A stretch of DNA of 39,262 bases from assembly GCA_016930875.1 (NCBI GenBank), contig JAFGFW010000055.1, forward strand, positions 1 through 39,262, read 5' to 3'. The position numbers were made by a program, and so were the translations under genes. Below are positions 1 to 39,262 of this stretch, one piece after another. Each line of letters starts with the position of its first letter. Positions within the stretch are counted from its first letter, which is position 1. The notes under the pieces are model-generated. The model made no database searches. It was given only the letters and a program-made list of their open reading frames with translations, and was not told where the DNA came from. This stretch comes from Deltaproteobacteria bacterium. GTDB taxonomy: Bacteria; Desulfobacterota; Desulfobacteria; Desulfobacterales; C00003060.

Positions 1-19
1 CAAAGAACGACTCGAGAAC

Positions 20-45
20 ATTTGCGGCATAACGTACCCGCAAAT
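20..45. repeat. Short inverted repeat (8-bp arms)
   Basis: ATTTGCGG at 20-27 is matched by CCGCAAAT at 38-45 across a 10-base loop. It could be an operator or the stem of a weak terminator for a gene outside the window. No gene is visible in the first 182 bases. Confidence 0.3.
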
Positions 46-125
46 ATTTGTAAAAAAACTCTTGACTTTTACCGGAACAACTAAAATACCTAAATGTAGA
101 TAACGGGGGAGAAGCAGAGATGTAG

Positions 126-146
126 GGGCGGGCATTATGCCCGCCC
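126..146. repeat. GC-rich palindrome downstream of ppdK
   Basis: GGGCGGGCAT (126-135) and ATGCCCGCCC (137-146) form a near-perfect hairpin between the ppdK stop and the window edge. On the minus strand, the direction of ppdK transcription, the hairpin is not followed by a run of U, so it is not a classical terminator. The form 'GTAGGGGCGGGC...GCCCGCCC' resembles palindromic repeats scattered through many bacterial genomes; that resemblance is from memory and unchecked. Confidence 0.45.
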
Positions 147-182
147 GAATTGCTTTTTACGAAACCGTCATGCGAAAAAAAG

Positions 183-2900
183 CTACTTCTTATCAGCCAG
201 TACTGCATGGGCAGCTGCGAGCCTGGCAATGGGGACGCGGAATGGCGAACAGCTCACGTAATCGAGGCCGATCCGATGACAGAATATGACCGAATTCGGC
301 TCTCCGCCATGCTCCCCGCAGATCCCGATTTTGAGATCCTTGCGTGTGGCACGGCCCCTTCTTACGCCAATCTCCATGAGTTGCCCAACGCCCGGCTGAT
401 CGATAGCCTGAAAGGGGTCATCGGGAAGGATCTTTCTCAGGACGTAGTCGGGCAGAAAAGTGCCGGCATCGTCGCGGGAATATCCAAAGGCCATCTGTGT
501 CATGTCGTTGGTGCCGAATGAGAAGAACTCGGCATCCCGAGCGATCTCATCTGCCGCAAGAGCTGCCCGTGGCACCTCGATCATAGTCCCCACCATGTAC
601 TTGAACTTTGTTCGGGATTTCTTCATGACCTCATTGGCCACCCTGTCGATGATAGCCTTCTGATCGTTGAATTCTGCCGCTATTCCCACCAGGGGTACCA
701 TGATTTCCGGCAAGACCTTGATCTTTTCTTTGCGGCACTTGACAACTGCTTCAAAGATCGCCCGGGCCTGCATGGCTGTAATTTCAGGATGGGTGATCCC
801 GAGCCGGCAACCCCGGTGGCCGAGCATGGGATTGAACTCAGACAGAAAATCGACCTTGGCAGCCACGGCCTTTACAGGAAGGCCGAGGCGTGCGGCCAGC
901 TCCTTTTGTGCAGACTTTTCATGGGGGACAAATTCGTGCAAAGGGGGATCCAGCAGCCTAATGGTTACAGGACGGCCTTTCATGGCCTTAAAGATACCAT
1001 AGAAATCCTTGCGCTGCATGGGCAGCAATTTGGCCAGGGCCTTTTCGCGGCCCTGGGTATCCTCGGCCATAATCATTTCGCGCATGGCCCAGATGCGCTC
1101 GCCAAAAAACATGTGTTCCGTTCTTGTAAGTCCGATCCCCTCTGCGCCCAGTGCAATGGCGACCTTTGAGTCTTCAGGGGTGTCTGCATTTGTCCGAACC
1201 CCGAGGCGTCGAACTTTATCCGCCCAGGCCATGAGTTTCTTGTAAGCAGGGTTTTTCCCCGGGCCTGTGGCCACCAGTGGCAGCTTGCCTTTGTATATAA
1301 CTCCTTTGCTCCCGTTCATGGTGATCCAGTCGCCCTCTTTCATGACCTTGCCATTGAAATTTACGGTTTTCTTCTTGAGATCAATACTGGTGATGTCGCC
1401 GCATCCCACAATGCAACACTTGCCCCAACCCCTTGCAACCAGGGCAGCATGGCTCGTCATACCACCCTTTGATGTCAAAATGGCCTGGGCAGGTTTCATG
1501 CCGTGGACGTCCTCCGGCGAGGTTTCTTCCCGGACCAGGATCACCTTTTCGCCCTTATTGCCAAGTTCTTCGGCCTTGTCTGCTGTGAGGACAATCTGGC
1601 CAACCCCGGCGCCGGGGCCGGCTGGAAGCCCGGCGCCGAGCTTGGCTGCAGTTTTTTCTGCATTGATATCTATCATGGGATGGAGAAGTTCTTCAAGCTG
1701 CTCGGGTCTTACGCGGGAAACCGCCGTCTCCTTTGATATGAGCCGTTCCTTTACCATGTCAACAGCCATTTTAATGGCAGCCGGACCGTTTCGTTTCCCG
1801 ACACGCGTCTGAAGCATATAAAGCACGCCATTTTGAATGGTGAACTCGATGTCTTGCATGTCTGTGTAATGAGTGTCGAGCTTGTCCCTGATGTCATCAA
1901 GTTCCTTGTAAAGACCTGGCATGGTTTTTTGAAGCGTTGGCAGGTGCCGGTTTGTGACTACCTTGGAAACGTTATTGATGGCAAAAGGGGTTCGTATGCC
2001 GGCAACCACGTCTTCTCCCTGGGCATTGATCAGCCATTCTCCGTAGAAGTTGTTGTCACCCGTGGCCGGGTTGCGGGTGAAGGCCACACCTGTTGCGCAA
2101 TCATCTCCCATGTTTCCGAATACCATGGTCTGCACATTCACTGCCGTTCCCCAATCGTCCGGCAGTTTTTCGATCCTGCGGTAGGACACGGCTCGTTTGC
2201 CAAACCATGAGAGAAAGACCGCGTCAATAGCTCCCCAGAGCTGTTTCATGGGATCATCCGGAAAGGGTTTGCCAAGGACTTTCTTGACGGTTTTCTTGAA
2301 CTGGACAGTGAGAGACTTCCAGTCATCTGCTGTGAGGTCCAGGTCTGTTTCGTATCCCTTTTTCTCTTTTACCTTATCTATAAGGCCCTCGAGTTGAGCC
2401 CTGATTCCGTTGCCTTCTTCCGGTTCAATGCCTGCGGACTTTTCCATAACCACGTCTGAGTACATGGCAATCAGACGACGGTAGGCATCGTAGACAAAAC
2501 GCGGGTTGCTCGTTTTCTTGATTAGGGCAGGTATCGTTTTGGTAGTTAATCCCACGTTAAGCACAGTTTCCATCATGCCGGGCATGGAAGCACGGGCGCC
2601 AGATCGTACACTGAAAAGGAGTGGGTCTTGCGTATCTCCGAATTTTTGTTTCATCAGTTTTTCGACTCTGGCAAGGCTTGCCTCCACTTCCTTCATAACG
2701 CCGGGCGGGTACTTTTTCTTCCGTGCGTAGAACTCGTTACATGCTTCCGTAGTAATCGTGAATCCGGGCGGCACGGGCATGCCGAGGTTGACCATTTCGG
2801 CAATGTTGGCGCCTTTTCCACCGAGAAGGTTTTTCATGGTCGCGTTGCCGTCTGCCTTGCCACCACCAAAAAAATAGACGTACTTAGTGCTTTTTTTCAT
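183..2900 (-). CDS. ppdK: Pyruvate, phosphate dikinase
   Basis: This enzyme interconverts pyruvate + ATP + Pi and PEP + AMP + PPi in the cytoplasm. The product is 905 residues, slightly longer than the roughly 875 of the Clostridium symbiosum enzyme. Visible parts in order: an N-terminal ATP-grasp domain (LGGKGANIAEM; the Arg-rich SVRSGARASMPGMMET), the swivelling phosphohistidine domain with GGMTSHAALVARG (catalytic His about residue 484, with the regulatory Thr two residues before it), and a C-terminal PEP/pyruvate TIM barrel (RTEHMFF, FGTNDMTQ, GICGEHGG with the catalytic Cys). The start is ATG at 2900, preceded by GAAGGGAG; the frame stays open further upstream but only through a repeat. 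It is divergent from a DUF299 regulator whose family acts on the Thr/His pair of such dikinases. Confidence 0.96.
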   Translation of the reverse strand: MKKSTKYVYFFGGGKADGNATMKNLLGGKGANIAEMVNLGMPVPPGFTITTEACNEFYARKKKYPPGVMKEVEASLARVEKLMKQKFGDTQDPLLFSVRSGARASMPGMMETVLNVGLTTKTIPALIKKTSNPRFVYDAYRRLIAMYSDVVMEKSAGIEPEEGNGIRAQLEGLIDKVKEKKGYETDLDLTADDWKSLTVQFKKTVKKVLGKPFPDDPMKQLWGAIDAVFLSWFGKRAVSYRRIEKLPDDWGTAVNVQTMVFGNMGDDCATGVAFTRNPATGDNNFYGEWLINAQGEDVVAGIRTPFAINNVSKVVTNRHLPTLQKTMPGLYKELDDIRDKLDTHYTDMQDIEFTIQNGVLYMLQTRVGKRNGPAAIKMAVDMVKERLISKETAVSRVRPEQLEELLHPMIDINAEKTAAKLGAGLPAGPGAGVGQIVLTADKAEELGNKGEKVILVREETSPEDVHGMKPAQAILTSKGGMTSHAALVARGWGKCCIVGCGDITSIDLKKKTVNFNGKVMKEGDWITMNGSKGVIYKGKLPLVATGPGKNPAYKKLMAWADKVRRLGVRTNADTPEDSKVAIALGAEGIGLTRTEHMFFGERIWAMREMIMAEDTQGREKALAKLLPMQRKDFYGIFKAMKGRPVTIRLLDPPLHEFVPHEKSAQKELAARLGLPVKAVAAKVDFLSEFNPMLGHRGCRLGITHPEITAMQARAIFEAVVKCRKEKIKVLPEIMVPLVGIAAEFNDQKAIIDRVANEVMKKSRTKFKYMVGTMIEVPRAALAADEIARDAEFFSFGTNDMTQMAFGYSRDDAGTFLPDYVLRKILPDDPFQAIDQPGVGQLMEIGVRRGRATRKDLKIGICGEHGGEPNSVIFCHRIGLDYVSCSPFRVPIARLAAAHAVLADKK

Positions 2901-2942
2901 CACCGACACTCCCTTCTGTGAGAATTTTCTGCCAGTGAAACC

Positions 2943-2964
2943 TGACGGCTTCACAAAAAGTCCA
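2943..2964 (-). repeat. Dispersed 22-nt repeat, copy in the ppdK leader
   Basis: On the minus strand this reads TGGACTTTTT-GT-GAAGCCGTCA. It matches 20 of 22 positions of the copy at 37450-37471, and a shortened copy lies at 153-170. This copy ends about 42 bases upstream of the ppdK start codon. Confidence 0.5.
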
Positions 2965-3230
2965 TTTCGCGAAAACCATGCTTACAATAATGCTTGCGGG
3001 AAATCAAGCACTTAAAATGAGATAATTTGGCTATATGGAAAAAACGTTGCGAGGAAGGTGGGGTCCGTAGACGTGTTGCTAAATGCTGGTGATTATGGTA
3101 ACAGGTACATCATAATTATCACCTTATCGCAAACCGCTTACACAGGGTGTCTTCGTGGTCTTGTTTTAGTGTGATCTTCTTCCCGAAAAGTGTGTGGATT
3201 TTTTTCGGGGGAGGCAAAGGTCGCAATGCC
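2965..3230. other. Divergent spacer between ppdK and the first DUF299 gene
   Basis: This 330-base gap (2901-3230) has no gene. It holds the 22-nt repeat at 2943-2964 and an imperfect inverted repeat GGTGATTATG (3089-3098) / CATAATTATCACC (3110-3122) that could be an operator. It also holds a hairpin at 3182-3209 touching the ribosome binding site of the downstream gene. I could not identify convincing -35/-10 pairs. Confidence 0.3.
3182..3209 (+). promoter_or_regulatory. Hairpin overlapping the ribosome binding site of the DUF299 gene
   Basis: CCCGAAAA (3182-3189) pairs perfectly with TTTTCGGG (3202-3209). The 3' arm runs into the purine-rich GGGGGAGG (3207-3214) just ahead of the ATG at 3231, so folding would partly hide a ribosome binding site. 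Any regulatory role is an inference. Confidence 0.3.
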
Positions 3231-4022
3231 ATGAGCCTGCTTAAGAGAAAGGTGCATGTGTTCATCGTCTCTGATGCCACAGGCCTTACGGCTGAAAGGG
3301 TTATCAGCGCCGTTCTCGTTCAATTCAAACAGATCAAACCCGTGTTCAAAAGATTTCCCTACATCAAGACAAAAGAGCAAATAGAAGACATCTTCAGAAG
3401 AGCCGAGGACTTCGAGGGGATTGTGATCTACTCGCTGGTCTCTCAAGAACTCCGGAGATGGATTCGTGGGGAAAAGAGGAAAAGGAGCGTTCATACCATA
3501 GATCTTCTTGGTCCTCTCTTGGAACGGATGGGAAGACTCTGGAACATGATGCCTGCTTTTCGTCCCGGGCTGTTGAAAGGGCTGGGAGAGGAATCGATCC
3601 GTCTTGCCGAAGCGATTGACTTCACATTGAAACACGATGACGGGCAAGGGATAGAGACTTTAGGCAAAGCAGACCTTATCATACTTGGAGTTTCCAGGAC
3701 TTCAAAGACGCCTACAAGCCTTTATCTTTCATGTAATCATAATCTGAAGGTCGCCAATGTCCCTATTGTTCGAAACATGGAACCTCCGAAGAAAATTTTT
3801 TCTCTTAAGAGACGAAGGGTAGGGCTTACCATCGCTGCGGAAAGACTGGCCTTCATAAGAGAAAAGAGGCTTAAGTATGCAGGGTCAACTGATTACCTGG
3901 ATATTGCCTCTATCAAGAAGGAGCTGGCGTACAGCCATGAGATATTCAGTGAGATAGACGGATTGGAGGTCGTAGACGTAACGAACAGTTCCATAGAAGA
4001 GATTGCCAACAAGATTATGTAG
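3231..4022 (+). CDS. DUF299 dikinase regulatory protein (bifunctional kinase/pyrophosphorylase), divergent paralogue
   Basis: The family (PDRP/PSRP, PF03618) inactivates PPDK or PEP synthase by ADP-dependent phosphorylation of a Thr beside the catalytic His. It reactivates them by Pi-dependent dephosphorylation. The 263-residue product has the family N-terminus (VFIVSDATGLTAE), the FKRFPYIKTKEQI stretch, the P-loop GVSRTSKTPTS at residues 153-163 and the C-terminal VVDVTNSSIEEIA. It lacks the usual (L)DEEYFKRIEAI(E)F form just before KHDDG and has ESIRLAEAIDFTLKHDDG instead, so it is less canonical than the second copy at 6812. The start at 3231 has GGGGGAGG or AAAGG upstream. It lies between ppdK (divergent) and ppsA (21 bases downstream), so either could be its target. 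Confidence 0.9.
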   Translation: MSLLKRKVHVFIVSDATGLTAERVISAVLVQFKQIKPVFKRFPYIKTKEQIEDIFRRAEDFEGIVIYSLVSQELRRWIRGEKRKRSVHTIDLLGPLLERMGRLWNMMPAFRPGLLKGLGEESIRLAEAIDFTLKHDDGQGIETLGKADLIILGVSRTSKTPTSLYLSCNHNLKVANVPIVRNMEPPKKIFSLKRRRVGLTIAAERLAFIREKRLKYAGSTDYLDIASIKKELAYSHEIFSEIDGLEVVDVTNSSIEEIANKIM

Positions 4023-4043
4023 TGAAAAGGGGAGGGTGGTGCT

Positions 4044-6428
4044 ATGAAGAAGAGCGATTTTGTGCTGTGGTTTAAGGATCTGGGAAGGGAAGACATCCTG
4101 CTTGTCGGCGGCAAATGCGCCAATCTCGGTGAACTATTGGGCAAGATTGAAGTCCCTGTACCCAATGGTTTTGCCGTCTCGGCACACGCATACGAGGTTT
4201 TTTTGAAAAAGACGGGGGCAGGCAAAAAGATTAGCGCTTTGCTTGCCGACGTTGACACATCCGACATGGACTCCCTTCAAGCCACTTCCCGCAAGATCAG
4301 AAAACAGGTGGAAACTCTTCCCATGCCCAAGGAGATGGAAAAGGCGATTCTGAAGGCATACCAGAAGCTTTGCAAGATGGTCGGCAAGAAGAGTGTCGCC
4401 GTGGCCGTACGGTCTTCTGCGACGGCCGAGGATCTGCCGGGCGCCAGTTTTGCCGGCCAGCAGGACACCTTCCTGAACGTGACCCAGAAAACCCTTCTGG
4501 ACAATGTGCAACAGTGCTGGAGCTCTCTGTTTACACCCAGAGCCATTGTCTACCGCAAGGAAAAGGGTTTTTCGCACGAGGAGGTCCTCATCAGTGTCGC
4601 GGTGCAGGAGATGGTTTTCTCCGAGGCGTCCGGTGTCATGTTCACGCTGGAGCCGGTCAGTGGCGAGAAAAACAAGGTGGTGATCAATGCCTCCTGGGGC
4701 CTGGGCGAAGCCATTGTAAGCGGTCAGGTAACCCCTGACGAGTATGTCGTGGAAAAGGACTCTTGCCGGATTCTCGAGAAACAGGTCTTCAAGAAGGATA
4801 AACAGATCGTATCCGACAGGAAAGGGAGCACCAAATGGGCCTCGGTCCCAAAAAGCATGAAGGATACGCCGGCATTGAGTGATGAAGCCATTATTCGCTT
4901 GGCACAGTACGGCGTGCAGATAGAGAACCACTACGGGGTCCCTCAGGACATTGAATGGGCCGTTGACTCCGATGGGCGAATCTTCATTCTTCAAGCAAGG
5001 CCTGAGACCGTACACGGGGCCGAGGGAGCGGGAAAAAGACAGGAAGGGGGCGATTTTGTGGAACAGGATATACTTGTTCGGGGAATGGGTGTCAGTCCAG
5101 GCCGTGGATCGGGCCGGGTAAAGGTGATACTGGACATCTCGGATATTTCAAAATTTCAAGAGGGAGATGTTCTGGTTACAGAGATGACTACGCCTGATTG
5201 GGTTCCTGCTATGAAGATAGCCTCTGCGGTGGTGACGAACCTGGGTGGCAAGACATGTCATGCTGCCATAGTAAGCCGGGAACTGGGTGTCCCGTGTGTG
5301 GTTGGCTGCGAAAATGCTACAAAGGCGCTGCAAGACGGCCAGGTGGTCACGGTGGAGGGCCAGAGGGGTCTTGTCTTTAAGGGGGCTTCCGTTGAGAAGG
5401 AGGACAGGGCTGCGGCGACACCTGTGGATCTGTCAGGTCAGGCGATAACTGCTACGAAGGTGTATGTCAATCTCTCAATTCCTGAGATCGCCAAGAAGGT
5501 GGCCCAGGAGACCAACGCGGACGGCGTGGGTCTGCTCAGGGCCGAACACCTGATGCTCAGCATTGGAAAACATCCGAGGCTCCTCATGGAAGAAGGCGGA
5601 GACCAGGTCATGGTGGATACCTTTGCCCGCGGCATAGGACAAGTCGCTGAGGCATTCTTCCCTGGACCCGTGGTTTACAGATTCCTTGATTTCAAGCCTG
5701 ACGAATTTCTGGAATTGCCCGGCGGGGAAAAGTACGAACGAGACCATGTAGGCCCCAACCCGATGATCGGGTACCGGGGACAATACAGGTACATAAGAGA
5801 GGATGACATCTTCAGGCTTGAGCTACAGGCCATCAGGCAGGCTAGAGAGACCATGGGCTTTACGAACATCTGGGTTATGCTCCCCTTTGTCAGGACCCTC
5901 AAGATCTTCAAGGCGGCTGTCAATATCATGCGTGAGGAGGGATTGGACCATCGGGGCAATCCTGATTTTCAACTCTGGATCATGGTGGAGGTTCCGAGTG
6001 CCTGCTTTGTGATCGACGAATTTTGCAAAGAGGGAATAGACGGCGTGAGTTTCGGCACCAATGATTTGACGATGCTCGTCCTTGGTGTCGACCGAAATGA
6101 CACATCCGTGCAGGAGCTTTATGATGAGCGGGATCTGGGAGTGCTGAGGGCCATAGGTTATACGATGGCCATATGTAAGAAACATGGCGTGACCACATCC
6201 ATCTGCGGACAGGCCCCCAGCGTCTATCCGGATTATCTGGAATTCATGATCCGGTGTGGCTGTACTTCCATTTCAGTTAACCCTGACACGGTTGTGGCAT
6301 CCAGGCGAAGTGTGGCCATGGTGGAGCAAAAAATTCAGATGGAAAAGGCCCTGGGGATGGTATCCAAGCCCAAGATAGCAAAGATACCCATGGAGAAAAT
6401 ATCCTTCTGGAAGTTTGTGGAAGATTAA
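4044..6428 (+). CDS. ppsA: Phosphoenolpyruvate synthase (pyruvate, water dikinase)
   Basis: Makes PEP + AMP + Pi from pyruvate, ATP and water, the gluconeogenic reaction that lets anaerobes build sugars from acetyl-CoA-derived pyruvate. At 794 residues it matches the E. coli enzyme (792). An ATP-grasp domain (VGGKCANLGEL; AVRSSATAEDLPGASFAGQ) is followed by the phosphohistidine domain GGKTCHAAIVSRELGVPCVVGC with catalytic His406. The PEP-binding barrel comes last (LLRAEHLM, FGTNDLTMLVLGVDRN, ICGQAPS). GGAGGG sits 9 bases upstream of the ATG. It is flanked on both sides by DUF299 regulators, and Thr404 next to His406 is the expected regulatory site. Confidence 0.96.
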   Translation: MKKSDFVLWFKDLGREDILLVGGKCANLGELLGKIEVPVPNGFAVSAHAYEVFLKKTGAGKKISALLADVDTSDMDSLQATSRKIRKQVETLPMPKEMEKAILKAYQKLCKMVGKKSVAVAVRSSATAEDLPGASFAGQQDTFLNVTQKTLLDNVQQCWSSLFTPRAIVYRKEKGFSHEEVLISVAVQEMVFSEASGVMFTLEPVSGEKNKVVINASWGLGEAIVSGQVTPDEYVVEKDSCRILEKQVFKKDKQIVSDRKGSTKWASVPKSMKDTPALSDEAIIRLAQYGVQIENHYGVPQDIEWAVDSDGRIFILQARPETVHGAEGAGKRQEGGDFVEQDILVRGMGVSPGRGSGRVKVILDISDISKFQEGDVLVTEMTTPDWVPAMKIASAVVTNLGGKTCHAAIVSRELGVPCVVGCENATKALQDGQVVTVEGQRGLVFKGASVEKEDRAAATPVDLSGQAITATKVYVNLSIPEIAKKVAQETNADGVGLLRAEHLMLSIGKHPRLLMEEGGDQVMVDTFARGIGQVAEAFFPGPVVYRFLDFKPDEFLELPGGEKYERDHVGPNPMIGYRGQYRYIREDDIFRLELQAIRQARETMGFTNIWVMLPFVRTLKIFKAAVNIMREEGLDHRGNPDFQLWIMVEVPSACFVIDEFCKEGIDGVSFGTNDLTMLVLGVDRNDTSVQELYDERDLGVLRAIGYTMAICKKHGVTTSICGQAPSVYPDYLEFMIRCGCTSISVNPDTVVASRRSVAMVEQKIQMEKALGMVSKPKIAKIPMEKISFWKFVED

Positions 6429-6431
6429 ACC

Positions 6432-6815
6432 GTGCGCCATAGCTGTAGTAGCTTAGTAGACTACATTGCCGGCCGATACAGTTTCGGGGCCGAGATTGGC
6501 ATTGGGCATTTTCCCGATGTCGCCCTCGCCCTTGCGCAGAGAGGCCTTCGGGTTTTTGCTACGGATATTAAGCCCATCTTGCACGATGGGGTGAAGGTCA
6601 TAGTGGACGATATCACCCAGCCGGATGTGTCTCTGTATACCGAGGTGTCGCTTATCTATTCCTTGAGGCCGCCACCGGAGTTAGTGCCTTATATGCGCCG
6701 GCTGGCAAAGGTCATTGCAGCGGACTTGGTCATCAAGCCTCTTGCGTCTGAATACCCAGGAGGACAAATGATTTCCGGGGGAAACACCACGTTTTTCTTG
6801 TGGAACAATCCATGA
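6432..6815 (+). CDS. UPF0146 family protein (archaeal-type, Rossmann/methyltransferase-like)
   Basis: A 127-residue protein that I recognise as UPF0146 (PF03686), a family I know mainly from methanogens and other archaea, with no established function. Family features are visible: a glycine-rich AEIGIGHFPDVALALAQRG like a SAM-binding loop, VFATDIKP as the acidic end of the second strand, VDDITQPD, the signature LIYSLRPPPEL near residues 74-84, and a C-terminal IKPLASE. It starts with GTG three bases after the ppsA stop and overlaps the next gene by ATGA, so it is co-translated with ppsA and the second regulator. It looks like a truncated class I methyltransferase fold; the substrate is unknown. 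Confidence 0.82.
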   Translation: MRHSCSSLVDYIAGRYSFGAEIGIGHFPDVALALAQRGLRVFATDIKPILHDGVKVIVDDITQPDVSLYTEVSLIYSLRPPPELVPYMRRLAKVIAADLVIKPLASEYPGGQMISGGNTTFFLWNNP

Positions 6816-7666
6816 AAAGGAAAAAAGGCACAACAAAGAGACCTCCTTCGGAGGCCAAGACCATTTACCTGATTGGAGAAGGTACAGGGGAGACCGTTAG
6901 CAAGATCACCAGGGCATCGCTGGCACAGTTCAGGTGCGAGCAAATCAAGGTCAAGACCTTTTTCCAGGTCAAAGAGAAACGACAGATCGGCCGTATTATA
7001 AAGGAGGCTGCAGAGGATAAGGCGCTCGTGGCCTTCAGCATGGTTGAGGCGCCCCTGCGGGATTTCTTGCTCGAAAAGGCCGGTCGCATGGGGATTGAGG
7101 CCATTGACGTTATCGGTGATTTTATTATGCACCTGTCTACGTTCCTGGGGGAAAAGCCCATGGAGATCCCAGGACGACAGCATGCCTTGGATGAAGAGTA
7201 TTATCGACGCATCGAGGCAATCAACTTTGCCGTCAAACATGACGATGGAAAGCTGCCCCAGGGTTTGAGACTTGCCGACCTGATTCTGGTAGGCCTTTCC
7301 AGAAGCGGCAAAACGCCTCTGTCGGTCTATCTGGCCCATCAGGGATGGAAGGTTGCCAACGTTCCCCTTCATCCTGATATGAAGGCACCCGAAGATCTCT
7401 TCCAAGTGGAGCAGCGCAAGATCTTTGGCCTAATCATCAATGTGGAAAACCTTGTCAAGGTCAGAGAGGCAAGGCTTACGCAACTGGGGCTTACTTCCTA
7501 TGCCAAGTATGCCGATCCCGTGAAGATAGCCGACGAAATTGAGTGGTGTGAAGCGTTCTTCAAACAAAACCCGCGCTGGCGAATCATGGATATTTCCAAC
7601 AAGGCCCTTGAGGAGGCAGCCGCAAGCATTATCAATGCACACCTGAGCGGCAAAAGGCTAGACTGA
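6812..7666 (+). CDS. DUF299 PEP synthase/PPDK regulatory protein, canonical paralogue
   Basis: Second PF03618 kinase/pyrophosphorylase in the cluster, 284 residues. It has the canonical (L)DEEYYRRIEAINFAVKHDDG region and P-loop GLSRSGKTPLS at residues 161-171. It also has KVANVPLHPDM and a C-terminal MDISNKALEEAAASI. A short basic N-terminal extension (MKRKKGTTKRPP) precedes the usual family start. The ATG at 6812 overlaps the stop of the UPF0146 gene as ATGA; an in-frame GTG at 6800 is possible but less likely. It shares only family-level similarity with the copy at 3231, so this is not a recent duplication. Being in the ppsA transcription unit it is the best candidate for a PEP synthase regulator, but target assignment is inference. 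Confidence 0.92.
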   Translation: MKRKKGTTKRPPSEAKTIYLIGEGTGETVSKITRASLAQFRCEQIKVKTFFQVKEKRQIGRIIKEAAEDKALVAFSMVEAPLRDFLLEKAGRMGIEAIDVIGDFIMHLSTFLGEKPMEIPGRQHALDEEYYRRIEAINFAVKHDDGKLPQGLRLADLILVGLSRSGKTPLSVYLAHQGWKVANVPLHPDMKAPEDLFQVEQRKIFGLIINVENLVKVREARLTQLGLTSYAKYADPVKIADEIEWCEAFFKQNPRWRIMDISNKALEEAAASIINAHLSGKRLD

Positions 7667-7687
7667 TGCATTCAGGGTTATTGTGTC

Positions 7688-8962
<1,275 letters not shown>

Positions 8963-10159
8963 TTACTTCTTGCTTCTTTTCTTGGAGGCTTTCTTTATGC
9001 CCGACTTTTCTATCAGCACGTCCACCATGTTGGTTTTTTCCCATGTGAAATCCGGATCATTCCGTCCAAAGTGCCCGTAGCACGAGGTTTTCTTGTAGAT
9101 GGGCCGCAGGAGGTCCAAATATTCGATCATCGCCGCGGGCCTGAGGTCAAATACCTCATTGACAATCTCGCAAATCCGCTTCCGGGGAATGACCTCGGTC
9201 CTGAAAGTATCCACGAGTACTGAGACAGGCCGCGCCACACCAATGGAGTATGCAAGCTGTACCTCGCACTTCCTGGCAAGACCGGCCGCCACAATATTCT
9301 TGGCCACGTGTCTTGCCATATAAGAAGCGCTTCGGTCCACTTTGGATGGGTCTTTTCCTGAGAAACACCCTCCTCCGTGACTCCCCTGGCCACCGTAGGT
9401 GTCCACAATAATCTTCCGGCCGGTCAGACCGCAATCTCCCATGGGGCCGCCGACCACGAAACGCCCTGTGGTATTAATAAAGTACTTAGTGTCGCCATCG
9501 ATCATTTTTTTGGGCACAACTTTCTTGATAACTTCTTCGATGATTGCTTTCTTTAGCTCTGAATACTTGATGTCCGGACTGTGCTGGGCCGCAACCACAA
9601 CGGTCTCTACACGTTTGGGGTTGCCGTTCTCATATTCAATGGTAATCTGAGTCTTTCCGTCCGGGCGAAGAAAATCGAGAGACCCGTTCTTGCGCACCTG
9701 TGCCAGGCGCATGGCCAGCTTGTGGGCATAACATATGGGCATGGGCATCAGTTCAGGAGTTTCATCGCAGGCATAGCCAAACATGAGACCCTGATCTCCG
9801 GCCCCCTGCTCCTTGGAAGGACCTTTTCCGTTTACCCCCATGGCAATGTCAGGAGATTGGTGATCAATGCTGGTGACTACAGCGCACGTTTCCCAATCAA
9901 AACCCATGCTTGAAGAATGGTAGCCGATGTCCCGAATCGTCTCCCTGACAACATGAGGCATGTCCACATAACAAGTCGTTGTGATTTCTCCGGCTATAAA
10001 GGCAAGACCCGTGGTCACCAGGGTCTCGCAGGCCACCCTGGCCTTGGGGTCTTTTTCCAGCATAGCGTCCAGGATAGTGTCTGATATACGATCCGCTACT
10101 TTGTCCGGATGTCCTTCAGTTACGGACTCTGAAGTAAACAAAAAGTCTCTCTTGCTCAT
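8963..10159 (-). CDS. metK: S-adenosylmethionine synthetase
   Basis: Makes SAM from methionine and ATP with release of Pi and PPi. The 398-residue length is usual for the family. Signatures seen are [20 protein letters not shown] near the N-terminus, [12 protein letters not shown], and the phosphate-binding loop [19 protein letters not shown], where the commoner Ala is Cys. A Lys/Arg-rich tail ends the protein. Its ATG overlaps the panD stop by four bases (ATGA), showing translational coupling. It links the pantothenate genes with the SAM cycle in one transcription unit. I see no SAM riboswitch upstream, as there is no free leader. Confidence 0.97.
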
Positions 10160-10512
10160 GTGTCCCCCTTTATCTTATTGGCCTCATCCACGAAGATGAC
10201 GGCCGGCCTGAAATCTCCCATGCTTTGGTCATCCATAACCGTATAACAGGTAATAATTATCAGGTCTCCCCGGGCGCCTTTTCGGGCTGCCGCACCCCTT
10301 AACGCAATGGTTTGCGATCCGGACGGCTCTTCTATGGCGTAGGTCTCGAATCGATTGCCATTACTAATGTTATAGACCTGAACCAGTTCATAGGGGAGGA
10401 TATCTGCTGCGGTCATGAGGTCAGCGTCGATTCCGAGGCTTCCCTCATAGTTGATATCGGCATCAGTGACAGTTGCGCGATGGATCTTGGATTTCAGAAA
10501 AGTACGAATCAT
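10156..10512 (-). CDS. panD: Aspartate 1-decarboxylase precursor
   Basis: Decarboxylates L-aspartate to beta-alanine for pantothenate. The 118-residue proenzyme carries the self-cleavage site Gly24-Ser25 in NYEGSLGID; cleavage turns Ser25 into the catalytic pyruvoyl group. Other family residues are [10 protein letters not shown] (active-site Lys9), the [13 protein letters not shown] stretch and [14 protein letters not shown]. It lies 24 bases after panC, which uses its product, and overlaps metK by four bases. CGGAGC about 11 bases before the ATG is a modest ribosome binding site. Confidence 0.96.
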
Positions 10513-10536
10513 AACAAAATTGCTCCGTAGTTTTGT

Positions 10537-11382
10537 TTACGGTGTCAGTATGGCATTGTCTATCAAACGGGTCCTGCCCACCCACACGGCCAGAGCCATC
10601 AGGCTTGGCCTGTCAACACGTTCCACGTCTTCAAGGGTATCCGGGTCACAAAGTGTTACGTAATCGACCTTGGTATCAGGATATGAGACGATAAGCCTTG
10701 ATGCTTCCTCAATGAGTTTCCCGGCATCCTTGGTTTCCTGGGCCACCAGTTCTTGAGCCAGTTGAAGGGACTGATAAAGAGCCAGAGCAGAACGCCTTTG
10801 TTTTTTGGACAAATACGTATTTCTGGAACTCATGGCCAGGCCATCTGCCTCTCGCACAGTAGGGACCCCGACAATCTTTATGTGGTAGCTCAAATCCCGT
10901 GCCAAACGCCGGATAACCGCCAACTGCTGATAATCCTTTTTTCCGAAAAGAGCAACATGTGGTTTCACAATGTTAAAGAGTTTAGCTACCACGGTAGCAA
11001 CACCCCGAAAATGGTCTGGTCGCGACAGGCCGCACAAACGCCGTGGGAGCGTTTCCAGGTTGACATACGTCTCATGCCCTCTGTCATACATGGTATTTGC
11101 TTCCGGGGCAAAGACCACATCTACCCCTACGGATTCGGCCAAACGAATGTCCTGATTCAACTCCCTAGGGTATGTCTGATAATCTTCCGTTGGACCAAAC
11201 TGTGCTGGATTGACAAAGATGCTGACAACGAGGGCATCTCCATGTTTTCGTCCCTCACGCATCAGTGCGAGATGTCCGTCGTGAAAGCAGCCCATTGTGG
11301 GAACAAAAGCGATTGTCTTTCCTTCATGCAGGAGGCGATTTGCCTCTTGCTGCATGCGATCTATCTCCTTAATGACCTTAAT
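10537..11382 (-). CDS. panC: Pantothenate synthetase, probable AUU start
   Basis: Condenses pantoate with beta-alanine using ATP. Class I synthetase-like features: PTMGCFHDGH (the HIGH-like loop), IFVNPAQFGP, FGKKDYQQL, and MSSRNTYLS (the KMSKS-like region). No ATG, GTG or TTG lies where the family begins. The conserved N-terminus (xKVIKEIDRMQ) begins at an ATT codon, 11382-11380, preceded by TTGGAGGG-ACGC, a strong ribosome binding site at correct spacing. Starting there gives 281 residues (E. coli PanC has 283). Other starts are TTG at 11439, adding 19 unconserved residues with no good site, or ATG at 11358, which would cut conserved sequence. Function is certain; the start is inference. 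Confidence 0.93.
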   Translation of the reverse strand: MKVIKEIDRMQQEANRLLHEGKTIAFVPTMGCFHDGHLALMREGRKHGDALVVSIFVNPAQFGPTEDYQTYPRELNQDIRLAESVGVDVVFAPEANTMYDRGHETYVNLETLPRRLCGLSRPDHFRGVATVVAKLFNIVKPHVALFGKKDYQQLAVIRRLARDLSYHIKIVGVPTVREADGLAMSSRNTYLSKKQRRSALALYQSLQLAQELVAQETKDAGKLIEEASRLIVSYPDTKVDYVTLCDPDTLEDVERVDRPSLMALAVWVGRTRLIDNAILTP

Positions 11383-11548
11383 GCGTCCCTCCAAATACCA
11401 GAAGATTATTTTTTTAATGCCATTATGCAAGAATGTCAATGGCCTTGGTTGGAAAACTGGTAACTTCTGGAAAAGTCCGAGTTATGCGGTTAGCATAGAC
11501 ATCGGCATTTAAGGTCTTCCACTCCGAGTGGTATCTTTTTTCGTAAGC

Positions 11549-11589
11549 GTTCACAGGTTCAGATTTTGGTGAACCCTGAACCTGTGAAC
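11549..11589. repeat. Perfect 14-bp inverted repeat inside GGTTCA-type heptad repeats
   Basis: GTTCACAGGTTCAG (11549-11562) is the exact reverse complement of CTGAACCTGTGAAC (11576-11589), with a 13-base loop. It lies between rsmA and panC in a stretch of TGAACCY units spaced seven bases apart that runs to about 11607. It may form an mRNA hairpin in the rsmA-panC spacer. Confidence 0.6.
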
Positions 11590-11617
11590 CATTGAACCCG
11601 TGAACGGTTACCTTCTT

Positions 11618-12457
11618 TCAATCCTTGAGCAGGTTCGCCAGAGTGACAAATTCCTGTACACTTAGAGTCTCTGCTCGTCTTCGCGGATCAATGTTTGCCA
11701 GATCGAATGCCGCCAATACCCGGCGTTCTTCAAGCCCAAGATCGCTGTTCACTAAGGCGTTCTTGAGCATCTTTCGCCTTTTTCCAAAAGCTGCGCGAAT
11801 TATCCCGGAAAAAAAAACCTCGTCTGTTGCACGAAAAGGCGCTGAGTCGAAAAACTCGACGCTCACAACTCTCGAATCGATTTTCGGCCTTGGATAAAAC
11901 GAAGAGGCCCCTACATGGGCTATAGGGTAAACCTTGGCACAATATTGGATCAAAACAGATAGTCTGCCGTAAGCCTTGGTCCCTGGTTTGGCCAGGAGAC
12001 GTTCGGCAACCTCTTTCTGAAACATGAGAACGGCACGATCGATAGACTCGCGGAAATTGATCAAATGTATCAGGATCTGAGACGAGATGTGATATGGAAG
12101 GTTGCCAGCCACTTTCAGCGGCCGATCTGATGCTTTAGCCAGGTTGTTGATGTCACACCGGAGGATGTCCTTTTCAATAACGGTCACATTGGATACACCT
12201 GCGGCCAGGATCTCGTTTCTGAGCAGCGTGGCAAGCTTTCTGTCTGACTCCACTGCCAGCAAGTGATTAACCCGCCCAGACAAAGGGACGGTCAGGGCCC
12301 CGAGCCCTGCGCCTATCTCAAGGACTGTGTCGTTTGAGCCGAACTGGCTCTGTCTGACGATCATGGTGGCGACGTTCGGATCGGCCAGGAAGTGCTGGCC
12401 CATGGATTTTCTGGGATGTATTGCCCATGCCTTCAGAAGTATGCTCGGAGCAGTCAT
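11618..12457 (-). CDS. rsmA: 16S rRNA dimethyladenosine transferase
   Basis: KsgA/RsmA dimethylates two adjacent adenosines near the 3' end of 16S rRNA late in 30S assembly. The 279-residue product shows KSMGQHFLADPNV, the SAM-binding EIGAGLGALT, the catalytic NLPYHISSQI (motif IV), FQKEVAERLLAKPGTKAYGRLSV, and the C-terminal FYPRPKIDSRVV and FGKRRKMLKNAL. ATG at 12457 has AAAGG upstream; an in-frame GTG at 12478 would add seven residues. It lies in the minus-strand run between galU and panC. Confidence 0.96.
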   Translation of the reverse strand: MTAPSILLKAWAIHPRKSMGQHFLADPNVATMIVRQSQFGSNDTVLEIGAGLGALTVPLSGRVNHLLAVESDRKLATLLRNEILAAGVSNVTVIEKDILRCDINNLAKASDRPLKVAGNLPYHISSQILIHLINFRESIDRAVLMFQKEVAERLLAKPGTKAYGRLSVLIQYCAKVYPIAHVGASSFYPRPKIDSRVVSVEFFDSAPFRATDEVFFSGIIRAAFGKRRKMLKNALVNSDLGLEERRVLAAFDLANIDPRRRAETLSVQEFVTLANLLKD

Positions 12458-12511
12458 GCGCCTTTTATCTCGAAGCACGTTCGAACGTTTTTATTCGCCT
12501 TCGCCGTAATA

Positions 12512-12564
12512 CCCTGCAGCGCACCGTCGCCCAAGCTATGGCGCGTCGGCGACTTGCTGCGGGG
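12512..12564. repeat. Nested palindromic element between galU and rsmA
   Basis: Outer arms CCCTGCAGC (12512-12520) and GCTGCGGGG (12556-12564) and inner arms GTCGCC (12526-12531) and GGCGAC (12548-12553) fold into one long imperfect hairpin. The pattern looks like a REP-type palindrome with a second palindrome inserted in its loop. The insertion history is inference. Confidence 0.45.
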
Positions 12565-12619
12565 AGCTTTATTTCATAAGGCTGAAATGATACGAATTCC
12601 AAAATATGCCCTACCAATC

Positions 12620-13462
12620 TCATGCCGGACGGCCCGCATAGTGGACTGCGGCGCGAAACCCCAAAGGGTGGCCGGCATCAAAGGCCGCACCTTCGAGGAG
12701 AACCCCCATTAGTTCGCCCTTTTTGATAAGGATATGATGGATAGGCACATCATCTACCTCACCTGTGGCTTTGGAGCGTATGGTTTCCACCAGGTCGAAA
12801 TATTCCGGCAGATAGATCCCTCCCCCAAAGCCCTTATGAACCTCCGCACCCCGCTCTATGGAAAGGAGGGGCTCCCTTTTCTTGTCAGAAAGCGATGTAA
12901 TAGCAAAGCAGCGCTCCACAGGTGCGTTGGCGTCTAGCAGGCCGACATTGCCAAAGCGCTGAACATCATGACCCTTTATGAGCACTGTTCCGATTACATT
13001 CTGGCCGTATGTGTGAAATGCTTCCATCAACTGTTCTGCAAATGGTTTGTCCGAAAAGAGAAGACAGTCCGGCATAATGCAAAGAAAAGGTTCATTACGT
13101 ACGAAATCTTGAGCTAGCGCCACAGCATCAGCGACCCCTCTGGGCTCGTCCTGGTTAAGAAAAACCGTGTTGCACGCTTTCAGTTTTCTGTAGAACGCGG
13201 TATCCCAGTGAAAGGGAAAAAGCGGGGGAGGCCAGCTTCCGGTGATAAAATCTTTGAGCAGCGGCTTGCGATGACTCGTAACAATGCAGAAGTCGAAAAT
13301 GCCGGATGCCATGTACATTTCGAGTGTATGCTGAATCATGGGTTTTCCCCCTATTGGGAGGAGTTCCTTGGGGATATCATTAGTGAGTGGAGCCAGACGA
13401 GTCCCTAATCCAGCAACAGGGATAACGGCTTTTGTTAAGTATTCGGACACGGAAACGGACAT
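12620..13462 (-). CDS. galU: UTP-glucose-1-phosphate uridylyltransferase
   Basis: Makes UDP-glucose for envelope polysaccharides. It is 280 residues from the ATG at 13462, and belongs to the GalU branch of nucleotidyltransferases: VIPVAGLGTRLAPLTNDIPKE with the signature GxGTR, then LLPIGGKPMIQH, LGQD-like FLNQDEPRGVADAVALA, the metal-binding IMPDCLLF, and FGGGIYLP. A TTG at 13486 could add eight residues. The start-site ribosome binding site is weak. It opens the minus-strand gene run and is divergent from korA, so the 163-base gap should contain its promoter. Confidence 0.9.
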   Translation of the reverse strand: MSVSVSEYLTKAVIPVAGLGTRLAPLTNDIPKELLPIGGKPMIQHTLEMYMASGIFDFCIVTSHRKPLLKDFITGSWPPPLFPFHWDTAFYRKLKACNTVFLNQDEPRGVADAVALAQDFVRNEPFLCIMPDCLLFSDKPFAEQLMEAFHTYGQNVIGTVLIKGHDVQRFGNVGLLDANAPVERCFAITSLSDKKREPLLSIERGAEVHKGFGGGIYLPEYFDLVETIRSKATGEVDDVPIHHILIKKGELMGVLLEGAAFDAGHPLGFRAAVHYAGRPA

Positions 13463-13497
13463 AACATGTTTGCCCGCAGCTTTCAATCGTTGGACGG

Positions 13498-13532
13498 GAT
13501 GCCAGATACCGGATACCGGATGCTGGATGGCA
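13498..13532. repeat. Degenerate heptad repeat GATRCCG
   Basis: Five consecutive seven-base units, GATGCCA, GATACCG, GATACCG, GATGCTG and GATGGCA, lie in the galU-korA spacer just upstream of the kor promoter. The same unit family reappears at 14751-14785. Confidence 0.65.
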
Positions 13533-13554
13533 ATTTTCAGGCGATTTTCAAGGA

Positions 13555-13584
13555 TTGACAGTTAACGCGATTTTCTGCTATATA
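13555..13584 (+). promoter_or_regulatory. Probable sigma-70 promoter of the kor-hdrA operon
   Basis: A perfect -35 TTGACA (13555-13560) is followed after 18 bases by TATATA (13579-13584). The predicted start is about 35 bases upstream of the korA ATG. Confidence 0.6.
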
Positions 13585-13625
13585 AACAGTTTTTTTATGA
13601 AAATCTGCCCTTTTGGAGTTTCATT

Positions 13626-14717
13626 ATGACCAAGGATACCAAGAGGGTCCTGCTAACCGGAAACGATGCTGTGGTTGAAGGACTCTGTTGCGCTGCTGGG
13701 AACAAGAGGCGCATTGTGTACGCAGGTTATCCCATCACCCCTGCGTCAGAGGTTGCCACCCGTGCTTCTGTAGTTCTCCCAAAACACGGTGGGGCCTTTA
13801 TTCAGATGGAAGATGAGATCGCCTCAATTCAGGCCATTTCCGGAGCAGGTCTCACAGGGGCAATTGCCGTTACGGCTACTTCAGGCCCCGGCTTCAGCTT
13901 GATGTCCGAGGGCCTCGGCTTTGCGGCCATGATTGAATCGCCCGTTGTTTGCGTTAACGTCCAACGAGGTGGACCGTCCACTGGCATGCCAACATGGATG
14001 GGGCAAGGCGACATGATGCAAGCGAGATGGGGTACTCATGGAGAAAGACCCGTGATTGTGCTCGTACCGAACTCTGTTCAGGAGACCTTGCTTTTGACTT
14101 ATGAGTCATGCAGGCTTTCTCAGGAGTATTCGATGCCCGTGGTTTTGATGTTGGATGAGATTATAGGGCATATGGAGGAACCGATCTCCATCCCTGAGCT
14201 TCCTGCCATACCACTTGATCCAGATTTTGAGATCATAGGCAAGGGGCATCGCCTCCATCGAACCGGTCTTACGCATGATCTTCAAACCAATCTTCCCAGG
14301 ATTAATCCTGATGCAGAAGAACAACTGGTTCGACATCTGCTCGATAAGGTCAAGAAGAACGCAAAAAAGATCGTCAAGTATGAAACCTGCGGGGACCTGG
14401 CAAAGGCCGACGTAGTCATTATCTGTTATGGGTCCGAATCTCGATCGGTCGAGGCCGCCGTGAAACAGGCTCGCAGAAGGAATTTGAACGTGGCCATGAT
14501 TCGGCTCATCACAGCCTGGCCGTTTCCGAAAGATTTTCTTCAAGAGCTTGATAGAATACACAGGGTGTTTGTGGTGGCAGAAATTAATGCTGGACAGATG
14601 CGAGTCGAGGTTGAACGCTACATAAAGAAAGGTACGGTTCAGGGTCTGAACCTCATGGGAGGCAGGATTCATACTCCAGGTGAAATTCTGGATGCTATTA
14701 AGACAATTAGTCACTAG
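13626..14717 (+). CDS. korA: 2-oxoacid (probably 2-oxoglutarate):ferredoxin oxidoreductase, alpha subunit
   Basis: Alpha subunit of a CoA-dependent 2-oxoacid:ferredoxin oxidoreductase, which oxidatively decarboxylates 2-oxoacids to acyl-CoA or runs in reverse as a reductive carboxylase. The 363-residue protein has the pyrimidine-binding domain motif YAGYPITPASEV, MEDEIASIQAISGAGLTGA, ATSGPGFSLMSEGLG, and NVQRGGPSTGMPTW, typical of KorA/VorA. GGAG lies before the ATG. The stop codon sits inside the heptad repeat tract that follows. Substrate (2-oxoglutarate versus branched-chain oxoacids) cannot be fixed from sequence alone; KorA is the closest by pattern. Confidence 0.9.
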   Translation: MTKDTKRVLLTGNDAVVEGLCCAAGNKRRIVYAGYPITPASEVATRASVVLPKHGGAFIQMEDEIASIQAISGAGLTGAIAVTATSGPGFSLMSEGLGFAAMIESPVVCVNVQRGGPSTGMPTWMGQGDMMQARWGTHGERPVIVLVPNSVQETLLLTYESCRLSQEYSMPVVLMLDEIIGHMEEPISIPELPAIPLDPDFEIIGKGHRLHRTGLTHDLQTNLPRINPDAEEQLVRHLLDKVKKNAKKIVKYETCGDLAKADVVIICYGSESRSVEAAVKQARRRNLNVAMIRLITAWPFPKDFLQELDRIHRVFVVAEINAGQMRVEVERYIKKGTVQGLNLMGGRIHTPGEILDAIKTISH

Positions 14718-14785
14718 TCACTGGTCATTAGTCATTGGCATTAGTAACCGATGCCGGATGCTGGATACCGGATACCTGATGCCAG
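14709..14785. repeat. Heptad repeat tract between korA and korB
   Basis: Eleven successive seven-base units: AGTCACT x2, GGTCATT, AGTCATT, GGCATTA, GTAACCG, ATGCCGG, ATGCTGG, ATACCGG, ATACCTG, ATGCCAG. Looser AGCAGT-type units continue to about 14845. The tract changes sequence family midway (AGTCAYT to ATRCCGG) while keeping the period, and supplies the korA stop codon. Confidence 0.7.
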
Positions 14786-14867
14786 AAGCGCCGGGAAGAA
14801 GTAAGCAGTAGGGAGTACGCAGTGGGCGCCAATGCCCAGTGACCAGCAACGCAGAAGGGAGTCAGAC

Positions 14868-16286
14868 ATGCCAAACATGGAGATCAGCCAGCATCCATAT
14901 GCTGATCTATTGAGAATAGAGATGATGCCAAACATCTGGTGTTCGGGCTGCCGGATCGGGAGGGTCAAAAATGCATTTATAGAGGCTATTCAAAACCTCG
15001 GCCACAACGCTGACAAGTGTGTGGTGGTTGCCGGAATCGGATGCTCGTCGCGCATTGCAGGTTACCTTAACCTCGACAGTATACATTCAACCCACGGCAG
15101 GGCCATACCCACGGCCCTCGGGGTGAAGCTCGCCAACCCGGAGCTAGTAGTTACTGTGATGGGGGGCGACGGAGATATTCTGGGCATCGGCGGAAATCAT
15201 TTCCTTGCCATGGGCCGCCACGGCCATGACATGAACGTCTTCTGTATGAACAATTATGGTTACAGCATGACAGGTTTTCAGCATGGACCCACGACCCCCC
15301 TCGGGGCCCGGACAATTACTACATCAGGTGGCAGTCCGTATGTGCCGATTAACCCTGTTGCTGTGGCCCTGGCAGCCGGTTACACTTTTGTGGCCCGATC
15401 CACATCTTCCCATCCCTATCATCTTATGGACTGTATGATTTCCGCCATGAACAACAGAGGCCCGAGTTTTGTCGAGATATTGATTCCGTGCATGCTCTTT
15501 GAGAGGCGCAACAAAATCAAATCACTTGAGGCCTTGTTCTTGGAAAAGGCCAACATCAAAGAGACCCTTAGCGAAGAAGACGTCAATGAAACTGATTATT
15601 CAAAGGAGATTAGCCTTGGGATTTTCAGAGATATCCCTGTGCGAGAAAAATCCCAACTGACTCTTGTTAAGCCGACTAAAAAGAAGGCTGCAAAAAAGTA
15701 TCATGTGAGCTTCAAATCAAGGGACAGCGGCATAAAGCATGTGCAAATTCGAATGGAGGGAACCGGAGGGCAGGGGATTGTCCAGGGGGGCAAGACGTTG
15801 ATTCACGCGGCCATGAATATGGATCCTAACTTAAATAGTACAATGACAAAACGATATGGACCAGAGATGAAAGGGGGAAGCTGTCTGACGGATGTGATCC
15901 TTTCCTCTCAGCCTATTGACTACCCTTTTGTGGAAGTTCCGGACTTGCTTCTCATGATGTCGGATATCGTCAGCAAGGAGCGGGGCGGCGAGGTGGTTGT
16001 TAACGACAATGGTACGATTGTTGTGGATGAGTCCATGGTCGATCAGAGTCTGCTGGAGAATGTTGCCGACGGTGTTCAGGTTTTCAAGGTGCCGGCAACC
16101 CAGATTGCTCGCGACAATTTCAAGGTTGTGGTAGCTAACAATGTAATGATGGGCTTTGTCGCTAAAATAACATCGATTATTGATAAGGCCTGCCTAAAAG
16201 CAGCGATCCTTGGGTCTGCTCCACCCGGGACCGAGGAGATGAACCTGGCTGCATTCGACAAGGGGTACGAATTTGGTGGATCGTGA
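14868..16286 (+). CDS. korB: 2-oxoacid:ferredoxin oxidoreductase, fused beta and gamma subunits
   Basis: A 472-residue fusion. Residues 1 to about 270 are the TPP-binding beta subunit: WCSGCRIG, GIGCSSRIAGYLN, THGRAIPTALGVKLANPEL, the TPP/Mg motif GGDGDILGIGGNH with MNNYGYSMTGFQ, and PFVEI-like FVEILIPC. After a Lys-rich linker (KPTKKKAAKK) the rest is the gamma subunit, with RMEGTGGQGIVQGGK and YGPEMKGGSCLTDV. Beta and gamma are separate genes in most KorABC/PorABC systems. ATG at 14868 has AAGGGA seven bases upstream; an ATG at 14832 lies in repeat DNA and is rejected. Operates with korA upstream and the ferredoxin subunit downstream. Confidence 0.93.
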   Translation: MPNMEISQHPYADLLRIEMMPNIWCSGCRIGRVKNAFIEAIQNLGHNADKCVVVAGIGCSSRIAGYLNLDSIHSTHGRAIPTALGVKLANPELVVTVMGGDGDILGIGGNHFLAMGRHGHDMNVFCMNNYGYSMTGFQHGPTTPLGARTITTSGGSPYVPINPVAVALAAGYTFVARSTSSHPYHLMDCMISAMNNRGPSFVEILIPCMLFERRNKIKSLEALFLEKANIKETLSEEDVNETDYSKEISLGIFRDIPVREKSQLTLVKPTKKKAAKKYHVSFKSRDSGIKHVQIRMEGTGGQGIVQGGKTLIHAAMNMDPNLNSTMTKRYGPEMKGGSCLTDVILSSQPIDYPFVEVPDLLLMMSDIVSKERGGEVVVNDNGTIVVDESMVDQSLLENVADGVQVFKVPATQIARDNFKVVVANNVMMGFVAKITSIIDKACLKAAILGSAPPGTEEMNLAAFDKGYEFGGS

Positions 16287-16344
16287 ACGAGCCACAAACG
16301 ATTTACTAATGACAAATGACCAATAACAACATGGCAGGCCAATT

Positions 16345-16665
16345 ATGAAAACTGGAGTTTCAACTTCGAGATACTGGAACATAGGACAATGTACGATACC
16401 TATTGGGAAAGTCGTTATCATAGCGAATTTTTGCAAAGGTGGGGATGACTGTTATGACTGCATAAAATTTTGCCCTGAGAAGGTATTGGAACGAGGCGCC
16501 GTGCCTAATGAAAAAGGTTTCTTTCCTCCCATTCTGGTTAACGAGGGGAAGTGCACGGTCTGCGGCAGATGTCAGCTTTATTGCAGTGAAAACGCAATCT
16601 TTGTCGAGAAAGTTGGCGAACGGACTGTTACAGCCGAGGAGATAGCAATAAGAGAGGAGAATTAA
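16345..16665 (+). CDS. korD: Ferredoxin-type delta subunit of the Kor complex
   Basis: A 106-residue protein with two [4Fe-4S]-type Cys sets: CKGGDDCYDCIKFCPEKVL (C-x5-C-x2-C-x3-CP, with a widened first gap) and CTVCGRCQLYCSENAIF. A central FFPPILVNEGKC segment separates them. The N-terminal 30 residues before the first cluster are not ferredoxin-like. Its place between the beta-gamma fusion and hdrA makes it the likely electron relay from the TPP centre to the HdrA flavin. Compared with ordinary delta subunits, the extended first Cys spacing is unusual. Confidence 0.85.
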   Translation: MKTGVSTSRYWNIGQCTIPIGKVVIIANFCKGGDDCYDCIKFCPEKVLERGAVPNEKGFFPPILVNEGKCTVCGRCQLYCSENAIFVEKVGERTVTAEEIAIREEN

Positions 16666-16671
16666 TGATAG

Positions 16672-19077
16672 ATGTTGAATAATCGCATAGGTGTCTTTAT
16701 ATGTCATTGCGGGACCAATATTGCAGGCACGGTGGATTGCCATCAGGTGAGTGCGGCCATAGCCCAAACCGACGTTGCCTTGGTAAGAGAGCATCCCTAT
16801 ATGTGCACCGGGGGACAGGCGCAGATTATTAGCGATATGCGTGAGTACGGTTTAGACAGGATCGTTGTGGCTGCATGTTCTCCCAGGATACATGAAGCAA
16901 CCTTTCAAGCGGTCTGTACAGTCGGTGGCGTGAATCCACACATGATGGAGATGGTCAATATCAGGGAGCAGTGTTCCTGGTGCCATACTTATGAACCTGA
17001 TGAAGCTACACAGAAAGCCAAAGACCTTGTGCTCATGGGTATTGAGAGGGTGAAGCTTAACGTTCCGTTAGTCCCTTTGCAGGTTCCTATGACCAAGAAG
17101 GGTTTGGTTATCGGGGGCGGCATTAGTGGTATTGAAGCGAGTTTGCAGCTTGCTGGTCTTGGTCACAAGGTGATTTTGGTCGAGAAAAGTCCTACCATTG
17201 GCGGGAAAATGGCTCAACTCAACAAGATTTTCCCGGACCAAAACTGTAGCCCGTGAATTCTGGGGCCGAAGATGGTGGATGTCGGTCGGCATCCCAATAT
17301 TGAGTTGCTCACCATGTGTGAAGTCATTGAAGCCAAGGGGTATGTTGGAAACTTTGAAGTCACGTTAAGAAAACATCCGAGGTACGTGACTGAAGATTGC
17401 ACTTTTTGCGGCGAATGTTTACAGCGGTGCAATGTATTTGCCGAAGATGAGTTTAACGTGGGCCGTGCCCTGAGAAAAGCGATATATACACCATTCTTGC
17501 AGTCTGTTCCCAGGCAGTACGTGATTGACGACAAGGCATGTATCCATTTTTCTGAGGAAGCATGCCAGAAATGTGTAGAAGATTGCAAGAAACATGCAAT
17601 CGATTTTTCCCAGACTGTTGAAGAGGAAACGCTCCATATAGGCGCAATTATTGCTGCGACCGGCGTAAGACCGTACGACCCAACAGGATTATACGGTTAT
17701 GGCGACAGCCGATTTCCAGATGTGGTTACGTCTATGGAACTGGAGAGGATGATGTCTCCAGAGGGGCCTACAAAAGGCGAGGTAATCCGACCGTCCACAG
17801 GGGAGGCGCCAAGGAGTGTTGCTTTCGTACAGTGCGTGGGTTCCAGGTCTGAGAAAGACGGTGAGTTGTCTTATTGCTCAAAGCTTTGTTGCCCGAATAC
17901 CATAAAGAACACATTCCTTTTGAAAGAACGCTTGCCGGAGCTTGAAATATACGTATTTCATAATGGTATCCGAACCAGCGGCAACAGGCAGGAGAGAATG
18001 TTTCGGGAAGCAAGGGAAGAGGGTGTTGTTTTTGTTAACTCTTTCCCGAAAATCACTGAAGGCCATATCTTGACCTTTTTCAACCCTCTGATCGATCAGC
18101 AATGGCTTATGAGAAAGGAGTTTGACCTTATTGTCCTTGCCGTCGGTATTGTACCCACGGCAAAGGAGATCTCACAGGTCTTGGGGATTCCTTTGGGAAA
18201 AAGAGGGTTCATCAAGGAAGACAATCAACTCTCTCCTAGCTCTACCCCCACGAATGGAATCTACTTTGCCGGCGCTGTGGGAAGCCCTGCAGACATCAAA
18301 CAATGCATTGAACAGGCGGGCAATGCAGCTATGCAGGTGTCGAAACATTTTCAAAGAGACGTGGCAGAGCTCTCGTCCATTATAGCTAAGGTGGATCTTG
18401 AAAGATGCACAGGTTGTGGCAAGTGCGGCAAGCAATGTCTATTTGGCGCCATTCGAATAGAGGACAAGGTCGCTGTCATCACACAGGCTATGTGCCGTGG
18501 ATGTGGCAATTGCGTAAACGCTTGTGAGTTTGACGCGATTTCCATAGCAAATCATACTGCTGAGCAAATAGAGGCGCAATTGAGAGCAGCGCTGAGTGAA
18601 CCAGAAGACAGGATTGTTGTATTTGCCTGCCATTGGTGTTCTTATGCGGGGGCCGATTTTGCAGGCACCAGCAGGCTCCAGTATAGCCCGAACACCAGGA
18701 TCATAAAAACCATGTGCTCATGCCGGGTAAAGGTGGATCTCATCGAATATGCCTTTGCTTTAGGGGCTCCGAAAGTAATTGTCTCTGGTTGTCATCCCGG
18801 AGACTGTCATTACCTTGATAATAATATGTTCACTAAAGGCAGGGTGATGAGGTTAAGGGACAAGCTGAGCAGCAAAGGGATCAATCCTGAAAGATTAATG
18901 CTGGAGTGGATTTCAGCTTCTGAAGGGCAGCGGTTTGTTGACGCGATTCAGAGAATGGAACAATTGAGAGTTGATGAAGATGAGGTCGAGATGAGTAAAA
19001 TGATTTTCAGCCAACCAAAGAAGAAAAGGAGAAAAAAAGAAGACAAGATAAGGTCGCAAAGCGATTTTATTGCTTGA
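16672..19077 (+). CDS. hdrA: HdrA-MvhD fusion, probable selenoprotein (UGA at 17254-17256)
   Basis: One 801-residue gene interrupted only by an in-frame UGA at codon 195, read here as selenocysteine. HdrA is the flavin subunit of heterodisulfide reductase-type complexes that can bifurcate electrons. N-terminal IGVFICHCGTNIAG; FAD site GLVIGGGISGIEA near 146; then QNCSP-U-ILGPKMVDVGRHPNI, where HdrA proteins carry Cys in the C-x-x-C-I-L-x-P-K-M motif. Sequence after the UGA continues perfectly as HdrA (GYVGNFEVTLRKHPRYV), with iron-sulfur sets CTFCGECLQRC, CIHF...CQKCVEDC, CTGCGKCGKQC and CRGCGNCVNAC. The last about 170 residues are an MvhD/FlpD [2Fe-2S] domain (HWCSYAGAD, MCSCRV, GCHPGDCHY). 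ATG 16672 follows the ferredoxin gene by six bases. No HdrB or HdrC is next to it, so the partner is probably Kor. Confidence 0.92.
17254..17294 (+). promoter_or_regulatory. UGA selenocysteine codon with bacterial SECIS-like hairpin
   Basis: UGA lies at 17254-17256. Twenty bases further on, GGATGTC (17277-17283) pairs with GGCATCC (17288-17294), giving seven pairs (one U-G) closed by the tetraloop GGUC. GGUC is the apical loop of the E. coli fdhF SECIS, and the distance from UGA to loop is in the normal bacterial range. The bulged U of the fdhF element is not obvious here. Confidence 0.75.
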
Positions 19078-19105
19078 CTTTGTCTGGAACTATGCGGTAT
19101 TTGTA

Positions 19106-19111
19106 TATAAT
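19106..19111 (+). promoter_or_regulatory. Possible -10 box upstream of the 132-residue protein
   Basis: A consensus TATAAT lies 43 bases before the ATG at 19154. No good -35 is placed 16-18 bases upstream, so this may be an accident of an AT-rich spacer. Confidence 0.25.
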
Positions 19112-19153
19112 TATTGCACTTGCTCCAACACAAAAGACAGGAGGTCAAACAGT

Positions 19154-19552
19154 ATGAAGAAGAGACGAAAAGCTTACAGCGTGGATGCAATGATGAGGTT
19201 CTTTCTTCAATACTACAACATTCCCACAAAGCAAGACATTGAAAAGATCTTGAGCAGAATAGACCGTCTGGAAACGGCCATCAAAGCTGGGAAGGTATCT
19301 GGGAGCAGGTCAAGAAAGGCAGGCAAGCCGAAACCCGCTACAGAAAAGAAAGAGGTTGCCAAAGGTCGGGCGAAGATGTCAGCTACGGAGAAGGTTCTGA
19401 GTATCCTGAAGCGATCTCCCAAGGGAATTGATGTCTCTGGGCTTAAAGCAAAGTCCGGTTTTGAAGATAAGAAAATTCGCAATATTATTTTCAGGCTTTC
19501 CAGGCAGGAGACTATTAGGAGGGTCGGACGAGGCATTTATGCCATGCGGTAA
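19154..19552 (+). CDS. Small conserved-looking protein: N-terminal coiled coil, basic linker, C-terminal winged-helix-like domain
   Basis: I do not recognise a named family. The 132-residue product has three parts. Residues 1-40 (MMRFFLQYYNIPTKQDIEKI then LSRIDRLETAI) look like an amphipathic helix or coiled coil. Residues 41-70 are rich in Lys, Arg, Ala and Ser, as in a flexible nucleic-acid-binding linker. Residues 75-132 (EKVLSILKRSPKGIDVSGLK, then IRNIIFRLSRQETIRRVGRG) have the helix pattern and final beta-wing of a winged helix. AGGAGGT precedes the ATG at ideal spacing, so it is well translated. It sits alone between the hdrA stop and the ilv attenuator. A DNA-binding role is inference. 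Confidence 0.7.
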   Translation: MKKRRKAYSVDAMMRFFLQYYNIPTKQDIEKILSRIDRLETAIKAGKVSGSRSRKAGKPKPATEKKEVAKGRAKMSATEKVLSILKRSPKGIDVSGLKAKSGFEDKKIRNIIFRLSRQETIRRVGRGIYAMR

Positions 19553-19594
19553 TGCGGGGTAGGCACGGGTTAAAGAGGTTGCTTAAAAAAAAGC

Positions 19595-19623
19595 TTGACA
19601 ATAGGTTATGCTTTGTTTAGCCT
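19595..19623 (+). promoter_or_regulatory. Promoter of the ilv attenuator and operon
   Basis: Perfect -35 TTGACA (19595-19600), 17-base spacer, then TAGCCT (19618-19623) as a weak -10. Transcription would begin near 19630, about 23 bases before the leader peptide ATG, a layout usual for attenuated amino-acid operons. Confidence 0.6.
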
Positions 19624-19652
19624 ATGAAAAATCTTTGGAATATAGATTAATT

Positions 19653-19754
19653 ATGACACGGATACAGGCCATTACAGGCGTCATTCCAAACGTCATTATC
19701 GTAGTAGGGATTATTCTATCCCTGCTACCGGCTGGAGGCTTGGTAATGGTCTAG
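19653..19754 (+). CDS. Branched-chain amino acid leader peptide of the ilv operon
   Basis: A 33-codon frame (ATG 19653, TAG 19752-19754) encodes a peptide in which 17 residues are Ile (7), Val (6) or Leu (4), including the run VIIVVGIILSLL. Such composition is the mark of the leader peptides of ilvGMEDA and ilvBN in enterobacteria. The ribosome stalls on these codons when the charged tRNAs are scarce. It lies between a promoter and a strong terminator directly upstream of cimA-ilvDBHC, and its codons overlap segment 1 and part of segment 2 of the competing RNA structures. The ribosome binding site is weak (GGAA). The peptide itself probably has no function beyond being translated. Confidence 0.85.
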   Translation: MTRIQAITGVIPNVIIVVGIILSLLPAGGLVMV

Positions 19755-19816
19755 ATTCGCTGACATAGCAATCACAAAAGTCCGTTATCAGGCCGCCTGG
19801 TAACGGACTTTTTTTT
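19692..19816 (+). promoter_or_regulatory. Transcription attenuator: pause hairpin, antiterminator and terminator arms
   Basis: Segment 1 (19692-19711) pairs with segment 2 (19718-19728 and 19742-19750) to give the pause hairpin, whose core is GTAGTAGGGAT with ATCCCTGCTAC. Segment 2 can instead pair through 19734-19749 with 19782-19797, giving 15 of 16 pairs (three G-U), the antiterminator. The latter arm is also the 5' half of the terminator at 19780-19808. A ribosome stalled on the Ile/Val codons over segment 1 frees segment 2 and favours readthrough; one reaching the stop codon covers segment 2 and favours termination. Confidence 0.8.
19780..19816 (+). terminator. Intrinsic terminator of the ilv attenuator
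   Basis: GTCCGTTATCAGG (19780-19792) pairs with CCTGGTAACGGAC (19796-19808), 13 pairs with one T-G and a three-base loop, followed by eight T (19809-19816). It stands 55 bases before the cimA start. Confidence 0.92.
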
Positions 19817-19870
19817 GCTTCGAACATTGATTTTTTCTAAATTAAGGGTCGTTGCATGAGGGGTTGGGCT

Positions 19871-21433
19871 ATGGAATCAATTCTGGTTTATGACACAACA
19901 CTGAGAGACGGTTCGCAGGGCGAGAAGATCAATTTTTCTGCTGAGGACAAAGTCCGAATTGCCCAAAAGCTGGATGATGTGGGTTTGCATTACATCGAGG
20001 GCGGGTGGCCAGGCTCAAATCCGACAGACACACGCTTTTTTGAACTGGCCAAAGGGATTTCTTTCAAACAAGCACGCCTGGCGGCCTTTGGAAGCACGAG
20101 AAGACCTAAAACACCTTGTGAGCAAGACGCGAATCTAAAGGCGCTTGTCGAGTCCGAAACCCCTGTTGTCACCATCTTTGGAAAGAGTTGGGATCTCCAC
20201 GTCAAGAAGGTTATGGCTAATACTATGAAGGAAAATCTGGCCATGATCTACGACACTGTGGCCTTCCTTCGATCTCACGGTCGAGAAGTGATCTATGATG
20301 CCGAACATTTCTTTGACGGTTACAAGAACAATCCGGAATATGCCTCAGAGACGATAGATGCGGCGGTTTCAGCTGGGGCTGATTTTATTGTGCTGTGTGA
20401 CACAAACGGAGGAACACTTCCGTCAGAGATACAGGAAATCATGGAGCGGGCCTGTCCGAAGATTTCAGCCAAGGTCGGCATCCATGCCCACAACGACTGC
20501 GGTCTTGCTGTTGCTAACACGCTGACTGCGGTTCGCCTCGGCTCTGTCATGGTCCAGGGAACTGTGAATGGTTACGGGGAGCGGTGTGGAAATGCGGATT
20601 TGACCTCAGTTATCCCCAACCTCCAACTCAAGATGGGGCTTCCATGTGTAAGAGATGAGAATCTGCGCAGGCTTACGGAGCTTTCGCGCTATGTGAGCGA
20701 AGTGGCGAACATGACCCCCTTTAACGGGCGCCCCTTTGTGGGAGCAAGCGCCTTTGCCCATAAAGGGGGGATCCACGTAAACGCCATCATGAAGACGCCA
20801 AAGGCCTATGAACACATGGAGCCAGAGGCCATCGGAAATGAGCGTCGTGTCCTCATGTCCGATCTATGTGGCAAGAGCAACGTGGATTATAAGGCCCGGG
20901 AACTTGGAGTTGAGCTGGGAGGAGATGGGTTTGACAGCAGGAGAATCGCCACGGAGATAAAGCGATTGGAGCACGAGGGGTATCAGTTTGATGCAGCCGA
21001 AGGATCATTTGAACTTTTGCTGAAAAGGCTTACGGGTCAGTTCGAACCGCTATTTCACCTGGAATCGTTTCGAGTGGCCATTGAAAAGGATAAGGATCTT
21101 CCTTGCAGGGCATATGCTACCATTAAGGTCTGCGTGGGTGATCAACAGGAAATCACTGCGGCAGAAGGAGATGGTCCGGTAAGCGCCCTGGATAATGCCT
21201 TGAGGAAGGCCCTGAATAAATTCTTCCTCGTGGATTTAGAAGAGATGCAGCTTGTTGATTTTAAGGTCAGGGTGATTGAGGGTCGGGACGGAACGTCAGC
21301 CCGCGTAAAGGTCTTCATCGATTCTCGGGACCAGAAGCGCGTGTGGAGCACCATTGGAGTTTCTACAGATATCATTGAGGCAAGTTGGCAGGCCTTGGAG
21401 GATAGTTTTCAGTATAAGCTTTCGCACATTTGA
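19871..21433 (+). CDS. cimA: (R)-citramalate synthase
   Basis: Condenses pyruvate with acetyl-CoA to citramalate, giving 2-oxobutyrate for isoleucine without threonine deaminase. The 520-residue product is a DRE-TIM enzyme: YDTTLRDGSQGEKINFS, HYIEGGWPGSNPTDTRFF, LCDTNGGTLPSEI, IHAHNDCGLAVANTL, VQGTVNGYGERCGNADL, and a C-terminal LeuA-like regulatory domain with GDGPVSALDNALRKAL and GTSARVKVFI. GGWPGSNP and overall form are those of the CimA branch (TIGR00977) rather than isopropylmalate or homocitrate synthase. ATG at 19871 is preferred over 19856 because GAGGGG lies ahead of it. It is the first gene behind the attenuator, consistent with isoleucine control. Confidence 0.94.
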   Translation: MESILVYDTTLRDGSQGEKINFSAEDKVRIAQKLDDVGLHYIEGGWPGSNPTDTRFFELAKGISFKQARLAAFGSTRRPKTPCEQDANLKALVESETPVVTIFGKSWDLHVKKVMANTMKENLAMIYDTVAFLRSHGREVIYDAEHFFDGYKNNPEYASETIDAAVSAGADFIVLCDTNGGTLPSEIQEIMERACPKISAKVGIHAHNDCGLAVANTLTAVRLGSVMVQGTVNGYGERCGNADLTSVIPNLQLKMGLPCVRDENLRRLTELSRYVSEVANMTPFNGRPFVGASAFAHKGGIHVNAIMKTPKAYEHMEPEAIGNERRVLMSDLCGKSNVDYKARELGVELGGDGFDSRRIATEIKRLEHEGYQFDAAEGSFELLLKRLTGQFEPLFHLESFRVAIEKDKDLPCRAYATIKVCVGDQQEITAAEGDGPVSALDNALRKALNKFFLVDLEEMQLVDFKVRVIEGRDGTSARVKVFIDSRDQKRVWSTIGVSTDIIEASWQALEDSFQYKLSHI

Positions 21434-21525
21434 TTTGAAAGTCGTGAACAGGGAATCGTCATAAATTTTGTTTCCGGCTTGGCCGGATTAGACATTATTG
21501 CAAATAACGTCTCCGGAGGATACGG

Positions 21526-23184
21526 ATGAAAAGTGACAGCGTAAAATCGGGCGTGGAGCGATCTCCTCATCGTGCCTTGTTTAAGGCCATGGGGTATACG
21601 GATGAAGAGCTGCGCAGGCCTTTGGTGGGGATTGCAAATTCGGCCAACGATATCATACCCGGCCACGTTGAGCTGGAGCGAATTGTCTCTGCCGTAAAGG
21701 CGGGTATCCGCATGGGGGGCGGCACACCTATGGCTTTTGGTACCATTGGGATTTGCGATGGCATTGCCATGAATCACATTGGGATGAAGTACTCTCTTGC
21801 AAGCCGAGAGCTGATAGCAGACTCCATTGAGGTGATGGCCATTGCTCATGCCTTTGATGCTATGGTGATGGTCACAAACTGTGATAAGATCGTGCCTGGC
21901 ATGCTCATGGCAGCAGCTCGGCTGAATTCACCCGCCATTGTGGTGAGTGGGGGCCCTATGCTGGCCGGCACGCATGACAGGAAGAAGGTAGACCTCGTGA
22001 GTGTATTTGAAGGGGTAGGGGCTGTCAGATCCGGCAAGATGACTGAGGCGGAACTGGCGAATATCGAAGACACCGCATGTCCCACGTGCGGTTCCTGTGC
22101 AGGCATGTTTACGGCCAATTCCATGAATTGCCTGACTGAGGCCATCGGCATGGGACTTCCCGGCAACGGTACCATTCCGGCCGTTATGGCCGCACGCACG
22201 CGTCTGGCCAAAGAGGCAGGGATGAAGATAATGATGCTTCTGAAAGAGAAAATAACCCCTCAAAAAATCATGACTGAAAAGGCATTTGCAAATGCCATGG
22301 CGGTAGATATGGCCCTGGGGTGTTCTACCAACACGGTTCTGCATTTAATGGCCATTGCCGCGGAGACTGGTGTCAGAATCGATCTTGATGCCTTTAATCG
22401 TGTGAGTGAAAAGACAGCCCACCTCTGCAGTCTGAGTCCGGCAGGAAGACATCACATGGAGGATCTGGACCGGGCCGGCGGTGTGGGCGCCGTGATGAAG
22501 GAACTATCACGAAAAGGGCTAATCAATGTAAAATGCCTGACTGTTACAGGCAGATCGGTCAAAGAGAATATCGAAGAGAGCCGAATCATGGATAGAAGTG
22601 TCATTCGTCCCATGGAAAGACCATATCACAGGCATGGTGGTCTTGCAGCGCTTTTCGGCAACATGGCTCCTTCAGGATGTGTGGTAAAGCAATCTGCGGT
22701 GGTGCGACGAATGCTTTGCCATGAGGGACCTGCCCGCGTTTTTGACAGCGAGGAAAAGGCCACCTCTGCCATTATGGCAGGCAGTATTAACAAAGGGGAT
22801 GTGGTGATTATCCGTTATGAGGGGCCCAAAGGCGGACCAGGGATGCGTGAGATGCTTGTGCCCACGTCTGCCATCTCGGGTATGGGCCTTGATGCAGACG
22901 TGGCTTTGATCACTGACGGCAGATTTTCCGGGGGAACCCGTGGGGCCGCCATAGGGCATGTATCACCCGAAGCCATGGAGGGCGGGGCGATTGCCATTGT
23001 TAAAAACGGTGACAGGATCGACATCAATATTCCCAAACGGCGAATTACATTAAAGGTTTCTGACAAGGAGATTGAGGAGAGGCTTTCAAAATGGCGTCCT
23101 CCCAAGCCCAAGATTTCCAAGGGATATATGGCGCGATACGCTCGCGCGGTGTCATCTGGGGGAGAGGGAGCTGTGGTGAGATGA
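21526..23184 (+). CDS. ilvD: Dihydroxy-acid dehydratase
   Basis: Dehydrates dihydroxy-acids to 2-oxoacids, the third common step of Ile and Val synthesis. Its 552 residues fit the shorter bacterial/archaeal form. Iron-sulfur and active-site features: [41 protein letters not shown], and the C-terminal [27 protein letters not shown] is just upstream of the ATG. The 92 bases from cimA hold no terminator. The frame of the following gene is open back into the end of ilvD, but that is only read-through of a stop-free spacer. Confidence 0.97.
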
Positions 23185-23276
23185 TAGGAATTGAGGAATC
23201 TAGAATTGAGGAATTGGCGGAAATCCATTCAATTGCTGAATCGCTCAATTATTTGTGTGTAACAGGAGGAAATAGA
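23185..23276. repeat. GAATTGA-type repeats in the ilvD-ilvB spacer
   Basis: The spacer contains GGAATTGA, GGAATCTA, GAATTGA and GGAATTG spaced by 7-8 bases, then CAATTGCTGAATCGCTCAAT. It is another member of the heptad-type intergenic repeats and holds no terminator. Confidence 0.45.
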
Positions 23277-24965
23277 GTGAAAACACTTACAGGAGCACAG
23301 ATCATCATGGCCGTCCTGAAGGAAGAGGGCGTTAAGACCATCTTTGGTTTCCCGGGCGGCGTTATTATTGACATTTTTGACGAGCTCGCCAAGACGGATA
23401 TACAGCTTATCCTGGTGCGCCACGAACAGGGGGCGGCCCATGCGGCAGACGGCTACGCGCGGGCAAAGAGCAGTGTGGGCGTTTGCCTGGTCACCTCCGG
23501 TCCTGGGGCCACGAACACTGTTAGCGGGCTTGCATCTGCCTATATGGATTCTATTCCGGTAGTTGCGCTCACAGGCCAGGTGCCCACCAAGTTAATCGGA
23601 ACCGATGCCTTCCAGGAAGTCGATATTGTAGGAATCACCCGGCCTTGCACCAAGCACAACTATCTTGTGAAACGTACAGATGACCTTGCCAGAGTACTAA
23701 AAGAGGCCTTTCATGTTGCACGATCAGGACGCCCAGGTCCGGTCTTGGTCGATCTTCCCAAGGATGTGAGTCAAGGCAAGGCAAGATACAAACCCTTGCC
23801 GAAACCCAAGATGCCCTCCTACAATCCCACGTACAAACCCAATGTTAAGCAATTGCGGCGGGCGGTGGAGCTTGTTAAGAGAGCAAAAAGACCGGTTGTT
23901 TTTTCCGGAGGCGGAGTCATCCTTTCAGGGGCATCCAAGGAATTGACCAACTTTGCCAAGAAATTGCACGCTCCTGTCACAGCCTCTCTGATGGGTCTTG
24001 GCGGTTTTCCGGGCACCGATCCTCTCTGGCTGGGAATGCTGGGTATGCACGGCACATACCGCGCCAACATGGCGATCGAGGGATGCGACCTCTTAATCGG
24101 CATTGGTGTGCGCTTTGATGACAGGGTGACCGGCAAGGTTGAAGCGTTTGCACCAAATGCAAAGATCATCCATGTTGATATCGACCCTACTTCTATCAGC
24201 AAGAATATCCCTGTTACGGTCCCAATCGTTGGTGATTGCAGGGCCTCCCTAAGGGAGATTAACGGCCTCCTTGATGATGAAAAGGTGAGGTTTTCCAAGA
24301 AAAGCCGCAAACCCTGGCTTGACCAGATAGAAAAATGGAAAAATACCCAGCCATTAAGATATGAACAGGGAGATGCAATAAAACCCCAGTGTGTAGTTGA
24401 AAAGCTCTACGAACTGACACAGGGCAAAGCCATCATTACCACTGAGGTGGGACAGAACCAAATGTGGGCGGCTCAGTATTACCACTTTGATAGCCCAAAT
24501 TGTTTCATTACCTCTGGCGGACTTGGGTGTATGGGTTTTGGTTTGCCTGCTGCCATTGGGGCGCAGGCGGCTTGTCCTGATAGGCTCGTGGTAGACGTGG
24601 CTGGAGACGGGAGTATTCAGATGAATATCCAGGAGCTGGCCACGGCCGTGCAATACAACTTGCCGGTGAAGGTGGTTATCTTAAATAACAGGTATCTTGG
24701 TATGGTACGGCAGTGGCAGGAACTCTTTTACAAAAAGCGCTACACGGCTACAGACATGGAATGCGCCCCTGATTTTGCGAAGCTTGCCGAGGCCTATGGG
24801 GCCTTAGGCCTGAAGGCCACGAAGCCCGAAGAGGTTGTTTCCGTACTCAAGCAAGGGCTCAAGAGCCCGGGTCCTGCCATAATGGACTTTTGGGTGGCTC
24901 GTGAAGAAGGTGTGTACCCCATGGTCCCTGCAGGGGCCGCTTTAAGTGAAATGCTTCTAGTCTAA
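23277..24965 (+). CDS. ilvB: Acetohydroxyacid synthase, catalytic subunit
   Basis: TPP- and FAD-dependent enzyme that makes acetolactate from pyruvate, or acetohydroxybutyrate from pyruvate and 2-oxobutyrate. 562 residues. TPP-activating Glu50 lies in [17 protein letters not shown]; further blocks are [38 protein letters not shown], the TPP-binding [17 protein letters not shown] with [17 protein letters not shown]. The start is GTG at 23277 with AGGAGGA six bases upstream; an ATG at 23091 in the same frame would overlap ilvD by 94 bases and add unrelated residues. It is followed within 15 bases by its regulatory subunit. Confidence 0.97.
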
Positions 24966-24979
24966 AACGGAGATTACTT

Positions 24980-25462
24980 ATGCAGAAACATACGATATCG
25001 CTGTTGGTGGACAATGAGCCGGGGGTGCTTTCCCGGGTGGCAGGCCTGTTTAGTGGCCGCGGTTTCAACATAGAGAGCCTGTGCGTGGCAGAGACCCTTG
25101 ACCCCCTGGTTTCCCGCATGACACTCGTAACGCGGGGAGACGATGCCGTTGCAGAACAGATTATGAAACAGCTCAACAAGCTCATTAACGTCATGAAGGT
25201 CCATGACCTGACCGGAACGGAATATGTGGAGCGTGAAATGGCCCTGGTCAAAGTCAAGACCAAGGCAGATTCCAGGGCGGAACTCTTGAGGATTGTTGAT
25301 ATTTTCAGGTGCAAAGTCGTTGACGTGAGTCCCACGCACTACACGCTCGAAGTGACCGGTACGGCCGAGAAGCTTGCAGCCATCTTGAGCCTTCTAAAGC
25401 CCATGGGGGTTAAGGAGATTGCCCGCACAGGGGCGATTGCGCTGGCGAGGGAGAAAAAATAA
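24980..25462 (+). CDS. ilvH: Acetohydroxyacid synthase, regulatory (small) subunit
   Basis: The 160-residue protein has an N-terminal ACT domain (HTISLLVDNEPGVLSRVAGL then FSGRGFNIESLCVAET) and the C-terminal domain typical of IlvH/IlvN (VSPTHYTLEVTGTAEKLAAI). It activates IlvB and gives valine feedback inhibition. It is translationally close to ilvB (14-base gap). Length and domain layout match the 160-165 residues of IlvH rather than the short IlvN or IlvM. Confidence 0.96.
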   Translation: MQKHTISLLVDNEPGVLSRVAGLFSGRGFNIESLCVAETLDPLVSRMTLVTRGDDAVAEQIMKQLNKLINVMKVHDLTGTEYVEREMALVKVKTKADSRAELLRIVDIFRCKVVDVSPTHYTLEVTGTAEKLAAILSLLKPMGVKEIARTGAIALAREKK

Positions 25463-25479
25463 AATCGCTACGCGATTTT
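25461..25479 (+). promoter_or_regulatory. Hairpin between ilvH and ilvC
   Basis: AAAATCGC (25461-25468) and GCGATTTT (25472-25479) form a perfect 8-bp stem with loop TAC, right at the ilvH stop. It resembles a weak terminator or processing signal and may set ilvC expression apart from the genes before it. A related TCGC-AAA-GCGA-TTTT motif stands at the end of hdrA. Confidence 0.4.
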
Positions 25480-25499
25480 GTAAAACAAGGAGAATACCT

Positions 25500-26555
25500 A
25501 TGGCAAAGATCAATTTTGGTGGTGTCTGGGAGGACGTGGTGACCTCGGAAGAATTTTCTTTGGAGAAGGCGAGAGAGGTCTTGGCTGATGAGACTGTGGC
25601 AGTGCTGGGCTATGGTGTGCAGGGTCCTGCCCAGGCGTTGAACATGAAAGACAATGGGATTTCGGTCATCGTGGGCCAGCGCGAGGGTGGCAAGTCCTGG
25701 GAAAAGGCTGTCCACGACGGTTTTGTGCCGGGCGAGACCCTTTTTTCGTTGGAAGAGGCGGCCGAGCGGGCTACCATAGTCCAGTATCTCATATCTGATG
25801 CCGGCCAGATGGCAGCTTGGCCGAGGCTGAAACCGTTGCTAAAAGAGGGAGATGCCCTCTATTTTTCCCACGGTTTTTCCATTGTTTACAGCGATCAGAC
25901 CGGAGTGGTCCCCCCGAATAACATTGACGTAATTCTGGTTGCTCCAAAGGGTTCTGGAAGAAATGTGCGATTGAATTTCCTGGACGGAAGCGGCATCAAC
26001 GGAAGTTACGCGGTTTATCAGGATTTTACTGGCCGGGCAAAGGAGAAAGCCATTGCATTAGGCATAGCCATCGGGTCCGGATACCTGTTTCCGACGACCT
26101 TCAAAAATGAGGTGTACAGTGACCTGACCGGAGAGCGCGGGGTTCTTATGGGCTGCCTGGAGGGCGTGTTTGAGGCCCAGTACAGTATATTGCGCAAACA
26201 CGGACACAGCCCCAGCGAGGCATTCAACGAAACGGTAGAAGAGTTGACCCAGAGCCTGATTCGCCTTGTGGCTGAAAACGGCATGGACTGGATGTATTAC
26301 AACTGCAGCACAACGGCCCAGAGAGGAGCGCTGGATTGGAGGCACAGATTCCGCAATGCGGTCACACCTGTCTTTGAGGAGCTTTACCAGAGTGTCGTTT
26401 CGGGACAAGAGACCAAGCTCGTGCTTGAAGCCAACAGTGCGCCGGATTATAGTGAAAGGCTCGCAGAAGAGCTGGAAGAGATGAAAAACTCCGAGATGTG
26501 GCAAGCTGGAGCTGCCGTTCGTGGCCTGAGACCGGAAAACAGGAAAAAGCCATAG
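25500..26555 (+). CDS. ilvC: Ketol-acid reductoisomerase (Bacteroidota-like subtype)
   Basis: Isomerises and reduces acetohydroxyacids with NAD(P)H, second step of Ile/Val synthesis. The 351-residue product has a Rossmann motif LGYGVQGPAQALN, FSHGF, VAPKGSGRNVR, and the metal/substrate region TTFKNEVYSDLTGERG. Its sequence differs from the usual 330-residue bacterial class I enzyme (GYGSQGHAHALN, ETETDLFGEQ) and by memory resembles the Bacteroidota form, including EAFNETVEE, NGMDWMY and a C-terminal AVRSLRPEN-like end. AAGGAGA precedes ATG 25500. It is the last gene of the ilv operon; no clear terminator follows. Confidence 0.95.
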   Translation: MAKINFGGVWEDVVTSEEFSLEKAREVLADETVAVLGYGVQGPAQALNMKDNGISVIVGQREGGKSWEKAVHDGFVPGETLFSLEEAAERATIVQYLISDAGQMAAWPRLKPLLKEGDALYFSHGFSIVYSDQTGVVPPNNIDVILVAPKGSGRNVRLNFLDGSGINGSYAVYQDFTGRAKEKAIALGIAIGSGYLFPTTFKNEVYSDLTGERGVLMGCLEGVFEAQYSILRKHGHSPSEAFNETVEELTQSLIRLVAENGMDWMYYNCSTTAQRGALDWRHRFRNAVTPVFEELYQSVVSGQETKLVLEANSAPDYSERLAEELEEMKNSEMWQAGAAVRGLRPENRKKP

Positions 26556-26586
26556 GGAAAAACATGCGTCATGGCAGTGAAAAGGC

Positions 26587-26615
26587 TTGACATGCTGGGA
26601 GATGTGTCATAAAAT
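26587..26615 (+). promoter_or_regulatory. Strong sigma-70-type promoter, probably for rho
   Basis: Perfect TTGACA (26587-26592), 17-base spacer, and TAAAAT (26610-26615; five of six). The next gene downstream is rho, giving a leader of about 390 nt. Long leaders are known for autoregulated rho genes. Confidence 0.7.
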
Positions 26616-26826
26616 ATTAAAAAATCCTACCTAGGAGAGCATACATAAAGAAAAAAACCAAACAGTTTCTTCATTTTATATATCACAGACAATAAGACAC
26701 TGCCACTTACCCCCTTTATTTACGAAGAGGAATCAATCCTTTTTTTTTCAGATAGTGTCCCTACATAACAGCGTGATTGCTTTTGTCTTGGAATGTTTCC
26801 GGGACCAGCGGTTTTTGGTAAAAAGT

Positions 26827-26945
26827 TTTGGCATTCTTTCATTTTCCATCATTCCATTAGATGTCCGTCTACCTGAGTACACAAGCTAACACCCAAACAG
26901 TGTCAATTACTTTTTGATTTCAATGAAGGATGCCAAAGTTTTTTT
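26827..26945 (+). promoter_or_regulatory. Long-range stem plus U-tract in the rho leader
   Basis: TTTGGCATTCTTTCATT (26827-26843) can pair with AATGAAGGATGCCAAA (26922-26937) with one bulged T and one wobble, enclosing 78 bases. Seven T follow at 26939-26945, as in an intrinsic terminator. It stands 66 bases before the rho start. Confidence 0.45.
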
Positions 26946-27011
26946 GTAAATATGTGAAACCACGTCTTCCGGGCGCGGATTCTTTACTAACCGACTAAAG
27001 GAAAGAAATCT

Positions 27012-28259
27012 ATGAACTTAGTGGAGTTAAAGGCCTTGAAAGTCAGCAAACTGACTTCAATGGCCAGAAAATTCAATGTCGAGGGCGCCTCAAGCATGCG
27101 AAAACAGGAGGTAATTTTTGCGCTTCTGCAAGCACAAACCGAAAAAAACGGCTTGATCTATGGGGAGGGCGTTCTCGAGATTCTGCCAGACGGATTTGGC
27201 TTTCTCAGGGCGACGGACTATAGTTACCTGCCCGGACCTGATGATATCTATATTTCACCGTCCCAGATCCGACGTTTTAACCTGAGCACAGGTGACACAG
27301 TTTCGGGACAGATTCGGCCGCCCAAGGATAATGAGCGGTATTTTGCCCTTCTTAAGGTGGAAGCGGTTAACTTTGAAGATCCTGAGAAATCAAGGGATAA
27401 GATACTCTTTGACAATCTAACCCCCTTGTATCCTGATCGGAGAATCATGCTTGAAAGAGAACCCGACAACTATTGCATGCGGATAATGGATCTCCTAACA
27501 CCCATAGGGTTTGGTCAGAGGGGCCTGATCGTGTCAGCCCCGAGGACCGGCAAGACCATGTTATTGCAAAACATTGCAAATAGCATCAACGCAAACCATA
27601 AGGATGTTGTTCTGATCGTTCTGCTTATCGACGAACGCCCGGAAGAGGTCACTGACATGGCGCGTTCGGTGAAAGCGGAGGTGATTAGTTCTACTTTTGA
27701 TGAACCGCCGCATAGGCACGTGCAAGTGGCTGAGATGGTCCTTGAGAAGGCCAAGCGACTGGTGGAGAGCAAACGTGATGTGGTCATCCTGTTGGACAGT
27801 ATCACCCGCCTTGCCCGAGCGTACAACACCGTGGTTCCGCCAAGTGGCAAAATTCTGTCTGGTGGAGTGGACTCCAATGCGCTGCATCGGCCGAAACGCT
27901 TTTTTGGCGCTGCTCGCAACATAGAAGAGGGAGGGAGCCTTACCATCGTTGCCACAGCTCTTATTGACACGGGAAGCCGAATGGATGAGGTGATCTTTGA
28001 AGAATTTAAGGGGACTGGCAACCTGGAGTTGCAGTTGGACCGAAAGCTCTCTGATAAACGGATATTTCCTGCCATTGACATCAACCGGTCAGGGACCAGA
28101 AAGGAGGAGCTGCTTCTCGAACCCGAGGTCCTGAACCGGGCCTGGATCTTGCGAAAGCTGCTATCATCCTTGAATCCTGTGGACAGCATGGAGTTTTTGC
28201 TTGAAAAGATGAAGGGAACTGATAATAATAAAGATTTTTTGGACTTGATGAACAGTTAG
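27012..28259 (+). CDS. rho: Transcription termination factor Rho
   Basis: Hexameric RNA-dependent ATPase that terminates transcription. The 415 residues contain the N-terminal helical domain, the cold-shock-like primary RNA-binding domain ([20 protein letters not shown]), Walker [13 protein letters not shown] near 175-186, [13 protein letters not shown], the Walker [16 protein letters not shown], the Q-loop/secondary site [14 protein letters not shown], and [26 protein letters not shown] lies upstream of the ATG. No insertion is visible in the N-terminal domain. It heads a group with rpmE, prfA and prmC, an order common in Desulfobacterota and Firmicutes. Confidence 0.98.
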
Positions 28260-28348
28260 TTTCCTGTTCGAGAACCACCGTCTGAGTTTGGTGTTGATCG
28301 AGAATGACTGCTACTGAATAACGAATCACGACGAGGAGGAAGAATTAC

Positions 28349-28570
28349 ATGAAGAAGGACTTACATCCTGATTATTATCAGACTGCAATTCATTGTGCGT
28401 GCGGCAATGTGGTGGAGGCAGGATCTACAAAGAAGGACATCCGGGTTGAAATTTGCTCGAAGTGCCACCCCTTTTTTACCGGAAAACAGAAATTGGTTGA
28501 CACTGCCGGTCGCATTGAACGGTTCCGAAAGAAGTACGCCAATTTTGAGGCGAACAAGAAAAATGCTTGA
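28349..28570 (+). CDS. rpmE: 50S ribosomal protein L31, zinc-binding form
   Basis: 73 residues: [10 protein letters not shown] start, the zinc-binding Cys set CACGN and [13 protein letters not shown], and [14 protein letters not shown]. The C-x-C and C-x-x-C show the zinc-containing (C+) type, which acts as a zinc store and is replaced by a C- form when zinc is scarce in some bacteria. GAGGAGGAAG gives a strong ribosome binding site. It overlaps the prfA start by eight bases. Confidence 0.97.
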
Positions 28571-29648
28571 TAAGCTAGCAGGGGTTGAGGAACGCTTTGA
28601 CAAGCTCGAAGGGCTTCTCAGTGATCCCGAAGTCATAAAAGACCAACAGGCCTATAAGCACTATAGTATGGAACATGCGGAGTTGAGTAAGATCGTTTCC
28701 GTCTTTCGCAAATACAAACAGGTGGCCGAGGATATTGAAGAATCCAAGGATCTGCTCAAGGAGGGTGATGAGGAGATCAAGGAACTGGCAAGAGAAGATA
28801 TCCAGATTTCCACAGAGCGCCTCAAAGAGCTTGAAGGCGACTTGAGGTGGCTCCTGATACCAAAGGATCCAAACGACGAAAAGAATGTCGTTTTGGAAAT
28901 CCGGGCCGGCACTGGCGGTGAAGAGGCCGGGCTTTTTGCCGCAGACCTTTTCAAGATGTACAGCAAGTATGCAGAAAGCATTGGCTGGAAGGTGGAGATC
29001 TTGAGCAGCCATGCTACCGGCGTAGGGGGGCTCAAAGAGATCATTGTCCTAATCAAGGGCAAAGGGGCTTACAGTAGTCTCAAATACGAAAGCGGCACTC
29101 ACAGGGTCCAGCGTGTGCCTGTGACCGAATCCCAGGGAAGGATCCATACCTCTGCCGTCACTGTGGCTGTTCTCCCCGAGGCTGAAGAGGTGGATGTGAA
29201 AATAGAGCCGGACGAAATCAGAGTGGATGTCTTCCGCTCCACCGGTCCGGGGGGACAGAGTGTAAACACAACAGATTCAGCCGTGCGCATAACGCACCTT
29301 CCCACAGGGGTAGTAGTGAGTTGTCAGGACGAAAAATCGCAGCATAAGAACAGGGCTAAGGCCATGAAGGTCCTGCGGGCCCGTCTTTACGAAAAGATGC
29401 TTTCCGAGCAGAACGAAAAGATATCTGCGGATCGCAAGAGTCAGGTTGGGACGGGGGATCGAAGCGAGCGTATCAGGACGTACAATTTTCCTCAGGGTCG
29501 GATAAGCGATCACCGCATCGGGCTTACCCTATACAAACTGGAGAGTGTCCTTGAAGGAGACATTGGAGAAATCATAGATAGCCTTGTAACCCATCATCAA
29601 GCCCTTGCCATTCAGAACGTCGAAACAGAGTCGAGGAATGCCGCCTGA
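28563..29648 (+). CDS. prfA: Peptide chain release factor 1
   Basis: Recognises UAA and UAG and triggers peptide release. 361 residues with an N-terminal coiled coil, the catalytic loop [17 protein letters not shown] (GGQ), codon-recognition region near [11 protein letters not shown], and [24 protein letters not shown]1 rather than RF2 is shown by length and by the absence of the RF2 frameshift. RF1 does not read UGA, so it would not compete at the selenocysteine codon of hdrA. The ATG at 28563 overlaps the end of rpmE. Confidence 0.97.
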
Positions 29649-30522
29649 GGCCTGGACCACCCTGAAACTTCTTAAATGGGCCACAGGTCACTTCAAATCC
29701 CACCATATTGATCAACCGCGCGCCACTGCCGAGATTCTTCTGGCTCACACCCTTGACATGGAAAGGGTGGATCTTTACGTGCATTACGATCGCCCCTTGG
29801 AAGCCAGAGAACTAGCAGTTTTTAAGGGACTGATCCAGAGACGACTGCAGCGGGAGCCCGTTGCCTACATTGTGGGCGAGAAGGGATTCTGGTCACTCGA
29901 TTTGAAGGTGACACGTGATGTGTTAATCCCTCGTCCCGAGACCGAAATATTGGTGGAGGCTGCCCTTTCGATCATACCACGGCAACTATCATCAAAGCGC
30001 TTTACAATATTGGATCTTGGCACTGGGTCAGGGGGCATTATCCTTGCATTAGCTAGGGAACGACCGGGTCATCAGTTCTACGGAGTTGACTGCTCGCAAG
30101 AAGCGGTGACCCTTGCTCGGGATAATGCCAGAAGACATGAACTGGATAACGCAATTACGTTTTTGCATGGGAACTGGTTTGATGCCGTGTGTGATAAAGA
30201 GGGCTATTTCGATCTCATCGTGTCAAATCCTCCTTATATTTCCCGTGATGACCTGGGAACACTTCCTCCGGAGGTTTTGCAATATGAGCCCATTCAGGCC
30301 CTTGACGGGGGGGCTGACGGGCTGGATGCAATGCGGCTCATCATTAAGAAGGCGGGAGCATACTTGAGTCCTGGGGGGTGGCTCGTTTTTGAGATTGGCC
30401 ATGATCAGCGGGATGCAGTCGAAAAGCTCATGTCAGCGTCGGGGGCTTATAGTGATGTGACAGTGATAAAAGACTACAACGGTTTTGATCGAGTGGTCCG
30501 GGCAAGGGCAATAAGAAAATAG
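29638..30522 (+). CDS. prmC: Release factor glutamine methyltransferase
   Basis: PrmC methylates the Gln of the GGQ motif in RF1/RF2 using SAM. 294 residues: an N-terminal helical release-factor-binding domain, then the Rossmann fold with [33 protein letters not shown] and the catalytic [12 protein letters not shown] (NPPY). The C-terminal [11 protein letters not shown] is also typical. ATG at 29638 overlaps the prfA stop by 11 bases; a TTG at 29605 is possible but is deeper in prfA. It acts directly on the neighbour's product. Confidence 0.96.
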
Positions 30523-30527
30523 ATTTT

Positions 30528-30557
30528 TTGACAAAATTCAGCTTTGTGTGTTATTCA
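30528..30557 (+). promoter_or_regulatory. Possible promoter for the HDOD/GGDEF operon
   Basis: TTGACA (30528-30533), 18-base spacer and TATTCA (30552-30557) lie about 45 bases before the first gene of the signalling trio. The -35 is perfect; the -10 matches only partly. Confidence 0.4.
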
Positions 30558-30603
30558 AATTCAGGCATTTTTTCTGGTTTCGCTTTTTCAGGTTAACAAG
30601 AAT

Positions 30604-30918
30604 ATGCAGAAGATACCCCTTAAGTTTGCAAAAGCTGGAATGAAGCTGGCGAAGGCGGTGAGCAACGACAGAGGAATGACCTTGTGTGGCGCAGGGACGG
30701 AGCTAACAGAAGAGACCATTGCCCGCCTGTTACGTATGGAGGTAAAGCGAATAACAGTGCTGGGGCATCCCATAGATACCGGCAGACAGGAGAAGAGCCT
30801 CAGCCAACAGATAGATGAACTTCACGTGCGTTTCAGGAAAGTTGAACGAAATCCGCTCATGGGTAAGATAAAGAACATGTTATTGCAAGTGTTGAAAGAA
30901 GGGGCGGAAGGGGAATGA
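30604..30918 (+). CDS. Small protein resembling the N-terminal accessory domain of HD-GYP proteins
   Basis: 104 residues, no signal peptide. The first 55 (KIPLKFAKAGMKLAKAVSND, then GAGTELTEETIARLLRMEVK) match the 'GMVLAEDVYxxxGxLLLxKGTxLT' pattern of the small beta-rich domain placed before many HD-GYP phosphodiesterase domains. The rest is a basic helix. Here the domain stands alone. The ATG at 30604 fits the family start, with only a weak ribosome binding site. Its stop overlaps the HDOD gene start (ATGA), so the two are co-translated and may work together. Confidence 0.65.
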   Translation: MQKIPLKFAKAGMKLAKAVSNDRGMTLCGAGTELTEETIARLLRMEVKRITVLGHPIDTGRQEKSLSQQIDELHVRFRKVERNPLMGKIKNMLLQVLKEGAEGE

Positions 30919-31769
30919 GTGTCGACAAAGAGAGCTTGAGAACACGCGTTAAGGCGCTCAAGAATGTTCCGACACTTCCGGATGTTTTTGAAGCGATCAA
31001 CCGTTTGGTGGAGGATCCTGATACTGCGGCAGAGGATATTGCGACCATTATATCGTCTGACCAGGCCCTGTCGGCCAAGATTCTCAGGGTCGTGAACTCT
31101 GCGTTGCACGGTTTTCCCGGCCGTATCTCAAGTGTAACACACGCGCTGATCATCCTCGGGTTCGATGTGGTACAGGGGCTTATTCTCAGCGCGTCTGTCT
31201 TTGACATGATGCTTGGCAAGGGGATGCAGGGGTTGTGGAAGCACTCTCTCGGGTGTGCCACGACTGCCGGGGTCATTGCCAGAAAAACAAACCACCCCCA
31301 TCCCGAGGAGGTATCGATCGCTGCCCTGTTGCATGACATAGGAAAGGTGATCATAAAAACCGAACTTCCCGAAGAAACGTGTCGCATAGATGAGGCGATT
31401 GAAAAAAGAAAGATCTCTACGTATGAGGCAGAGGAGCAAATCCTTGGACTGAATCACAGCACTGTGGGACGGTGGCTTTGTGAAGAATGGAACCTTCCGA
31501 ACAAGCTCACGGACCCAATTGCCTGTCACCACAAACCAGGTATGTCGGAGTTCGTGCAGGTGCCGACTGCCATTGTACACGTTGCCGATATCCTTGTCAG
31601 GGCGAACGGATTTGGCTTTGCAGGTGACAATCTAGTTCCTCAAATAGACCCCAAGGCCTGGGCTTTGTTGGACATCTCCGATTCCGTGCTGGAAGAGATC
31701 ATCAGAGAGATGAGTGAGCAATTTGAAGATGCCGGGGACTTCCTTTCTGACGACGGCATTGTCACATGA
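30915..31769 (+). CDS. HDOD domain protein
   Basis: 284 residues, almost all a HDOD domain (PF08668), a metal-independent relative of HD phosphohydrolases found in bacterial signalling. Visible: NVPTLPDVFEAINRLVEDPD, IISSDQALSAKILRVVNSA, the HALIILGFDVV helix, LLHDIGKVIIKTELPEE (an HD pair retained), and GLNHSTVGRWLCEEWNLP. Like other HDOD proteins it probably binds a partner or nucleotide rather than hydrolysing it, though the HDIGK motif is intact here. It overlaps both neighbours by ATGA (30915-30918 and 31766-31769). Confidence 0.9.
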   Translation: MSVDKESLRTRVKALKNVPTLPDVFEAINRLVEDPDTAAEDIATIISSDQALSAKILRVVNSALHGFPGRISSVTHALIILGFDVVQGLILSASVFDMMLGKGMQGLWKHSLGCATTAGVIARKTNHPHPEEVSIAALLHDIGKVIIKTELPEETCRIDEAIEKRKISTYEAEEQILGLNHSTVGRWLCEEWNLPNKLTDPIACHHKPGMSEFVQVPTAIVHVADILVRANGFGFAGDNLVPQIDPKAWALLDISDSVLEEIIREMSEQFEDAGDFLSDDGIVT

Positions 31770-32743
31770 CGCATGGATCCAAAAAGATACTGATAATTGC
31801 CCGCGATTCCTCTGATGAGGATGAGATAAGGAGCCTGTTGGAAGGGCAGGGGGAGCCTTTCCTTATTCATACCGCAGAATCTTCACTCCAGGCCCTTGAC
31901 ATGATCTACAGTGCCCCCCCGAATCTGGTAATTATCAATCAGTCATTGCATGAAGAAGGATGGAAAGACCTGTGCAAACGGATTAAGGCCGACACAGTTT
32001 TTGGACACCTGCCCATCGTTTTGGTCCTCCAAGACTCCGGAGAGGACTTTGAGATCGACTGGGAAGACCTGCCGGTTGATGACTATCTTCAAAAGCCACT
32101 CATTGCCGGCGAGATACGGTCAAGGGTTTCTATGGTCTTTGCACGAACAGCCAGAATGCGCGATGCCAATCCACTGACCAACCTTCCGGGCAACTACTCG
32201 ATCATGACTCAGATCCAAGGACGTATTGATAGTGGGTCCCCTTTTGTGGTTGCATATGTGGACCTTGACCATTTCAAGTCCTACAATGATAGGTACGGGT
32301 TTCTAAGAGGGGATGAGATTCTCAAGATGACTGCCCATCTTCTTACAAACTCCGTCCGGAAACTCGACTCGCCAGATGCCTTTGTAGGTCATGTGGGAGG
32401 AGATGACTTTGTTTTCATTGTTCCGCCCGACAGACTGGACGATGTTTGTCAGGAGATCATCGGAAATTTTGATCTGATTGTGGAGAATTTTTACGATGAA
32501 GGCGACAGGACACGCGGTTGTATTGACTCCACAAATCGTAAAGGCGAAAAGGAGCGTTTTCCCTTTGTGTCAATTTCCATAGCGGTTGTTACAAATGAGC
32601 ACAGGCCTATTAAGCATATTGGTCAGGTGAGTGCAATCGCGGCAGAGGTCAAAAAACACGCCAAGTCCATGGAGGGAAGTAATTACTACAAAGACATGCG
32701 AGGTGAAGAGAAATGCCTTGAAGTGAACTGGAGGCGCAGATGA
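31766..32743 (+). CDS. Pseudo-receiver plus GGDEF domain protein
   Basis: 325 residues. Residues 1-120 are a receiver-like domain in which the phosphorylatable Asp is replaced by Asn58 (NLVIIN), while the Lys of QKP (110) is kept, so it is unlikely to be phosphorylated normally. Residues 133-325 are a GGDEF domain opening with NPLTNLPGN, with the substrate-site FVVAYVDLDHFKSYND and signature GGDDF (211-215), where Glu is replaced by Asp. Diguanylate cyclase activity is possible but reduced activity or a c-di-GMP/GTP sensing role is equally plausible. I see no RxxD inhibitory site at the usual spacing. Coupled to the HDOD gene. Confidence 0.88.
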   Translation: MTHGSKKILIIARDSSDEDEIRSLLEGQGEPFLIHTAESSLQALDMIYSAPPNLVIINQSLHEEGWKDLCKRIKADTVFGHLPIVLVLQDSGEDFEIDWEDLPVDDYLQKPLIAGEIRSRVSMVFARTARMRDANPLTNLPGNYSIMTQIQGRIDSGSPFVVAYVDLDHFKSYNDRYGFLRGDEILKMTAHLLTNSVRKLDSPDAFVGHVGGDDFVFIVPPDRLDDVCQEIIGNFDLIVENFYDEGDRTRGCIDSTNRKGEKERFPFVSISIAVVTNEHRPIKHIGQVSAIAAEVKKHAKSMEGSNYYKDMRGEEKCLEVNWRRR

Positions 32744-32894
32744 AGTTATCAGTAATCTAGGAATTAAGAACTAAGGCATTCATGAATTGCCGGAAATTCA
32801 TCTAATCCATAAAGCTCGTTAACAAGGCACTTTAGCTCATTTTAGGCATTTTTACTTGCGCTACTAGATGGGGCTTTGGACATAAGGAGACAAG

Positions 32895-33746
32895 ATGGTG
32901 GGCGCAGAGGGAAAGGTCGCTTTTCCAGTGATTCCGTCAGATCGAGGAGATGACTTGCACAACCTCGAGTTTGCTGACTCGGCTGACCTGGTTCTTTTTG
33001 TGGCAGGCAATCAATTCATGGTCATGAAAGAACTCCTCCTTGCCTTTCAGGAAGAACACCCGGATATTAAGAAAATCTTTTATGAAACACTTCCACCGGG
33101 CCTGGAGCTGAAACAGATTTTGGCGGGCGGAGCCATCTTTCGGGAAAGCGTCATAGACGTAGTTCCCGATGTCTATGCCTCTGTGACCGAAAAGGCCATG
33201 GAGCGACTTGAAGAGATGGCATTCATTTCAAGGGAAGATTATTTTCTGTATCTTCATAATCGAATTGCCTTCATGACGCCGGAAGGAAATCCTGCGCGGA
33301 TAGCATCGGTTTCTGATCTTGGGCGAGAGGAGGTGCGTATTTCCCAGCCCAATCCGGAGTATGAAGACATTGCTCATTACATTATCGAGATGTATCGCCA
33401 GGCTGGTGGCGAAGACCTTGTGAACCGTATCATGGAAGAGAAGCGGGCAGAGGGGACAACGATTCTGACAATCGTGCACCACAGGGAGACCCCGATGAGG
33501 ATAGCAAAGAGAACAGTTGACGTGGGTCCTGTATGGGCTACCGAGATCATGCATGCACGGCGGCAAGGCCTTGCCGTGGACGTGGTCGAACCAGGAGAAC
33601 ATCTGGATCAAAGGGACGACATCAACTATTATATTTGCCGTTTAAAGAATGCCGTCCACCCTGAGAACGCTGAAAAATTCCTCAATTTCATCAATTCGGT
33701 TCGTGCTCAGGGTATCTATGAAGCTTACGGCTTTGTTCCTTTGTGA
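32895..33746 (+). CDS. Periplasmic-binding-protein-like protein without signal peptide (ModA-like)
   Basis: 283 residues, SD AAGGAGA before ATG 32895. The fold is that of a type 2 solute-binding protein of the molybdate/tungstate family: DLVLFVAGNQFMVMKELLLAFQEEHP, then LKQILAGGAIFRESVIDVVPDVY, FLYLHNRIAFMTPEGNP, and the hinge and C-terminal lobe (VHPENAEKFLNFINSVRAQG then IYEAYGFVP). No signal peptide or lipobox is seen; the N-terminus (VGAEGKVAFPVIPSD) is not hydrophobic, so the protein is predicted cytoplasmic. No permease or ATPase is adjacent. A ligand sensor or metal/cofactor role is possible; the ligand is not known. Confidence 0.75.
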   Translation: MVGAEGKVAFPVIPSDRGDDLHNLEFADSADLVLFVAGNQFMVMKELLLAFQEEHPDIKKIFYETLPPGLELKQILAGGAIFRESVIDVVPDVYASVTEKAMERLEEMAFISREDYFLYLHNRIAFMTPEGNPARIASVSDLGREEVRISQPNPEYEDIAHYIIEMYRQAGGEDLVNRIMEEKRAEGTTILTIVHHRETPMRIAKRTVDVGPVWATEIMHARRQGLAVDVVEPGEHLDQRDDINYYICRLKNAVHPENAEKFLNFINSVRAQGIYEAYGFVPL

Positions 33747-33748
33747 CC

Positions 33749-33800
33749 GTTTACGGGTTCAGGGTTCAAAGGTTCGGGGTTCGGAGATTGAAGGTTCACC
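33749..33800. repeat. GGGTTC-type heptad repeat
   Basis: Units ACGGGTT, CAGGGTT, CAAAGGTT, CGGGGTT and CGGAGATT follow each other at 7-8 bases after the binding-protein-like gene. They belong to the same GGTTCA unit family as the tract at 11549-11607. Confidence 0.55.
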
Positions 33801-33929
33801 TCACAAATCTGAACCGTTGATTCGTGAGTTCTGAATAGAGAAGGTATGAGAATAGAAGGATTCGAAGAGATTGAGGGATGGCAGTTGGCCCGCGAGTCAG
33901 ATCGCAAGGTCAACGAAAAAAGGTAACCC

Positions 33930-33960
33930 CCTCCGGGGCGTAGGCCCTACGGGCCGGAGG
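33930..33960. repeat. GC-rich near-perfect hairpin
   Basis: CCTCCGGGGCGTAGG (33930-33944) and CCTACGGGCCGGAGG (33946-33960) are complementary at 13 of 15 positions around a one-base centre. It may be a terminator remnant or a mobile palindrome; no T run follows. Confidence 0.6.
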
Positions 33961-33967
33961 CTGAACG

Positions 33968-34061
33968 GTTCACCCCGTTAAATAGACTTCCTTTCGGGAC
34001 ACAAAGTGTAATCTTTTCAAGCCGTCAGGCGCAACCTTGCGCCAAATTTAACAGGGTGAAC
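33968..34061. mobile_element. Inverted-repeat element upstream of tldD (MITE-like, no gene)
   Basis: GTTCACCCCGTTAAAT (33968-33983) and ATTTAACAGGGTGAAC (34046-34061) are inverted copies matching at 15 of 16 bases, flanking 62 bases that include a perfect GGCGCAA/TTGCGCC hairpin (34028-34043). Together with the flanking hairpin and heptads this explains the 336-base gap 33747-34082. A miniature element is one reading; no target duplication was proven. Confidence 0.45.
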
Positions 34062-34082
34062 TCTGAACCTGAGCAAGGACAT

Positions 34083-35474
34083 ATGACTACTGACTATCCC
34101 CTGGAAAAAATATTCCGAACGATTCTGAAAAATGGTGGCTCGTTTGCTGATCTCTATTATGAGTCGAGCCAGACCAATTCCATTATTTGTGATGATAACA
34201 GGATTGAAAAGGTCATTACCGGCACAGATGCCGGTGTAGGGCTTCGAGCCATCAGCGATTTCAAGACCTCCTATGCCTACAGCAACCGCTGTTCCGAGAA
34301 GGATATCCTCGCCCTTTCAGCAGATCTGGCTGGCGCCGTAAAGGCAAGCCCCCGCGCAACCGCAGCACAGGACTATCCCTTGCGGCCCCCCGTGAACCTT
34401 TTGGTGCATCTATCTCCGGGAAACATTGATACGGCCAAGAAAATTGCTATCGTTCGCGAGGCCAATAGGGCCGCCCGCGAAATGGACTCCAGGGTTCGCC
34501 AGGTCAAGGTCGTTTACAGCGACAAGCGTCAACAACTGGCCATGGCCAATTCAGAAGGGTTCCTGGTGGAGGAGGACCGCACCTATACGTTGTTCATGGT
34601 GCAGGTAGTGGCGGCCGAAAAAGAGCTTGTGCAGACGGGATATGAGCCAGTAGGCGGGCTGATGGGGTTTGAACTATTCGATGAAGTAGACCAGGTTCAG
34701 GTGGCTGAAATCGCGGCCCGTCGGGCAGTGCGGGCACTGGAGGCCAGGGAAGCGCCAAGGGGGCTCATGCCTGTCATTCTTTCGAGCGAAGCTGGCGGGA
34801 CCATGATCCATGAGGCCGTGGGTCACGGCTTAGAGGCAGATCTGGCCCTTGAGGGACTTTCTGTTTACAGCAACCGTATCGGCGAGACAGTGGCCTCCCC
34901 CCTGATTACTGTGGTGGATGACGCAAAGCTCATCCAGAAGCGCGGCTCCTATGGCTATGATGACGAGGGCGTTTTAGCGCAAGAGACAGTCTTGATAGAA
35001 AAAGGGATATTGAAGGGTTATCTTTGCGACAGGCTTTATGCCATGAGATTCAACGGCGTCTCCACGGGAAACGGAAGACGTCAATCTTACAAGCACCATC
35101 CTATTGTGCGCATGTCCAACACCTATATTTCCCCCGGCAAAGATGATCCCGATACGATACTGCGAAATACCCCTGATGGGGTGCTGGTGAAAAAGATGGG
35201 CGGGGGACAGGTAAATACCGTGAATGGCGATTTCGTTTTTGAGGTCTCTGAAGGATATCTGATCCGAAACGGCCAAATAGGCGATCCTATTCGTGGCGCA
35301 ACGCTCGCCGGAAATGGTCCGCAGGTGCTCCAGTCAATTGATCGTGTCGGAAATGACCTCGGATTTGGTATCGGCACCTGTGGCAAGGATGGTCAGGGCG
35401 TGCCAGTAGGTGATGCCCAGCCTACCCTCCGCATCCCCGGGATTGTAGTCGGTGGAACCTCACAATCCGGATAA
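34083..35474 (+). CDS. tldD: TldD family metalloprotease
   Basis: 463 residues. TldD pairs with TldE (PmbA) to cleave unfolded or leader peptides, as in microcin B17 maturation and CcdA degradation. The zinc motif HEAVGHGLEAD (HExxxH, His243 and His247) is present, preceded by LSSEAGGTMI. Other family blocks: YRRQSYKHHP-like GRRQSYKHHPIVRMSNTY and the C-terminal GPQVLQSIDRVGNDLGFG then GTCGKDGQ. The ATG at 34083 is favoured over 34056, which lies in the inverted-repeat element. No tldE is adjacent, so the partner must be elsewhere. Confidence 0.93.
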   Translation: MTTDYPLEKIFRTILKNGGSFADLYYESSQTNSIICDDNRIEKVITGTDAGVGLRAISDFKTSYAYSNRCSEKDILALSADLAGAVKASPRATAAQDYPLRPPVNLLVHLSPGNIDTAKKIAIVREANRAAREMDSRVRQVKVVYSDKRQQLAMANSEGFLVEEDRTYTLFMVQVVAAEKELVQTGYEPVGGLMGFELFDEVDQVQVAEIAARRAVRALEAREAPRGLMPVILSSEAGGTMIHEAVGHGLEADLALEGLSVYSNRIGETVASPLITVVDDAKLIQKRGSYGYDDEGVLAQETVLIEKGILKGYLCDRLYAMRFNGVSTGNGRRQSYKHHPIVRMSNTYISPGKDDPDTILRNTPDGVLVKKMGGGQVNTVNGDFVFEVSEGYLIRNGQIGDPIRGATLAGNGPQVLQSIDRVGNDLGFGIGTCGKDGQGVPVGDAQPTLRIPGIVVGGTSQSG

Positions 35475-35591
35475 ACCGGGACAAAAAAAGTGCCTAACGT
35501 TTAAAATGCCTGAAGTGCCTTTTCCCAATTCCTTCAGTTTTTCCATAAGAGTGACGATGTAAAGGACAATATTTGCATCGGAGGCGCTATT

Positions 35592-35828
35592 ATGGAACCA
35601 AGTCCGCATCCCGTGAAGAAGCAAGGATACAGAAACTTCTACTGCTTTCACTATGGGGGCTGTTTGGACCATGCGGTTAAGCATCGGTGGCGATGCTGGA
35701 ATTGTTCGGAGTGTTCAAACAAATCGAGGCAAGAACCAACCGATGCGGTCCGAACCGTTAATGATTCAAACCCAATCTATGAATTGCCACCCAACTTCTC
35801 CAAGGAACTTTGGCACAGATTAGGTTAA
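35592..35828 (+). CDS. Small Cys-rich zinc-ribbon-like protein
   Basis: 78 residues with the pattern FYCFHYGGCLDHAVKHRWRC then WNCSEC: Cys spacing C-x5-C, then C-x-x-C-x-x-C, a possible metal site. GGAGG lies seven bases before the ATG, so it is probably translated. I recall similar small proteins in deltaproteobacterial genomes but know no function. The second half (ELPPNFSKELWHRLG) is not cysteine-rich and looks like a short helical tail. It follows tldD by 117 bases. Confidence 0.65.
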   Translation: MEPSPHPVKKQGYRNFYCFHYGGCLDHAVKHRWRCWNCSECSNKSRQEPTDAVRTVNDSNPIYELPPNFSKELWHRLG

Positions 35829-35894
35829 GCGAGCCGTCAAGTTTTCTTCACGGCCGAGGAGGTGGAAAGGGTGTATTAGGTGGGTCCCTTGAGG

Positions 35895-35931
35895 TCCCCC
35901 TTTATCAAAGGGGATTTAGGGGGATTTTTTT
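35895..35931 (+). terminator. CCCCCTTT-type hairpin and T run
   Basis: CCCCTTT (35897-35903) pairs with AAAGGGG (35907-35913), or TCCCCC (35895-35900) with GGGGGA (35919-35924), followed by seven T (35925-35931). The CCCCCTTT...AAAGGGG...GGGGGA form is a widespread intergenic repeat that also works as a terminator. Confidence 0.7.
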
Positions 35932-36022
35932 GTTTGCGACTTTTCATATTGAATTTTTGAAAAAATAGAAATATCAATACCTATTTTACAACTAATGGAC
36001 TACGCCTGAGGAGGAAAGATCT

Positions 36023-37018
36023 ATGGCACAATGGCATTTAAGTTATGACGGCAAGCAGGAAGGTCCCATGGATCAATCGCAAGCAGTGGCCAGGACCCGG
36101 GCCAACCCTGATGGCTTTGCCTGGCGGGAAGGGCTTGCGGAGTGGTTGCCTATATCTCAGGTGGCGGAACTGAGCCAAGCCGCTACACGGGGCGTTGCCC
36201 CACCACTGCCCAACACCCGCACCTCGCACGAGATCGACTACAAGATCATGGGCGCTGAGATGCAGTTTGTCGAGGTGGAGCTTGATCCAGGCGAAAGCGC
36301 GGTGGCCGAGGCGGGCGCAATGATGTACAAGGACAGCTCAGTGGTGATGGAGACCGTGTTCGGGGACGCCTCGAGATCAGGCGGCGGCGGAGGGTTCATG
36401 GACAAGTTGTTGGGTGCGGGCAAACGCTTGCTCACGGGCGAGAGCCTGTTCATGACGGTCTTTACCCACAATGGCCATGGCAAGGCCCATGTTGCCTTTG
36501 GCGCGCCCTATCCGGGCAATATCATCCCGGTCACCCTGACGAACGTGGACGGCTGTCTGATCTGTCAGAAGGACAGCTTCCTTTGCGCTGCCAAGGGAGT
36601 CTCCATCGGCATTCATCTGCAGCGCAAGATCCTGACGGGTCTCTTCGGGGGCGAGGGCTTTATCATGCAGAAACTGGAGGGCGATGGTCTGGTTTTCCTG
36701 CATGCGGGCGGCACTGTGGTAAAGCGCGAACTGAAACCGGGCGAAATCCTGCACGTTGACACCGGCTGCCTGGTAGCCCTGGAGAAGAATGTGCAGTTTG
36801 AGATAGAGCAGGCCGGCAACATCAAGACCGCGCTTTTTGGCGGGGAGGGCCTTTTCTTTGCGACGCTCCACGGGCCCGGGAGGGTATGGTTGCAGTCACT
36901 GCCCTTTTCGCGTCTGGCAGGACGTATGCTCCAGGCAGCTCCGCGGCGCGGCGGCAGAAAGGGCGAGGGCTCTATCCTGGGTGGCCTGGGGGGCTTGCTT
37001 GACGGAGATAATGATTAA
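36023..37018 (+). CDS. GYF_2-AIM24 family protein
   Basis: 331 residues. The first about 50 (WHLSYDGKQEGPMDQSQA, WREGLAEWLPISQV) form a GYF_2 domain. The remainder is AIM24 (TIGR00266 / former DUF124): IMGAEMQFVEVELDPGESAVAEAGAMM, GGGGGFMDKLLGAGKRLLTG, ESLFMTVFTHNG, LHVDTGCLVALE and the Gly-rich C-terminus. AIM24 relates to a mitochondrial inner-membrane protein; the bacterial role is unknown and the form is a beta-rich, probably oligomeric protein. GAGGAGGAAAG precedes the ATG. The gene is visibly more GC-rich than its neighbours, which suggests transfer. Confidence 0.88.
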   Translation: MAQWHLSYDGKQEGPMDQSQAVARTRANPDGFAWREGLAEWLPISQVAELSQAATRGVAPPLPNTRTSHEIDYKIMGAEMQFVEVELDPGESAVAEAGAMMYKDSSVVMETVFGDASRSGGGGGFMDKLLGAGKRLLTGESLFMTVFTHNGHGKAHVAFGAPYPGNIIPVTLTNVDGCLICQKDSFLCAAKGVSIGIHLQRKILTGLFGGEGFIMQKLEGDGLVFLHAGGTVVKRELKPGEILHVDTGCLVALEKNVQFEIEQAGNIKTALFGGEGLFFATLHGPGRVWLQSLPFSRLAGRMLQAAPRRGGRKGEGSILGGLGGLLDGDND

Positions 37019-37493
37019 AGGTGGAAGCTGATTAGATCTGGAAGCTCAAGGCTCAAAGCTGCAAGTCGAAAGCTGTACGTCGGCCATATTTCTTGCGGGC
37101 TTTAAGGACAACAAATATCCAGTCTCTGCCATCTGGTATCCAGCGTCAAGTGTCGAATTTTTACTCTTTGGTTCTTTGTTTTTCCCTCTGAGGCTTCAGC
37201 TTTGAGCCCTCTGCATTTCTCCGGCCCTCAAATAGTATGCCGTGATGTGTCAAAACATTGACGGGAAACCACGCCGTCAAAATGCCGGCCCATCCTGAGA
37301 CTCCACGGCTTTCTTCCCTCCTTTGATCTGATGTATATCCCGATTACGCTATTCGACCTTTTGTATGTTGGTGAAACAGACCGGCATTTTGATTGTTGGC
37401 ACATTAATAGCAACGAAGAAAAGGGGCAACTGATTGCATTTACCAGAGATGGACTTTTTACGAAGCCGTCAAGTTTGACTGAGGGACATTGCA
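37019..37493. other. Repeat-rich 475-base spacer
   Basis: No credible gene. AAGCTCA-type heptads lie at 37024-37075. GGCTCAAAGCTG (37050-37061) and CAGCTTTGAGCC (37197-37208) are perfect inverted copies, as are TCAAAATGCCGG (37277-37288) and CCGGCATTTTGA (37381-37392). The 22-nt dispersed repeat stands at 37450-37471. One or more folded RNAs are possible but unproven. Confidence 0.5.
37450..37471 (+). repeat. Dispersed 22-nt repeat, copy before the histidine kinase
   Basis: Reads TGGACTTTTT-AC-GAAGCCGTCA and ends 22 bases before the kinase ATG. The other copies are at 2943-2964 (minus strand) and, shortened, 153-170. Confidence 0.5.
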
Positions 37494-39080
37494 ATGGCCT
37501 ACATGTTGAATTACGAAGAACTGGAACAACGGGTTGAGGAGTTGGAACAGGAACTCGCTGATCAAGGTCAGGCCCTGGAGGCGCTGGATCGAGCCAAAGA
37601 GGATTGGGAAAACATGTTCGATGCGGTAAGCGACATCGTCATGGTCCTAAACGATGGTGGCCGCATTTCACGTGTGAACAGGGCTGCGGCTGAAGCCTTG
37701 AATACAAAGAAGGAAAAGCTTGTGGGCAGGAAGTGTCATGAGGTAATACACGGACGAGAGCACCCAATCGAGGACTGCCCCTTGGTTCTTACCAAAAAGA
37801 CGTTGAAGCCGCACACCAAAGAAATAAACGAGTCCAATATGGGCGGGTCATGCATGTGCTCTACCTCGCTCATCCTTAATCAGGAAGGCAAACTGAGAGG
37901 TTACAGCCTGACACTGAGGGATGTCACCGAAGAGAAACGTCTCGTAAGACAAGCTCAGCATGATCAGAAGATGGAAGCAGTGGGCGCACTTGCAGGCGCC
38001 ATAGCCCATGAATTCAATAATTTATTGATGGGTATTCAGGGCAATGCCTCTTTAATTATGGCTGACGCTGATCACAGCAATGCAGTGTACGAGAAAATGG
38101 AGAAGGTCGAAGGATACATAAGAAGGGGCCATGAACTCACCAAACAACTCCTGGGTTTTACCAGCGGAGGCGATTACGAGGTCAAACCAACTGATCTCAA
38201 TGAACTGGTGAAGAGGAGTTCTGGAGTGTTTGGGTCAACCAGAGAAGCGATAAAGATGCGTGCGAGGTTTCAGCAGGATGTCTGGAGGGCTGAAGTGGAC
38301 GAGGGCCAGATAGAACAAGTGCTGTTGAACATGTATTACAATGCCTGGCAGGCCATGGCCGAGGGCGGGGAACTTGATATTGAAACCGAAAACGTTGAAT
38401 TTGACGATGACTATGCCGAGTTTTTCGGTGTGAGACGCGGTCATTATGTAAGGATCTCTATTACTGATACGGGAATCGGCATGGATCAAGCAACGCAGGC
38501 GATGATATTCGAGCCATTTTTTACAACCAAGAGAATGGGCGCTGGTCTGGGTCTTGCCTTTGCTTATCGAATAGTCCAAAACCATGGAGGCGTCATAAAC
38601 GTTTACAGTGAGCAGGGCCACGGCACGACGTTTAATATCTATTTGCCGGTCTCCGAGAAGGAAGTCACAGAAGAGACAGATAGATCAGCCGAGATACTGA
38701 CCGGGACGGGGACGATTCTCATGGTAGATGACGAGAGCATAATCCTTGAAGTTGGCGAGGAGATGCTGAAACAGATGGGCTACAAGGTATTGCTGGCCAG
38801 AGGTGGGAGGGAAGCGGTGGACCTCTACGAGAAGAACAAAGGTGAGATTGACCTGGTGATTTTGGATATGATTATGCCGGACATGGACGGCGGCAAGACC
38901 TATGAACGAATGAAGGAGCTCGATCCTGATGTCAAGGTTCTGCTTGCGAGTGGATACAGCGTTACCAGCCAAGTGACCCACATATTGGAACAAGGTTGTA
39001 ATGGTTTCATACAAAAACCTTTCAACATGAAACGGCTATCTCACAAGATAATGGAGATTCTGGATAGGGAGAACGAATAG
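37494..39080 (+). CDS. Hybrid histidine kinase (PAS - HisKA - HATPase - receiver)
   Basis: 528 residues, no transmembrane segment, so a cytoplasmic sensor. Residues 5-35 form a coiled coil; 35-150 a PAS domain (ENMFDAVSDIVMVLNDGG) containing Cys82, Cys95, Cys120 and Cys122, so a redox or metal cofactor is conceivable. The H-box is ALAGAIAHEFNN (His172). HATPase: N-box VLLNMYYNAWQAM, D-box ISITDTGIGM, FEPFFTTK, AGLGLAFAYRI. The C-terminal receiver has acidic Asp412/Asp413, phosphoacceptor Asp458 (VILDMIMP) and Lys508. The soluble PAS-HK-REC form is common in Desulfobacterota. AGGGA precedes the ATG; a second ATG is three codons on. No partner regulator is seen before the window end. Confidence 0.95.
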   Translation: MAYMLNYEELEQRVEELEQELADQGQALEALDRAKEDWENMFDAVSDIVMVLNDGGRISRVNRAAAEALNTKKEKLVGRKCHEVIHGREHPIEDCPLVLTKKTLKPHTKEINESNMGGSCMCSTSLILNQEGKLRGYSLTLRDVTEEKRLVRQAQHDQKMEAVGALAGAIAHEFNNLLMGIQGNASLIMADADHSNAVYEKMEKVEGYIRRGHELTKQLLGFTSGGDYEVKPTDLNELVKRSSGVFGSTREAIKMRARFQQDVWRAEVDEGQIEQVLLNMYYNAWQAMAEGGELDIETENVEFDDDYAEFFGVRRGHYVRISITDTGIGMDQATQAMIFEPFFTTKRMGAGLGLAFAYRIVQNHGGVINVYSEQGHGTTFNIYLPVSEKEVTEETDRSAEILTGTGTILMVDDESIILEVGEEMLKQMGYKVLLARGGREAVDLYEKNKGEIDLVILDMIMPDMDGGKTYERMKELDPDVKVLLASGYSVTSQVTHILEQGCNGFIQKPFNMKRLSHKIMEILDRENE

Positions 39081-39179
39081 GGAAACAACTAAAGTTAAAG
39101 AGATTGAGGCATTCAGGAATTGGAATTAAGCAAACAGAGAAAACAGGGATTTCACAACTAACAAGCTAAGGGTTTGCGA

Positions 39180-39262
39180 AGAAATAAATTTGCATTTTCA
39201 GGAGTCGAGGCGCACGCATGGCAAGGCGCGAGGAGGGCGAATAGCAAGCTATTTAACCGACG
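39180..39262. repeat. Probable dispersed GC-rich repeat at the window edge
   Basis: The last bases (GGCAAGGCGCGAGGAGGGCG, then AATAGCAAGCTATT, a palindrome at 39240-39253) do not look like the neighbouring AT-richer spacer. They resemble repeat units I associate with Desulfobacterota intergenic DNA. The copy is cut by the window end. Confidence 0.3.

Follow-up and report, generated by a model that had tools for sequence, protein, structure and literature searches.

Intergenic tandem repeats of seven to nine bases in a Desulfobacterales genus as possible arms of small dispersed hairpin repeats

Periodic spacers in the window

The DNA analysed here, 39,262 nucleotides that constitute contig C55 (hereafter the window), comes from a sediment bacterium of the Desulfobacterales with a genome of 3.68 Mb in 212 contigs. 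An earlier note on this DNA listed seven spacers whose tandem units, of differing sequence, were all said to recur at a strict period of seven bases. Scored individually against dinucleotide shuffles (0 of 2,000 shuffles corresponding to p<0.0005), four of the seven are clear at period 7 and one is weak, whereas those at 11549 and 23185 fit lag 8 better. They are described below in order, all on the plus strand, with reference to a sister species of the genus (G009) that shares 95.5% DNA identity with this genome over 15 kb. Inverted partners were sought as 14-base matches of at least 12/14 within 250 bp, with reversed and complemented sequence as controls; two of the seven arrays scored in the window have one (11574 and 37038).

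The first spacer (11549-11607), where lag 8 (0.53) beats lag 7 (0.37, p=0.027), is a copy of a TGAACC-family MITE at 11543-11611 (GTAAGCGTTCAC...GTGAACGGTTAC). An imperfect 8-bp target duplication with 7/8 positions matching (CTTTTTTC at 11535-11542, CTTCTTTC at 11612-11619) extends the feature to 11535-11619. The element is absent from the sister species, in which the site is not cleanly empty. A GATRCCN heptad array follows at 13497-13530 (spacer 13498-13532; lag 7, 0.75, p<0.0005); it is one 7-bp unit shorter in the sister species and has no inverted partner at the 12/14 threshold within 250 bp. The next ORF (13626-14717) has its nearest named relatives in Deltaproteobacteria and Desulfobacterales MAGs (86% and 81% protein identity, respectively), and its final codons and stop are provided by an array of AGTCAYT (the reverse of AATGACN) at 14705-14745. 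In the same spacer (14709-14785; lag 7, 0.67, p<0.0005) stands a second GATRCCN array (14749-14785), the first part of which is common to the sister species before a 9-mer (TTTTAGGCA) array takes over there; its best inverted match, 11/14, falls under the threshold. The stretch at 14828-14844 (GCCAATGCCCAGTGACC), spotted by eye and paired in the predicted fold, may be an inverted partner of the AGTCAYT array.

The three AATGACM units at 16308-16329 are identical in the sister species, lack an inverted partner (at least 12/14 within 250 bp) and have flanks without copies elsewhere in the quarter of the genome that was sampled; this is the weak spacer (16300-16340; lag 7, 0.50, p=0.003, or p=0.089 allowing any lag from 4 to 19). 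An octamer array of GGAATTGA, and no heptad array, occupies 23186-23216, where lag 8 (0.48, p=0.025 over lags) is the fit of the spacer (23185-23240) and lag 7 gives no signal (0.31, p=0.33). The feature at 33743-33973, with inferred boundaries and ends GTGACCGTTTACGGG and CTGAACGGTTCAC, is probably a decayed or nested TGAACC-family element: the end motif lies at 33744 with 2 mismatches, no target duplication is seen, and the period-7 array it contains (spacer 33749-33800; lag 7, 0.60, p<0.0005; lag 15, 0.65) stays under the inverted-partner threshold. Finally, the spacer at 37024-37075 (lag 7, 0.49, p=0.0005) belongs to a GCTGAAR-type hairpin with its left arm at 37018-37075 and its right arm at 37190-37208 (GAGGCTTCAGCTTTGAGCC), supported by a 13/14 inverted match and a predicted fold.

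Intergenic excess at periods seven, eight and nine

The signal was measured in 893 kb of the 3.68-Mb genome (61 pieces), from which a home-made ORF caller delimited 420 spacers totalling 109 kb (108.8 kb). Seven is the commonest period among arrays. With an array defined by at least 15/21 matches at a given lag, these spacers hold 32 arrays at lag 7 against a shuffle mean of 0.8 (maximum, 4), so that the anticipated lag-7 excess between genes over shuffled sequence is borne out. The density of such arrays is 294 per Mb of intergenic DNA versus 26 per Mb in genes. In the same 420 spacers, lag 8 accounts for 15 arrays, lags 9 and 14 for 9 each and lag 16 for 11, and each of the remaining lags from 3 to 30 for 0 to 5. 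Plain autocorrelation over all sampled intergenic DNA, the check that the earlier note had proposed, does rise at lag 7 (z 8.9), but lag 7 is not outstanding beside lags 8 (z 8.8) and 9 (z 11.6). A strict seven-base period is therefore dropped: lags 8 and 9 are also in excess, periods are family-specific, and the word AGCTGA forms no pair at spacing 7 and only 3 at 14. The helical spacing constraint once suggested for these spacers falls with it, since the fixed period is 7, 8 or 9 according to family and helical phasing is incompatible with fixed periods of 8 and 9.

Across phyla (78 loci, 1.24 Mb, AT-rich arrays dropped), lag 7 accounts for 6 arrays outside long ORFs, lags 8 and 10 for 1 each and lags 11 and 13 for 3 each; inside ORFs the counts at lags 7, 8, 10, 11 and 13 were 11, 4, 5, 15 and 4. 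Three of the seven arrays of lag 7 or 8 outside ORFs are inverted-paired, with 0 in the controls, a very small sample.

Dispersed families with their own periods and inverted arms

Unit sequence differs between spacers, as first noted; several units nevertheless define families (GATRCCN, TGAACC, AATGACN, TTAGGC and CACGAA) that recur genome-wide. Their periods were read from the spacing of cores in 233 pieces of genus loci (1.47 Mb in all, with each distinct context entered a single time), a set that, like the GATRCCN unit statistics given below, takes in loci fetched for matching GATRCCNGATRCC. Period 7 is that of GATRCC (138 occurrences), AATGAC (29), AATAAC (12) and TGCGGA (11); TGAACC is spaced equally at 7 and at 8 (24 each); CACGAA (15) and GAATTG (5, with another 5 at 15) are spaced at 8, and TTAGGC (12, with another 10 at 19), AATCTG (13) and TCCTGT (9) at 9. 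Three control words occurred at most once at spacing 7, 8 or 9. The pattern GATRCCNGATRCC itself has 49 matches in the window's genome versus 0 for the reversed pattern and 1 to 90 across 21 genomes of the genus versus 0 to 2 in the control, with GATRCC at mere control level in some of them (1 versus 2 in G002, 2 versus 1 in G004).

Of 53 segments that carry an array, 33 recur elsewhere in the quarter of the genome sampled, compared with 51 of 212 control segments, and with the array masked the flanks alone still recur in 21 of 53 (51 of 212 controls; p=0.026). Several arrays lack shared flanks in that sample, and therefore some may be local repeats. The proposal that the spacers are something other than copies of one element is not supported, given that the families are dispersed and that the 11549 spacer is a MITE copy with a target duplication.

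More than half of the sampled arrays are paired in inverted orientation. A reverse-complement partner lies within 250 bp of 29 of the 53 arrays of period 7, 8 or 9, against 0 in reversed and 1 in complemented sequence; the remaining 24 have none at the threshold, and a further direct copy was found for 8 of the 53 by the same test. Pairing occurs at each period (14/30 at 7, 9/14 at 8 and 6/9 at 9). It recurs in three pieces of G005 (15/26; controls, 0 and 5), which with G014 forms a second close pair in the genus (97.4% identity over 7 kb), and in 160 kb of a genome outside that family but within the order, G028 (5/7; controls, 0 and 2); G001 was left out of these counts for its runs of N. Thirteen inverted GATRCC pairs (12 from G031, 1 from the window's genome) always have the order GATRCC...GGYATC, and no pair of reversed order occurs in the sources scanned; the G031 elements were picked from listed neighbouring matches on the two strands, and the paired share there is no rate. 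Arm-to-arm matching at the free base is not seen (0.19 versus 0.27).

TGAACC elements as mobile MITEs

The TGAACC family, including the first spacer of the window, is a mobile MITE. Its elements were found by their terminal inverted repeats (GTARSCGTTCAC...GTGAACGSYTAC, with variants), and the end motif GAACCNGTGAACGGTTA with up to 2 mismatches lies at 83 places in the genome versus 0 in the reversed control. Among 18 rows with both ends, two of which have the right end in common, the flanks are most alike for a duplication of 8 bp (identity 0.57, against 0.31 when permuted; z 5.9, with 4 exact), the runners-up being 10 bp (z 2.8) and 7 bp (z 2.5). The one clean case of a filled versus an empty site in a relative is L103:9449-9598, a TGAACC insertion that measures 150 bp with its duplication and is flanked left and right by AAAAAAGC, opposite a near-empty site in the sister species.

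The search for a parent transposase covered PF03050 and Y1. We considered IS66 a candidate parent on the basis of its GTAA ends and 8-bp duplication, and rejected it on the absence of its DDE transposase, PF03050, from the window's genome (0 matches). Y1_Tnp is present in 19 of 21 genomes of the genus, and a REP/BIME system with a RAYT (Y1) partner was likewise set aside, because Y1 loci hold arrays of period 7, 8 or 9 no oftener (7 of 30 fetched loci) than random pieces of the genome of similar length (74 of 300). A plasmid search with one TGAACC element returned no match.

For GATRCC pairs, in which element ends are not defined, the target-duplication score was 5.00 versus 4.62 (sd 0.25) over 13 elements, and the remaining families contributed 0 to 2 elements each, a very small sample. 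Target duplication is absent at two insertions that distinguish G005 and G014, one of 125 bp after L318:4653 in G005 and one of a 54-bp 9-mer hairpin near L318:8296 in G014.

A separate 130-bp element ending in 9-mers (L318:4654-4783) was inspected in 9 copies from 8 G014 loci, all with the same 3' end; 4 are full, 2 are interrupted by another insert and 3 start late. Copying of a 5'-truncated, retroposon-like kind was considered for it and is left as a lead. The family at L316:3071-3261, tried as a similar 5'-truncated element, proved to be a mosaic of GGTCTGGGCCAGGG palindromes.

Turnover between close species

Unit-number change, for which the earlier note had proposed a strain comparison, is seen between close species in seven cases as differences of 7, 7, 7, 9, 14, 14 and 14 bp. 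Where the window's genome and the sister species align, three arrays differ in length, by 7 bp (window 13515), by 14 bp and, in a period-9 array, by 9 bp. The arms of one GATRCC hairpin differ by 14 and 7 bp, and the right arm of the hairpin at 37024 is 14 bp shorter in the sister species, its left arm differing by 10 bp, which is no whole unit. The seventh case is one 7-bp unit between G005 and G014, where the units are TGATGAC in one genome and mostly TGATGAT in the other. Larger changes replace whole blocks. They separate the window's genome from the sister species at 14718, L088 19040-19212, L086 14879-15005 and L086 12516-12668, the last being a site where a GATRCC hairpin stands opposite an octamer hairpin, and the spacer of the L111/L414 pair has also changed in block. 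At 95-97% identity, many spacers in these genomes have thus already been rebuilt by small hairpins.

Discussion

Our preferred reading, to which we assign a probability of about 0.5, takes the periodic spacers in good part for the arms of hairpin repeats, small and dispersed, which fill spacers in this genus and have the spread, core binding and unit turnover proposed here. An arm would consist of tandem units, each made of a short core and a short linker that together measure 7, 8 or 9 bases by family. Families other than TGAACC are probably mobile too, and would spread as non-autonomous mobile or copied elements. At a further remove, the repeated core may be a binding site of a protein that moves or exploits the element. 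Such binding would preserve the core and leave the linker base free to change, and slippage or unequal exchange between near-identical units could alter unit number and homogenise some arrays. A wider version is speculative and, in our judgment, rather unlikely in its full breadth: small mobile hairpins of many families would make up one broad class, with arrays of putative protein-binding cores at family-fixed spacings of 7, 8 or 9 bases as their inverted arms, and would nest in and replace one another in the same spacers and account for much of the bacterial heptamer excess.

The alternative that survives best, although we think it rather improbable, is that these are simple repeats born of slippage, i.e., arrays made locally in steps of about 7 bases that then mutate, homogenise and vanish, with neither element nor function. 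The composition of the units bears directly on it. In the middle unit of 68 GATRCCN triplets with cores 14 apart, information content is 1.4 to 1.9 bits at GAT and CC, 0.59 at the purine and 0.12 at the seventh base. Copying by slippage would make neighbouring units agree, and at the free seventh base they do not (identical in 16 of 57 versus 16.1 expected; 37 chains), which argues against plain slippage in this family; the purine agrees between neighbours less than expected (44 of 94 versus 53.7; 1,983 of 2,000 shuffles reach the observed value). We infer that the core is maintained, most plausibly for recognition by a protein. AATNACN neighbours, in turn, share the fourth base beyond chance (75 of 92 versus 51.8 expected; seventh base, 20 of 61 versus 16.3), and TGATGAC arrays look copied unit to unit, the TGATGAC and TGATGAT versions having been homogenised in two genomes that are about 97% identical; both patterns favour slippage, as do array lengths that change by whole units. 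The recurrence of heptads at one place does so too: of 8 relatives (out of 10 loci tried), 6 have a lag-7 array in the spacer that follows the 13626-14717 ORF, 5 of them with other units, against 47 of the 420 spacers of the window's genome with any array of period 7, 8 or 9. Heptamer SSR excess in many bacteria, with a polymerase-footprint idea to explain it, is also in print (relayed by the consulted part of PMC4692102). Against these stand units common to dozens of loci, inverted arms, distinct families at 7, 8 or 9, insertions with target duplications and the uncopied free base of GATRCCN. The slippage mechanism first suggested for the spacers hence stands for whole-unit changes of length and fails as sole source, and it is already weakened for GATRCCN and TGAACC. 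A universal rule of core plus free base was rejected as well: the pattern is weak across the 175 arrays of period 7 (0.348 versus 0.328) and absent at 8 and 9, in a set that includes 8 pieces of G028, from outside the genus.

Next in rank, and unlikely in our view, the arrays might be sites of a host regulator or nucleoid protein, where a small DNA-binding protein would occupy the inverted pairs of tandem cores cooperatively and organise or regulate the chromosome. A fixed core with a free seventh base and the single fixed order of the pairs are both consistent with this, and the same architecture has been proposed as regulator sites in Geobacter metallireducens (excerpts of PMC2700814); the ribbon-helix-helix protein Omega, according to the portion of PMC9499535 consulted, binds 7-bp WATCACW heptads. 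Hairpin families, however, swap within one spacer between sister species, and the many distinct cores would each need a reader.

That the arrays are transcription terminators or RNA-processing hairpins at operon ends is very improbable. Hairpins are predicted in many of 26 folded array regions (folds made without a shuffled control), but the convergent spacers are array-poor: 9.5 kb of the 108.8 kb is convergent and holds 1 of the 56 array calls (p=0.038), a density of 0.11 per kb versus 0.56 in co-directional spacers, and divergent spacers are as array-dense as co-directional ones. No known RNA family matched at the Rfam gathering score in 79 kb (the window, L086 and L088). As for chance or low-complexity sequence, the listed spacer at 23185, without lag-7 signal, counts in favour of such an artefact, and shuffling refutes it genome-wide as the source of the heptad signal (32 lag-7 arrays versus 0.8 expected), making it practically negligible.

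Comparison with known systems, drawn from excerpts of the cited papers, places the small hairpin repeats favoured here near several precedents. G. metallireducens has multicopy paired sites, putatively of a global regulator, in classes 1 to 3, with tandem units that are octamers (GTTGCTYN), 8/9-mers or heptamers (MTYCTGA), and its classes 1 and 2 lie on opposite strands at variable distance (PMC2700814). Compared by description, this deltaproteobacterial architecture of tandem 7- to 9-mers paired on opposite strands is like that of our arrays, more than half of which have it; the units differ from ours, and the excerpts report no target duplication or unit turnover. The TGAACC family resembles prokaryotic MITEs (PMC10969869) in its size of about 60-260 bp, terminal inverted repeats, 8-bp duplication, multiple copies and intergenic position where seen, and differs from them, as far as the excerpts go, in arms with internal tandem units of 7 or 8 bases; the same review names Chunjie of Geobacter uraniireducens. 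BrickBuilt of Porphyromonas gingivalis (PMC4596501) is likewise an intergenic MITE with tandem repeats (a minisatellite), its unit having 23 bases as opposed to the 7- to 9-base units in inverted arms described here.

Among heptamers, TAACTGA occurs in marine Beggiatoaceae, cyanobacteria and Bacteroidetes as direct repeats that are also intergenic, and the differences between two Cyanothece strains are mostly indels in steps of 7 nt (PMC4679880). Read from another start, TAACTGA is GATAACT and fits RATNACN. These repeats, in the excerpts, keep to one exact unit, lie mostly just before start codons in one genome and include a single reported indirect repeat. The GGGAATC/GGGGAYT heptamers of Xanthomonas and Nostoc are, like ours, abundant, intergenic, partly heterogeneous, inverted in some cases and variable in length between relatives; unlike ours, they are G-rich, prefer four units and have been tied to a quadruplex hypothesis (PMC4692102, in part). 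With the Omega/parS heptads (PMC9499535, in part) our arrays have the heptad format alone in common, and to cyanobacterial STRR they bear a resemblance only. Judged from these excerpts, the TAACTGA and GGGAATC repeats are the nearest heptamer precedents, and the G. metallireducens pairs make the architecture one already known; in the open-licence literature we found no paper that brings mobility together with inverted heptad arms and family-specific periods.

Over-representation of heptamers is on record for many bacteria, with polymerase slippage as a proposed cause (relayed by PMC4692102, in part), and there is no agreed explanation for the excess reported between bacterial genes. Inverted arms, family periods, unit turnover and the free base of GATRCCN each separate slippage from explanations by elements or binding sites. 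In one genus, the heptamer excess resolves in good part into families with inverted arms, periods of their own and turnover by whole units.

Gene boundaries, heptads and the contig start

At the 3' end of the ORF at 13626-14717, the AGTCAYT heptad array (14705-14745) is partly coding: its first positions (14705-14717) encode the final residues and the stop codon of that frame. The sister species G009 lacks matching sequence upstream of about 14855; this makes 14868, rather than 14832, the probable start of the following gene. In another locus (L001), the spacer between the genes matching 14832-16286 and 16345-16665 of the window holds inverted CGTGATT/AATCACG heptads. Their AATCACN unit is like the WATCACW heptads bound by the ribbon-helix-helix protein Omega (PMC9499535), a likeness that we treat as resemblance only. 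Positions 1-94 match, at 98-100% identity, the first bases of five further contigs of this genome (C13, C14, C37, C71 and C177); the contig therefore breaks within a multicopy repeat.

Probable mobile repeats in the genus

Genus genomes each have up to 15 matches to Y1, the REP-associated transposase, and the Y1 genes of L387, L393 and L409 are open frames of about 340 codons bordered, by eye, by their own short inverted ends (e.g., GGGGTCAAATCTTTCC). A 130-bp element of G005 (L318:4654-4783), which ends in AATCTG 9-mers and GGATTAAA, recurs in its close relative G014 (L356-L359 and L373-L376), and its G005 insertion shows no target duplication. The 3' end is common to all nine copies inspected and three of them start late, as 5'-truncated copies would. 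A MITE different from the TGAACC family, TTCGTAAAAAGTC...GACTTTTTACGA, is inserted next to a GATRCC heptad unit at L125:3119-3268, with AAACCTGA flanking both sides; it is absent from the counterpart site in G009, which also lacks the 54-bp version found at L103:6391-6444. Finally, a palindromic family of mosaic build, GCCCGCCCTGGCGC...GGTCTGGGCCAGGG, is seen at L316:3071-3261 and, in G014, at loci among L360-L379; its members frequently lie within or next to other arrays, which suggests nested insertion.

Follow-up and report, generated by a model that had tools for sequence, protein, structure and literature searches.

The window, a 39,262-nucleotide stretch from a Deltaproteobacteria bacterium, carries between positions 19595 and 19871, directly upstream of cimA-ilvD-ilvB-ilvH-ilvC, a leader that very probably is a classical ribosome-mediated transcription attenuator, predicted to sense the charged tRNAs for Ile, Val, and Leu and to control these genes. 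Ribosome-mediated attenuation is a textbook mechanism that has been best studied in enterobacteria. The leader elements were read directly from the letters and comprise a short ORF rich in codons for the pathway's products, an intrinsic terminator between that ORF and the first gene, and a mutually exclusive antiterminator that shares a strand with the terminator. By geometry and by a folding calculation, a ribosome that has reached the stop codon covers the antiterminator strand, whereas one at the control codons leaves it exposed. A preliminary description had named these elements, and each was found at, or a few bases from, the position it had been given.

Promoter and leader ORF

The putative promoter (19595..19623, forward strand, as are all window features below) consists of TTGACA at 19595-19600, a 17-nt spacer, and TAGCCT at 19618-19623. 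The TTGACA is present as previously described; the -10 hexamer is poor, agreeing with the consensus at 3/6 positions, which is why a generic promoter scan left this promoter unlisted. Among 44 distinct leaders, 41 have a TTGACA upstream, in most cases at about -147 relative to GGTAATGG.

The leader ORF (19653..19754) agrees with the 33-codon peptide with 17 Ile/Val/Leu residues proposed earlier; its translation is MTRIQAITGVIPNVIIVVGIILSLLPAGGLVMV, its stop is the TAG at 19752-19754, and orthologous frames occur in relatives. No good or obvious Shine-Dalgarno sequence is present upstream of it. A frame this rich in Ile/Val/Leu is rare by chance, since an ORF with at least 10 such residues in 12 arose in 3 of 3,000 first-order Markov sequences of the same composition. 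The 68 distinct leader peptides that were collected average about 51% Ile/Leu/Val. Codon use in the window's leader and those of relatives departs from that of the window genes, with GTA serving 45% of Val (vs 13%) and CTA 15% of Leu (vs 5%), an over-use that could be caused by either sensitivity or RNA pairing.

The strong hydrophobicity of the peptide and the conservation of its C-terminus, LLPAGGLVM, within the genus would be expected if the ORF encoded a small hydrophobic membrane protein with its own function, followed by an ordinary terminator. We regard this as very improbable. Order-wide, Ile/Val/Leu richness alone is kept and not the peptide sequence, the peptide has no Pfam or NCBIfam match, and the genus-level C-terminal motif coincides with the antiterminator strand. 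Moreover, a one-base loss in one relative (L015/L042) puts the C-terminal part into another frame yet spares the RNA elements, and the competing helices described below covary.

Competing RNA helices

The intrinsic terminator (3:4 helix, 19776..19816) has a core of 19780-19792 paired with 19796-19808, followed by eight T at 19809-19816, in agreement with the 13-bp stem and T tract of the preliminary description; the stem reaches 17 bp when flanking A-U pairs are counted. Its free energy is -29 kcal/mol over the surrounding 61-nt stretch (z -8.6), and the complete leader folds far better than shuffled sequences (z -7.1). Region 3 is common to the terminator and the antiterminator. The antiterminator pairing of 15 of 16 positions, as claimed earlier, was reproduced with G-U counted between region 2, GGAGGCTTGGTAATGG, and CCGTTATCAGGCCGCC, and 13 of these pairs are also found in the folding calculation. 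Region 2, whose antiterminator 5' strand GGCTTGGTAATGG occupies 19737..19749, overlaps codons 29-33 of the leader ORF.

Over 44 leaders, 97.7% of the alignment cells are paired in the 2:3 helix and 96.9% in the 3:4 helix. For either helix, none of 500 shuffles reached the observed covariation score, and sliding the partner strand destroyed the signal. The motif used for collecting leaders fixes part of the columns of both helices, leaving free of the motif only columns 114-117 paired to 176-177 and the terminator's outer pairs; the telling pairs are therefore antiterminator column 115-176 (GC 18, CG 16, AU 2) and terminator column 165-201 (UA 21, AU 14, GC 6). The covariance check proposed with the preliminary description thus finds compensatory changes in both helices at positions outside the search pattern. 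In one relative (L012, 1291-1463), part of region 3 is duplicated within the terminator (CCGTTATCAGGCCTCGTTATCAGG), which offers two possible 5' strands.

A pause hairpin between regions 1 and 2 is predicted by the folding calculation, with its 5' strand CCATTACA at 19669..19676, and the pairing is conserved in the leaders: 81% of cells are paired, vs 21-49% when the strands are slid. No covariation above shuffles was detected for the 1:2 helix. The pairing is stronger than synonymous recoding predicts (mean z -2.25, with p<0.05 in 43 of 68 leaders, which are related and not independent). The apex of the pause hairpin is an 11-bp hairpin within the leader ORF (19701..19728, pairing 19701-19711 with 19718-19728), in which L015/L042 shows one G-C to C-G change that keeps the pairing, a change seen at the genus level only. 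At equilibrium, with no ribosome and region 3 just made, 2:3 forms at 0.90 and 1:2 at 0.08. Because 2:3 outcompetes it, the 1:2 hairpin could work only kinetically, by forming first; and since it loses once region 3 exists, low basal expression without translation would not be guaranteed.

Predicted response to a stalled ribosome

In the model, the ribosome was assumed to cover 15 nt to either side of the P site at the moment when region 3 has been completed. For an A site at any of codons 1-25, the probability of 2:3 is 0.92-1.0 and the antiterminator is free in the calculation; with the A site anywhere from codon 28 to the stop, this probability is 0 and the terminator alone can form. The permissive range holds most of the 17 Ile/Val/Leu codons, the exceptions being positions 30, 31, and 33. 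As modeled, this outcome is the logic of classical attenuation, so that the RNA-folding check suggested for the region also yields the classical result.

In the mechanism that we propose, RNA polymerase would initiate near 19630 and a ribosome would trail it on the 33-codon leader. When Ile, Val, and Leu are plentiful, the ribosome would reach the stop codon at 19752 and cover region 2, whereupon region 3 would pair with region 4 and transcription would end at the T tract. When any of the three runs short, the ribosome would stall at codons 4-25 and leave region 2 free; region 2 would then pair with region 3, block the terminator, and allow the cimA operon to be read. The transcription start, the stalling, the read-through, and the transcription of the genes as an operon are the steps of this scheme that we infer.

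Conservation within the genus

In genus relatives with upstream sequence, the leader lies directly before cimA with the same TTGACA element and terminator, except in two species, and the leader peptides are orthologous and end in PAGGLVM. Every leader element is as intact in the window's nearest relative (cimA 98% identical) as in the window. In L015/L042, the base that shifts the C-terminal frame is lost from the internal hairpin, with the RNA strands still present and the run of Ile/Val preserved. The two exceptions are sister species (G005 and G014, loci L004/L005, minus strand) with no leader before cimA and only a TTGACA close to the gene, and they are natural losses of the leader.

These losses show that the leader is dispensable and, together with the weak -10 element, would suit a relic that is intact in sequence but non-regulating, with the operon read mainly from another promoter. 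Such decay is very unlikely given that neither the window nor its nearest relative shows damage to any element and that the helices are constrained across the order.

Conservation across the order and phylum

A search of 243 order genomes for a two-part exact motif, GGTAATGG-N18-48-CCGTTAYCAG, hit 41 of them, vs 3 for the reversed control. A stricter three-part pattern retrieved 34 stretches from 84,980 species genomes, under record names that include Desulfobacterales, Desulfobacteria, Desulfobacteraceae, Desulfoluna, Desulfobotulus, and Desulfonema, the others being merely Deltaproteobacteria, Proteobacteria, or Thermodesulfobacteriota. One match of the motif (in L031) was rejected as a chance occurrence with neither a terminator nor a branched-chain amino acid (BCAA) gene.

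Conservation in relatives had been named at the outset as the point on which the reading could fall, and the reading withstood this test: a covariance model spanning the antiterminator strand to the terminator (R1) detected the leader in 55 of 60 relatives and in 38 of the 39 order genera sampled. The window's own genome yields a single match. In a phylum sample, R1 matched 26 of 297 genomes, of which roughly 16 do not belong to the order. R1 matches on the strand opposite leaders were discarded as reflections of the palindromic terminator and represent no second leader. Four genomes outside the order (G430, G286, G497, and G455) have two such leaders each; in G430 one of the pair precedes cimA and the other ilvB.

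Among the 44 distinct exact-motif leaders, all 42 with downstream sequence precede a BCAA gene, namely cimA in 15, ilvD in 20, and ilvB in 7. The preliminary description placed control at cimA; this stands for the window, and across the order ilvD or ilvB is the commoner first gene. Placement before cimA characterizes the window's genus, a few other order lineages, and most phylum matches outside the order, where R1 matches with a recognized gene lie mostly before cimA and in a few cases before ilvB.

What was observed directly is the set of sequence elements, the extent to which they are conserved, the compensatory changes, and the location ahead of BCAA genes. Only a ribosome-mediated attenuator accounts for all of the following: a promoter at conserved spacing, a peptide that varies in sequence but stays rich in Ile/Val/Leu, a stop codon that falls within the antiterminator strand or just beyond it, compensatory changes in the two competing helices alike, and a position that is always before BCAA genes. 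We lean, by a modest degree, toward one ancestral BCAA attenuator, absent from Rfam, that much of the phylum would have retained. Operon rearrangements may have shifted its core (GGTAATGG ... CCGTTAYCAG ... terminator) among cimA, ilvD, and ilvB, with losses in single species, and one sensor would thereby guard different pathway entry points in different lineages.

Comparison with known leaders

Searches against Rfam 15 returned nothing relevant in the window or its relatives at the gathering threshold, nor in a relaxed-threshold search; the best leader family was Trp_leader, with 16.6 bits against a threshold of 41. RNAs that bind a metabolite or tRNA precede BCAA genes in other bacteria (PMC10272879), and a leader of that kind, either a riboswitch such as the ppGpp class found before some ilvB genes or a T-box, could control the terminator directly. 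We consider this highly improbable here, given the Rfam result and a conserved RNA core that consists of the alternative helices alone, the remainder being a codon-rich frame of variable sequence.

The leader resembles that of enterobacterial ilvGMEDA (E. coli ilvL) in its Ile/Val/Leu-rich peptide of about 32 residues, its antiterminator/terminator alternatives, its T-rich intrinsic terminator, and the shared Ile/Val/Leu genes under control. It differs in that R1 has no match in the E. coli ilvL region (NC_000913.3, 3949800-3951200), that the first gene here encodes citramalate synthase, and that this genome holds no TIGR01127 threonine deaminase above cut-off. The earlier statement that the structures compete exactly as in enterobacterial ilv leaders consequently holds for the logic but not for the sequence.

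Classical attenuators of ilv genes are well established for enterobacteria and have been proposed or tested in Actinobacteria (PMC1262725, PMC10272879, PMC11857589), and the actinobacterial ilvB leaders and the Corynebacterium ilvB-II motif share with ours a short BCAA-rich upstream ORF, a terminator, and a proposed attenuation of ilvBNC, while differing in lineage, RNA sequence, and first gene. The similar-looking leader of Streptomyces coelicolor ilvB is reported to be unresponsive to changed regulatory codons (PMC1262725), so attenuator-like anatomy does not always mean classical attenuation. The ilvB-OMG and Leptospira ilvB motifs are likewise recently found BCAA upstream-ORF leaders outside Gammaproteobacteria (PMC10272879); no Rfam family matches the window leader.

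The literature searched gave no account of such a leader for this phylum; the surveys of Vitreschak (2004) and Lopatovskaya (2010), the likeliest places for a mention, lay outside the search, and an earlier description is thus possible. As judged from sequence, the leader appears to be a new, order-wide, and partly phylum-wide example of classical attenuation, unusually well conserved and of predicted function. With it, a textbook mechanism gains an almost order-wide family in sulfate-reducer lineages, which R1 now allows to be annotated, and the large natural alignment, with at least two natural losses, makes the rules of attenuator sensitivity testable by comparison.

Downstream genes and pathway

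The first gene, cimA (19871..21433), encodes citramalate synthase (TIGR00977, 742 bits vs a cut-off of 450); its start is most likely at 19871, where relatives align, rather than at 19856. It is followed by ilvD (dihydroxy-acid dehydratase, 21526..23184), ilvB (acetolactate synthase large subunit, 23277..24965), and ilvH (acetolactate synthase small subunit, 24980..25462), all assigned by curated families, and by ilvC (ketol-acid reductoisomerase, 25572..26555; TIGR00465, 323 bits vs a cut-off of 226). The starts of ilvB and ilvC were estimated from profile matches.

Because no threonine deaminase of family TIGR01127 passed the cut-off in the window's genome, a result that covers one family in one 97% complete draft assembly, isoleucine would seem to be made by way of citramalate, with citramalate synthase as the apparent committed step here. 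The predicted Ile/Val/Leu sensing is thereby placed before citramalate synthase, and control at this point would act on the first step of the citramalate route. Elsewhere in the same genome, leuA lies downstream of a Leu-rich leader ORF (MKTNYVHLIPLELLLLLGLLREESAGGS; L155, 404-490, minus strand; G000:C53:5903-5989) and two tandem terminators, which suggests that leucine synthesis may have an attenuator of its own.
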